A stretch of 64,000 nucleotides of DNA. Origin: Anaeramoeba flamelloides (lineage: Eukaryota; Metamonada; Anaeramoebidae). The stretch is taken from contig JANTQA010000032.1 in assembly GCA_027625915.1 (NCBI GenBank), positions 14,400,001-14,464,000 on the forward strand. Reading direction: 5' to 3'. The notes beneath the pieces were generated by a model, which was not told where the DNA came from, searched no databases, and saw nothing but the letters and a program-made list of their open reading frames with translations. Shown one piece after another: positions 1 to 64,000 of the stretch (its first letter is position 1; each line of letters starts with the position of its first letter). The translations under genes and the position numbers were made by a program.

Positions 1-28
1 TGATTTTTTTAAAAATATAATTACATAG

Positions 29-510
29 GCTATATGAATTTATATGGACTTGGAATGCCAATTAATTTTGAACAGGCAAAAAAATTTTTTGATCATGCAA
101 TATCATTAGATAAGAACAAATCTTTACCAAAAGAAATTATGGATCTTTTAGAGAATGGACAAGAAGCATATGAAAATTATTTGGAAGAAAAAAAAAAAGA
201 AAAGAAAATCAAAAGCCAAAAACTTATACAAGAAAAAAATGAATCTCTAAAAGAAAACGAAAATGAAAAAGAAAATAAAAATGAAAATGAAAAAGAGAAT
301 GGAATTGAAAATAAAAATGAAAATGAAAATGAAAACGAAAATGAAAACGAAAAAAACAGCAAAGAGAAAAGGCACAAGATGTTAAAATGGGGAATAGCAA
401 TTGGAACATCAGTTATCATTACATCCATTGGAATCGGTTTATATATTAAAAAAAGAAGAAAGAAGAAAAAGGAAGAAGAAAAAGAGAAAGATAAAAAAAA
501 AAAAAAATAA
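29..510 (+). CDS. Sel1-like repeat, tail-anchored protein, C-terminal exon only (5' part outside window)
   Basis: This is the last exon of a gene that starts before the window. An acceptor (ACATAG, ending at 28) opens the exon with two bases of a split codon, then Y-M-N-L-Y-G-L-G, the second helix start of a Sel1-like repeat, followed by FEQAKKFFDHAI. After a long E/N/K-rich charged linker there is one hydrophobic segment (near W-G-I-A-I-G-T-S-V-I-I-T, about residues 113-133 of the open part) and a very basic tail ending at TAA. That layout predicts a tail-anchored membrane protein with a cytosolic repeat domain. The last exon of the gene at 49192-53857 has the same plan, the same intron phase and the same intron position within the repeat, so the two are probably paralogues. 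What is upstream, for example a CS domain, cannot be seen. Function is unknown; Sel1 repeats are protein-binding scaffolds. Confidence 0.75.
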
Positions 511-3143
511 TTAAAATCCAAATCAAAATTATTAACAAAAATATTATTTAGAACTACCGAAATAAAGAAAGGAACTCTATTTATTTATTTCCCTTGATTT
601 TTTTTCTAAGCTCGGGGTTATGAATTACTACTCATTTATATTGTTTTATTTATTAGTTTTATTTTTAATGTTTTGATAATTTTACTTTTTTTTTACATTT
701 TACATAAATCATACCTCTTAACTGAGGCAAAAATAGACCAAGTAAGAATTTCGATATATAAAATAAGATTTAAACTCAAAAAAAAAGTAGAAATTCTTAG
801 TTTTGGACCTATATCAAAAAATTTAAAATTTTCAAAAAAAGTCAACTAAAATATTAATTGGAAAGTAGAAAATTTACAATTACTAGATGCGAATCTTAAT
901 CAATTTAGAGAAAACTTAATAATCAATAAACTCCCTTTCGCTCTAAGGTTACCAACCAAAAAATAAAAAATTCAATTTTTTTTATGAATTAAACAAATTA
1001 CAATTGTTTAGAAATAAGAGAAACAATAAAGTTGGGATTAGAGTTGATCTTCATCTTAGAAATACCTGAAGAAACTAAAAATTTCAAAAAAAAATGTTAA
1101 AAAAAATTTTGAACGACTTTTTCATTGGAATGTCTACTACAAAATTTCTAAATTTCTTTGGAAGAGTAAAAATGTTGATAATAAGATTTTTTAATTGTAA
1201 ATGGATGAATTTTTAAAGGAATTCCATAGATCTTCAATTTTCTTAATGTTAATTTGAAGTTTGAAATATTTGTATTTTTCAAATTAACTTTTTAAAAAAA
1301 ATAAAAAAAAAGCAAGAAAAGAAGAAAACAAAAAAACTAGAAAAAATCAAAAAACATAAAAATTTACAAAATGAGAAAAAATAATCAGATTAAAAATTGA
1401 AAATTTGGTTTGAGAATAATAATGAATTAAAATCATAGAATATATATATTTCTTCAATAAAATCGGTTTCCTTGGACTGAAAAGGAGTTTAGTTCTGGAT
1501 GGAAAGGTCAAGAATATTTAAAAGTTATTTAGTATATTAACAATATAAATAAACAGTTGTGTCATCAAATATGGCAGAGTAGCGCATAGTGCCCTTGTTT
1601 TTCAGAATTCAAAAAAACCTAAAAAAAACATTGAATTTATACTATTCTTTTTAATTCTGAAATGGCTAAATAGTTTATTTTTTTAATTTGAGAAACAAAA
1701 GAAAATCTCAAAAATTTTCTTTTTAGTTCTCAAATTAAAAAAAAAACCTAGATACTCTACGATACGTGAAAGCATTCTATGAACACTTTTAATAATTATC
1801 AAAATGAATTTTATTTCTGTATTTCAGTTTTATTAGAAGAGTACAACATTTTCAAAAATATTAGTTATTAAACATTAAAGAAAATACCTCCAAGTTGAAT
1901 TAAACTAAAATCCATTCTTCACTTTATTTGGGATTTTTTACCCGAAAAAAACACACCTTTTTTTCTTGAATAGAGATTTTTAAAATAGGTGCTTATACTT
2001 TTAACAGTATGTAAAACAAATTCAAGATTTTTTCAGGTCTGAAATACTGATTTTATAGCGAATAAACTTTATTATTAACGATGAAAGGTTTATGAAAGTA
2101 GTAATTTTGTCCAAACTAAATTTTTAATTTTATTTTTTGATTTTAGTGATTCCAATTAGTTAAAGTAGTGTTTTTCTCATAATTCTATATCAGTTTAATA
2201 AGATAACTGGAGAAATGATAAGCTTTCGAATTATTGAAAAATAGATTATTTTGGTCATTGAATTACAATTAAATTAATTATTTTGGTAAGATTATTATTG
2301 ATTTCAAAATAATATTTGCCCATACTTCATAATTGATAGTTTTTATCCAAAAATGGTTATTTATTGTTAAAAAAGAAAATTCACACTTTTTTTTTTTATT
2401 TTTTATTTTTTATTTTTTTTTTTTTTTTTTTTGGGGGGGGGTAAAGATGATTTGATTTAAATTAAGAGATATTGAAACTTATCTTAGTAAAAAAAAATTA
2501 TGAAAATATTGATAAATATAAAATTAAACTTTTCAGTAATAACATACATTTTTTTCCTTAAAATTAACAAAAAAAAAACCAAAAAGTTAAAGAACGAATC
2601 CTCATATAAAAAATAAAATGAATTTTTTGTTATTTTAAAAATTACAAAATTATCAAAAATTAAATTCAAAATTGTACTTTAAAAAAACAGACAAAATTTA
2701 ATGATCCAAATAATTGTTTATTCTTATTTTTATCACAAATCATCACTCGACCTTTGTCTGGTTATTATTATTTCTGTAAACTATATTATTTAAACTACAA
2801 AATTTATTAAATTTTGAGAATAAAAATTTTATATAATTTCAAATTTTGTTTTGAAAAAAGAAAAAAAAATAAATAAATTCCTTAGAATAATAAATAAATA
2901 TAATTTTTTTTATTTTTCTTTTTTAATTTCGTTTTTTTTTTTTTAAAAAAAAGAACTTTTAAATATTGGATAAAGGGAAAGATTGGATATCTTTTATTTG
3001 TTTGATATTTATTGATAAGAATTATTAACGAAAATGTTCTGCACGTTTTGTCTGAGTACCACTTTATCAGTTACTAACAAAAAACAGATATAATCCAAAA
3101 TATCAAAAAACCTGTATTAATTTGTTGAAAAATATCTTTATTA
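511..3143. other. Gene-free AT-rich spacer with a degenerate hairpin repeat
   Basis: No gene is recognised. At 1598-1665 and 1673-1752 lie decayed copies of the two hairpin modules described at 32.5-33.3 kb. The following 1800-2190 is related to 20036-20335 (shared stretches around AGTTGAATT and TTTTTTACCC), so hairpins plus this downstream block form one old dispersed repeat of about 600 bp seen twice in the window. A homopolymer T run that switches to a G run lies at about 2415-2443. Confidence 0.5.
1598..2190 (+). repeat. Old dispersed repeat (hairpins plus downstream block), copy 1
   Basis: It pairs with 19830-20335. Both copies start with a palindrome built on CAGAATTC...GAATTCTG, run through a poly-A/poly-T hairpin and continue into a shared AT-rich block of about 300 bp. 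Divergence is high and there are many small gaps, so the ends are approximate. No coding capacity is visible. Confidence 0.5.
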
Positions 3144-3845
3144 AACCATTTTCCATTCAAAGGTGCCCAGTTTTCATTGGTGAATTACATGTGTTTAAAG
3201 GATTTGCATAGATATTAATAGAAAAATTTTTTTTAAAAATTCCAAAATTAAAATCATAATTTTTTCACATTTACGTTTCTTTTGATTTTTCGATTTTCTT
3301 TTGAAAAGTAATTCAGTTGCAAAATTTTTTTATACCAAGATCAATAGTCACTTAGTAAAAATTTGTTATTCTAGGGTTATTTAAACTGTGGAAATGATTG
3401 TTGAGAAATCATATTGATTTCTATTGGAATTTTATTCAATCTTGATCCAACTGAAATTTGTTTAATAAATGTGAAAATTTTTCACTATATTTACATTTTC
3501 TTTTTCCAATAGAAAACACAAATACTACAAACTATGTTTGGGAACTTGGTTTCTAAAAGAAAAGTATGAAAAATGAAGTGTAAATTGTATCATATTTATT
3601 ATTCAAATACCATTAAAAGATCAAAACGAACATTTCTTGTTTTTCTCAAATGATTACACTCAGAATTTAAGTTTTGAAATTTTTAAGAAAATTTATGGAT
3701 TAATTATATTTCTTTCAGAGGACTACCAACTATTCTTTAATGGCCATTATTCTGCTTTTATCTTATTTATTCTTCAAAGGTCAATTATATAAAATAATTG
3801 ATATTTAAAAAAAATGTTATGCTAAGATTTGACAGAAACAAAGTT
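3144..3845. mobile_element. Non-autonomous TA-target TIR element, 702 bp, older copy
   Basis: This is a full-length relative of the element at 55044-55743, similar in length and along its whole sequence. The ends can still be read as inverted repeats (AACCATTTTCCATTCAAAGG on the left; the right end matches in reverse) and TA flanks both sides (3142-3143 and 3846-3847). There is no open frame of note, so it must have relied on a transposase from elsewhere. Many more differences between its two ends than in the 55-kb copy suggest it is older. The TA target and TIR shape fit the Tc1/mariner group, which is inference. Confidence 0.75.
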
Positions 3846-4268
3846 TAGTTTAGAATATCATACTACTATTTAAGTGTCAAAAATTCATATTTATTAAACA
3901 ACAATAATGAATATTAATAAAATTTATTGAACCATATTACTACACTAATTCCAAAAGTCTATCCCAATTTAAATATCATCACAAATAAATTAATTCAAGA
4001 GAAAATAAGAAAAAAAAATCAAAAAAAAATAATAAAAACAATAAAAAAAATAAAAATAAGAATAATTACCGATCAATAATATTCTAAAGTTTCTCTTTTT
4101 ATTTTATTTTTTTGTTTAATATATTTCATATCATATAAATTGTTATAAGATAGAGAAAATTTTCTTTAAATTTTTCTTTGTTATATTATATTATATTATT
4201 TGTAATTCCAGGTTTATAAAAAAAAAATAATAATAATTTTTTGTATTGGATTATTATTAGTAATATTT

Positions 4269-7200
4269 TTAATTCTCTTCTTCGTTTGATGAGGATTTAT
4301 CATCGTCATCATCGTCATCATCATCTTCAAAATCATCATCTTCAAATAAATCGTCTGTTTCATCATCCTTTTTAACTCTTTTCAATGTTTCGTTTTCATC
4401 GTCGAATTGTTCAAGGTCGATAATTACTGTATCTTCGTCTGTCTCATCAAATGAATCATTATAAATACTCATATAGGTGTTATCTTGTATGGGCCTAAAA
4501 CGATATCCAACATACAGGTAAAAAAAAAATGTGACTAATTCATCAAAAATTGAATCGATGTATAAAACTTTAAAGGATAAAAATCTTGGGATTATCATAA
4601 CAAATAATCTCGTTGTGTAAATATAGACAAAGGTAACAATATAAAATTCTTTGAATATTTTTAATCTTTCAACATTCTTTGCCATTTTGCCATCAACGGA
4701 TGCAGTGGATTGTAAATGACTAATTGTGTAAATAATTGGGAAAATGATACAACAAACGCAAACAAGATCAAAGAATTTTAAAATATCCCACCATTGTAAA
4801 TATCCTTTTGTTCCTGAAAGGGTTTCGTCGAGCACAATGATCGCAATGTTACTAATGATTTGTGCTGGGATAATAAAAATAAAAATTTTCTTATCTCTTT
4901 CATTTAGTGTATTTTTAATAAATGACCACCCAGTGCCAACAAGTAAAATAACTACAAATAATAAAACCCCTTTAAAACTATTTCATATATATATATATAT
5001 ATATAATAAAGAAGATAAGAAAAATCAATAAATTGAAAATAAAATTAGAAAAAAGCAAATTTAAGTTTAAAAGAATTAACTATTTTCAGAAATTGTAAAT
5101 CAATCTGAAGATCAAGATTTAAATCACAATTTTAATTATTGGTTGGAATTTAAATATAAATATATAATAAAGTGAACAGCGCAATCAAAAATTACAAGTG
5201 TTAGTCACGAATTAGTAATCTACAAAATAAGTGCCTCTTTGGATGTAGAAGTAAGTTTTATTTTTTTAAACATTAAAAAAAATTAGTTATGAAGAAAATG
5301 ATTGTTTTTTTTTTTTTTTCAATTTTTTGGAATTATTAATTTGCTATTTTTTACATTGTTTTCGCCACTCATAATGTAAATATAATTCTACAATAAATCT
5401 TTTTTTTAAAAATCATTTATTTTTAATTAATCTTTTTTTTTAATTAAAAATAAAATGTTTTGGGAAAAAGGAATAAAAAAAAATTGGAAGAAGAAACCAA
5501 ATTTATTGGTAAATGTATATTCGTGAATAGTGTTTTAAGTAGGTGGTAAAAAAAAAAAAAGTTGATTTATTAACTTTTCTAAAAGATCCAATTCAAAAGA
5601 AGGAAAAAGAAAAGCAGCGAAGGAAAAAGTAATTGGAATCGAAAAAAAGGAAAAAGAAATGAAGAAAACTCAGGAAAAAGAAAAAAAAATGAAGAAAACT
5701 CAGGAAAAAGGAAAAGAAAGGGAAAAGTAAAAATAAAAAGGAAAAAAAAAAAAAATCCCTTAAATAAAGAAAAATAATTTTATTTGTATTGCTTTGTTTT
5801 GTTTTGTTTCTTATAAGCTAAATTTCAAAAATAGGGTCATCATTAGTATTTTCTAAATTATTGGTATATGTGTTGCGTTAACCAAATATTCTGAACCCAA
5901 TATCATTTAAAAGTTATTATTGAATATTTAATATCAAGAAACAATCTTCTTTTAATGAAAATTTCCCAAAAGTTGAATTCATTTTTTTGCAATTTTTCTT
6001 TCAAAATGATTCCATATTGTTATTTTTATGTTGAATGAACAAGAACATTTTTGAAAACCGTTAATATTCAAGAGATGAGATTAATTAACATTGGAGAAAG
6101 GGGTTGTAAAATTCAAAGAAAGTAAAACACCCAAGAAGTGTTTGCTTCGAAAACAAGTATCAACCAAATTTGCTTTTAATGGGTTACAATGGTTCCTTGA
6201 AAAGTGAAGAAATAGCGAGATCAAATAAGATCTTCTTTTCTCTTTCATTTGGAGACAATGTGATGAATGTGATCGTATTCATTTTTATCTTTTTTGTACA
6301 TTCAAAAAAATTGGTTTTGTTTTTCTTTTTCTTTTTTTTTCTTTTTCTTTCTTTTGTTGAGATTCTTTTTATCTTGAAAAAGGTATCAAGGAAAGTTTGG
6401 GTTGATACCAAATGGGTAAATAGTAAAAATCTGATAACTCTGATGGAAAGTTGTTTCAAAAGGTTCTTGGAAGCAATGGTGAATCTTAAATGGATAATTT
6501 TAAGATGAAAAATCATTTCAAAAATAGGGTCAAATTTATTTTTTTTCTTTATGGGTTTCTTTTCTCTATTCTTTTATTAGAAATAATAATTAAAACAGAA
6601 AAGGGTGTTTTAGACAGTTATTTTTAAGTTTTAAGTTATGATTTTTCTGGGTTGAGTTTTGGTATTCACTAAATGAGTAACTACAATTTTTTTTCAATCA
6701 AAAATTTGCCCCTATTTTTGAAATTAAGCTTAGTTCATAACAAATCGACTGAATACTGTAAATTGTATCTTCCCGATTGTTAGTATAGCATCCATCATAA
6801 TTAAAGCACGCGCAATTAAAAATCTTAGTTATTTTAATTAGAATATATTGCATGTCATTGGAATCTTAAAGTCTCAAGCACGCTCTTAACATAGATTCCA
6901 ATGTCCTTAGATATTCTTATTAAAATAACTAAGATTTCCAATCGATTTATACAAAATTATTTCGGATATCCACTACCTTTCGGGATTATAAGAACCGTTA
7001 TATTTCGGAATTAAAAATGTTTTAGAGCTATTTTTTTTTTTTTCATCTAAAATTACTCCAAAACAAAGAAATAACAGCAATCATAAAAATTACAGAAATT
7101 ACAAAAATTACAAAAGTTAAAATGAAATAACCCCCTTTTTTTAAAAAACAAGTAAATTTATATTTTCAAATAATAAGGTAATTAAATATTAATGAAAAAT

Positions 7201-10200
7201 AATTTTTCGTTTACATTATGAAATTTGAATTAGCATTCTTTCTCAAAAAGATTGTATAGTCATTTTCAAAAGGTGAAAACAAAAAACTTTTCCATAATCG
7301 GCATCAAGAATATATCTATTTAAGCTGTTCAGCCTTTTTATGGGTTGCTTTTTAAAAAGTTTTGGTTTTTATTTTTTGAATATAGACTCTAACAAGAATG
7401 GGGTTTTTTGGAATCATGGAATAAAAGATTTCAAAAATCTTGACCTTTGATTTCATTTTGTAAACCAAATTTGAAGAGAGAAACATATTTTTTTAGAATT
7501 TAAGAATACATAATTGGGGTAAAAATATTTTTTTCATCTATATTTTATGGTGCCTATTTTGAATTAAAAACAAACCAGTATGTGATTTTATGATAGATTT
7601 CTCTAAAAATCAACAATTAAAATGAAGGACATTTTGTTAAAAAAAGTGCCAAAGAGCAAAACTTAATGCCAAGTTTTAATTCATATTACTTGAAATAATG
7701 AATTCAGGGGCAAGTTTTGTGGTGCATTTTAATTTATTACTTTTTGAGTTAATAGATTTTGTTCATTTATTATCATTTTTCATATGAGTTATTTTTTCAG
7801 AAAGAAATCTAACAAAACCATTACTTTGTTCAATATAACTAGGGTTATTGTTAAATCACAAATTGAATTAAATTGGGATTAATCATTTTTGTACTGAAAG
7901 AAAGCAGTTTGTTCCAAATATTTGAAATTAATGTAAGTGAAAATATAAAACTAGAAAAAGATTCATTTTCTTTTTTTTTTAATTTTAGAAACTTTGAAAT
8001 TTGAAATTGTATTTTTTGGATTTTTTTTTATTAATTGGCTTTTTTGCCTTTGAGATCTTGGAATTTTATTTTTTTATTAATTGAATTTTTAACCATGAAT
8101 GTTTGAATTTTTCTAATGAGATCCAATTAAAACATTTTTATTTAGATTTTTTTTTTTGGGATTCTTTGAATCTCTTTTTTGTTAAATTTTATTTTTTGTA
8201 ATTGAGATCCTATGAATTTTTTTTTTGATCAATTGAGATGTGTTATTTTTTTTGTTTGAATTTTTGTCTTTGAGATCTTGTGAAACTTTTTGGTTTAATA
8301 TTTTGTTTTTTTGGGATTCTTTGAATCTCTTTTTTGTTAGCCATTGTGAAAAAAATTTGGGCCATTTAAAAAAAATTAGGTCAGTCAAAAATTTGTTTTG
8401 GTTTTTGAAATAGCAAATATTGGCAAAATGATTTTTGATTAAGGTATCATTTTATGAACAAATCTTACATTCAAGAAAAACCAAAGTCACTCTCAATTAT
8501 AATTTTCCAGAAAACAATATTATTTCGTTGCATTTCGACCCTTTCGAATTGCATTGGGACGCTAAAAGAACAAAAATTGAATTTTAATTGTAAACTTTAC
8601 TAAAAAATAAGATAACTATTTATGGACAAATATTAAAATCTATTTATTCAATGAGATATTTATCCTTGTTAGATAACGTGAATTTATCAAGGTTAATCTT
8701 AAATATCCTTTTAAACCAAATTGAACCAAATAATCTTCCAAAAAAGATAATTTTTCAAAGGAGGATTGATTTTCATTAATGTTTTACAATCAAAACTTCA
8801 AAATAACGAAATATTAGGATTTTAGAAACCATTTAAATTCTAAAAATCCTCATAGAACAAATCTTAATTTAAAACAATTATTCCTTTTTGGTCTTCCCAA
8901 ACAATCACTAACTTGATCTTGGAATGTAATCTAATAAAAAAAAATGTACGTTTTTAGTAAAGTTTACAATTAAAATTCAATTTTTGTTCTTTTAGCGTCC
9001 CAATGCAATTCGAAAGGGTCGAAATGCAACGAAATAATATTGTTTTCTGGAAAATTATAATTGAGAGTGACTTTGGTTTTTCTTGAATATAAGATTTGTT
9101 CATAAAATGATACCTTAATCAAAAATCATTTTGCCAATATTTGCTATTTCAAAAACCAAAACAAATTTTTGACTTAACCCAATTTTTTTTAATGACCCAA
9201 ATTTTTTTCACAATGGTAAATTGTATTTTTTGTAATTGAGATCCTATGAATTTTTTTTTTTTGATAATCGAATTTTTGTAATTGAGATCTTTGAAGCTTT
9301 TTTTTGTTAATGGAATTATTCAACAAAAAGAAGTTTACTTTTCAAATTATCATTTTTTGAGGAAGACACACCTCTAGTATGAATAAAATTCACAGTACGT
9401 CCCTTACCATTAAATGTGGTTTGTTTGTATTTTCTCAATCAAATCCATTCGTTCTAAAAATTTTTCACAGTAGCATTTCTGTTTTATTTAATTTCCTTTT
9501 TTATTTGATATATTGAATACTATTATTTTCCAATTAAAAAATGAAAATATTTTGTTCACATCCTAAAATATTTTTCTAGTTTTATAGTTCAAAGTAAAAC
9601 CAAATATCTTTATAACATCGTTTCGTAATGATATTTTTTAGAAAATAAATTAAACTTCCTTTGTTAACTCTAAGACAAAATTTTTACTCTTCTAAATTGA
9701 ATGTAACAGTATTAATTAATATTCATTTTGGAAATTGAAATAAAAATTTTCATTTATTAATTGGAAAATAACAGTAGTAAAAAAGTGAATTTAATTTTCC
9801 TTTTGAATCGTAATTATTGCATGGTTTATGAATATTTCATTGGAACTTGTTATTTTTTTTAATCATTTGGTTTCTCAATAATTTAAGATCATTCAAAAGT
9901 ATTTCAAAGAGTCTACACAACCTACGCGATCGACATGATCTTTAAATTTTGAATTGAAGTGCGTTTTAAAATGAGTTAAAAGGGATTATTAGGAAGGAGA
10001 TGGAAAAGAAAAAATTACCAAATTATTTTGAAATTACCATCAATTTATACTTTAAGGAAATTTCATTCACATTTTTTAAAGGTTAATCAAAAAGAACGAA
10101 CTTCAAAACGAGTAATCGAACTTCCAAACGAGTAAAGGACTAAATAAATAAATGAAGAAAATGAAATATTGGTCAAATAAAAAAAAAAAGAAAGAGTCTT

Positions 10201-11022
10201 ACAAATGGAAAATATAATAAGGAATATTTGCGCCTTTAGGAAGGCCGGTTGAAGAAACCATATGTAATTCAATTGATCTACATAAAATTGACAAACTTTT
10301 TGAAACTAGCAAGGCAGTCATTAAATGGTGGATTTTAAAAACTTTTTTATTTTTTTTTCTTTGAAAGGAGATCCAAAGCACAAGCAAGACAAAATAAAAA
10401 AAGAAAAAGGTAACATAAATTTTTGGGAGAGGTATCTCGCCAGCATCCAAATAAGAACTTTTGTTTTTCATAGTAATTGTGGAGACTAAATTCGTTGTCG
10501 TTTCAACTTCAAGGCAATTGAGATACCAAAGTTGATAAAAACCTTCTTTCTGCACTGGGATTTTTATTTTGAAATTCTTCCACCCATTCTCTGGTTGGTT
10601 GATTACATGGAACGTTGGTGTTTCAATTTGATGAAATTTTTGGCAAGTGTCTTCGTCTTCTTCACTAATTTCACCAGTGGATTCCAAAATAAACCCAATG
10701 TTTGCTTCATTTGCATTTTGGTTGTTTGTTAGCTATAATTTGAGGGAGTTTTTGTAAGGGGTGAATTTTTTTGTTTGGGTCAGAATTTAGAATGAAAAAA
10801 CAAAACACAACAGAAAAGAAAAAGAAAGAAAAAAAAAAAAAAAAATACAGTCAGAGATTCGATTTCTATTTTAAATTCGCCCCCATTCAGAAAGCCAAAA
10901 TTTTCAATGTTTATTATTTGTCTTTCATCATTTTCTATTTCAAAATCGTTAATTCTACAATCAACAAACTGTAAGGAAAAAAAGACAAGAAAAACAAAAG
11001 AAAATACTTTTACAAACTTCAT
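4269..11022 (-). CDS. GPR107/GPR108-type (GOST, Lung7TM) seven-transmembrane Golgi protein, 3 exons
   Basis: Exons on the minus strand are 11022-10849, 10732-10203 and 4977-4269. They join in phase to 470 residues. Exon 1 carries a signal peptide (about 1-22) and the start of the lumenal domain (NFGFLNGG). Exon 2 completes the lumenal domain and has the family hallmark SYLDAGEIPLPKIYV just before TM1 (about 163-181), then TM2. TM3 is split by the second intron and reads into VGTGWSFIKN in exon 3, followed by TM4-TM7 and GYRFRP. The C-terminus is an acidic cytosolic tail with a run of Asp. Lung7TM proteins act in Golgi/trans-Golgi traffic. Intron 1 is 116 nt; intron 2 is 5225 nt and full of repeats. 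Without the splice the gene looks like three unrelated fragments. Family assignment is sure; whether it equals GPR107 or GPR108 cannot be told. Confidence 0.92.
5816..6730. mobile_element. TIR element, about 915 bp, TA target, non-autonomous
   Basis: The left end AGCTAAATTTCAAAAATAGG is repeated inverted at the right end (AGCTTAATTTCAAAAATAGG read from the other strand), and TA flanks both (5814-5815 and 6731-6732). A third copy of the TTTCAAAAATAGGGTCAAAT motif sits internally at 6519-6535. No transposase frame is present; the small open frames at 6170-6516 overlap on both strands and are low complexity. It lies in the GPR107/108 intron. Confidence 0.75.
6818..6938. repeat. 120-bp imperfect palindrome
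   Basis: The left arm starts AATCTTAGTTATTTTAATTA and continues to CATTGGAATCT. The right arm is the reverse complement with a few mismatches, ending ATAACTAAGATT. The arms are about 48 nt around a spacer of about 25 nt. It could be a minimal foldback transposon; no target duplication is clear. Confidence 0.6.
8030..9310. repeat. Degenerate tandem repeat (unit about 45-60 bp), interrupted by a foldback element
   Basis: The unit is built on TTTTGTAATTGAGATC followed by a poly-T stretch; variants run from about 8030 to 8339 and resume at 9217-9310. A similar but more decayed stretch lies at 24230-24400. The segment 8178-8215 and the segment after 9217 are near copies, and this gives an undisturbed reference for the site of the 8340-9216 insertion. 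Confidence 0.6.
8340..9216. mobile_element. Foldback DNA transposon, 877 bp with arms of about 265 bp
   Basis: Arms 8340-8606 and 8952-9216 are reverse complements with very few differences (for example both carry CTTTCGAATTGCATTGGGAC in opposite directions). The ends read GCCATTGTG and CACAATGG, flanked by TA (8338-8339 and 9217-9218). The tandem repeat it sits in supplies an empty site at 8178-8200 (TTGTTAAATTTTATTTTTTG), which shows that TA was duplicated. There is no coding frame in the arms or the 345-bp centre. High arm identity suggests recent activity. Confidence 0.85.
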
Positions 11023-11417
11023 TTTGAAAAAAATGATTTTTGAAAAAGTCTAATTTTAATTGGATCTAATCACCACAATTCCAGACTTTACCTTTGAGTG
11101 GAGTTTAAACTTTTTTGAACACAATAATTTTCAAAAAGTTATTATTCATCCAAATCAAAACAAAGGTATATTTGTTTTTTGACAAAACTTTATAAACTAG
11201 TTATAACGAAAACTTGGCGATTTAATTTGTTACTCTAAATTCATTTTACTCTCTCATTTAGACAAAGCGTTCAAAAACAAAAATAAATATTTTTTCCAAA
11301 GCCAAAACAAATACAACCACTTTATTTTTAATTTCCTATTTGTTCTGGTTTTTCTCTGGATGGTTGTTTTTTTATTCTTGATGGAAACTTTTAGTTTTTG
11401 GAAAGTTTTTACAAATA

Positions 11418-11891
11418 CAGTGGTGGAAATAACCCGTTCAGACAACCTTTAACCCATTACTAAAAGTAAACTCGTGTTTTTTTTCAGACTTGGGTATTGG
11501 AAGACCAAAAATCACTAATAGATTCTTGGTTCAGAACCAAATTGACTTTAGAGGTTAGATCTTTGATTAACCAAAATGGCTCAATTATATTAAATGCTTT
11601 TGTTTCAAAATTTCATCATATTTACAAAATTTGTGAGATTAAATGATTTTTTCATTAAAAATTCAAAAAATGAAATTTTATTCATTTTCTTGTCAAAAAA
11701 TAACATTTTAATCTTCCAGTATCTTCATAATTCTTTTTGAAAATTTATTTAAAGAACCCTATTTCTTGTTTATATACTGTTTCCACCCCATTGATTTGTT
11801 TCTTTTATTTCTAGAGTCAACCAATATTTTTTGCATGAGTTAAATTTTAGTAATGGGTTAAAATAAAAAACACGGGTTAGTTACACCACTG
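11418..11891. mobile_element. Tc1/mariner-like MITE, 474 bp
   Basis: The left end CAGTGGTGGAAATAACCCG is repeated inverted at the right end (CAGTGGTGTAACTAACCCG on the other strand). TA flanks both sides (11416-11417 and 11892-11893). CAGTGGTG-type termini are typical of Tc1/mariner/pogo elements. There is no transposase. It lies about 400 bp upstream of the GPR107-like start codon. Confidence 0.8.
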
Positions 11892-12820
11892 TACATTTTA
11901 TAATTGTTTATATTTTGAAATTTCAAATCTTTTTTTCTTTAGAGTATCGAAGTTTGTTCTCTCTTTTACACACAACCAGAAAACACCTCAAACTTTATGA
12001 CTTTTTTTGGTCAAGGATCTTATTTATTGATAAAAACATTTAACTTTGATAAGTAAGTAATAATAGGCGCCATTTTAGAAATCAGAATACTTGGAATTCT
12101 CAAAAAATAACTAAAAACCCATTTAAAAAGAGATATAGTGTTTAATGAGTATTCTTCTTTTGTAAAGTTTATTTTTTTTATATTTGGCTCCAATAATATC
12201 TTGTTTTGGATCATTTCTCCTTTTTTCTTTTTGGTTAGAAATCTATAAGGAAGCAAGTTCCGGTTTGGGTTCTGGGTTAACATAAAAAATACTTTAATTA
12301 GAGATTGGACAAGGTTAATACGTTTATTAATACACAGATTAAAATTCATTATTTTTTATAATCTGTTCTTTTGTTCGTTCGTAACGCTCACTTACCAAGT
12401 CCTTATAAATATACAAAAAAGATGTTTATCCACAAATACAGTTTTCCACACAAGTTATTTAATAGTACTTTAGTACGAATAACTCTGTAATTTCAATGAT
12501 TATCTAATTAATCAATATTACCCCTAATGATATATATGGAACTAGTGAGCCTTTACAATAATCCACAAGAATACCACAATCAACACAAATTGTGGAAACC
12601 TTCAAGATTTTTTGGTATTTCCAATCTATTTAGTCTGAAAGATTTCAGTTTCTCGATATTCTTTCAAATTGTTTCAAATTTTACTTTCTTGTTTCAAGTT
12701 TTCTAAGCCAAAAAAGGGTAAAAATTTTTGGTTTACTATTTAGAACACATTTGGAATTTAATTGAAATTTTTTAAAGTTTTCCAAATTAAGAATATGTAT
12801 TGACTTTTGAATACTTTTTA

Positions 12821-13375
12821 AGGTTTACAATCCCCAAAATTTAAAAAAAGATTATCTTGTTTCTTTTTTTACCACTTGTTAATTTGGTTCTTAGCTGATC
12901 GATCTTGTACTTGGTATGGATTTTAATAGTGGTTCAAAATGGCAATTTTTGACTCTTTATTTTTTTTATTTCCGAAATCCGATTTGAAGAGTTTGAGATT
13001 AATTGGCTGGAACTTTAGTTATAATAAAATGTGGTTTGTAGGTTGTTGATTTAAATTTTTAATTAAGTTTGGTTTTATTGGGAGCTTTTAAAAAAACTAT
13101 ATTTTTTCATTTAGTTAATTGACAAAAAAGTAAATCAAGATTTTTTTCTACAACCCAAAATTCAAAAGTTATTCTTGAACTTGTGTCAATCTATTAATCT
13201 TACACTCTTCAATTCGGATTTCGGAAATAAAAAAAATAAAGAGTCAAAAATTGCCATTTTGAACCACTATTAAAATTCATACCAAGTACAAGATTGATCA
13301 GTTAAGAACCAAATCGACAACTCACTACACCCTACACGTGATAATCTTTTTTCAAATTTCAGGGATTGTGATCCT
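12821..13375. mobile_element. Long-TIR element family 'AGGTTTACAATC', copy 1 (555 bp)
   Basis: Arms of about 160 bp are nearly perfect inverted repeats (the stretch AATAGTGGTTCAAAATGGCA occurs on the left and inverted on the right). TA flanks it (12819-12820 and 13376-13377). The centre includes GTTTGGTTTTATTGGGAGCT, also found in the third copy at 48.8 kb. No transposase frame is present. Confidence 0.8.
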
Positions 13376-14879
13376 TAAATGGCACTTAGAAAAATTAAAA
13401 ATCAAAAAGTTTTTTGAATGACAGTTTTTAAAAAAGTTTCAATTGTAAAGATTTTTAAAGAGGAAGTTATTGGGTATTATTTTTTAAAATCCACATATAA
13501 TTTTGAAAATAATTTCAAAAAACAAGAGTGTTGGAATTAAAAAAAAAATGAGACCACAATTATTGTACTATTTTTGAATTTTGAACAAAAAAAAACCCGA
13601 AAAAAACTCTATTAAACACTTTTTGCTACAAAATCAATAATTTAATGGGTTGATATAAGATGATAAACACATGAAAAAAAATAATGATTCTTCTGAATTT
13701 ATTTGGAATGTACCACAGTCAGCCATATTTCCTTTAAAATAAGAAGAGTTGAAACAAATAAAAAATATGTATGTTCAGAGGACAAAACTAGTTTCTCAGA
13801 AAAAAACCGGTATTTTTTTTTCTTCTTATTGTAAGAAAACATCTAATTCAATATTAAATTATAAATCGTTGGACATCTCAATTTTGAAGGTGAACTACTT
13901 GATCTTTAATGCAATTTTTATTTTCTTTCAGCAATTTTTCCAATTTGTACAAAATTTTTTGTAATTTCTCGATTATTTTTTATGAAAATTTCCCATTTTT
14001 TTTGAAAAAATAACTATATATTGAAGAACTTATTTATAATTTGATATTTCATTTTTAGAATTTTCTGTTTTAATAATGTTTACAAAACTAATATCATATT
14101 TAATTATCATGTACCACGGGTTCTTTGGATTACAAAAAACGAAAATTTTCGAAAAAAAAGAAATACAACTCATAATTTCCTTCATGGGTTTACTTATTTT
14201 TCATGTTTATTTTGACCAGCAGCCAAAACACTTTCAAATTTCAGACAATAAATTATTGTAAATGATTTTTTTTGAAGTGAATTTTAAGATTTTTTCAAGA
14301 GAAGAACTTTAAATTAACCTTTAAAAAAGTGCCACATATAGCCAATTTAATTTATTTTTAAATTAAACTACGTCCTTAAACATACTCACACCAAAATGTT
14401 CAATAAAAGAAATTAGTTGACTGATAAATTTAAAATAATTCCAAAAAAATTATTTATTAATTTTTCTTATTATAAATTTATTGACCCCTATCCCATAATA
14501 TTTCATTTCAAAGAATGTTTTCAAATTGAGTTTACTTTGAAAAAGTACCCTCCCATTGAAATCAACAAAATTCTTTTAATCGTCCATATCCAATTCCGAG
14601 TAAAAAATAAAAAAAAAATTTTTAGGAATCAAAAATTTTTTCAAGTTTTGATGATTTTCTCTGAAAGATCAATATTAGAAGAAAATTTGTTTAAAAATTA
14701 TCAATACTCAATCCTAAATTTATCACTAATACTTTCCTCAAACATTTGGGGTGTTTTCTCAGTGAAAAAAGTTTTTTTATTATTGAGAATAAGTTCGAAG
14801 ATTTAGAAAAAAACCAGTGATCATTTTTTTTTAGTTACAAAAACTTTAAATTACGTAATTTACCAAAAATTTTCATATA

Positions 14880-16700
14880 ATGTCTAATTCTCGAAAAAGA
14901 AATAATTCTAAAAAAGAAAAAAATAAGAACAAAGGAGCAACAAACCAACAAAATCAACAACAATCTAAAAAAAGAAGAACAAACAAAAATCAAAACAATC
15001 TCAAAAACCAAAATAACAACAAAAACAATCAAATAAACAAAAACCAAAACAATCCCACAAACAAAAATAATAAAACAAAACAAAACAATAAAGACAATAA
15101 CAATATTAAAAACCAAAATGTAAATACAAACAAAAATAATAAAACAAAACAAAACAATAAAAAAAACCAAAAAAAAAACAAAAACAATAATCCAAAACAA
15201 AATCAACAAAAAAATCAAAACAAAAAGAAAAAGAAAAAGAAAAACAAAACCAAAACCAAAACGCAAAGCGAAAAAGAAATAACATTTAAACAAATGCCCA
15301 TTATTTCCCAAATACAGTTTTCACTAGAAAAGCAAGGGTTTGTGAAGCCGACCGAAATCCAAAGAAGATCGATCCCACCATTTCTCGATGGCAAGGACAT
15401 TTTAGGGAATGCCAAGACAGGATCGGGCAAAACGTTAGCCTTTATGATCCCCTGTGCGCAGCTGCTTCACAAAGGCAAATTTCAACCGAGAAACGGTGTT
15501 GGCTGTTTAATCATTGCGCCCACAAGAGAATTGGTTTTACAAATTATGAAAGTTGCCGAGTACATCATGGCAAACCAGCCCCAAACGTTTGGGCACGTGA
15601 TCGGTGGTACAGACAAGTCCGAAGAGGCACGCAAATTACGCAACGGCATCAACTTATTAGTTGCCACGCCAGGGCGTTTACTTGATCATTTACAAAACAC
15701 GAGAGGCTTTGTGATCCGAAATTTGCAGTGTTTTGTGATTGACGAGGCCGATCGTGTTTTAGAGAATGGCTTTGAGGAGGAGTTGACGCAAATTGTGAAG
15801 TACTTGCCAAAAAAACGGCAAACAGTGCTCTTCTCTGCAACACAAACAAGGAGAATCAAGGACTTGGCAAAGCTGTCGTTTAAAGAAAAGCCCATGTACA
15901 TCGGTGTACACGACGATCAAAGTGAGGCAACGGTTGAAACCCTGGAACAGGGGTATGTGATCTGCCCGCAGGACAAGAAATTTTTAATTCTATTCACATT
16001 CTTAAGGAGGAACCATAACAAAAAAGTCATTGTCTTTTTCAGCTCTGTAAATTCGGTCAAATACCACCACGAGCTATTAAAATATCTGGACGTTGATGCA
16101 ATGTTTTTACATGGGAAGCAAAAGCAAAAGGTCAGAACAAATACCTTTAATAACTTTGTCCAAGCGACAGAGGGGATTTTATTATGTACAAACATTGCGG
16201 CGCGTGGCTTGGATATCCCTGAAATTGATTGGATCATACAAGTGGACCCCCCACAAAAGCCCCGCGAATACATTCACCGTGTTGGTAGAACTGCTCGCGC
16301 TGGGAAATGCGGGAAGGCAATTATACTTATTTTACAACCTGAAGTCGATTTTTTGAAATATTTAAGATTAGCAAAAATTCCATTAAACGAATACGAAATC
16401 CCAGAATCAAAAATTGTAAATATACAACGTCAATTGGAAGCAATGATCGAGAAAAATTATAGCCTTAAAGCGTTAGCAATAGACGCCTTTAGATCATTTT
16501 TTAATGCATATGATTCTCATTTTTTAAAGGAAATTTTTGATATAAATAAATTACATAAAGAAAAAATTGCAAGATCTTTTGGATTAACGTCAACACCACA
16601 AATACATTTCACATCAAATATCAAGAAAAAGAAAAGCACTTTACACAACTTTGACCAGATAAAAAACAAATTTAAGAAAAATATAAATATGAAAAAATAA
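14880..16700 (+). CDS. DDX18: DEAD-box RNA helicase DDX18/Has1 (60S ribosome biogenesis)
   Basis: One uninterrupted exon encodes 606 residues. Residues 1-130 are an N/K/Q-rich basic leader with an internal duplication (two NKNNKTKQNNK blocks). The helicase core follows: Q motif GFVKPTEIQ (153-161), Walker A AKTGSGKT (178-185), PTREL (214-218), DEAD (288-291), SAT (319-321), ARGLD (441-445) and HRVGRTAR (466-473). Features specific to the DDX18/Has1 branch are NGINLLVATPGRLLDHLQNT, DEADRVL...GFEEEL, EQGYVICP and KYHHELL, and after the core FNAYDSHFLKEIF, a DUF4217 signature. The family is nucleolar and acts in large-subunit pre-rRNA processing. The conserved core (about 15330-16330) is much richer in G and C than the leader and tail, as expected for a highly expressed gene under codon selection. 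ATG at 14880 is the first in frame. Confidence 0.97.
   Translation: MSNSRKRNNSKKEKNKNKGATNQQNQQQSKKRRTNKNQNNLKNQNNNKNNQINKNQNNPTNKNNKTKQNNKDNNNIKNQNVNTNKNNKTKQNNKKNQKKNKNNNPKQNQQKNQNKKKKKKKNKTKTKTQSEKEITFKQMPIISQIQFSLEKQGFVKPTEIQRRSIPPFLDGKDILGNAKTGSGKTLAFMIPCAQLLHKGKFQPRNGVGCLIIAPTRELVLQIMKVAEYIMANQPQTFGHVIGGTDKSEEARKLRNGINLLVATPGRLLDHLQNTRGFVIRNLQCFVIDEADRVLENGFEEELTQIVKYLPKKRQTVLFSATQTRRIKDLAKLSFKEKPMYIGVHDDQSEATVETLEQGYVICPQDKKFLILFTFLRRNHNKKVIVFFSSVNSVKYHHELLKYLDVDAMFLHGKQKQKVRTNTFNNFVQATEGILLCTNIAARGLDIPEIDWIIQVDPPQKPREYIHRVGRTARAGKCGKAIILILQPEVDFLKYLRLAKIPLNEYEIPESKIVNIQRQLEAMIEKNYSLKALAIDAFRSFFNAYDSHFLKEIFDINKLHKEKIARSFGLTSTPQIHFTSNIKKKKSTLHNFDQIKNKFKKNINMKK
15061..15161 (+). repeat. 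Direct repeat in the DDX18 leader
   Basis: A block of about 35 bp (AAACAAAAATAATAAAACAA and onward) occurs at 15061 and again at 15127, 66 bp apart and in frame. It encodes NKNNKTKQNNK twice and marks slippage or unequal exchange expanding the low-complexity leader. Confidence 0.75.
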
Positions 16701-18321
16701 ACGAAAAGAAAAAAAGATAAAGAAACATTATCAAAGATTTGTTTATTTGAAAAGTTTTTTAATAAATATAAATTTAACTGTATATTAAATAGAAAAATAT
16801 AATATAGTAAAAAGTTTTTGATTTTTATAATAACATTTTTTATCTTTTCAAAAATAAAATCCAAAAATTTTGAAAAATTTCAGACGAAATTCAAAATATG
16901 TTTTGGTACGTGAAATGATTGTGAATCGTTAAAAGTGTTATAAAAATACATTGAGTACTCTAGGATGCAAGGTTTTGCTCTAAATTTAGAGGAGTAGGTA
17001 AAAGTATAAGATTTGATGCCACAAAATATTAGTGAATTTTTTTTTTTGATTTGTGCATTTGTGGTGCAATTTTAGAAGAATTTTTTTTTTTTTGAACTGA
17101 TCTCAAATATTTTCTTAGGAGAATATTTTGAGCAATTTTTTCTTTTTTTTAATAATATCCTTACACTATTCTTTTATTTTTTATGTTTACTCAAATGTTG
17201 TTTGTATTAATAAAAACAAAAATGAATAAAAATAAATACAAAACCTAAAAATCTTAAAATCAAATAAAACAAATAAAATCATTTCAAATTGTTTTTGTGA
17301 TTCAATATTTGTATAAAATAAAAAAGTTTTGGTTTACGACACAAAGTCCAGGAAAGTGTTCACTAATTAGTGAGTTTTTTTATATTTATTTGAGCTCTAT
17401 TGGTAGATTTTAATTTTTTTCAATTTTTTTTGTCTTTTAGTACAGTTTTTTTTTTGAATCTAAAGAAAAGTCAATTTTTATTTTTTTTTTTTTGATTATT
17501 AACTTTCTTTTCTTTTGAAATAGAAGATGATTTGATAATTGGACTTATTTTCTTAAACTCATTTGTGTTGACCAATTTTATTCTTCTTTTTGTCATTAAT
17601 TAAAAAAAAGTAAATCAGATATAAAACATAAAACAGAATATACATATTTAATGATTGGATCTCATAAAAGCAATAATATACTTTCAGAATAACACAAAAA
17701 TCCCATGACTTCAAAATATTAATAACAGAAATAGAATTTTTGAAAATTTCAGATTAAGTTGTGTATCAGAAACAAAATTTTTCCATAAAAATTGATAGTT
17801 TGTTAAATGGTATATTTGAAAAAACTTCTAAGAATACAATTCGAACACCCAATTCTAGCTTTATGAGAAAATGAAAAGCAACTAATGTTTCTTATTAATA
17901 TGTTTGGAACTAATCTCAATATAAATTTAAATATATTTTTTTTTTTTTACATTTTATTAATTAATTTTATTAATTTATCTTTGTTTGACATTATAATGGA
18001 GTTAAATATTGAGATCTTTCAATGGATTTTTTCTCTTTATTTGTTTTTATTTTTTTCGGAAAAAAATTGATAAAGAAATTTTCCAAAAAAGTGAAAATAA
18101 AAAAAATGTAAAACTCCGGAGTTTTTACTTATATACTGACACAGCATGATCCTGAAAAAAATTTTCAAAAAAACAAAATATTATTTGCTAATTTTTTACT
18201 TTTTAATAACTTCACTTATAATAAACACTATTGGTTAATTAAAGATCTTGGATCAAAGATTATTTTTTGAAATATTTTATAATTTAAGTTGATAAATCCA
18301 ATTTTCCAGTTTCACTTAATA
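16701..18321. other. Gene-free AT-rich spacer
   Basis: DDX18 ends at 16700 and AATAAA-like tracts follow within about 100 bp (near 16760 and 16855). Beyond this I see only homopolymer-rich DNA and short chance frames. Confidence 0.5.
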
Positions 18322-19589
18322 GAGGTTTTGATGATAACATGCTATAATTCACGATAAAGTTACAAAAATCGCGAAAATTTCCATCAAATCGCGATATATC
18401 TTAAAATCGCGATAATTCAATATTATCGTGATAATATAACAAATCGCGATATTCTATAAAATCGCGATAATTATTATAAAATCGTGATAAATGCCAAAAT
18501 ATCGCGATTACTTTTGAATCGCGATATAATAGTTGATGGGTTTTTGGGCTAATTGAGAAATATTTTGAATAAAAAATTTTTTTTCATCAAAAAATAGATT
18601 AGGTGACAAAAAGTCATTCTTTGAAAAAACAACAAAAAAGATACTTGATCCAATCAAGGATCAGATCAAAGAGTTTTGTTGTGTTTTCATTTTATTTGGT
18701 TGACAAACCGATCGATCCTTTTAGATCAACAACAATAAGAACTAAAGAGAAATAAATATTTTTTCAGTTAATGGTGGTGCTGGAAATTGCTTTGAATAAT
18801 TAGTTTCTAAAACAACCAACCCTTAATCTGTTCTTTAAAGAATGTTTTCTTGGGTTACAATATTTTCATTTTTTCTCAGAAAGCTAAAAGGAGTTGGATA
18901 ACTCTTCAAAAGATTTCACAACATCCTTGCAAGATGATCACCAATTATTCAGATTTTTTATACAATTCTTGTCTTCTTCTTCTTTTTCTACTCATATCTT
19001 TGTATTGGACAGAAAACACAATTAGAATAATAGAGGTTTTTGTTTGATCGATCACCAATAAGAAGTCAAATTATTCTTTATTCTTTTTGGCTATTTAAAA
19101 TTGTGAAGGTAACAACTGCATTTTAAGAAAACACACATAATTTATATTCAAGTATATTGATGAGATGGGTAATTATTAGTTTGATCATAAAATTTGTTTG
19201 AGATTTTATATTTTGTTAAAAAAAAAATGAAAAGAATAAAATTTTTTTCCACAACAAACCAAACTCATTCCCTTTCTAAAAGTTTTCTATCTTTCAAAAC
19301 TTTCAAATACTTGAAGACAGTTCATAACCTTTGCAAACACTTTAGACATTTTTATTAAAGGGGAAAGTGTTGTAAAAATCTCAAGGATTTGTAAAAGTCA
19401 AGAGATTTTTTTTAAAATGAAATGAAAATAATAATTTTTCATTTTTTCGCGATAATGTTAATATCGCGAGAATGTTAAAATCGCGATTTTATGATTTTTC
19501 GCGATAAAGTTGGACTAATCGCGATTTTTTTAATATTATTGCGATTTTATTGTTAATATAATTATAATATATGTTATCATCAAAACCTC
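18322..19589. mobile_element. TIR element with subterminal TCGCGA iteron arrays, 1268 bp
   Basis: The ends are inverted repeats GAGGTTTTGATGATAACAT (the right end is the reverse complement for 19 of 19 bases), flanked by TA (18320-18321 and 19590-19591). Inside the left end, TCGCGA or one-base variants begin at 18349, 18369, 18389, 18407, 18426, 18444, 18462, 18482, 18502 and 18519. Inside the right end they begin at 19447, 19464, 19481, 19499, 19519 and 19539. Spacing is 17-20 bp throughout. The 900-bp centre has no convincing reading frame. Iterated subterminal motifs are transposase binding sites in hAT, Mutator and P elements; here that role is inferred. A decayed relative of the left end lies at 51577-51715. 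Confidence 0.8.
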
Positions 19590-20381
19590 TAATATTTTGT
19601 TCTAATTTAATAGTAAAAAAGTTGAATATATTTTTTTTTCACAGTTAAGGGGTTATAATCTTAAATTTTAAAAATAATATAAATTTAATAAATATCTTTC
19701 AAACGGAAATCAATTATTTTGACTATTATGGAATTATTTATTGATATAAATTGAAAAAAATATTTTGTTTTTTGATTTCTCGGTTAGGTTTTTTTAACTT
19801 TTTATAATGAACAGAAAATTTAAATAAATTTTTAGGTTATTTCAAAAAGTAAAAAAAAAAAAACCAGTGGACTATCTTTAGGTTTTCCAGAATTCAAAGG
19901 CATTGGGTAAAATCATATATATTTAATTCTATTCTTTTGAATTCTGGAAAATCTATGCACTCTACTTACACTCTCAATATTTATCAGCGGTTATTTTTTT
20001 TTTCTTTATTTAAGTTTTTTTAGAAGTGTTAAGTTTTTTCTCAACTATTATTTATTATCTATTCAAAAAAATACCCAAAAGTTGAATTTAAGTAAAATTC
20101 ATTGTGGCATCCAAACAAAAATTTTTTACCCAAAAACAGACCTTTTTTATAAACTAAAGATTTTTGAAAATTCTGGTTATACTGACTACAATAAATATAA
20201 TATCCTCATGAATTTAAAGTTCTGTAATTTTGATTCATTTATAAATAAAGTCTATTATTAGAGATGATAGATTAAGGAACATAATAGTTTTATATAACTT
20301 TTTTTTTTCAATTTTATTTTTTCATACTAGTGAGGTGCTTTAAAAATAAATGTTATCAAAATTTAACCAAAAATAAACCCC
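19590..20381 (+). repeat. Old dispersed repeat (hairpin plus downstream block), copy 2, with spacer
   Basis: A hairpin module at 19882-19955 (TTTTCCAGAATTCAAAGG ... CTTTTGAATTCTGGAAAA) is followed by a block (20036-20335) related to 1800-2190. The first 240 bp are plain AT-rich spacer. Confidence 0.55.
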
Positions 20382-20900
20382 AATTCAAAATTTTTAACAC
20401 ACCAAAATTCGATTTGTGAAAAAAAAACTTATTTAATCAATTCAAGAAGATTTACCAAATTAGACCATTCACTAATTGAAATGCCAGCAATTTTTTATAA
20501 ATTACAATACTCATAAAACAATAAATAAATAATTATCAATATAAATAAATCATGGGTCTGTTAAAAATTTTGTAGAGAGCAAAACAAAAAAAAAAAGATT
20601 AGTGAATTTGTTTAAATTCTATTAGCAATTATTGATCGATCAAAGTTTAGATACTACCAACTAATTTTATTTGAGTTCTTCTATTTGGAACAACTCAACT
20701 TTAACATAATATCAATTGTTCAAAAAAATTTTGATCCAACAAAACAAATTACACAATTCAAACAATGTAATGAAAACAAAAACTAAAAGAAGAAAAAATG
20801 ATTTTCATATTTTACAAAAATCAAAATTATCTCCAATTTCAATGAAAATGTATTATAGTGATTGTTTGGAACCTTTTAGCTGTGTGGAAAATTTTGAATT
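20382..20900 (+). mobile_element. Repeat family C, copy 1 (about 520 bp, TIR AATTCAAAATTTTnnACACA)
   Basis: Four full-length relatives occur in the window: here, 30170-30691 (opposite strand), 38499-39010 and 47458-47979. Each has short imperfect inverted ends (AATTCAAAATTTTTAACACA against AATTCAAAATTTTCCACACA) and a conserved internal palindrome TTGATCGATCAA. There is no coding frame, so this is probably a non-autonomous DNA transposon. The target site is unclear. Confidence 0.7.
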
Positions 20901-21913
20901 ATAATTTATGTGATATCATGTTTTTTTTTTTTTTTGTTATAAAAAAGCCCCTTTTTTATTCGATTGGTATCTTTAACCAGTTTAACCTAAAAAGAAAAAA
21001 TAATTAAATGTTTAATAAACAATTAGATTGAATTCTTTTTAAACATGTTCCTTCGGAAGGATAATCCCTTTATGTAGTCATTTAACCTCTGATAAAATCT
21101 TTATTGATACATTTATCATTTTTTAAATGTGTCAAAACCAGGGTATATCCATATTATCAATTTTTTTAGCTTCCCTCCAAACCCAAGAATCTACTTTTAT
21201 TAAATCAAAAAGATTTTTTATTACTATTTATTTGTTATTTTTTTTTGTATTAATTGGTAACAATCCATGAATTAAAAGAAAACAAAATAACCTCAAAACT
21301 TTTCTTGAATTACAAATTGATTTTTTGAAAAAATATTTTCTCTCTCCCCTGTAAAAATAGATTTTTTCCAACTTTTATTTTATTTTCAATTATATTCTAC
21401 TAACTCAATGAATAAATTTTTAATAATTTTCTATGATTGCCTAATTTCAAAGTTAGTCAAGGTGTATGTGTATTTTATCTTAAGTTTCAATTGAACATAA
21501 TTCAAGTTTTGAAAAGAAAAGAATTGTTTAAAAAGGATTATAAATTCCATTTCACAACTACTTTTTTACCTTTTGCATAAATATCGAAAAATCAATACAA
21601 TAATTCTGAATTCATTTCATAAAGAATAATTTTTTGGAGCTGATTTGGACTTATTAATAAAATGAAATAAAAAAATAATCAGAAGGCGATATATTAAACA
21701 AATTTATTTCAAAAGAAAATTCTCATCTTCTCAGAAAAATAGTCTATTTAAATTAAAATTCAAAAAACAATTATGAATTAGATCGTTTTAAAAAAGTGAG
21801 AAGTCAAAGAGCATAAAAAAATGTTCAGAAAAATAGTTCTATTTAGTTTATCAACAGTATTGTTGATATTTTTTTAAAACCTTTTGCACACACATTTTTT
21901 AAATGACTTTAAA
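20901..21913. other. Gene-free AT-rich spacer
   Basis: No gene, RNA or repeat is recognised between the family C copy and the 3' end of RNASEH2B. Confidence 0.5.
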
Positions 21914-23113
21914 TTATTTTTTTGTGGTTCTTTTTTTCTTTCTGGTATGTGCAGAATTAGTTTGTTTTCGAGTATATTTCCTTTTTGTTGTTTTTTTTGT
22001 TGTTTTTGTTTTTGTTTTTGGTTTAGTCTTTGTTTTTGACTTTGACTTTGACTTTGGCTTTGTCTTTCTTTTTCTTTTTGCTTTTGTTTTTGTTTTTGTT
22101 TTTTCTTTCTCTTTCTCTTTCTCTTTTTCGTCATCAACCTCCTCTTTTTTTAAACCCAATTGTATTTTAAGCAAATCACTCCACCTGTTATTTGTATAAT
22201 CCATAATTAAATTATAAGTGAATTGCTTTGCAGAACGTTCGGTAATGCCCTCTTCTAAAATTATTTTATCTTCTTTGCTCCCATACTCAAAAACTTGGAA
22301 GAATTTCAATAAACCTACTTTTTTTTTCTTTTCAGAAATCTTTTTTACTCCACCAGTTAAAACAAATCGATCTTGATCAGCTTTTTCCATTTTAAGAATA
22401 ACATTTGTAATCCTTAAAATTTTTTTCTCAAGCCAAGAAATTACTAATTCTTCATTTAAAATAAAGATTCTTTTTGTTTTATCTTCAATTATCAAATCTT
22501 GATTCTTTTCCTTTTCCTTTTCTTTTTCCTTTTCTGTTTCTTCTCCTTTTTCTTTTTCTTTTTCATTTTCTTTTTCATTTTCAATCTCTTTTTTGTTTGT
22601 ATTTCCTTGATCGATTGCACATAAAAAATGAAGTGATTTCAAAAGATTAATTTTTTTTTCAAGTTTTGGTAAAATATAATGTGAAGCAAGAAACTCTTGG
22701 TAAGAAAACTGTATAGGATCTTTGCTAAATTTTGTACAAAATTTAGTCTCTAAGATTCTTAATACAAGAAAGGTTGGATCAATTTTGGTGGTTACAAATA
22801 AATTGCCGTCCTGTTGCACATAATCAGCAAGAAAAAAAGAACGTGGTGGTCGTGAGTGTTTAAAGATTTCCAGGATTGTTCCGTTTGTTAAGAACACATA
22901 AACGCCTTGTTCACCTGCTTTGTTTTCAAAATTAAACATCATTGATGAGTCCCATTCATTTTTTTGATCTAGATCGTTTAAGAGTAAAAAAAAAAAGCAA
23001 ATTGAGGAAGAAAAAAAATTATTTATTATTTTAAAGATCGTTTGGTGTGAAGAGAGAAAAAAATTCAAATTACAAGCCGAAACAAGAAGAATCTTTTTTT
23101 TTGAAGAAGACAT
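21914..23113 (-). CDS. RNASEH2B: Ribonuclease H2 subunit B, 2 exons
   Basis: Exons are 23113-23074 and 22968-21914, giving 364 residues after removal of a 105-nt intron (donor T|GTAATT, acceptor GATCTAG). Splicing joins KKILLVSA to YQKNEWDSSMMFNF, matching the LVSxY start of the family. The triple-barrel part shows VYVFLTNGTILEIFKHSRPP and IDPTFLVLRILE, the latter being the DPxFLxLxxL hallmark. The helical part shows ISWLEKKILRI, and AKQFTYNLIMDYTNNRWSD before LGL resembles the domain's end. RNase H2 removes ribonucleotides from DNA; subunit B is structural and in many species carries the PCNA contact. An E/K-rich insert (about residues 140-175) and a long KT/KR-repeat basic tail are additions. 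The intron is a multiple of three and has no stop, so retention would still give a readable protein. Confidence 0.9.
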   Translation of the reverse strand: MSSSKKKILLVSACNLNFFLSSHQTIFKIINNFFSSSICFFFLLLNDLDQKNEWDSSMMFNFENKAGEQGVYVFLTNGTILEIFKHSRPPRSFFLADYVQQDGNLFVTTKIDPTFLVLRILETKFCTKFSKDPIQFSYQEFLASHYILPKLEKKINLLKSLHFLCAIDQGNTNKKEIENEKENEKEKEKGEETEKEKEKEKEKNQDLIIEDKTKRIFILNEELVISWLEKKILRITNVILKMEKADQDRFVLTGGVKKISEKKKKVGLLKFFQVFEYGSKEDKIILEEGITERSAKQFTYNLIMDYTNNRWSDLLKIQLGLKKEEVDDEKEKEKEKEKTKTKTKAKRKRKTKPKSKSKSKTKTKPKTKTKTTKKTTKRKYTRKQTNSAHTRKKKRTTKK

Positions 23114-23348
23114 TTGAATAAGAGTTAATAAAAAAATGATCTATTCAAAAAGAGGAATAGGACAAACAATTAGTTTACGTTACAATAACTTTGAGTCTCT
23201 GAAAACTCTTTAAACGTAATTATAAGATTCGAACTCTTCATAACACCTATAAAGGGTAGATCCTATTTACAGGTTGTAAGCTTGTAAAAATTCCAGATTT
23301 TTTTTGTCTTTCAAATGTAGAATTTCAAATTATGGAGATAAGTTTTTA

Positions 23349-23746
23349 AGGTTTACTACCCCGGAAATTTGTAATAAGATTATCTTGTGTTGGGTGTGGC
23401 GAATTGTTAATTTGGTTCTTATCTGATCGATCTTGTCCTTGGTATTACTTTTAATAGTTGTTCAAGAGTTGGTGATTAAAGTAAAGTATTTTTTTTTTTT
23501 CCAAATTACAAATTGAGGAGTATAGGTTCAATCGTTTTGAAGTTATTTAATAACTAATGTGATTAATAGGTGCTCAATTGAAATTTTCATTTCCCTGTTA
23601 CTCAATTTCCTAAAAAAAATAATTATTAAAAGATTATATACTATAAAAATTCTGAAAAAGTTATTGTTTGATTAACTAATACCCAAATAACAAGTATCTA
23701 AACACAACACATGATACCCCCCCCCCTTGTTTCAGGGTTTGATCCT
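23349..23746. mobile_element. Long-TIR element family 'AGGTTTACAATC', copy 2 (398 bp)
   Basis: The left end AGGTTTACTACCCCGGAAAT continues to AGATTATCTTGTG, as in the copies at 12.8 and 48.3 kb. The right end inverts this less exactly (a C run precedes TTGTTTCAGGGTTTGATCCT). TA flanks both sides (23347-23348 and 23747-23748). It lies about 235 bp upstream of the RNASEH2B start codon. Confidence 0.65.
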
Positions 23747-26700
23747 TATAAGGACTTAAAAGGGTGAAAAATTTTTTTTTTGAATTCGAAAAAAGTAATT
23801 TAGAAATTATCATTTTTTCATATACAATATCAAAAACTAATCAACCTATGAAGCTAAAATGATATCAAAAAATCAAAAATGAAAAATAAGGATATTTTTA
23901 GGAAAAATTGACATGGAGTGACACTCATTTTCAAATTTGAATTGATGTGCATTATAGTTTTGGTTACAAATGTACAAGTTTCAAAGTGTCTCACTTTTAT
24001 TCTATTTCAGATTCCAAAGATTTTTCGATTTTCAAGCTAGTGTTTGCATTTAAAGAATATTCGACTTTCATTAGTTTTTCAAATATACCTGATTACTTAA
24101 TGACTATCAATTAGAATAAATTGAATTAAATCAATATTATACTGAAATATAATATGTTTCTTGAAATCAAAAAGTTAAAACAAATGGAATATAAAATTAG
24201 TAAAAGATTATTTTTTTTTCAAACAATTGGATTTTTTAATTAAAGTTCCTTTAATTCTTTTTTTTGCTAATTATATTTTTTGTAATTAAAACTCTTTATT
24301 TTTTTTATATTGATATATTTATTTATTGAGATCCTTGGTTTTTTTTTTTTTTGAATTTTTTTTTAATTCAAGTTCTGTGATTATTTTTTTTTGTAGGTTT
24401 TGAATAATATCAATCATAATAACTCCAATTCAAAAGGTTATTATTTATGAAAATTACCCCCTGGTTTTTGGAAAAAAATCACCCAAGGTAATATTACCTA
24501 TCAAGAGAATTAATCATAGATTTATTCGCGTTTTTTCTTTTGTGTAAATCTTTAGTATTATTAAAAATTTCAAGTTTAAAAAACGTTTGTCAATAAAAAT
24601 AACATTTTTCTAAATTTAAAAACAAATTCAAACAAAAATACTACCTTTGTAAATGAAAAAAAAAGTAAAAATCTGAATATACAAAAAATAAAACCAAATT
24701 AAATACTTTTTTCAAGAATTAATTATAGTTTTAATAGGGATTTTAGATTTTTCTCATTTATGAATAAGTTCAAAAATTAATATATTTCTAAATTTATTTT
24801 TTTTTTTAAAGAAGTAAGAACCCCCTTTATCAATGAAAGAAGTTTACAAAAATCGACTTTGAAAATAAAACCACCAAGTTTTAATATAACTCATTATAAA
24901 AAATGCACTTGAATTTAAATCATTTAATACTGGGAATGAAATAAAAAAAATATTAAAATTATTTTAAATTTGATAATAATATATTTTTTTTATTTGAAAG
25001 AAGATTTCTAATCAATTTTTATATTATTTTTGTTGAATAATAATAAAAAAAAACTCTAACAATCAAAATAAAAAATATCAGAAAAAAAAATTTTTTAAAA
25101 GTTGTGGAAATTCAACTTATCATCAAATAGAAATACTTATTAATTTAATTTTTTCTAAATTAGAATTAACCACTTAACCTGAAATAATTTTTTCAAAAAT
25201 GGATTTTAAAATAATAAAAAGACTTGTTTTTTATTTCCTAATTTTTTTAAATATTTTTACAACAAAAAAATATTTTCATTTAAAAATCACAAAAAAAAGA
25301 GAATTAATAAATATTATCAAATAAAATGCAAAAAAAAATTTTTTTTATGAATAAAAACTTAATTTTATTAAAAAACTTATAGAGTATTTTAAATTACAGA
25401 TAATCACTAAAAAATTGCGAAATCAAATAAATGATTATTTTTTTTAAATATTTGATGATTAAATATTTGGTATATTATTTACTATTCAAGTTTTAGTATT
25501 TAGAACATAATTTTTTTGACCAATAAATACCTTTGAAGTAATAAAACACATTATCATCAATTCCAAGAATTTCTAGTTATTAGTGTATGAAAATATTCAT
25601 TATATTTATTTTATAATATATTTAGTTTTGTATAAAAAAAATAAATATAATTAGGTTTATTTTTCCGGTTTTTATGAAATAAACTAAAATTTCAAAATTT
25701 TTAATATTCTTAATTGCTATAAGAAATAACGAAAAGAAGGTATCTTTTTCAAAAATGAAAATATTGTACAATTTTTTCTTTATATTTTTAAACTAAAAAT
25801 AAAAAAAAAGTAAAAAATTTTGGATCTTTTTATTGAAAATTAATTAAAAAAAATTAAATTCACTTAAATATCGATTATTCATTTCTTGGAAGTTGAGAAA
25901 GGAATTTGATAATTTCAATTGAATATTTGGGTAAAAAAATGTTATTATTTTTATTTTTTTATTAAATATAAGAATCAATTTTATTTCAAGGAAAATATTT
26001 TCAATAACAAAACCAACCCCCAAAAAATCATGCTTTGGAAAGCTTTACTATTAAATCCAATTCAGGCCAATTTTAAAAATTTGATATTTGATTTTTTATC
26101 CTCTTAGAATATTGTTTTATATTCATAATACATTTTGATTGTTGAAAGAAAGTTAAACTTTTCTTCTTTTTAAGTGTGTTAAAATATTTTCAAATATAAA
26201 TTATTATGTATAATTAATTATTAAATAATAAATAAATAAATTGTAATATAATACGAATTCAAGAATATTTGAAGCATATATTATAATATTTTACCAATCT
26301 GATTATTTTACGAAAAAACCAAAAAAATATAATTTATACACTTAATAAAAAAAATCAAAGAAGTTTATGTTTTAATTGTCAATTAAAGATAAAATAAAAA
26401 TATAATAGTAATTTTGATAAGAAGGTATTTTTTTTTGATGTTGGTAATAATCTCGTAACAATAATCATCTAAAGTGTACTTTGACAGAAACTGTTGTATA
26501 AGACCCAAAAAAAAAAATTAAAAAAATTCAAGAATATGTCCCAATGAAAATGAGGAATTCTATCATTTTACAAAATTGTAATTTCATTATTTGATCTTTT
26601 TATTAAACAATTTAAAAAGTAATTATGATAAAATTAAAATAAAAAGAAAAAAAAAATTAAAAGAGTTGGGCCACAAAATTTTCAATAATTGTTGATTTAA

Positions 26701-28188
26701 ATATGATAAAAAATCCTTTGAGATTGAAAAAAAATTCCATCATTCTATATAAATACATTTAATATAATAGTAAATTCGATTTTTTACAATTTTTTTTTTT
26801 GAATTGAATTAGTCTGCAAAAATTCGTAGACTTATATTATCTATTTTATTTACTTGAACTCTTTAATCGAAATTTCCAAAGAAAAGTAAGTAAATTGAGA
26901 TCTTTTTGTTTTTTTTTTCAAATTGATCCCTTTTTTTAAATTTTCATCAAAATATGAATTATAAACTATTTTATATATTAAAAATTTTATAAAATAAGAG
27001 AATATTATATCAATTAAAATACATATTTATGATCAATTTATTGATTAGTTTATTTCTCCCAATATTATCCATCTTAAGTAATATGTTTAGCATCTAAAAT
27101 AAAAATAATTAATAATTGTAAACTTTTAGATAGGTATTTGAAATATTCTCCAAAATACATAAAAATCTAAAATACTCGAAAATGTTTTTACAACTAAAAA
27201 AAACTTTTTGGGCATCTTCTAAGAAACCATAGTGTCAATACATACTGTTGAATTGTAAAATAGAAATTTTACTTTCAGTCTAAATGATTTTTTTTTGAAT
27301 ATTACACTATGGCATCTCTCAAGAGTTTTTGACCATTTTGAGAATATTTGAGTATGTTATTACTTGTTCGGACAAGTACATGTACTTCTAGAGTCTGTTT
27401 GTTTTTAATACGATGTTGTATTGGTTATGTTTGAGTAGAGGGTGTTAGGTAAAACCAATTACTCTTCCAAGATTAGTGAGTTAAAGAAGGTTTGGTTTGG
27501 GTTACTTTATGTTGAGTAGTGGGGCATGATATTACAATTGATGTTACACATTTATTTTTGGATTGTATTTAAGATTAGAAAATTGTGGGTAATGATATAC
27601 AATTAGAAATTGTATTTACAAAGAAATTGTATCTCATTTTATATTCATTTAACAATGATCAGAAATGTTACAGTCATTTAAGATACCAATTTCTTTTGCA
27701 TAAAAAGGGTTGAAATACTATTCCCTAAAATTTAAATTGTTGAATTTTGATATTTTCGGATAAAAATTATTCTTTAATAAAATTCCAATTTTACCATTAA
27801 ACTGAGTATATTGGCATTAGTGTTTCTTAGAAGTTGTTCAAAAATTGTTTCTTAGTTGTTAAAAAATTTTCCAGTATTTTAGAGACTATTTGATAGATTC
27901 TTTTAGATAAATCCGAAAAAAAAAAAAATAATAATAATAAAGATAATATAAAAAAAATAGAGGTAATTTTATTTATTTAGTGATTAATCACCAGTAGTAA
28001 AAAAAATAAAAATATAAATTCAAATTAAAATTTAAATAATTTTGAATCCAATAATGTGTTTATAAACAATATATTTTCTTGCAGGGGGGATATTACGAAT
28101 CTACAATTGTAAAGTATTTTCTTATGTGTAATCATCTTCTATAGACACCGTCTGTTTATTGCCAATACTTTTTTTTTTTTTTTTTTTA
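23747..28188. other. 4.4-kb gene desert, extremely AT-rich
   Basis: No gene is recognised. A degenerate tandem repeat at 24230-24400 resembles that at 8.0-8.3 kb. An inverted-repeat element occupies about 27167-27889. The rest is homopolymer-rich sequence. Confidence 0.5.
27167..27889. mobile_element. Probable foldback element, about 720 bp, with a G/T-rich centre
   Basis: The left arm CTAAAATACTCGAAAATG ... CTTCTAAGAAACC ... CAATA is repeated inverted at the right (CTAAAATACTGGAAAAT ... CTTCTAAGAAACAC ... CCAATA on the other strand) over about 85 bp with gaps. The centre (27370-27545) is unusually rich in G and T. The exact ends and target duplication are not resolved. Confidence 0.55.
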
Positions 28189-28419
28189 TCAGCAGCCAAT
28201 TTTATCAACAACAAGCATGATTGTTGAATTATTCTGAATTTGATAATCATTTAATGTTCTACCATCCTCTAATTGTTTCCCGTTGTATATTAATTTTTGA
28301 TCATTGTTGTGGAAACCCTTTACATTTTTAATATTAGTTTTAAGACTTTGAATTTTATCTGACCCTAGAATATTGATTAATACAGATTGTCCGTGTAGTG
28401 GCTTAACTAGTACTTTCAT
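28189..28419 (-). CDS. Divergent ubiquitin-like protein, 76 residues, ending Gly-Cys
   Basis: The ATG at 28419 opens a frame of exactly 76 codons, the length of ubiquitin, and it aligns end to end without gaps. Conserved positions include K6, L8, G10, K27, I30, G35, L43, I44, G47, K48 and the block QLEDGRTL, plus the V70 equivalent, so the fold and the hydrophobic patch are kept. K11, K29, K33 and K63 are replaced. The C-terminus reads DKIGC instead of RLRGG: G75 is present, G76 is Cys and R72/R74 are gone, so E1 activation by the usual route is unlikely. Upstream in-frame TTG is not a plausible start. It could be a ubiquitin-fold regulator, a decaying ubiquitin copy, or a protein needing processing. 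The flanks are transposon-rich desert. Confidence 0.85.
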
Positions 28420-29609
28420 TTTGTGATTTTCTTTTAAAGATAATTCCAAAAAAGTTTATTAAAATAAAATATTTAATATCAATTTATAAAAAAGTGAATA
28501 TATTGAATCCAATTTTCTTTAAAAAATAATTTTCAAACAATCAATTAATTTAACAACCCATGTGATTTAAAAAGAAGGAACACAAAGATGAAACAATACA
28601 CAAGGATTATCTTAATTGGAGAACTGAAACGAGTCAGAAAAATTATATATTTGAATTTTATATATTATTATTTTTTTTAGATATTTGATACAGAAAGACT
28701 AAAAACAAGAATGAGTCTGAGTAGATTCATCACTTATCAAAAGATGAAGAATAAAATTGAAAAAAAAAGTTCATTTCAAAAAATACCAATTTTGAAATTA
28801 TCGATTCAGATTTTTTGTTTGAAAAAAAATCACTTCCAAAAGATTATTAGATAATTTTGAAATAGAAAAAACAAATTCAAATAGGGTCTAATCAATTAGC
28901 CAGCTTATCTTAATAAAAGTATTGAAGAGCTTTATTTTTAAGAGATTATTAATTTTAAATTGTATCAAAGACAAAACGATCATTAGTAAGAGATTATTTC
29001 ATTATAAAATTTGTTATTTTTATAAAGCTTTATTAAGTATTATTCAAATAGTTACAAAGATTAGATATAATGATCTGAGTGAAAAACTTAAAAAATTAAG
29101 GCACACACTTTATCAAAAATTAATTTATTCTTTTAATCGCCTCACTCTTTTCAAACAAACTTACAAAACATTATTAATTTTTCAATAAAAAAATTCTAGG
29201 AATACCAAAAGAATAATTTTTGATCTTTGTAACATCTCCAGATACAAGAAATTTGTACTCAGAAAAAAAACTAATAAGAATAATGAAAGGTTGGACGTTA
29301 ACAAGTGAAAAAGTTTTAATTTGTACACAATTCTCTGTCTTTCACTCCAATTTTTTTACTTTTGGTTTTTTTTTGATCTGTATTATTTTAAGGAGGATCC
29401 AAATATGATGATGTAAAATTGTTGAGATTCAGCCTGGTACCAAACACTAGAGATTTACTTGTTGATAACTTTCACTAAATTCTAATTTTAACTATTTGAT
29501 GAATAAGAATGTACCGTTATAAAAATATAATATTACATAAAAATAAATGCTTAAATTCTCAAACCAATCAAGATATAAACACAGTCAAAATTTATTTTTT
29601 TGTATTTTT
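28420..29609. other. Spacer with unassigned small frames
   Basis: Frames at 28922-29188 and 29220-29408 (+) are long for this composition and lie just before a LINE-tail-like repeat (29610), so they could be decayed LINE coding sequence, but I see no reverse transcriptase motif. Nothing else is recognised. Confidence 0.35.
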
Positions 29610-30165
29610 TCATTGGCTGAATCTACTTTATATTGGGAAGAAGAGTTACAAAGTAAAAAGGACAAGTCGTTAGTTGCTTATTTATGACACCAAAACACAA
29701 AAGTATGAGTAACTTGAAAATAAAAACCCTAAAGCAAAGGCAAAAAATGATCAAAGGTTTATAGTAAATAAGATCAAAAAAAAAAACCTAAATACAGCAA
29801 CAATTAAATAACGATCCCCAAGTGAACATTAATGATCAATTATCAAATTATTAAAAGAACCAAAAGTATTCCGTGTCTGTGATTTTAGGAGTTCCAAAAT
29901 AAAGATAGCATTGTTTTTTTTTTTTTGATTTTTTACCAATTACTTTTTATAATCCCTTATTAAATTTCAATTTTTTTCTTTTTCCCTTTTTTCTTTTCAA
30001 TTATTTGATTTTACTTTTTAAACCTAAAAAAAATTGGATATGTCTTTTCCTTGAACAATCGTGAAATCTCAGATTTTATGCTGAAATCATCTTTGGGGGA
30101 ATTTAGGTAAATGCACATTTAGAATGTAATTTAAACTACTTCGATCAATAAAAAAAAATAATAAA
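29610..30165 (+). mobile_element. Repeat family A (LINE 3'-end-like), copy 1
   Basis: It begins with CTTTATATTGGGAAGAAGAG, carries a short frame ending near GATCCCCAAGTGAACATTAA, and ends TAGAATGTAATTTAAACTAC followed by A-rich DNA. Copies in opposite orientation lie at 42135-42715 and 51740-52300. The 3' end (AGAGTGTAATTTAC plus an AATAATAAA tail) matches the end of the LINE fragment at 44150-44460, so family A is probably the 3' part of a related LINE. Confidence 0.6.
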
Positions 30166-30169
30166 CTAA

Positions 30170-30691
30170 AATTCAAAATTTTCCACACAGCTAAAACGTT
30201 CCAAACAATCATAATAATACAATTCGATTGAAATTGGAAATAATTTTGATTTTTGTAAAATATGAAAATCTTTTTTTCATCTTTTAGTTTTTCTTTTCAT
30301 TTCATTTTTGTTTGAATTACGTAATTTGTTTCGTTGGATCAAATTTTTTTTCAACAATTGATATTATGTTAAAGTTAAGTTGTTCCAAATAGAAGAACTC
30401 AAATAAAATTAATTGGTAGTATCTGGCCATTGGATCGATCAATAATCCTAATAGAATTTAAACAAATTTACTAATGTATTTTTTTGTTTTGCTCTCTCCA
30501 AAATTTTTAACACACCCATGATTTATTTGTATTGATAATTATTTCTATATTGTTTTGTGAGTATTTTAATTTATAAAAAAGTGTTAACAAGTCAATTAAT
30601 GAATGGTTCTAATTTGGTAAATCTTCTTGAATTGATTAAATAAGTTTTTTTCTTCACAAATTGAATTTTGGTGTGTTAAAAAATTTAAATT
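30170..30691 (-). mobile_element. Repeat family C, copy 2
   Basis: The reverse complement of 20382-20900 over its full length, with TIRs AATTCAAAATTTTCCACACA (left) and GTGTGTTAAAAAATTTAAATT (right end of the same inverted pair, 21 bases with one extra A). It abuts the tail of repeat family A. No coding capacity is visible. Confidence 0.7.
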
Positions 30692-31441
30692 GGGGTTTAT
30701 GAAGATTTTTTTTTTTTAAATTTTAAATATTTTGATAAGCGTACTCTTATTTCCATTCAAGTATACATACACTCATCTTAAACTCTAGAACACTTGGAAA
30801 TAAGTTATAAATGTCATATTTCGAATATACATTTTTTGAACATTATTGAGAGAAATGTTCGATTTGGATAGTAAGACATTTAATATTGCAAATCAAAACT
30901 TTCATCAAAAAAAAACTAATTTATTATAATTTTAACGATTTATTTATACTTTTCATTATACTAAATGTAAAAAAATATGTATTTCAAAATCAATGTAATA
31001 GCCAGTAAACTTCAAATTTGATTGTACTTGAAATATAAAGTATCAAAATTATTAATAATATTCCCAATTAAAATAACGTTTAGGAATTTTTTTTTATTTT
31101 TCAATCAAAAAAAAACATGTTTACAAGCTTTTCACCTTTTACTATTTTATGGAACAAAAGTTTTGAAAAAAAAAGTTTCCCAAACTATTTGGTGGTCCAT
31201 TTAAACCATTTGAGTAACATTTTTTTTGGTTTATCGTCCACATTTACACAAACTAACTTTCTTTTTAAAATTTCAAGCAAAGTCATAATTAGCTTTTTAA
31301 CCCTTCATTGTTTTCAACAATTTAGATCAAATTAAGATCATTCCTGAAAAAAAAAAAAATTAATTCACAAGGTAAATATAGTTTTGTAAAAAATAGAGTT
31401 TTTACAATTTTCCAAGACAAATAAAGAGTTCCATTCTAGTA
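30692..31441. other. Gene-free AT-rich spacer
   Basis: Nothing is recognised here; overlapping short frames near 31022-31335 are low complexity. Confidence 0.45.
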
Positions 31442-31638
31442 CAGTCAGTTTCACTTTTAAGACCTAAACTTTTTCAGAAATTTAAGGCACAAAAAAAATC
31501 TCAAATTAAGAAACAAAATTCAAATTCTAGTAAAATAATATACGAAAATTAAAATTTCAAAAAATGCGCTTTAATTTGAGATTTATTTTGTTCCTTAAAT
31601 TTCGTAGAAAGTTTGTGTCTTAAAAGTGAAACTGACTG
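31442..31638. mobile_element. MITE family D, copy 1 (197 bp)
   Basis: The element is one near-complete palindrome with ends CAGTCAGTTTCACTTTTAAG and its inverse, flanked by TA (31440-31441 and 31639-31640). Four copies occur in the window. The CAGTC terminus with a TA target is typical of Tc1/mariner-derived MITEs. Confidence 0.9.
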
Positions 31639-32459
31639 TATCCACATTTTGGTAATAGTAAACGAAAGTTCCTTTTTGATTTTTGAGTTCAAAAGGTTTT
31701 CCAATATAAAATCGTTTAGTAAATATCAATACTAATTTTGAAAAATGAAGTTTGTTTTTGATTTGAAAAATTGGTATATTACCAAATGGTTTTTTAATTA
31801 AAATTATTATTAGTCTACGAATATAATCGGATATTATATTTACTAAAAATAAATTTGATTAATTGCATGGAACTCTTTATATGTATCTATACGTTGTAAA
31901 AAATCTATTTTTTACAACAACCACATTTACTTTTATGTTGAATTATTAGTTCTTTATTGAAAGTAGATAATAATTTATTTAAGAAAATATCAAAAAAATA
32001 CATCTATTGTCTTAATTTATAGTTTTTTTAGAATAATAAAAAATAAATTTTCAGTTTTTTCCATAAAAAGGTCATCTTTAAATGATACTGATAAATATTT
32101 GTATAATAATAATTATACTATTTATTTTTTCAACAAATTTTCATAAAAAAAGACTATAAAAATTTTAGAAAAAAATAAAAAAAAATGTAAATGCAAAGTA
32201 TTTTTAAATTACCTTTTTGAAAAGATTTCAATTTTGACAACATTATTGACAAAAATAAATCCTTTCTGTCAGAAAAGATTGAGAAAATTTGAATCCAAAA
32301 AATACCAGATTTGATGATATATTTGTGAAAAGAACCATATCAAACTGGATTTGACTTTTTAATTTTTTGAACATTATTTAAATTATTTTTTTTTGTTTGA
32401 TTAAATTTATGTTTTATTTATTTTTTTTTTATTTTTGTAGAGAGAAAATTGCTTTTCTC

Positions 32460-33310
32460 CTATCTGCCGTTAGGTTTTTTTAATTTGAGAAATAAAAAGA
32501 AAATTGATCAAATTTTCTTTTAATTTCTTAAATTAAAAAAAAAAACAGTTAGATTTTCCAGAATTTAAAAGAATTGAGTAAAATCTTTGATTTTTCTCCA
32601 TTCTTTTAAATTTTGGAAAAGCTAGGCACTTTAAGGCACTCTCCGGCACTCTCCGGCACTCACTTAATTTCTATACTTTTTTTTTTAGAAATTTTGTTAA
32701 AAAATCACAAATTTTATTATAACTTACTAATGATAATATACCTGATGAATTTTTTTTATTAAAAATGTCCGATATTATTAATTTTTTTATTTTTTTCAAA
32801 ATATTCAGATATCCAGATTTTTCGATTTATTTTATAGGCCGGACGTCGTTATGTTTTCCAGGATTCAAAAGAATTACGTAAAATCTTTGGTTTTACACTA
32901 TTCTTTTAAATTATGGAAAACCTAGGCACTTTAAGGCACTCTACGGCACTTGACTACACGATCCTATAAAAAATAATCGAAATCTTCAATGATATCAATA
33001 TTTAACTTTTCTTTCCATAAATCACAATTTTTATTTTTATTTTTACTTGTTAAATAAGAGTACCTGTTTAAAAAATTTGTAAAATTTCGAAATTTTAGAA
33101 TTGTTTTTGAAGCTTTCGAGTTTAAATATTTTTTGTCGTTAGGTTTTCCTGAATTTAAAAAAAGTGAGTCAAATCATAGATTTTTCTCTATTCTTTTAAA
33201 TTCTGGAAAACCGCCATAAGCTTTTTTTTAATTTGAGAAATAAAAAGAAAATTTCAAAATTTTCTTTTTATTTCTAAAAATAAAAAAAAGCTAGGCACTT
33301 GACCACAGGA
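32460..33310. repeat. Hairpin-module cluster 1
   Basis: The cluster alternates two palindromes. Module H1 is about 75 bp (TTTTCCAGAATTTAAAAGAA ... GATTTTTCTC ... TTTTAAATTTTGGAAAA) and occurs at 32551-32628, 32851-32928 and 33140-33215. Module H2 is about 72 bp (TTTAATTTGAGAAATAAAAA and its inverse) and occurs at 32475-32545 and 33217-33290. H1 is followed by CTAGGCACTTTAAGGCACTC, with extra GGCACTCTCC repeats at 32640-32660. Modules are 200-300 bp apart, each joined by unrelated AT-rich DNA. No coding sequence is visible. Confidence 0.75.
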
Positions 33311-33574
33311 CTGTTTGAAATTGCAATTTTGTTGTTTTATAATTTTTAGATATTTTTGAACTTTCCAACTAGGCGAATTTTCCAATTCGGTTAATCGAAA
33401 AATTTTTAATTCTAAATCTAATAATTTTAATCCCTTAGTATACCAATTAATATTTTCATTTTCCAGTTTTTGAAAATTTAGTATCGTTTTTAATTTTTTT
33501 AAATTTAAGAATTATAATTTTTCTATCAATTTATATTTTCTTAGGTATATTTTTAATCTAGCGAGATCAATTTT

Positions 33575-34213
33575 TGCTTCAGTTTAATAAATTAATTGTG
33601 GTGAGTGGATATTAATTTGTAAGAAATTTGTGACTGATTTATTGATAAATCTATCATTTTTTTCAAAATTGTTTTGTGTCAAGTCAAATATTTCGAAAAC
33701 ATAATACAGTCAGTTTCACTTTTAAGACACAAACTTTCAACGAAATTTAAGGCACACAAAAAATCTCAAATTAAGGCACAAAATTCAAATTCTAGTAAAA
33801 ATAAATTGTAAAAAAATAAATTCCAAATTTTGTGCCTTAATTTGAGATTTTTTGTGTGCCTTAAATTTCGTTGAAAGTTTGTGCCTTAAAAGTGAAACTG
33901 ACTGTAAAGTTGACTTAAAATGAGAGCTTTGATAGAAGTTATTTTGACTCCATTGTTGAGTTTATTTTGTTGAGACAATCGATTAAGTGTTTTCAAGGAC
34001 TTTTCTACTTTTTTGAAATTATATTCAAGATGTGTGTTTTTTTCTAACCAAATCCCAAGATAAAAAATCTCTTTTAATTCTTTTTTATTTTTTTTTTTAT
34101 TATGTTGATTCATCCCAAATCTTTTTATTATTTCAAAAATCCTTTCTAAATTATTTTTTAGGGAGATTAATGGCCCTTTATTAATAAGAATAAGATCATC
34201 TGCATATTAATTT
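33575..34213 (-). mobile_element. LINE (non-LTR retrotransposon) fragment, reverse transcriptase motif C onward, split by a MITE
   Basis: Read on the minus strand it opens with YADDLILINKG (RT motif C with the catalytic Asp pair), then RFGMNQHNKKK, IFYLGIWLEKNTHLEYNF and ILSQLYSQFHF. It is then interrupted by the MITE at 33707-33904 and resumes with FEIFDLTQNNF and INIHSP. The same order of blocks is found in the LINE at 40129. The 5' part is missing. No stop lies in the frame from motif C to the MITE. Confidence 0.8.
33707..33904. mobile_element. MITE family D, copy 2 (198 bp), inserted in the LINE fragment
   Basis: Ends CAGTCAGTTTCAC and its inverse, flanked by TA (33705-33706 and 33905-33906). 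Removing the element and one TA restores the LINE frame (L-Y between S-T and V-F), so the TA duplication is directly shown. Each arm holds GTGCCTTAA three times about 25 bp apart (33832, 33856 and 33881 in the right arm). Confidence 0.92.
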
Positions 34214-35268
34214 ATGTTTTATTGATATATGTTTTTGATACTTTTTTTTGCAAAAGATCTTGTGGAAAAAAAAAAAGATCTTCGAAAAGACAAATAATCA
34301 TTATGAAAATTTCGACTATGTAATGATCTTTTAAAATGAATTTAATTATCATAAAAAATCTTGTTGTTCAACTTTTTTTAAGTGGAATTTCAGTGATAAA
34401 AATCTGTAATGCTCATTTCAAAATATTGACTCACTTTTTTAGAGTTTTTAGTTTTATTTTTTTTTAATTTTAAAATATCAGTTTTTTATATAGTTAGAAC
34501 GATTTAAAAGTGAATTAAAAATCAGATTTTGTTATTAATTGTTCTTAAATACTAATTGATATTTTTTTTTTTCCATTTATTATTCCAGGTGAGTTACAAT
34601 TTTTGAAATGGTGTTTATTGAAGTTATATAATACCTAAAATCACAAAATAATTGTATTTAGTTTTTTACATCAAAATTAACTCACAATCATTAAAAACTT
34701 TCAGAGCATCGAAAATAAGCAAAAAAATCTTTGCAAATACATAAAAAATCAATTTATCAAAATTTATAATTGTCAAAATTTGAAAAGTAATAATAGACCC
34801 CCTTTTTTCTAATCTTCTTGTGATTTAAAAAATTTAAATTTTCTCTCTATAAATAAACCTTGGTAATTGTTTATTTTTTCGAAAATTGTAGTAGAGAAAA
34901 AAAAAACCAACACGGAAAAAATCCCTGACATGATTTTTAATTGTGAATATTTGAAAAATTAAGTTGTAATTTCTTTTATTTAAAATCAAAACTTTTTTTT
35001 TAAGAATCAAACTTTTAAAATAATAACGCACCCACTTATTAGAATGATGATCAATGAAATTAAACTTGTTCAAAATACCATTCATTCAATCAAAAAACAA
35101 GAATAAAAATTATCATTTCCCAAAATTAATAAACTTCTATAAAACGGATTATTTTAAAAAAAGTTGTTCTACTAATGCTATCAAACAATTACTCGAGTAT
35201 CATATAGAAAACCTACCTTAATGAACTTTAGGTGGGTTTATTACTTGGATCATAAAAAAATTTAGTTA
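34214..35268. other. Gene-free AT-rich spacer
   Basis: A minus-strand frame of 83 codons at 34834-35085 has no recognisable family and may be chance or decayed transposon coding sequence. Nothing else is seen. Confidence 0.4.
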
Positions 35269-35464
35269 CAGTCAGTTTCACTTTTAAGGCACAAACTTCC
35301 AACGAAATTTAAGGCACAAAAAAAATCCCGAATTAAAGCACAAAATTCAGATTCTAGTAAAATAAATTGTAAAAAAAAAAATTTCAAATTTTGTGCCTTA
35401 ATTTGAGATTTTTATATGTCTTAAATATCGTTGAAAGTTTGTGCCTTAAAAGTGAAACTGACTG
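35269..35464. mobile_element. MITE family D, copy 3 (196 bp)
   Basis: Ends CAGTCAGTTTCACTTTTAAG and inverse, TA on both sides (35267-35268 and 35465-35466), nearly the same sequence as copies 1 and 2. It lies 1.3 kb upstream of the ankyrin-BTB start codon. Confidence 0.9.
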
Positions 35465-36773
35465 TATTTATAAAAAGGATTTGATTTTAAATATTTGGAA
35501 TTTCCCATTCAACAATTTTACTCATTTTAACAATCAAAAATCTTGTCCGTAATTTTTTTCATGGAAGGTATTTTTTTTCTCTGCTATGTTATAATAAAAA
35601 TACTGTCGTCAAAACAATGCGTTCAAAAAAATATAAACGTGTTTCAAAATAAAAAGCCTGTTTTTTTATTATAGTAGACCTATACATCAATCGATCAAAG
35701 AAACTGGTAATAAACCCTAAATAAGTATGGTATTGGTTTCTTAAAGTTCTATTATTTAAAAAGAAATTCTAAAAATAAAGGATCAAATTGTAAAATTTAT
35801 CTCAAAAAAAAGAGTAAATTTTTATACGAAATTTTTATAAAATTTATACCTCAAAAAAAATCAAAAAAATTGTGAAATGTTGCTTTTCTGAGAAAATTTT
35901 CAACTATTTGCATGAATAATTTAGATTTTACTGAAAATAACCAGACCTTTACTATCAAAATTGATTTGAACTTAGGTATACTATTTGTTAGTAGATTGGA
36001 TGTTACCTGTGTACAAGAAGAAAAAAAAGCACGGATCGTAGTTTGAAATACGGATTATAGTCTTTATGCACACATTATTTTAATCACTCAATATTTTGTG
36101 CTTTTCCTAAAAAAATCAACTTTTAAATTCAAGACTTCCAATAGATCCTTTAATTGAAATATAGAACTTTTTTTGGAAAATCTGAAAACACTTATTTCAA
36201 AAATAGAAAAAGCAATTTTTTTCTAATTTTCTTTTTAAATCTTGAAAAAATTTCAACAAGTTTTTTTAATAATAAGATAAAAAACCCCTAATAAAAACTA
36301 AATGGCAACACTACAGTGTAAGAATACCTGGACTTAAAAAACCAAAAGCAAAAACACAATTATTCCAAATACCCACAAGTTAAATTCAAATAACAAAAAT
36401 TATTTTTTGAACATTTTTAAACAAAAGATAACATTTGAAAAATAATAGAACACAAAAACACCAGTTCTTGAAATGAATATACCCTTTTTGGATTTTACTT
36501 TTCAGGTTTGGTTAAATTATCTCTTTAATCAAATGAATAAATGTCTTACATTATTAATCGATATTATTTTCAGAGATTTTATTTTTGAGAATTTAGTGAC
36601 GTTTTTTTAAAAAACACTCCTGGTCAAATTAGGATATATCTTAACACACAAAAAGAAAAAAAAGACAACCAATAAAATTCTGAGAATGAAATTTCATCAA
36701 GTATCCATTTCTCATTTTTTTAAAAAAGCTGAAGAAAAATTCTTCGACATTTCTGAATTTCTGTTTTTAAAAA

Positions 36774-39700
36774 ATGCAATTAAATTTGATGAATAGAAGA
36801 TATACCACAATCAAAGAACTTTCTGCAACTGATGTACTGAAAGGAAAAACCGCAAACGAACTTAATACCTATTTCAAAAAAAATGGTGTTCAAAATAAAG
36901 AGAACGATTTCTTATATACTGCACTCTATTTAAAACTAGGAAAAGAAATCTTTCAGGTCTTGTTTCAATATAGGTGTCACAAATATATGAATGAAGGCTA
37001 CCAATGCAAAAATTTTTTATCCTATGCGCTCGAGCAAGCAGCACCGTTAGATCTGGTTAAATACTTCATTTCGAAAGGTGCAAATCCAAAATTGGTGAAC
37101 CCATTAGACTCATCGACACTACTACACGAGTGTGTCAAGTACAAATTAGGAATCAAGTATTTCAAATACTTTGCCAAGTTTCTTCGAATCACGAGCGAAG
37201 ACGGGAATGAAAACACGGTTATGGACTCTTTAACGATCAAAAAATTTGAAGATTTGGAGATCATTGAATTTCTCATTGACCATTTGCAAGACATTAATTT
37301 CAAAAACAAGGACAATGACACTCTTCTTCACCTTGCATGCCAAAATAGCAACCCAAACCTGGATTTAATTCAAAAAATGATTAACAACGGGATTAAAATT
37401 GATCTTGTTAATTGCGAGGGGAAACAAGCGTTTTCTTATTTAATCACAAGCGATGTTTCGATGGAAGTGATCCAATTCTTTTTAAACAAAAAGCAAAACA
37501 TCAACGAGTTTGCAGAGTATTCGACAACACTCTTAATGGGCGTATGTAAAAACAAAGAAGAATACATTGAGTATTGCCTCAAAAACGGAGCAGATGCAAA
37601 ACTATTAAACAGCTTTCACGAAAGTGCCTTGTATTACCTTCTTCAGAACAAGAACAGTAAATTAAAGCATTTCCAATTGTTCAAAGATTATGGTGCCCCA
37701 TTTGATTGCCGAAACTACAAGGCGGAAACAGTTCTTGACTTGGCATTAAAAAAGAGGCAGGAAGATTTGCAAATTCTCGAGTTTTTGATCCAAAACACAA
37801 ATTTAAAAACCCACAATAAAAAATTTTTAGATCCCTTAGCCATTGCTTTAAGAAAGAGGCTGCCTTTAACAATCATCAAATGTATAATCGAGAATGGCGG
37901 GGACTGCAATAAAGTAAATGTGTTTGGGGAGCACTCGCTCTTCCATGCAACAACAAAAAAAAGGCTGATCAACCACAAAATAATCGAATACCTTGTCAAA
38001 GAGAAAGGTGTAAAATTTGATTTTCGAAATAAAAAACGTTTGTTCCCATTGCAACAAGCAATAAAAAACCCCTTCGTACAATTGAAAACAATCAAGCTAT
38101 TAGTTAATTCAAGGATGAATATTAACAAATGTTATTTTCATCAGCCTTTTTGTCATTTATTGGCCAAAAATACAAATCTTAAAACAGAGGCTTGGGATTT
38201 CTTTATAGATCTTGGTATGGATATTTATAAAAAATCAAAACATTCAAATTCTAATCTTTTATCATTTACGATCAAGCACAAACGGTTTGATATTTTTAAA
38301 TATTTGGTTAAGATGAACCTGCTAGATGTAAACCAAATTAATAAAGATCAAGAAACACCAGTTTCTTTGGCATGTAGCATGGGACTAACAAAATATTTAA
38401 AATTAATGGATTCTCAAAGCCCAGATTATAACCACAAAGTAAATAATCTTCATTTCACTATTTCACTTTTTAATTATCTACTTATTTTTTAACACCATAT
38501 TCAAAATTTTAACAGAAACACCAAAATTCAATTTTTTTCAAAAAAAAAAATCCTATTTAATAAATTCAAGAAGAAATGATAAATTAGAACCATTCACCAA
38601 ATGAAATGTTAACAATTATTTCTAATTTGCAATATTCACAAAACAAAAAATCAATAATTATCAATACAAATAAATGAATAAAGAGCGTGTTAAAAATTTT
38701 GAGAGAGATCTGAATAAAAAATATATTGTTAAATTTATTTAAATTTCTATTATAATTATTGATCGATCAAATGATTAGATACCACCAACTAATTTTATTT
38801 GAGTTTTTTATTTTGAAGAACTTTTCTAAAACCCAATATCAATCATTGAAAAAAAAATTCCCATTAAGCCAAACGAAACAGATTAAGTAAATAAAAAAAT
38901 GAAATGAAAACAAAACAGAAAAAACAAAAAAATATTTTTCATAAAATGAGTGGAATTGTATTACTGTGATTCTTACAACTGTTTTCACTGTGTCACAAAA
39001 TTTTTGGATTTTAATTTACGATTTGTAATATCCATTCCAAAGCTACAGTTAACGTTACGAGAAACAGATATTGATTTTTTTATCCCCATACTTTCCTTTT
39101 TCTCGAACATGATTTTATAGCTATGTGATAGCCTATTATAAGCCTACCATGAAATCTGTGATAAATAGAAAATTCATTTTGTTTCTCATACTTGACTTTT
39201 TATATCCGAATTTTATGGTCATATGATAGCCTATTTCAAAAAATGAAATTTAAAAATAGACCAAAAATTTATACTTGTAATAATTTAAAAGTTGAATTTT
39301 TGACTACAAACCTTTCTGACTGATCAATAATTTTGAAAATTTTTCATTTTTTATGTGGATCTTCAATTTTTAAATACCTCAAAATCAAAATACAAGACTA
39401 TTTCAAAGTTATTATTAAATTGAATCTTAATTCTTTGTAATCTTTGTTTTGAAATTTTGAATTTGATTCAAAAAACAACAAAATTTTTTTTTGAAACTAT
39501 CAAATAAGAAATTTTTAAAAAAAATCCTATTTCAAACCATAAAATTATGTGATATCGTAGAACATAAGATTTTTTTTAGAATAAATAGTCTATGTCAAAA
39601 ACCATAAAATTTTGTAATAATCTATCATTGAAATTTTTTTTGGATTTAATAGAGATGAGAAAATCAATTTCTATTTGACAAATTTCACATGTATATTTGG

Positions 39701-42700
39701 AATGACTGGAATTAAACATCCTAAGTAAGAAAAATTTTTTATGTGAATATAGAGAAAATTTTGAAATTTTAATGATGGATTGTTTTGATTATTCTCTTTT
39801 CCATACACATCCATACTCCCACACACTATCCCTTCCTCCAAATTCTTATGTGTGCAAATTTGGATTTCTTTTTCTTTTTTCACATTGTATACAAATCAAG
39901 TAAAACTTTGGGAAATAAGTCTAAGTTGAGCTTTCAAATGATTATCTCCTTCATACGCACATACACAATTTCATGAGAAACTAGTTTTATTTTTTTTTAA
40001 AAACTAATTATTTTTCAAATTTATTTTTTATTTTTTGATATTCATTCAAAAAATGATGAATTTTTAAAATTTTATTTTTATGAAAAATCAAAATGAATAA
40101 AAATCTGGGGTAATTTGAAAAATAATTAGTGTTTAAAAAAAAAAATATTTATATTGTTACAATAGATATACAAAAATTTTTTGACTATGTTCACCATTCA
40201 CTTATTTATTATTCAATTAAAAAATTTATAAAAAATCAAATTATTGTAAAATATCTACTTGCTTATTACTCAAAAGAAGGAATTGGTGTTTATCAGGGAG
40301 ATCCATTATCTCCTTTATTATTTGGATTTATTACTCATTTACTCTTAGAAAAAAATCAAATCACTGGCATTGCATGTTAAATGTTCGCTGATGATCTGAT
40401 TTTACTTATGAAAGGATCATTAATAGAAATCATTTTTCAATTACAAAAAATAAGCAAAATAATAAGAGATTTCGGAATGAATCCTAACAATGATAAAACT
40501 AAAAAATCTTTAATTCCAAAGTAAAAATTATATCTTGGTATTTGACTAGAGAAAAAAACTCAGTTAAAATTCAACCTAGATAAAGTTAAGACCAATTTCA
40601 AAAAATTAATCAATATCTTACAACAAAAAAAAATTTTTTCTAATGGGTTAAAAATTCAGTTTTTTAAATCTGTATTACATATTCAATTATTATATGGATT
40701 AGAAATATTTGATTTGACAAAAACAGATTTTAACGATATTGATACTTGGATTAATAAAAAAATTACAAAATTTTTATTAATCAACCCACAGCCCCCTAGG
40801 CTTATTTATAAAACTGAACCAAAAATTGATCCCGTCAGAATAACGATATATAAAAGAAGATAAAAGTGAATTCAAAAATTAAAAATCCTCCGTTTTGATG
40901 AATTAATTAATTATCCCCCTTATTGAAAAAAAAGAATCAGAAAATATTAATTGGCATTTCAAAAATTTAAAACAACTAGAAATATGAACTAGAAAATTTC
41001 AGAATTAAAAATTTAGAAAATAGTCCAAGTTGGAAATGTAGTTTAGTTTTCCAGAATTCAAAAGAAACGAGTAAAATCAAAGATTTTTCTCAATTCTTTT
41101 AAATTCTGGAAAAGCTAACAAGGTCAGTTTTCTTGAGGTTTTTGGTTTTAATTTTTTAAGCGTTCTAGGTTTTTTTGAGTTCTCTATTTATTTGTGAAGT
41201 GTTCTAGGTTTTTTATTTCTAAAGTAAAAAAAATCTAACGAAAATCAATAGATTTTTTAAAATAAAATAGAAAACCTCAAAAAAACCTAACGAAAATCAA
41301 TAGATTTTCCAAATAAAATAGAAAACCTCAAAAAAACCTAGAACACTTCATAAATACTTAGAAAACTCAAAAAAACCTAACGAAAATCTATTGATTTTCC
41401 AAATAAACAGAAAACTCAAGAAAACCTAACGGCGGTTTTTTTTAATTTATGAAATTAAAAGAAATTTTAAATAAATTTTATTTTTATTTTTTAAATAAAA
41501 AAACCTAACGGTAAAACAAGAGGGGTTAATACCCCCCCCCTTAAATAATAATAAGAAAAAATTTCATCATTTTTTTATTAACTTGAGACTATTCAGTAAA
41601 ATACAAATCATATCTAAAAATATTTTTTATACCAAAATTGGATCGGGCAGAATTAATAGGAGTAATGTGAAATAGAAATCATTTTTCCGAATCTAAAAAT
41701 ATTTTTTTACAAAAATATGAAAATTGAAAGTATTAAAAATTGATACTTAAACTGTTTTGTTCACTTTTTTAAGCAGTTATAGTAAAAAAAAATTTTGATA
41801 TTAAATTTTTTAAAACCGTTGTAATATTATTTTAACACAATAAAAAAAACAAAATTATATATGTTCCTAAAATTTTGAGAATATGGTCCTTGTTTTTTTT
41901 TTCTCATTTTACTCTTGTTATTGAATTCTCAGGTTTTTATCTATTTCTTTGTATTGAATTGATATTATTCATAATTGGATAAATTATTTTCTAAAACGGG
42001 GTTTCTATACAACTTAACGAATAAATGTAGATTTAGAACGAATACGTGAGGATTATTTTTTTACTTTTAATTTCCTTTATCCTTAAAGTCTAAGATAAAA
42101 AGATGAGAATTCAATAGTTAATCACAATTTAAAAAAAATGTAGTTTTTTTTTATTTATTTATTATTGAAGAAGTGTAAATTACACTCTAGATGTCCTTTT
42201 ACTTAAATCCCTCCCAAAGGACATTTAAGTATAAAATCATAAATTTCACGATTGTTCAAGGGAAAGACATACATAATTTTTTTATGTTTAAAAAGCAAAA
42301 ACAAAAAATTGAAAAGAAAAAAGAAAAAAAATAAAAAGGAAAAAAATTGAAATATAAAAAGGGTTTATAAGAAACAATTGATAAAAAAATCAAAAAAAAA
42401 AAATCAATTTTATCTTTAATTAACAACACCCAAAATCACAGCCACGATACTTTTGATTAATTTATTTTAATTTGATAATTGATCATTAATGTTCATTTGG
42501 GGATCGTTATTTAATTTGTTGTAATTGCTTTTTTTTTTTTTTTTTTTCTGATTTGCTTTAAACAATTGGAAATTTTTTAGCCTTTGCTTTTTGGTTTGTA
42601 TTTTTAAGTTACTCATACTTTTGTGCTTCAGTGTCTCGGTATTATCGAGTAATCACTTGATCTTTTCCCTTTGTAACTCTTCTTCCCAATATAAAGAAGA

Positions 42701-45700
42701 TTTAGTCAGGGAAAAAATGAAAAAAAATAAAAAATATAGTTTTTATAAGTTGATATAACATTATTTTTTTATGAAAATTCTTTATTCAAACTCAAAGATA
42801 TGAAAGTTATTTTTTTTTTATAAGATAAGCAAAAAAAAAATGATAAAAAATAACCAATTTTCTGGAATATTTATATTGGTTATTTCTTGAAAAAAGATCT
42901 TTCTTGAATAATACTCTACTAATTTGGAGAATTATTGAATTTTTCAAATTTTTTTTTTTTTATTTTTTCCCTTTCAGATCACACCACTTCAATGAAAAAT
43001 AACTCACACAATTTGACTCATTGTTTTGAAAATGAAAAATATATTTTTCTTTCTAGGTAATATAAATATTACCATATCAAGAAAAATACATCACTTATTT
43101 TCTCAAATTCATTCAAACAACAACAGTTATTTTTTTTTTTTTAAAAGATAAGCTAAAAAAAATGATAAAAAATAACCAATTTTCTGGAATATTTATATTG
43201 GTTATTTCTTGAAAAAAGATCTTTCTTGAATAATACTCTACTAATTTGGAGTATTATTGAATTTTTCAAATTTTTTTTTTGTTTTTAATTTAACTTATTG
43301 GGTTGTTTGAAAAAGTCTCTAAATATTAAAAAAGGAAGATATAAATACTAATAGAAATAGAATAAATGTGAATTTTGTATCGATCTAATTTAACCACTTA
43401 TTAATTTTTAAAAACAAAATCGTATTTTAAATCTATTTTAGTTAATTCGTGACATTTATTTTGAAATTTTAAAAGAAATGAAGAAATAACTTTTAGAAAA
43501 ATGTTGAATTCTTGATAAAAAATTTTTTTTTAGTTGTGGTAATTTCTTGTAGAACTTTTTTTACGAATTCTTAAAAATTTGTAAAAAATTAATGATCTAA
43601 AATGAATAAAAAAAACTAGAAAGAATTTTTTTTATTTTTTTATTATTATTTTTTTTCCTGAAGATCCTCACCACTTCAACGAAAAATAACACAGGCAATT
43701 TAACTGATTGCTTTGAAAATGAGGAATATATTTTTCTTTCTGGGTTTGATAAATATCACCATATAAAGAAAAATATATTACTTATTTTCTCAATTTCATT
43801 CATATTAACGACAGATAAAGATATAAAAGTTGACAATAAAAACAAAACAAAAATTCAGGACATTTCTCTAATAAAAAAATTTTTTTACAAAATGTTATAA
43901 ACGTGTTGTAAAGGTGTTATAAACGTTTAAAATGTTATAAATTTTTATAATAACAACTTTTACATCATATTTATCTTTATTATAAAATGTGTTATAAAAT
44001 TTACAACATGTTGTAAGCCTGTTATAAGAATATTTTTCAAAAAATATTGAAAAAATCATCATATAATTGGAAATTTTGTTCTAAAAATGTTATATAGATG
44101 TTATAAAAAAAGTTTTTTATTAGGGTTTACTAATTGTTTAAATAGATATTATTATGTAAAATTTAATACTCAAATATATTTTGTACTTTATGTTTACAAT
44201 GTGAACATAAGGAAATAATAGAAAATATTGATCATTTTTTATGGGTATGTCCTTCCTATGGAAATAATAGATTAATATTTCAAAATAAATTAAAAAGAAA
44301 AAAATCTCAATGAATTAAATTTCAATCAAAACAATTTGAAATTATTTTCATTAATTAATAACAATTTAATCTATGATTTTATGATCAAATTTTTGAAAGG
44401 GGATTCTTTGTTTAAGGTCAAGCTGAGAGTGTAATTTACGCTTCTTTAATAATAAAATAAAAAAAAAGTTTTGTTTTTTTTCTCAAAAAAATTATTAGAA
44501 ATTACCAAAAGTGTTCTTATTTTACAAATATTTCTTTTAATTAATACTTTTTACCATTCTTTTAAATTTCTCATATAGAATAAAATTGGGAATTCTTGTC
44601 TTCATAATGCGCTTTTTATCAATAAAGGTCTATGTAAATATTTAATTTTAAAAGGTGTCAATGTAAACACACAAAATATGAAGAAAACAACACCACTGCA
44701 TTTGGTGTTGCTACATTCTTTAGATTTGAAATTTTTAAAATTGCTTTTAAAAAATGGAGCTGATCATAGTATTCTAGATGAAAGAGGACTCACGCCAATC
44801 CACAAATTATTTTTTGAACCAAGTTCCCAAGAAATATGTGTGATGAAAAATGTAAATTTTAAAAAACCTTATCTTCCTATATCAAAGCAACAGAAAGATA
44901 ATTTGAAACGAAAAGATGTAGATCTAATTGAAAAATATTTGAATATATGTACGGTGAATGGTATAGATCTAAAGGGATTACCTGGGAGGAATCTTATCAC
45001 ATATCTTCTAGAATATAAATTTCCTGGTAAATATGTTTACCGTTTAATTTTAGAAAATGGATATGATCCAAACTATATCGACAAAAATAATCATTTTGAC
45101 AATGATGATATAAACCCATTACTTTATCTCTGTCAACATCTATCAACAAAGTTTCATTTATTGAACATTTTATTAATTTATGGTGCAGATCTTGAATGCG
45201 AAGCAAAAAATGGTTTAACGCCGATGGTGTATATTGGTTCAAGCCACTTTAAAAAGCATTTAGCAAAATTTAAAAGTTATCAAAACGATTTTTTAAATTT
45301 GTATAGAAATCAAATTCAAACTGATTTAGAAATAAATGGGATCAAAATTAATAGACTCTTTGTTGAAACAAGAATTGGAATGGAATTAGATGAAAAGAAT
45401 ATTCAAACATTAGAAAAACATCCTGCAAAATATTTAAATTGGTTCTTTGAATGGATATATTCTGGATTTGAAACACATTATAGTGCCTACAAATTAAAGA
45501 GAATAAAAAGAATCTGCTATACTCTTGGGTTTTATAAGCAATTCCAAAGTAAAAGTAGAAAGAAGGGGTTACAAACAGATCTTTATTCATTATTTAAGAA
45601 CAATTTAGAATCCGATTTTACTCTGATTATTGGTGAAGAAAAACTTCATTTACACAAATTTGTTTTGGCTGCAAGATCAAATCTATTTAGAGAATTGTTT

Positions 45701-45946
45701 AAATTCACTTCAGGAAACGAAAATGTAGACCAAATACATGACTATACTAAAAGCGGATTTCGTTCAATCAAGATTATTATCAAATTTTTATATACGGACA
45801 AAATACATTTGAAGGAAAGTGACAAAATTGACCTTATCATGGATGAATTAGAATATATATACGATTACTACCAATTAAATGAAAATTGTCTTTTTTTCTC
45901 TCTTTTAGATTCTGAAAGGAAAAGATTAGTTCACAGACATTTATAA
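36774..45946 (+). CDS. Ankyrin-repeat protein with C-terminal BTB/POZ domain, 2 exons
   Basis: Exons 36774-38438 and 44579-45946 join in phase 0 to 1010 residues (donor AAA|GTAAAT, acceptor CATATAG|AAT), completing an ankyrin unit across the junction (YNHK then NKIGNSCLHNALF). Residues from about 80 to 780 are degenerate ankyrin repeats, seen as N-D-T-L-L-H-L-A-C, ETVLDLALKK, ETPVSLACSMG and TPLHLVLLHS with about 33-residue spacing. Residues about 806-868 (INRLFVETRIG ... WFFEWIYSG) look like a degenerate BTB. A better BTB follows at about 899-1010 (SDFTLIIGEEKLHLHKFVLA, ARSNLFRELF, IKFLYTD). Ankyrin-BTB proteins are often adaptors for CUL3 ubiquitin ligases, but the target is unknown. Codons near 37000-38000 are richer in G and C than elsewhere. 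The intron is 6140 nt and holds a LINE. The first ATG was chosen; M6 is possible. Confidence 0.88.
38499..39010 (+). mobile_element. Repeat family C, copy 3
   Basis: Full-length relative of 20382-20900, starting TTCAAAATTTTAACAGAAAC and ending GTGTCACAAAATTTTTGGAT. It begins about 60 bp inside the ankyrin-BTB intron. It keeps TTGATCGATCAA in the middle. Confidence 0.7.
40129..40980 (+). mobile_element. LINE (non-LTR) reverse transcriptase remnant
   Basis: One reading frame runs about 850 nt without indels but with about seven in-frame stops. It shows RT motif A (VTIDIQKFFDYV), motif B (YQGDPLSPLLFGF), motif C (MFADDLILLMKG), KLYLGI, then a thumb-like region ending FDLTKTDFN and PRLIYKTEP. 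The order and the FADD and QGDPLSPLLF forms are typical of non-LTR elements. Everything upstream of motif A is missing, so it is 5' truncated. It is in the same orientation as the host gene. The C-terminal zinc knuckle is at 44150, 3 kb further on. Confidence 0.88.
41040..41530. repeat. Hairpin-module cluster 2
   Basis: H1 at 41048-41118 is a 70-bp palindrome with arms of about 32 nt and a 3-nt loop. It is followed by a third module, H3, built on GTTTTCTTGAGGTTTT ... AAGTGTTCTAGG and its inverse CCTAGAACACTTCATAAATA, with CCTAACGAAAATC repeated three times (41235-41395). An H2-like hairpin lies at 41437-41515. A short C-run block (TTAATACCCCCCCC then TTAAATAATAATAA) ends the cluster and recurs at 48680-48715. 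Confidence 0.7.
42135..42715 (-). mobile_element. Repeat family A (LINE 3'-end-like), copy 2
   Basis: Reverse orientation of the 29610 copy. On the minus strand a frame reads LYWEEELQ, then LLDNTETLKHKSM, then a K-rich run, ending NDQLSN and a stop. Downstream comes GGACATCTAGAGTGTAATTT and an AATAATAAATAAATAAA tail, which matches the LINE end at 44.4 kb. Confidence 0.65.
42822..43812 (+). repeat. Recent local duplication (A-B-A'-B')
   Basis: Block A (42822-42960) recurs almost unchanged at 43145-43282. It contains a small hairpin, AATAACCAA ... TTGGTTATT. Block B (42961-43125, with CACCACTTCAATGAAAAATA) recurs more diverged at 43655-43812. Repeat distance for A is about 323 bp. The pattern suggests slippage or gene conversion between transposon remnants. 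Confidence 0.7.
43871..44120. mobile_element. Small TIR element, 250 bp, with TGTTATAA subterminal repeats
   Basis: Inverted ends ATAAAAAAATTTTTTTAC and ATAAAAAACTTTTTTTAT (other strand), flanked by TA (43869-43870 and 44121-44122). TGTTATAA or its inverse occurs at least eight times inside. No coding sequence is visible. Confidence 0.65.
44150..44460 (+). mobile_element. LINE 3' end with zinc-knuckle motif
   Basis: The plus strand encodes CLQCEHKEIIENIDHFLWVC, a Cys-x2-Cys ... His-x4-Cys knuckle seen at the C-terminus of many non-LTR elements, followed by stops. The sequence ends GAGTGTAATTTACGCTTC and an AATAATAAAATAAA tail. It is probably the other end of the LINE whose RT is at 40129, separated from it by later insertions. 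Confidence 0.75.
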
Positions 45947-47457
45947 AGCAGCAATTGTAAAAATTCAGCAAATAATTTCAAAAACGTAAAATGGAAAATT
46001 TCCACACAAAACCTTAGCCTACTAAAATATCCTAATTGTCTTTAAAATAAAATTTGTTTTTTGAATTGTTATGAAAAGATTCTGAGATATGGTATTTATA
46101 AATAATTATCATAGAAAGAAAATTTTCGAATTAAAAATTATATTGGAGCCTACAGAAAAAAATAGCTTGAAAAATGCTTTTCAACACGTTGAAAATTTTT
46201 TCATATTTTCTTGTGATTTTATTATTTTTCAATGAAGATTTATCCTAAATTTTTTTTTTTTGAAAAGTTTGTTTTAAATATCAAAAACTTCCAAGTTTTA
46301 ATAATTAAAATGCATCATTCTTTAATGGTATTTTTTTGGGTACCTTACCACCCTCAAAATGGCCTGAATACTTGATAAAAAAATCATACATTTTCATAGG
46401 ATATTTTAAAATCACATATAATATTTATTTTATCTATCGATTAACAGCCAAAAGACATATATATATATATATATTTGAATTATAAAAAAATATTTAAAAA
46501 TATACAAATTTTTCTTGTTTTTTTTTTCATTTAAAAATTTTGGAAATTTTTTCAACACATAACTTTTTTCAAATTTAAATTTTTTCATCATCAGTTAAAT
46601 TTCAATTCGCAGTAGATTTTTTTTTTTTTAATTTTTACAATTTTTTACTATTGTATAATTTTTGACTTTTTAAAATATAGATATTTAAAAACAATATTAT
46701 TGAATAAGAGACCTTTGATGAAAAATAATTTTTCAAGATCTGTATTAATTTAGATTGACAAATTCAATTTTTAAAAAGATTTTATTCAAATTTTTTATCA
46801 ATTATAAAATTCAAAAATAAAAAAAAAAAAATTCTTTTTTTCTATAGTAATGGAGATTACTTTATTCTAATTGAATAATATTAAAAAGGATAGTATTAAA
46901 AAAAATAGCCTAAGATGAAAATAAGTCATGGCATCATTATTAATGGATAATATTCTTAAAATTATTGTATATATATAAAATTTAAAATCAAAACCTTTTT
47001 ATAAATAACCAAATTTTTTATGAACTCGGTAAAAAACCAACATAAAGTTCATTAAGGCGAGGATTCTAAAGAATAATTATTTTTTGTTTGATAATCATAA
47101 GTTGATCTACTTAATTTAAAAAAAAATGAGTTGTATAAAAGTTTTCTCGGAATTTAGATAATCAAAGTTTTTATTTTTGTTTTTGATAGATTGAATTTTA
47201 TTTTGAACACGTCTAATTTAATGTATCATCATTTTAATAAGTATTTAGTTATAGTTTTTAAGGATTTGATTCTTCAAGAAAAGAAATTATTTATAAATGA
47301 CAAAAAAATTTTCCTAATATTTAATTTAAAAATCTTGTCAAGGATTATTTTCTTGTAGGGATTTTTTTTAATTCAATAATTTATTTTTTTTAAATTTGGA
47401 AGCAAATAGTTTTGCCGGTAAAAAAGTAATTGGAGATTTAATTGATATCAACCCCAT
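45947..47457. other. Gene-free AT-rich spacer
   Basis: It has a (TA)n run at about 46459-46476 and nothing else that I can name. Confidence 0.5.
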
Positions 47458-47979
47458 TTATAAATTTTTGACACACCCAAAATCAAATATAGGTAAAATA
47501 AAACTCAATTTATTATGTTTTTCCACATGTAATATATAACTTCATTTAAGTTACCCAGTATCAATGTTTTTAAAGTAATCATTTTAATCCAAATTTAAGA
47601 AAAAAATATAAAACGAAAAAAAAAAAATTGGTGTGTCCAAAATAATGAAACGAGCTCAACAAAAAATGTATTGGTAAATTTGTTGAAATTTCACTAACAA
47701 TTGTTGATGGATCAAATGATAAGATATTATCTAACCTATTGTATATGTCATTTTTCCAATTTAAGAAACTCAACACTAACATTCTATCAATCATCGAAAA
47801 AAAAAATTCCAGATCTAACGAAATAGATTACATAACTCAAAAAAAGGAAACAAAAACAAAACAAAAAAGACAAAAAAATGAAATAGTTTGAAAAATCAAA
47901 ATTATTCTCAAATTGAAAGTAAAGCTGAGTATTGCTATTCTTTCAACCGTTTAAACTGTGTCCAAATTTTTGGAATTTG
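47458..47979 (+). mobile_element. Repeat family C, copy 4 (most diverged)
   Basis: Starts near AAATTTTTGACACACCCAAA and ends GTGTCCAAATTTTTGGAATT; the middle keeps TTGATGGATCAAATGAT. It is alignable to the other three copies along its length. Confidence 0.6.
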
Positions 47980-48298
47980 ATTTATATTAAAAGAAATTTT
48001 TCACATTTTTATTTTTTTTTGTTTTTAGATATATTTAGTTTATTTTGCTGAATTCAGTGTTTTGTTTCAGTATTCATAATAAACTTAAAATTTTCTCAAT
48101 AAATTCAATTTTATTCATATATTTGAAGGGTTTAGTAAGATTTCGAAAAAAACAAATAAAAAAAAAAGGAAATAGTTTTGTAAACACAAACAATAATTCC
48201 TACCGTTATGAAAACGTTCCAAATGCTTTTTAAAAATGAATTCTAAGGTTTATATCAATAATATATGAAATAAAAAATTGAAATTAATCTTGTTTTTA

Positions 48299-49135
48299 AG
48301 GTTTGCAATCGCTGAAATTAGAAAAAAGATTATCTTGTGTCAGGGTATGGTAAGCCTATTCATTTGATTCCTTATTAGATCGAAATTTATGCTTGGTATG
48401 GGTTGTAAGAGCTGTTCAAAATAGCAATTTTTGACAATTTAGTTATTTATTCTTTGGAACTGCTCAGCCTATTAAAATAATCGCAAAATCTGGATCTTGG
48501 AATTAAAAAAAATTAATATATCAAATAGATGTACAAATAATATTATTACTATTTTTGAGATTATTACAAAAAAAGATTCATCAAGTTTATTAGCCTTAGT
48601 GGATAATAAACTTATCTTTGAGTCTTTAATAAGATTCCTAAATTTTAATTAAGGAATTTGGGCACATAAGAGGTTTTATTAACTCCTCCCCCTTAAATAA
48701 TAATAAAAAAAAATTTAGTTTCTTTTTTTTTCATAAATCCGAATTGAATCTTGTAAGAATAATATATAGAAAGATAAGTCTTATTAAAAAATGTGATTTA
48801 TTGGTTATTGATTGAAATTTTGAATTATGTTTGGTTTTATTGGGAGCTTTTAAAAAATTTTATTTTTTCATTTGGTTAATTGACAAAAAAGGAAATCAAG
48901 ATTTTCTTCTATAACCCAAAAATCAAAATTTATTCCAAATATCTACCAACACATTAATCTCACATTCTTCAATTCGGATTTAGAAAAAAAAAAAATAAAT
49001 TCTCAAAAATTGCCATTTTGAACCATTCTTAAAATCCATACCAAGCATAAATTTCGATCTAATAAGAAACAAATTAATAAGTGGCCTAACTTTATACAAG
49101 ATAATCTTTTTTCTAATTTCAGGGATTGTAAACCT
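48299..49135. mobile_element. Long-TIR element family 'AGGTTTACAATC', copy 3 (837 bp)
   Basis: The left end AGGTTTGCAATCGCTGAAAT and the right end (inverse of AGGTTTACAATCCCTGAAAT) continue as arms of about 150 bp including AGATTATCTTGT and CAAAAT(A/G)GCAATTTTTGA. TA flanks both (48297-48298 and 49136-49137). The right half shares GTTTGGTTTTATTGGGAGCT with copy 1. It ends 56 bp before the CS-Sel1 start codon. Confidence 0.75.
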
Positions 49136-49191
49136 TAAAAACAAGAGCAATTTATTTTTTCTAATTTTGTTGTGTAAAAATTTGTACAAAA

Positions 49192-52100
49192 ATGTTATCG
49201 TCTCAATACAATTTCGGAACTTCTCTTAAAGAACAAGAAAAATCTTTAATGTCAAAGCCAAGCCAAACAAATAAACAAAATGAAATTTCTACCGAACAAG
49301 AAAGTGTAGATCTTCCACAACCAGAAGAAATGGAATACGAGTTTCTACAAACAGCTCAACAAATCACTGTTACCTTTATTGTTGACAAAGAAACACAAAA
49401 AGAAGATTTAAACATCAAATTAGGTTTACACAGAATTACTGCTGGTGTTAAAAACCAGAAACCAATAATTGAAGGCTCGTTATATGGAAGATTAGAAGTC
49501 CCAAATTGTTCTTGGGAAATTATAAAAGATGAAGAGGGATCGAAAGCTGTTGTGGCGATCATTTTAGAAAAAGCCTTCCAATCCAATTGGGCTCTGGTTG
49601 TTTCAGGCCCTCTTGGTACAAACATTGATCCTCATTCTAATTATTTGCTTCACAAACATTACGAAACAAACCAAAACTATGTAAAGTCAATTAGACTTCT
49701 CACAGCTTCTGCAAAGAAGGGGCATTTCCAAGCAATTACAAAACTTGCTTTAATTTATTCTGGTTCAACAAATTACCCAGTGAAAGTAAATCCAAAACTA
49801 GCTTTTAATTTTTGGAAAATCGCTGCCGATCGAGGAAATGGGTATTCGATGTGGATGTAAAAATCTTTATTTTGCTTTTTTTTTTTTTCGATTTTTTTGA
49901 TAGATTATCGTTTTTAAGATCGTTGGGTCAAATTATCATATTAAGAAACAAAATTCTGATCATATTAATTGGGTGTTGTAATTATCAAAATATCTTTATT
50001 TGAATGAAGCCTGTCTTGTTTTGATTGTACACGAAACAGCCCAGAATTACTTTTCGTTTTCCCTTTCTCATTCAAGATTGTTAACAAATTAGATAGATAT
50101 GGAAAATTGATCTAACCTTAGTGAATACAAAATCTGACAGAAACCAATTACAAACAGACGATAATGAATATAAAACAGGAAATTTTGGATGCTGGTATTT
50201 GAAATTTAAATGAGATAAAATTTCAGCAGAAAGTCATCTTTTCAATTCTGAGAGAAATTCCGGTCATTTGATTTAGGAATATTAGTTTCGCCCATCTACG
50301 TATATGAATAAAATAAAAAAGTCCCAAAAAAATAAACAGAGATTGATTACCCAATTCCAATCTATGACTTGAAAACTCTCAATAATTAAAATAATAATAA
50401 TACAGATTTTTTTAAAAAAATTCCATATTATTCCAAATGAGAAATCGAATTTTCATTTTTTTTCTTATAAAATAAAAATTAAAAAAATTATCTGGGATTA
50501 TTTAGAAAAATTAATAAAATTCAATTAAAAAATAAAGAATAAAATTAACTAGAATTCAGAAGATTTAATTGAACTTAAAAAAAAAAAAAAAATCAATAAG
50601 TACACATTTAACTAATTATTGAATTATAAGATTCTGTGTGTGTACGTTAGGTTTTCCAGAATTTAAAAGAATATAGTTCAAACAAAATTTTTACTCGATT
50701 CTTTTGAATTTTGGAAAAGCTACGTGAGTTTTTTTTTTTAATTTTAGAAATTAAAAGAGACTTTTTCAAATGAAAAAAAATTGAGTAAACAAAAATTTAA
50801 ATAAAAAAAATACTGTTAAGTTTTCCTGAATTTAAAGTGTGGAGAAAAATCTATGATTTTTCTCTATTCTTTTGGATTCTCTAGAACATAGGATACTTCG
50901 TTAGGTTTTCATTGATTTTAAAAGAATTGAGTGACAACATTTGATTTTATTCTTTCTTTCGAATTCTGGAAAAGCGTCATTAGGTATTTTTTTAATTTCA
51001 AAAATTTTCTTTTTATTTCTCAAATTCTAAAAAACCGCTGTTAGCTTTTCTTGAGTTTTCTGCTTATTTGTGAAGTGTTCTAGGTTTTTTTTACTTTTTG
51101 AAATAAACAGAAAATTTTAATAAATTTTTGGTTTATTTCAAAAAATAAAAAAAACCTAACGAAAATCTATTGATTTTGTAAATAAGCAGAAAACTCATAA
51201 AAACCTAACGAAAAAACCTAGAACACTTCACAGATAAAACAGAAAATCTCAAGAAAACTTAGGCACTTGGCAAAATCCACAAAAATATTCCACAATAATA
51301 AAAAACCAAAATATTTTTTAATAAACAATAAACAATAAAGTTAGCAGATACATTTTTTAAAATCCGCAGTAATACTTAAAAAAAAATTTTCCAGGTTCCA
51401 CACTTTTAAAACTATTTTGAATTTTTCATAATTTTCTAAATTACTTATTTGTACAAATAAAGAAAATTACAAAAAAAAACCTTTGTTGACAATATAAAAA
51501 TAAGTTTATTTTTTTTAAAAGGTTTTGGCTTTTTTTGGAAAATTTCTTAAAAGTGGAAAAAAATTAAATTAAGCAATAGAATATTTGGTGATAACATGGT
51601 TAATCACAATAATATTAATATATCGTTACGATAATCTGAAATCTAGATAACCATTATATTATCGCGAAAAAACATAAAATCACAATAATCTATCAAATTC
51701 ATAATAACCAATGAAATTTAAAAAAAGTGAAAAAGTGTTTTTTTTTTTTTTATTTTTAATTGTTGAAGTGTAAATTACACTCTAGATGTCCTTTGACTTA
51801 AAATTTCCTCAAAAGTAATTTAAACGTAAAATCATAGATTTCACGATTGTTCAAGGAAAGGAAAGACCCAAATTTTCTTTATGGTTAAAAAGCAAAAACA
51901 AAAATTGAAAAGAAAAAAGGAAAAAATAAAAGGGAAAAAAAAAAATCCAAAATTAAAAAGGGTTTACAAGAAGCAATTGGTAAAAAATCAAAAAAAAAAA
52001 TCAATTTTATCGTTTAATTAATGACACACAAAATCACAGACACAATACTTTTGGTTGATTTAATAATTTGATAATTGATCATTATTGTTCACTTGGGGAT

Positions 52101-53857
52101 CGTTATTTAATTGCTGTAATTTCTTTTTTTTTTTTTTTTTCTGATTTGCATTAAACCTTTGGTCATTTTTAACCTTTGCTTTTTCTTTTTTTATTTTCAG
52201 GTTATTCATACTTTTATGTTTCAGTGTCTCAGTATTATCAAGTAACCATTTGATCTTTTTACTTTGCAACTCTTCTTCCCAATATAAAGAAGATACGGCC
52301 AGGGTAAAAATGGAAAAAAATCAAGAATTGCGATCATTGCCTAAAAATTTTTCAAATAAAAAATCTTGTAAATTATCCCAAATTGTATCAACTGTTATCT
52401 TGCAATTAAATTTTTATCACGGTACATTCGTATTCATCACGATATACTAGTATTTATCGTAATATTTTTACATTTATCACGATTTTTAGGCAATGATCGC
52501 AATTCTTGATTTTTTTCCATTTTTACCCTGGCCGTATCTTCTTTATATTGGGAAGAAGAGTTGCAAAGTAAAAAGATCAAATGGTTACTTGATAATACTG
52601 AGACACTGAAACATAAAAGTATGAATAACTTTAAAATAAAAATGAAAAAGCAAAGGGTAAAATTATCAAGATGAAACAAACAAATTCAATCAAACAGGAG
52701 AAAGACATCAAATTGAATGAGTTAAAAACTTTCTTATCATCAATTAATTAATTTAAACGTTCTCAAACTAAGAATTATCAGTATAATTAGTCTTGAGTTT
52801 TTACAAGATATTGGTTTATCAAGATTATTTTTTCTTTTTTTTTTTTTTTTTTCATTTTTGAAATTTTTTTTTTGTTACTACAAGTAATAATATAAATTCT
52901 TGAATATGTAAAGAGAATAATTTTTAAACTTTATTTTTTCATAATATTATCTCAAAATAAATATTGATTTCATCATAAACTAATGGGTAATAGTGTTGGA
53001 TATTTTTATACATCGGGTATAGCTGGATTGAAAAATTATAAATTAGCAGTTAAATATTTCAAAAAGGCAATTAAAGTGGGGTTTACCAAGGCCTATTTGA
53101 ATTTAGGTGCATTATATTTTGAAGGTGGGTTCTTGATTGAAAAAGATTATACACTTTCAATGGAATATTTAGAAAAATCTGCTAATTCTGGCGAGCCTCA
53201 AGCCTTAGTGAATATTTGTAAGTTTTAATTTATACTTATATATTTTTATCTTGATATCATAATTTTCTGAAAAAATCCTGTTGTCTAATTTTTTCTTTGA
53301 TATTAAAATTGTAAAAATCTATTTTATTTTGAAATATAATTATTTATATGAATTAATATTTTTGAATTTAATATATATATATATAATTCTATACATTTCT
53401 CTTGTAAACCAATATTAATTTTGAATTTTCATTTTGCTAATTAGCTATTTTATATCTTCTAGGAGCTGGTGTAACGAGAAATTATGATTTAGCAAAACAA
53501 TATATTAATATGGCACGTCGAATGAATCCGCTTGTTAAAGTACCACAACAAATCATCGATATCATAGGAAAAGGGAAGGAAAATTTTGAAAATAATTATT
53601 ATGAAAAAATTGAAATGGATTCATTAAGCAACTTGGATTTAAAATTAACAACCAAGGATGAATTGAAATCCGTTTCTGAATCTGAAATCGAAGAACAAAA
53701 AAATGAAAAAAAAGAAAAAAGGGTAACCAAAGAAAAAAAGAAAACAAATAAAAAAATTTTTTTGGGATGTACATTAGGTTCAATTGCTTTAATTGTAGGT
53801 TTAGGTGTTGGTATTGATTATTACAAAAATAATAAAAATAAAAATAAAGAAAAATAA
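49192..53857 (+). CDS. CS (NudC/p23-like) domain plus Sel1-like repeats plus tail anchor, 3 exons
   Basis: Exons 49192-49856, 52994-53217 and 53445-53857 join to 433 residues; the junctions restore SMWIVGYFYTSG and ALVNISILYLLGAGV, both canonical Sel1 helices. Residues about 48-142 form a CS domain of the NudC type (YEFLQTAQQITVTF, KPIIEGSLYGRLEV, CSWEII, ILEKAFQSNW). Residues about 160-320 form four Sel1-like repeats (SIRLLTASAKKGH, AFNFWKIAADRGN, AVKYFKKAIKVGF, SMEYLEKSANSGE). An E/K-rich linker and a single hydrophobic segment (about 401-420) near the C-terminus predict a tail anchor. CS domains bind Hsp90 or clients and Sel1 repeats scaffold membrane protein quality control, so a membrane-bound co-chaperone is a reasonable guess. 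Intron 1 is 3137 nt and full of mobile DNA; intron 2 is 227 nt. The last exon matches 29-510. Confidence 0.88.
50645..51275. repeat. Hairpin-module cluster 3
   Basis: H1 copies lie at 50651-50722, 50820-50885 (decayed) and 50902-50980. H2-like hairpins lie at about 50728-50815 and 50985-51035. H3 lies at about 51045-51265, with GTTTTCTGCTTATTTGTGAA opposed to TTCACAGATAAAACAGAAAA and a central CCTAACGAAAATC pair. The module order is like that of cluster 2. Confidence 0.7.
51577..51715. mobile_element. Decayed end of a TCGCGA-iteron element
   Basis: AGAATATTTGGTGATAACAT resembles the TIR of 18322-19589 (GAGGTTTTGATGATAACAT), and it is followed by several TCACAAT/TCGTTACGAT/TCGCGA-like motifs. 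Possible matching motifs (TATCACG) occur at 52413-52483, on the other side of the family A insertion. Confidence 0.5.
51740..52300 (-). mobile_element. Repeat family A (LINE 3'-end-like), copy 3
   Basis: Close relative of 42135-42715 in the same orientation, with the same GTGTAAATTACACTCTAGAT end and the short frame KIKWLLDNTETLKHKSMNNL. Its 5' part (52168 onward) is also one arm of the inverted repeat below. Confidence 0.65.
52168..52662. repeat. Near-perfect inverted repeat, arms about 180 bp, spacer 132 bp
   Basis: Arms 52168-52349 and 52482-52662 are reverse complements with only a few differences; at least 100 bp next to the spacer appear identical. The spacer carries TATCACG and TATCGTAA motifs. 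The outer part of the left arm is the start of the family A copy. Because it is in an intron, the host transcript would fold into a long duplex here. Confidence 0.85.
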
Positions 53858-54565
53858 ATAGATTAATGTGATTATTGCCTTAACGTTTTTTTAAAACTTC
53901 TATATTCCTTGCTTTTTTTTTTGTACAAATTTTGAAAATTAAACATTTTAACATGTTTGGAGATTGATGTTAAAAGAAAAGTGACATTATACTGAAGAAG
54001 AATTCAGAAAATCGCCTTAAGGTGAATAACATTGAGCTACTCGCCTTGTAATTTTGCAAGTAACCCATTTAAACTCTCTTCCTTTTCCATTTTAGAAAAC
54101 TTTATTTCAAGAGTAAAGTTTAAATTTAATCTAAATATCAAATTCTTTAAAGGGATTATCTTTCAAGTTATCATGTAGAACAAAAGATATAAACCTCGCT
54201 TAATTTTCCAAAAGCAGCTTTTGTGGAAATAATGTGAAAAAAGTCAAAGTACAATTTCCAGTTCTTTACTTCAAACATAAAAAGGTAGGCAAATGTAAAA
54301 TATCAATATTAATTTCATTGATCTTTTCTCAAATTATCTGACTTTTCAGATTCAAAATCAAAGAGAAATTGTATTTAGAAAATTTATTCCTTGCTTTTCA
54401 GAGAAATTCAACAAAATCTCTTAATAAATTAACTAAAATACTGTAGGTTTGAATTTTGAAAAAGCATGGGTAACTAAAACTTTAGTGTTTAAAAAAGTTT
54501 TCAGAAATTAGAAAAGAAAAACAATTATTTTATAAAAACAAATTTTTTATAATTATTTTCGTTTA

Positions 54566-56019
54566 AGGGATTAGCGTATACCAAGGAGAAGTCCAGGATC
54601 AAAGAATGTTGTTATTGGGCTTAACCACATTAGTGCTACATTGTTCAAATGTCTCTAAAAAATCGATTAGTCAAGAAGTAATATTTGATGATCTCATCAA
54701 TTAAAAATGATCCTCTGTATTAGTAAAAACCCCAGCAATTCCAGAATAAAATCTGCATTTCGCCATAAATTTAAAGGTCAAATTATCAATATTCAGACTA
54801 CAAAGTTACAAAATATCTTTCTTAAATTTATTGCGAAATGTAGATTAGTTACTAAAAAATTCGTTTTTTTTAAAAAATAAAATAATTAACGAAAAAAGTT
54901 TTTTGACAAATTATTTCTCAAATTTAGGAAATATATTGATGATACAAGTATCTTTATCAAAAGCATTCAAAACTAATTAGTATTTGTGCTTTTATGTTGA
55001 TGATTTCTGAGTTAATCTTTGAAATTAAAAAATTTTGAAAATAAACTATTTTTCAGTCAAAGGGGCCCAGTTGTAATGGTATAATACACGTGTTTAAAGG
55101 GTTTGCATAGATATTAGAAGAAAAATTTTATTTTTGAAATTTTCAAAATTAAAATCATTTTTTCACATTTCTAATCATTTTTGTTTTTTTTTTTGTGTTT
55201 TTTTTAAAAACCTAATTCTTTGCAAAAAAAATTTTTTATTGCAAGATCAATAGTCACTTGGTAAAAATGTGTTATTCTAAGGTCATTGAAACCATGTAAA
55301 GATTGTTGAGAAATCTATTGATTTCTATTGCAATTCAATTCGATCTTTGATCTTGATATTTGTTTAATAAATGTGAAAAATTTTCACTTCATTTTCATTT
55401 CCTTTTTCAAATAGAGACCACAAATACCAACAAACTTTGTTTGGGGGCTTAATTTCTAAAAGAAAAGTGTAGAAAATGAAGTGAAAAATGTTTCATATTT
55501 ATTATTCAAATACCAGTAGAAGTTCAAAACGAACATCGTTGTTTTTCTCAATAGGGCCCTAAGAATTTGAGTTTTTCAATTTTTAAGAAAAGCTATTGAT
55601 TAATTAGTTTTCTTTCAGGCATATATCAACATTTCTTTGAGGTGTATTATTCTCTTTATTTCTTATTTGTTCTTCAAAGGTCAATTATATAAAATAATTG
55701 ATATTTGAAAAAAACGTTGGGCCCCTTTGACTGAAACAGAGTTTAGTTACTTTTGGAAGTTGTTAATCTAAATTATTAAATATCAGAATACTGTATTTTG
55801 GGTTTCTATTTTGGGATTTGGAAAAGGAATTAAAAAAAATTCTTTTCTAAATGAAACTTTTTAAATAGTGATCCTTAGTAAAAAATGTAATAATTTGTTG
55901 TGCAATAAGATTTATAATAGATTTTTTAGAGCTATTTGAGCCATGGCGCACTAATATCATTTACACACAATTACAACATAATTTGATTTTACGAGAAATC
56001 TATGGTGACGCTAATCCCT
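54566..56019. mobile_element. TIR element 'AGGGATTAGCG', about 750 bp, split by a second element
   Basis: Left end AGGGATTAGCGTATACCA and right end (inverse of AGGGATTAGCGTCACCA) are flanked by TA (54564-54565 and 56020-56021). The 700-bp element at 55044-55743 is inserted in its middle. No coding frame is visible in either. Confidence 0.75.
55044..55743. mobile_element. Non-autonomous TA-target TIR element, 700 bp, nested copy
   Basis: Left end AACTATTTTTCAGTCAAAGG continuing GGCCCA; the right end is its inverse with two or three changes (AACTCTGTTTCAGTCAAAGG). TA flanks both (55042-55043 and 55744-55745). It matches the copy at 3144-3845 for its full length. The better-kept ends imply this is the younger copy. 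Confidence 0.85.
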
Positions 56020-56677
56020 TAAACAAGTTTGATTACCTAACAAACCAAACTTTAAAATCCAGAAAAATAAAGTAACAAAAATCTTTAAAGATCTTCATTC
56101 TAAAAAAAATATCATAGAAAATCGAGATCATAAATAGTGGATATCTTTTATTTATGTAATGTCATACTAAGTAACAAATTGAATTGTTATCAAGAATCTA
56201 TAAATTATTGTTAATGGTTTTGTGTTTTTAAATATTTTTTTGAGAATTAAGTTTACTAAAGAAATTTAAAATAAATTTGTCCCACTTTTTTGGGAATAGC
56301 TTAAGGAGTGTAGAAAAAATACCTTACTATTTAATAATAATTCCTTAATTTACATAGATTTTAGAAATCCAAAAAGCTTACTACAATAATAATAATAATA
56401 ATAATAAGTTCCTCTATATATTCAGTAACTCATAAATATTTGTTTTGATGGGTATCTAAGGAATAAATAAATTAAAAAAAAATAATAATAATGAAAAATA
56501 TTAAAATAGATTTTTTTAAAAAATGTACTTTTTATTATAAGTTATCAAATTATAAAGTTCAACATTCAGAAAATTTCAACATAATAAGCTTAAGAGAATA
56601 ATATATAGATATATATAATATTTTTTGTATTTTAATTGGGTTTAAATAATAATAATAATTTAGGTTATTGGAAATAT

Positions 56678-56963
56678 TTAATAATCTTCAACAACCCTAA
56701 AATCATTGCCTGGGTTATTATCAATCCAAACATGATAAATATCAGATTTTGCAACATTGCCAAGATTATCAACTGCTTCAATCTATAATTTTAGAATAAT
56801 AATATACATATACAGAGGGTATGGATGAATAAGTGTGTGAGTGATCCGTATTAAGGTATTTAGAATCAATTAAGAAAAGAATTCTTATTTAACAAATGAG
56901 TGATTATTTTGGTTAATAATGTCTATCATATATATTGACGTGATAGGAATATATAGTTCTGAT

Positions 56964-56999
<36 letters not shown>

Positions 57000-59900
57000 C
57001 TAATCAATCTCATTGTTATTGGTTCTTTCAGAATTATTTTTCAATCAATTATTTTCTATTTCCTCTTTTCAAGAATTTTTAATGAAAATTAAATAAAATA
57101 AAAAAACAAACAAAAAAAAAAAAAACTTACATAGTAATCCATTAATGTATTTGAGAATCCAGTCATATATATCCAATATTGATCTGCAATATAGTTTGGA
57201 AGGAAATCAAAATTAGCACCAGAATGGTCCTTGGGGAATTTACGATAGTTCATTGTTTTTGAATTCCAGCTTGAGGCTGTTGATGGAATACCATGTTTTT
57301 CAGGATTTCTAACCTTGTTGGCTAATTCTGGTTTTTCTGATGAAGATGTACGATACTTAAGAGTTACTGAAGATATACCAGATAAATCATAAGCAAAAGT
57401 CCAAATATGGAAATCATTTGGAACGCGGGTATATTTATAATTATATAGAGAACCTGCACCGTATGCACCTGGGTTGTATGGGTACCTATTAACGTACGAA
57501 ATTGATGGCCCCGTTTTATCTGATGGGTCGCCACTTTTAACGACCTTTTGTGCCCAGCTGATTGCCTGATTGGCGCTGATGATTGGTTTGTCTTGCATAT
57601 CTTGAATTGGGCATCCATAGTATAGCCACCCTGAAGGCTGTGCAAGATGTAAATGCCATGCGACTTCGGCGGGGGTAGCAGATGAAGTTGGATTTTGTAC
57701 TTGACTGATATCTAATTGTCCTTGAATTTGTTCAGCTGTATCAACCCAATTTTGACTTGCAGCAATAACTGCCCATTGATGCTATTTTATTTATTTTTAT
57801 TTTGAAAATTTTTTTTGATGCAACAAAGAATTTTAAATTTCAAGAGTTAATTTCGTTTTGGAATGTAATTTATAAATAGATATATGTATTGGTAATTTCA
57901 GAAGGAAAGAAAAAGATAAAGTTAGTTTAGTTCTTACTGATCTACACTCCCAGCCAAGTATATCAAATCCGTTATCACCCATTAATACACCATTCCAGCC
58001 CCAAATAAATTGAGGATCACCGAAATCAGAATCGTGATTTACCCACGCACCATCTGAAACATGAACAATATCATTTTCATCTACAGGATAATCGTTGAGA
58101 TATTGCTGGATTGTTGTTGGGTTGTAGCCTTTGCCTACTGCATCATTGACGAAATTTGAAACACAATTGGTGTAATAGGTGTATCCACCTGAAAAGGCAT
58201 TGTCGCCATCATGTGCAAGTAAAATCAGCATTGGGTGATCGTCTTCATTATGATCGGCAATTTGTTGAATGTCCCCTGTTGAATAACAAGACTCAGAATC
58301 CTTCCAAGACATCGCCATTGCGGCAGGTACAACAATAATTTTGCTTACTTCGGCAGTATCTGGGTCAACATATTGTGCGTAATGTGGCCGGTATGAATAT
58401 GGGGCTGCATTGTTTGGATTACATCCCCGATTGATTTGTGACGAAAACCAATTGTCTTGGCTTGGGTTAGTCTGATCAGCCTTATTAGGTGGATCATTAT
58501 TGTCGCCAGATGGGCTAAATTTGTAATTTTCAATACATCTCGAAATATGATTATTTGGTACAATAACCCTATTTAGTGATTGTTTTTGAAATTTTTAATA
58601 TTGAAGAAAATTGCATGAAGAAATAATTTTTCAGAATTTTTTTTTTTTCATTTTTAAGAGAGGTCTTAATATATGGAGATTATCTTTTTTTTTGAAACTT
58701 TTGTTTTAATGCAAATAAAAAACTGAATTTGATTAAAATACAGTTTAACTCAACTCTTGATTCACTATTTTGGTTCAACAACCCCCATAATCTTTTACTA
58801 ATAATTGAACAAAATAAAAATATTTACAACGTTTTATTATTTTTTATTTTTCGACAATCAAAATAATATCAAAAGAACAGCCAAAAAAGGGTGAAGAATT
58901 GGATTGTTCTTTTTCTTGGGAATTGAAACAAATATAGAAAATAATTTTATTTTTTTGTAAAAAATTTAATTGAGATTGAATTTTTTTATTGAAAAACCCA
59001 ACTCATTTTTTTTTCTGTGCAAGGCAGAATACACACTACAATCACAAAACAATTTTAAAATCTAAATGGAAATAAAAATATTCTTTCGAAGGGTTGAGAA
59101 ATTAAACTTTGTCTTTTTTTCTTTACTTTCTTGAATCAAAAAAAGATAAAATCTAACTACTACTAAACATCCAAGTTATAAATGGTTTTTTGAGATTATT
59201 TGTTTCCAAGTGAGTTTGAAAAATTACAATTAGACTCTTAAAAAAAGTTAATCTCATTAATGAAAATGATTACCAAAACACCAATGAATATTCAAACTTT
59301 TATATTTTTTAAAGAAAGTATCTGCAAAATAAGCAATTTAATACTGTTTTCCAGACTTACTCTCAACTAAATAACGGTTTTTTTCCCCCTTTAGAATTCT
59401 AAATTGTTAAGATAGTTTTCAAAAAAGATTTTTTCAAAAAAAATAAATATCTTCTTATTTTTATACAATTGTAGTATTAAAATACATTTCTTTTTTCTCA
59501 ATCTGAATCTATTTTGGATAAATGTCTTGGGATCAAAAAATCGATTACCTTAACTTTTTTAACCTTTTTAAATTCAGTTTTCTATTTATACTTTTAATTC
59601 AATTCTAAATTAATATGTTTTTATTAATGCTTTATAAATAAATTAAAATTGTTTCAGTTTATTTCAGTTAGTATCACTTTTAAGGCACAAACTTTGAACG
59701 AAATTTAAGGCACAGCAAAAATTCTCAAATTAAGGCACGAAAATTTGTATTTGTGGAAAATAAACTGTGTATTAGAAAGATATTTTCCAAAAAATGTACC
59801 TAAATTTGAGATTTTTTTTGTTCCTTGATTTTCGTTGGATCTTTGTGCCTTAAAAGTGGAATTGGCTGTATCTTTGGTATTTTTTTTTTTCTTTTTTAGT

Positions 59901-61857
59901 TTATTGATCAACAATTCTCATCCATTTTTTAATATTCAAATAAGAACTAAAATTGTTTTAGCTCTTGTTAGCTAAAAATTAGGAAAAAAAAAAAAAGACC
60001 GAAATAATAGTGATAGGTATAAATTCTTTTCACAAAACAATTTAAATAGAACAAATAATTATTAAATTTATCCATGATGTGGGAATTAAAAAATCCAAAT
60101 TTTAATAATAAAGAAAAATGAGTATTTATTTATTGTTACTCGAAAAATGAAATTGAAAATTTTTACGAGAGGGGATAGTGTGCAAATATATATGTTTATG
60201 ATGATTTTATACTGATGAATTCAAATAATCCTGAACAATTTTTAGTTCATTTTCCATTTTTCAATTTTTTGTAACTAGGTTTGGAGAAAGATGAATAAAG
60301 TGTGTTTATGTTATTGGTTTAAATGCAAAGGTATATTTGTAAAAAAGTTGATTTTCAAAATATTCATTGATATGAAATGTTTTGAAAGTAGAGTTATAAA
60401 ATTTACAAAAATTGAAATTGAACTCAAAATTTTATTAAATTTTTTTGAATTTATCAGTATTACACATGTGCAAAAATGGAATCTTAATTTTTAATGGTTT
60501 TTTTGATAAAATTGTGATTCCGTTTTTGCATGTGTCTCTCTTCCGTTCAATAATGCTATTTTAATTTTTTTTTTTTTTTTTGATACTGATAAATTCAAAT
60601 TTATTTTATTAAATTTTTAGTTCAATTTCCATTTTAGAAATAAATTGAACTCAACAAATAAAACAACTCAAGAGAAAGAATCTTTTGAAAGTCAAGCCAA
60701 TTTTACAAAGTTTCTTCACATTTAAAGTATATACTGAATTAATCAAAGCTTGTGTAAAACATATTTGTAAAATGGAAAATGAATTAAAAATTTTCAGATA
60801 TTTCTTTGAATTTATCAGTAAATAGCATTTCGATTTTGAAATATACTGTAGACACTTTACTCTGAACAATAATCCCAGTAAACCACAAAAACGAGATTTT
60901 ATTGGTTTTTCGAATAAAAGAAGAAAAATATTTTTATCTTTAGATTTGGACGGAAAGAGTGTTAAAAACATAAAATTCTTTTGATTTTGGGGATGAAGAC
61001 AAATTGTGGGGAAAGGAAATTTGTTTGGACTTTTAACTGATAGACTAGGTGAGAATACTGTAAAAAGAAAAGAAAAGAAAAGAAAATAAAACAAAAGAAA
61101 AACAAAACAAAATCAGTACCATTCAACACCAGCCTTTTTAATCCAAGGAATAATTCTTTCAGAAAATGCCATTTCAGCAGGGAACATTCCCTTCGAAGCA
61201 GATTTCCCCCATGTGTTTTGTGAAATAACCTTTTGGATTTCAAGTTCTTTTAAGAGCATGTTACCGGAGATTAATGGAGCAAATGCATGGTGATAAGTGA
61301 AAAATACTTCGTCGACCCGAGGGAAGCCACCTGAAGTCTTTTGCTGAGAAAAGAGTTGTTTGTAAGTGTCTGCCCAATTGGAGCTGTAACCACAGGCGTT
61401 GTTTTGTCCCAAGGAGTTTATGTTCTCAATTAAATCACCGGGGAAGGTGCACTGTGCTCCTGCGTCAGGGTGTGAATTGATCGAGTCGATCGCGTCTTTC
61501 ATCCTAAATTGGTAGATTTGTTGCCGATCTGCTTTTGAAAAGACAGATGTCACATCAGTCTGAGGATGGTTCCCTTGGTTTCCTTGGTTTTGGATGGAGA
61601 CATATGCGGTTTGATATGTTTTGTCATTGTTTGGATCATAAGCTGGCCAATAGATCTTTAGACACAAACAGTAATGGAACAGAAGGGTTTTGAATTTTTG
61701 TTTTTGGTTTTTTTGGAAAAATAAAGAAAAGAAGATAAAAAGGACATACAGGTTGCTGGAGATGCCACAAATAACTTGTTTGGACAGGTCCAGAAAAAAC
61801 AGACCTCAAAGAAGAAATAAAAAGTAAAACAAAGATCAATTTTGTAAAATTTTTCAT
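56678..61857 (-). CDS. Secreted GH57-like glycoside hydrolase, 5 exons
   Basis: Exons 61857-61750, 61655-61120, 58568-57938, 57781-57131 and 56782-56678 join to 676 residues. Residues 1-22 are a signal peptide. The N-terminus then reads TSYLWHLQQPIYWPAYDP, with the GH57 first conserved block (H-x-QP). FTYHHAFAPL (155-164) fits the second block. GMFPAEMAFSERII fits the third, with E197 as candidate nucleophile. ILLAHDGDNAFSGGY (331-344) fits the fourth, with D335 or D337 as candidate acid. A C-terminal half with HIWTFAYDLSG and VTLKYR looks like a beta-sandwich module ending at VVEDY. GH57 enzymes act on alpha-glucans; substrate here is unknown. Introns are 94, 2551, 156 and 348 nt. The 2551-nt intron's donor (TG|GTACTG) is weaker than the others. 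GH57 is mainly prokaryotic, so old lateral transfer is possible. Confidence 0.82.
58569..61119 (-). other. 2551-nt intron 2 of the GH57-like gene
   Basis: Joining GVEW to VIVPNN across it is in phase and continues the catalytic domain. It carries one diverged MITE (59662-59868). The rest is AT-rich with two G/C-poor inverted stretches near 60440-60500 and 60800-60850 that I cannot classify. Confidence 0.75.
59662..59868. mobile_element. MITE family D, copy 4 (about 207 bp, diverged)
   Basis: The right end TTAAAAGTGGAATTGGCTG and the inner TTAAGGCAC motifs match the family. The left end is altered (TTTCAGTTAGTATCAC). TA lies at 59869-59870. It lies in the GH57 giant intron. Confidence 0.8.
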
Positions 61858-64000
61858 TTTAAAAAAAATGGAAAAAATTTTATGTACTTCCTTCCTAAAT
61901 CCTGGGAAAAATTGTAGAAAACTGACAATATGGATTATAAGTGCAATAAAGTTAAAATAAGTTATTTTCCTAAAAATTTGACTCTTGGATTGTAATTGAA
62001 GGAAGAAAACTAATTGGTTGTTTAAATTATTTTGTTGTTCTTTGGATTTTCTCATTTTTTTTGTCTGTATAGTTTCAATGCAAAATACTTATTTTTGGTC
62101 TTAGGTGGGTTGAGTTACGCTTTATACAAACCTTCAAAGAAACTTCCTGTGAAAGTTAAATCTAAAATCACAAGTGTTTTTTTTTTGTTAATAAAATATA
62201 ACAGTAAGATTAGTGTTTGCTTTTTAGTCTTTTATATTTACTTTAGATGATCTTTGTTCAAAAAGTTCTTTTAGATATGACAACTCGAAAGAGAAACCAA
62301 AAAATTAAAAAGACCGGAATTTAAAATTTAAAGGGGAGATAATTTCAGCTTGATTTTCCTGTTTTCCTTTCGGAAATCTGAGTTTACTTTTTGGACTCAA
62401 AGTTCTTATCAAAATAGCAACACATGGTTACAAATTGTACCAAGTAAATAAATAGAGATCAGAAATTACAACCTATTTATTTGGAAGTTTCAGTTAACAA
62501 AATCATCGAAAAAAGAAGAGAAAATATTTTCCGATTTATTATTTAAAGACCCTAATTACTGGTGGTTAAAATAATTTGATAAAAATGAAAATACCATTAG
62601 TTGTACAATAAAATAGAACAAGATTTTCTTTCATTTTTCAAAATTTTATTAAGAATTACCTTACTTTTCAAAAGAAGAAGAAAAATAAAAAACTAAAATA
62701 AAAATAACGAGAATTCTTATACTGAGAGACACCATGCCTGTTTTCAAGTATTTAGATTTAAGGGACTGTTATTCGATAAAAAAAATCATCTTAGAAATTA
62801 ATTGATAAAATCCAAAAAAATTGATGGAATGATGAAATTTCCAAAACAAATTGAAATCTTTCAATGAAAAAACCAAAATTTCTCTGTAAGAGTTTTTTCT
62901 GAAAAAATTTTGGCTTGCCTCAAGGTTGATTCATTTTTTTCATTGTTAAAAAGTCTAACATATTTCAGAATTCTTTCACAACAAATATTTTTGTTAAAAG
63001 AAAAGCAGAAATCTTATTATATGTGAAATATATTAAAAATATATTTAAAAATCTAACTATCAAGTTTTGGAATAACTCAGTAAAAAAAAAAAACAACTTA
63101 ATTTAAAAAAAAAAATAGACAGAATTATTTTAGACTTCAAAATGATATAATTTCTTTATTCGATTCAATTTTATATAGCATTTTTTTTCATTTTATTGAA
63201 CAAAAAAAAAACATCTACAAAGAATCTTCAAACCATAAAGTTAGAAATATACCCAATTTTTATTAAATAGTGGTAAAAATTCAACTGGAAATGATCAATA
63301 TAATATATGTATAACTACTATAACCGGTGTTTGAAAATATACTAAATTTCATAATAAATTTCCGAATTTTTTTTATTATTTTTTTAATTTTTTTTTATTT
63401 TATTTGTAGATCAAAAAACAAATATTTCTAGGGTATAGAACAAAATATTAAAATAATATTTTCTTTATTATAAAAGATAACTTCAATTTATAAAAATATT
63501 TATTCCTTAAAATTTTGATTTTAAATTTCCCAATGATTGTGAAATGGAGTTTATAATCATTGTTTTTTGTTTCTTCTTGTTACAATGCAACATCCAATTC
63601 ACAACCTAATATTACACCCAAGTTCGAATCAATTTTGATCATAAACCCCTAGATGTTTCAATAAAATATAATCAATGTATGCAATTTATTGAAATTTTTT
63701 CGTAATATACTCATTTTTTTTTGAAATTTTTTTATTTGTTTGATAAAAAAATTTCTTCAAAATTAACTCTATTTTTTGAGAAAAATTTTTCTATTTGATC
63801 TTTAATTGCATAGAATTTCTTTTTTTAAAATAGAACTTTAAGAAAACAATACTATATTTGATTATTGTTTATTGTTGGTTTCTTTGATTGGTTAATATGT
63901 GTAGGCTTTCTATAACAAAAAAAAAAAGGTTTTAATTTTGAAGCACTGGTTGAACTTTTCTGTATGCTCATTTTAACAACAGTTTATTATAAATACCTTT
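61858..64000. other. Gene-free upstream region of the GH57-like gene
   Basis: No further gene is recognised up to the end of the window. A plus-strand frame at 62032-62250 could include a short exon (GGLSYALYKPSKK) but nothing supports it. The GH57 promoter should lie just above 61857. Confidence 0.45.

Follow-up and report, generated by a model that had tools for sequence, protein, structure and literature searches.

An abundant non-autonomous DNA transposon with arrays of the palindrome TCGCGA inside both terminal inverted repeats

The element at 18321-19590 of the window (the whole 64-kb stretch of DNA that was analysed) is a non-autonomous, MITE-like cut-and-paste DNA transposon of ca. 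1.27 kb, one of about 1,000 copies in the genome, and it carries an array of TCGCGA sites inside each of its terminal inverted repeats (TIRs). Judging from the sequence, the arrays most likely serve as binding sites for a transposition protein. The reading that we prefer, with a probability of roughly 0.6, is that of a non-autonomous element with docking-site arrays which would be moved in trans by a probable Pangu/IS5-like transposase. The features of the element are as follows.

18318-18320, no strand: left copy of the target-site duplication, AAT (direct reading; ANT is perfect in 26 of 31 copies).
18321-18340, plus strand: left TIR, AGAGGTTTTGATGATAACAT, 20 bp (direct reading; its 18-base core was counted genome-wide).
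18349-18524, no strand: left ('end 2') array of ten units, approximately (W)ATCGCGAT(W), 17-20 bp apart (site positions; conserved A/T positions).
18525-19446, no strand: interior, non-coding (divergence among copies similar to that of the linkers).
19447-19544, no strand: right ('end 1') array of six units with a spacing of 17-20 bp (site positions).
19571-19590, minus strand: right TIR, a perfect inverted copy of the left TIR (direct reading).
19591-19593, no strand: right copy of the target-site duplication, AAT (direct reading; ANT duplications among 31 copies).

The original prediction had placed a transposon with a 19-bp TIR at 18322-19589. The transposon itself was confirmed by its perfect TIRs, its 3-bp duplication and its family of ca. 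1,000 copies, and the TIR was confirmed as well; the limits had to be moved outward by one base on each side, and the two TIRs proved to match each other perfectly over 20 bp. No open reading frame in the element exceeds 65 aa. The five matches obtained in an Rfam scan (E 0.06-0.59) were rejected, being all far below the family cut-offs. The presence of TIRs and a target duplication, the high copy number and the lack of coding capacity thus define the element as a non-autonomous DNA transposon or MITE, and its 1.27 kb is long for a MITE. It sits between a DEAD-box helicase gene (14880-16700, plus strand) and a Ydr279-domain gene (21914-23113, minus strand), the latter of which we take to be RNase H2B-like.

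The genome searched is AT-rich and eukaryotic and comprises 254 Mb in 76 contigs. With up to two mismatches allowed, the 18-base TIR core had 955 forward and 980 reverse matches, whereas the reversed pattern had 13 and 18; this suggests that the family consists of about a thousand elements, and its share of the genome is estimated at roughly 0.5%. The sequence read comprised 30 TIR loci (3 kb each), 19 longer stretches (10 kb each) and a single 4-kb stretch. The aligned copies were 1.19-1.36 kb long, with a median pairwise identity of 84% and 96% for the closest pair; the family has therefore been spreading for a long period, and its activity reaches into the fairly recent past.

Target duplications were evaluated in 31 copies whose TIR pairs lay 0.9-2.6 kb apart with at most six TIR mismatches in all, a set that overlaps, but differs from, the 31 aligned copies used for the divergence work. 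A perfect 3-bp ANT duplication flanked 26 of the 31 (AAT in 17, ATT in 8 and ACT in 1). A flank match of two bases only was seen in a single copy and read AT, and duplications of 4 to 9 bp were matched in none of the 31 when the TIR was read as AGAGG. These results do not support the TA target that had been proposed, and a Tc1/mariner element with a 2-bp TA duplication was ruled out by the ANT duplications. The apparent flanking TA consists of the last T of the duplication and the first A of the TIR; a TA-looking transposon edge can thus conceal a 3-bp ANT duplication. The sequence surrounding the insertions was AT-rich.

The left array contains ten sites (starting at 18349, 18369, 18389, 18407, 18426, 18444, 18462, 18482, 18502 and 18519), seven of which are exact TCGCGA and three of which have one mismatch, and the right array contains six (19447, 19464, 19481, 19499, 19519 and 19539), five exact and one with a single mismatch. 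The site positions thus agree with the predicted ten and six TCGCGA-like sites spaced 17-20 bp apart inside the TIRs. The palindrome had also been called rare elsewhere in the window, and this was found to be so: 12 of the 13 exact copies in the 64 kb lie within the element, while in 200 shuffles of the window under a first-order Markov model the mean was 1.0 and the maximum 4, and no 250 bp ever contained two. The remaining copy, at 51662, belongs to a decayed relative of the ends of the element. The mean spacing is 18.9 bp in one array and 18.4 bp in the other. With 10.5 bp per turn, this corresponds to 1.80 and 1.75 turns, and the phases of the sites therefore scatter round the helix; the idea that they all lie on one face of the DNA does not hold, since successive sites rotate. 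At both ends, the array spacing can be extended outward to TIR position 9 (18329 on the left), 18-20 bp from the first unit. The start of this outermost unit was set by aligning the GATAA of the TIR with the array units, and the unit-like match there, with just 6 of 12 bases alike, is suggestive at best.

Two decayed ends of the same kind lie further along the window.

51578-51744, plus strand: decayed end of the same design, with the TIR-like AGAATATTTGGTGATAACAT after AAT followed by a degraded array that includes the site at 51662 (similarity to family copies).
52343-52504, minus strand: decayed left-type end, inverted (70-72% identity to the copies in L042, L043 and L045).

The former matches both end types: the best match was to the right end of L044 (E 2e-8, 72% over 108 bp), the longest to the right end of L040 (69% over 169 bp), and those to left ends reached 73% over 100 bp (L005 and L023). 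The latter holds four ATCACGAT/ATCGTAAT/ATCGCAAT units exactly 20 bp apart, and the part of this end and its TCGCGA-type array at 52349-52481 lies between the arms of an inverted repeat (52168-52348/52482-52662; 181-nt arms, 94% complementary, 133-nt loop). Two further pieces of sequence were noted. At L032, a 49-bp piece of the left end of the family (3285-3333), inverted and with AAT before it, lies next to the point at which another copy is broken off; it is a rearranged or secondary insertion. The window at 5401-5591 shares a stretch of 192 bp, 74% identical, with L033, where it adjoins a broken copy of the family; this stretch is probably another repeat.

The arrays are tied to the family across the genome. 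TCGCGA-type sites were present in both ends of 28 of the 29 copies tested (L052 and L053 were omitted from this count), the exception, L033_200, being a mispaired fragment; copies with the TIR thus share the spaced palindrome, and the case that would have refuted the original prediction, a TIR without the array, did not arise. Sites within one mismatch of TCGCGA averaged 7.5 and 4.5 per copy at the two ends, as against 0.24 in the interior. A search for three TCGCGA at gaps of 10-15 bp gave 588 genome matches, which overlap and include several per array, and none in the reversed control. Nor did arrays occur apart from the family: among the 50 matches listed of the 588, all 50 matched family ends, 48 of them with at least 88% identity over at least 38 bp and the other two over 27 and 34 bp, and 36 had an exact TIR no more than 1.5 kb away. 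Since 26 of these 50 places lie in copies that belong to the comparison set, the comparison was repeated with each place's own copy left out, again giving 48 of 50; outside the set, 22 of 24 places passed. Two places with triple TCGCGA and without a nearby exact TIR (L052 and L053) were fetched, and both are family copies with mutated TIRs.

The anatomy of the family was then compared with that of known superfamilies. In the available part of the Pangu account (PMC4482050), this IS5-related group of the PHIS superfamily has a 5'-ANT-3' duplication and TIRs of 11-40 bp that usually start with AG or GG, and an AT-rich target preference is described within the superfamily. The present family has the same duplication (26 of 31 copies) and a 20-bp TIR, AGAGGTTTTGATGATAACAT, that starts with AG. 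Whereas Pangu elements are ca. 3.5 kb long and most have two ORFs, the present family is ca. 1.27 kb and non-coding, and it has palindromic-site arrays, of which the accessible text on Pangu makes no mention (PMC4482050). Since an ANT duplication together with AG-starting TIRs is the published signature of that group, the transposase for the family would most likely be Pangu/IS5-like and of the PHIS superfamily, as judged from anatomy alone. PIF/Harbinger elements make a 3-bp TWA duplication, and an assignment to PIF/Harbinger proper was rejected because the duplication here is ANT. PIF/Harbinger elements with Tourist-type MITEs such as mPing resemble the present family in having non-coding derivatives that are moved in trans, and a second, Myb-like protein of Harbinger elements binds the ends together with the transposase; periodic palindrome arrays are absent from the portions of these accounts that were accessible (PMC9921582, PMC9179366).

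A transposase-bearing copy of the family was not found by any of the approaches tried. All 20 stretches at exact-TIR places (C1 and C9; 19 × 10 kb and 1 × 4 kb) hold family sequence, in several cases as a broken or interrupted copy, and when their open frames of at least 120 aa were read by eye, the sole recognised transposase was a DDE_3 frame in L039, outside the family copy. Among the best 40 matches per end (of 1504 and 1909 candidates), 20 pairs lay within 20 kb of each other, all with 1052-1089 bp between starts, which is the spacing of the non-coding element. An exact TIR followed by a base other than the T usual in the family occurred at only 24 places, and among the matches listed, no transposase match lay nearer to these than ca. 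43 kb.

The genome was also scanned with the profiles DDE_3, DDE_Tnp_4, DDE_Tnp_1, ISAZ013, Transposase_21 and Plant_tran. DDE_Tnp_4, the PHIS transposase, gave 26 matches, and DDE_3 gave at least 150 scored matches of 268 candidates. Neither Transposase_21 nor DDE_Tnp_ISAZ013, a transposase type linked to Zator/ISAzo13, gave a match in the genome, the control genomes being likewise silent for both, and the Plant_tran scan was uninformative since its control was silent. In the regions with a complete exact-TIR listing (C1, C9, C11, and C13 to 10.68 Mb; one neighbouring pair of matches counted once), none of 5 PHIS and none of 22 DDE_3 matches had an exact TIR within 6 kb, a check that is blind to partners with mutated TIRs. 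The transposase nearest to an exact TIR was the DDE_3 gene of L039, 6.9 kb off and between other inverted repeats; this DDE_3 fragment (6724-7871) is enclosed by 27-nt inverted repeats that are 93% complementary, with TAAACTCAATTCCAAAAATTGGGACAC as the left arm. At L051, a Tc1-like gene with a 337-aa open DDE_3 frame lies between 34-nt inverted repeats starting with ATATAGTCTACGAC (1752-3058). A PHIS/IS5-like transposase fragment, L055 (G000:C13:11209572-11210015), has four further copies, and the 98-100% likeness among the five is a sign of recent activity. This family also matches DDE_Tnp_1, and all five copies keep a short open frame of 164-172 aa, which may reflect introns. Neither L055 itself nor the following 600 bp contained a TIR-like 20-mer (the best had 8 mismatches) or a TCGCGA. 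The young PHIS family is probably not the partner, since its copy at C13:400752 lies more than 6 kb from an exact TIR. A viral contig with the exact 18-base TIR core was rejected, its TCGCGA-type sites numbering 11 as against 12.6 expected (one mismatch); a single exact match to the core in the viral collection is estimated to be at about chance level.

The abundance of DDE_3 matches raises the possibility that the same element, with the same role for its arrays, is moved by an IS630-Tc1-mariner-type transposase as in the TBE elements of ciliates, which also duplicate ANT (PMC4724952, available in part). We regard such a mover as rather unlikely. TBE elements carry three genes, and the TIRs of Oxytricha TBE are 78-138 bp long, begin with CAAAACCCC and contain telomeric C4A4 repeats, whereas the TIR of the present family is 20 bp, and begins with AGAGGTTTTG...; palindrome arrays are also absent from the TBE accounts in their accessible part (PMC4724952). 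Besides, none of the 22 DDE_3 matches in the completely listed regions lay within 6 kb of an exact TIR, and the DDE_3 gene of L051 is enclosed by a different inverted repeat, with no TCGCGA in the 4.5 kb of surroundings that were read.

Divergence among copies was evaluated to see what is kept in the arrays, using 28 of the 31 aligned copies. L033_200 was left out because of its wrong pairing (60% identity to the majority), and L052_80 and L053_1066 because they had been fetched for their arrays. The majority sequence of the 28 contains 14 exact TCGCGA and three degenerate units, with a common core of about WATCGCGATW, from about -2 to +8 of TCGCGA. Among the 17 units, the 12-bp windows round the site were 78% alike, six of the twelve bases having been used to pick the units, whereas the adjacent 5-bp linkers were 35% alike (chance, 30%). 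Of the bases that played no part in the picking, the A before TCGCGA was present in 12 and the T after it in all of the 14 exact units. With their linkers near the chance level and their core shared, the units are more than recent tandem copies, and the palindrome is the part that is kept. Divergence at A/T positions was 3.5% in the core (offsets -2 to +8), 7.5% in the linkers and 7.6% in the interior; the difference of the core from linkers and interior gave Mann-Whitney p values of 0.011 and 0.0013 (0.012 and 0.0018 with a second alignment strategy), which are optimistic because sites and copies were treated as independent though the copies share ancestry. Core T/A divergence was below that of linker A/T in 25 of the 28 copies. 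Conservation of the TIR is partly ascertained, since the loci were found through it. The conserved A/T round each TCGCGA fit the earlier proposal of many sites for one protein, leaving aside its arrangement on one face.

The CpG bases of the core behaved differently from its A/T flanks and were not conserved: their divergence was 17%, compared with 18% at linker C/G and 14% at those C/G of the interior that lie outside CpG (L033 and L052 were omitted from this comparison). The excess lies in transitions (12.1%, compared with 7.1% in the interior and 8.6% in the linkers at non-CpG C/G), transversions being fewer (4.8% vs 7.1%). In the window outside the element, CpG is depleted (0.69) and TpG and CpA are in slight excess (1.08 and 1.12). 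This pattern, together with the depletion in the window, fits deamination acting on otherwise constrained sites; alternatively, it could reflect a lack of constraint on the CpG bases.

The two CpGs in each site, with their elevated transitions and with dinucleotide values in the window that fit some CpG deamination, would also suit an array under host control, in which TCGCGA is read by a host protein or a CpG methyltransferase that silences the element, and the sites persist since silenced copies are less harmful. This reading appears distinctly unlikely: the conserved bases are the A/T flanks rather than the CpGs, at either end the array lies next to the TIR, and none of the 50 matches listed lies outside the family. 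As a matter of argument, moreover, selection on the transposon should not maintain purely repressive sites. Although tandem repeats grow and shrink easily and the number of recognisable left sites does vary (at least six in 24 of 29 copies and 0-5 in the other five, a count in which mutation and unit loss are not told apart), a functionless neutral expansion carried by the transposon is very improbable, because under neutral duplication the linkers would have been kept as well as the core, whereas they are nearly unrelated between units that have the core in common, and divergence at A/T positions is half as high in the core as in the linkers.

For the preferred reading, a non-autonomous element with docking-site arrays, the following sequence of events can be proposed. 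A DNA-binding protein supplied in trans and encoded by an element, either the transposase or a second partner protein, would bind the TIRs and fill the left and right sites cooperatively. The bound arrays would build two unequal nucleoprotein ends that mark the DNA of the element against the AT-rich background, and pairing of these ends would let the transposase, supplied in trans, make its cuts beside the AGAGG ends and place the element at ANT. In this way of working, the family seems to be much like transposons already known. As there are CpGs inside every site, cytosine methylation could, speculatively, switch binding off.

Unequal arrays of protein sites at transposon ends are a feature of Tn7. 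In Tn7-type ends, differing numbers of TnsB sites are arrayed inward from each end, much as in the present family, and Tn7 differs in being bacterial, with 22-bp sites and a 5-bp duplication. Such arrays inside TIRs are also already known from CACTA elements (Spm/En, Tgmt*), where the subterminal repeats of Spm/En are recognised by TNPA, a second element protein, and act as cis-determinants of excision (PMC2613891, in the part available). Such repeats consist of a GC-rich and an AT-rich portion, and their binding may be impeded by methylation (PMC2613891, same part); when it occupies several internal sites, TnpA is believed to draw the TIRs towards each other (PMC9921582, likewise partial). 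The present family shares with these elements a short motif that is arrayed subterminally, in unequal numbers at the two ends, the GC-rich motif part with an AT-rich side, the short TIR and the 3-bp duplication. In contrast to CACTA elements, however, the TIR here begins with AGAGG instead of CACTA, the motif is an 8-bp palindrome and the target is specifically ANT. The layout thus resembles CACTA arrays, and the family is not CACTA. In target and TIR, the family is closest to Pangu, and in the design of its ends to CACTA.

In a search confined to open-access papers, no published description of this family and no TCGCGA in a transposon or TIR context were found. The accounts of elements with an ANT target mention no such arrays in their available parts (Pangu, PMC4482050; TBE, PMC4724952). 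It is conceivable, though on balance doubtful, that an IS5/Pangu-type lineage independently acquired CACTA-like ends, in which CpG-containing palindromes, tiled at 17-20 bp from the TIR inward, would be read by an element-encoded protein that winds round the helix instead of keeping to one face, and whose binding methylation could switch off. If this is true, the recognition of ends through unequal arrays of sites had a separate origin in a transposase superfamily that is unrelated. With about 1,000 natural copies, varied arrays, visible constraint and a simple palindrome, the family makes a convenient test system, and it is suited to asking how the number of sites, their spacing and the decay of their CpGs affect transposition.
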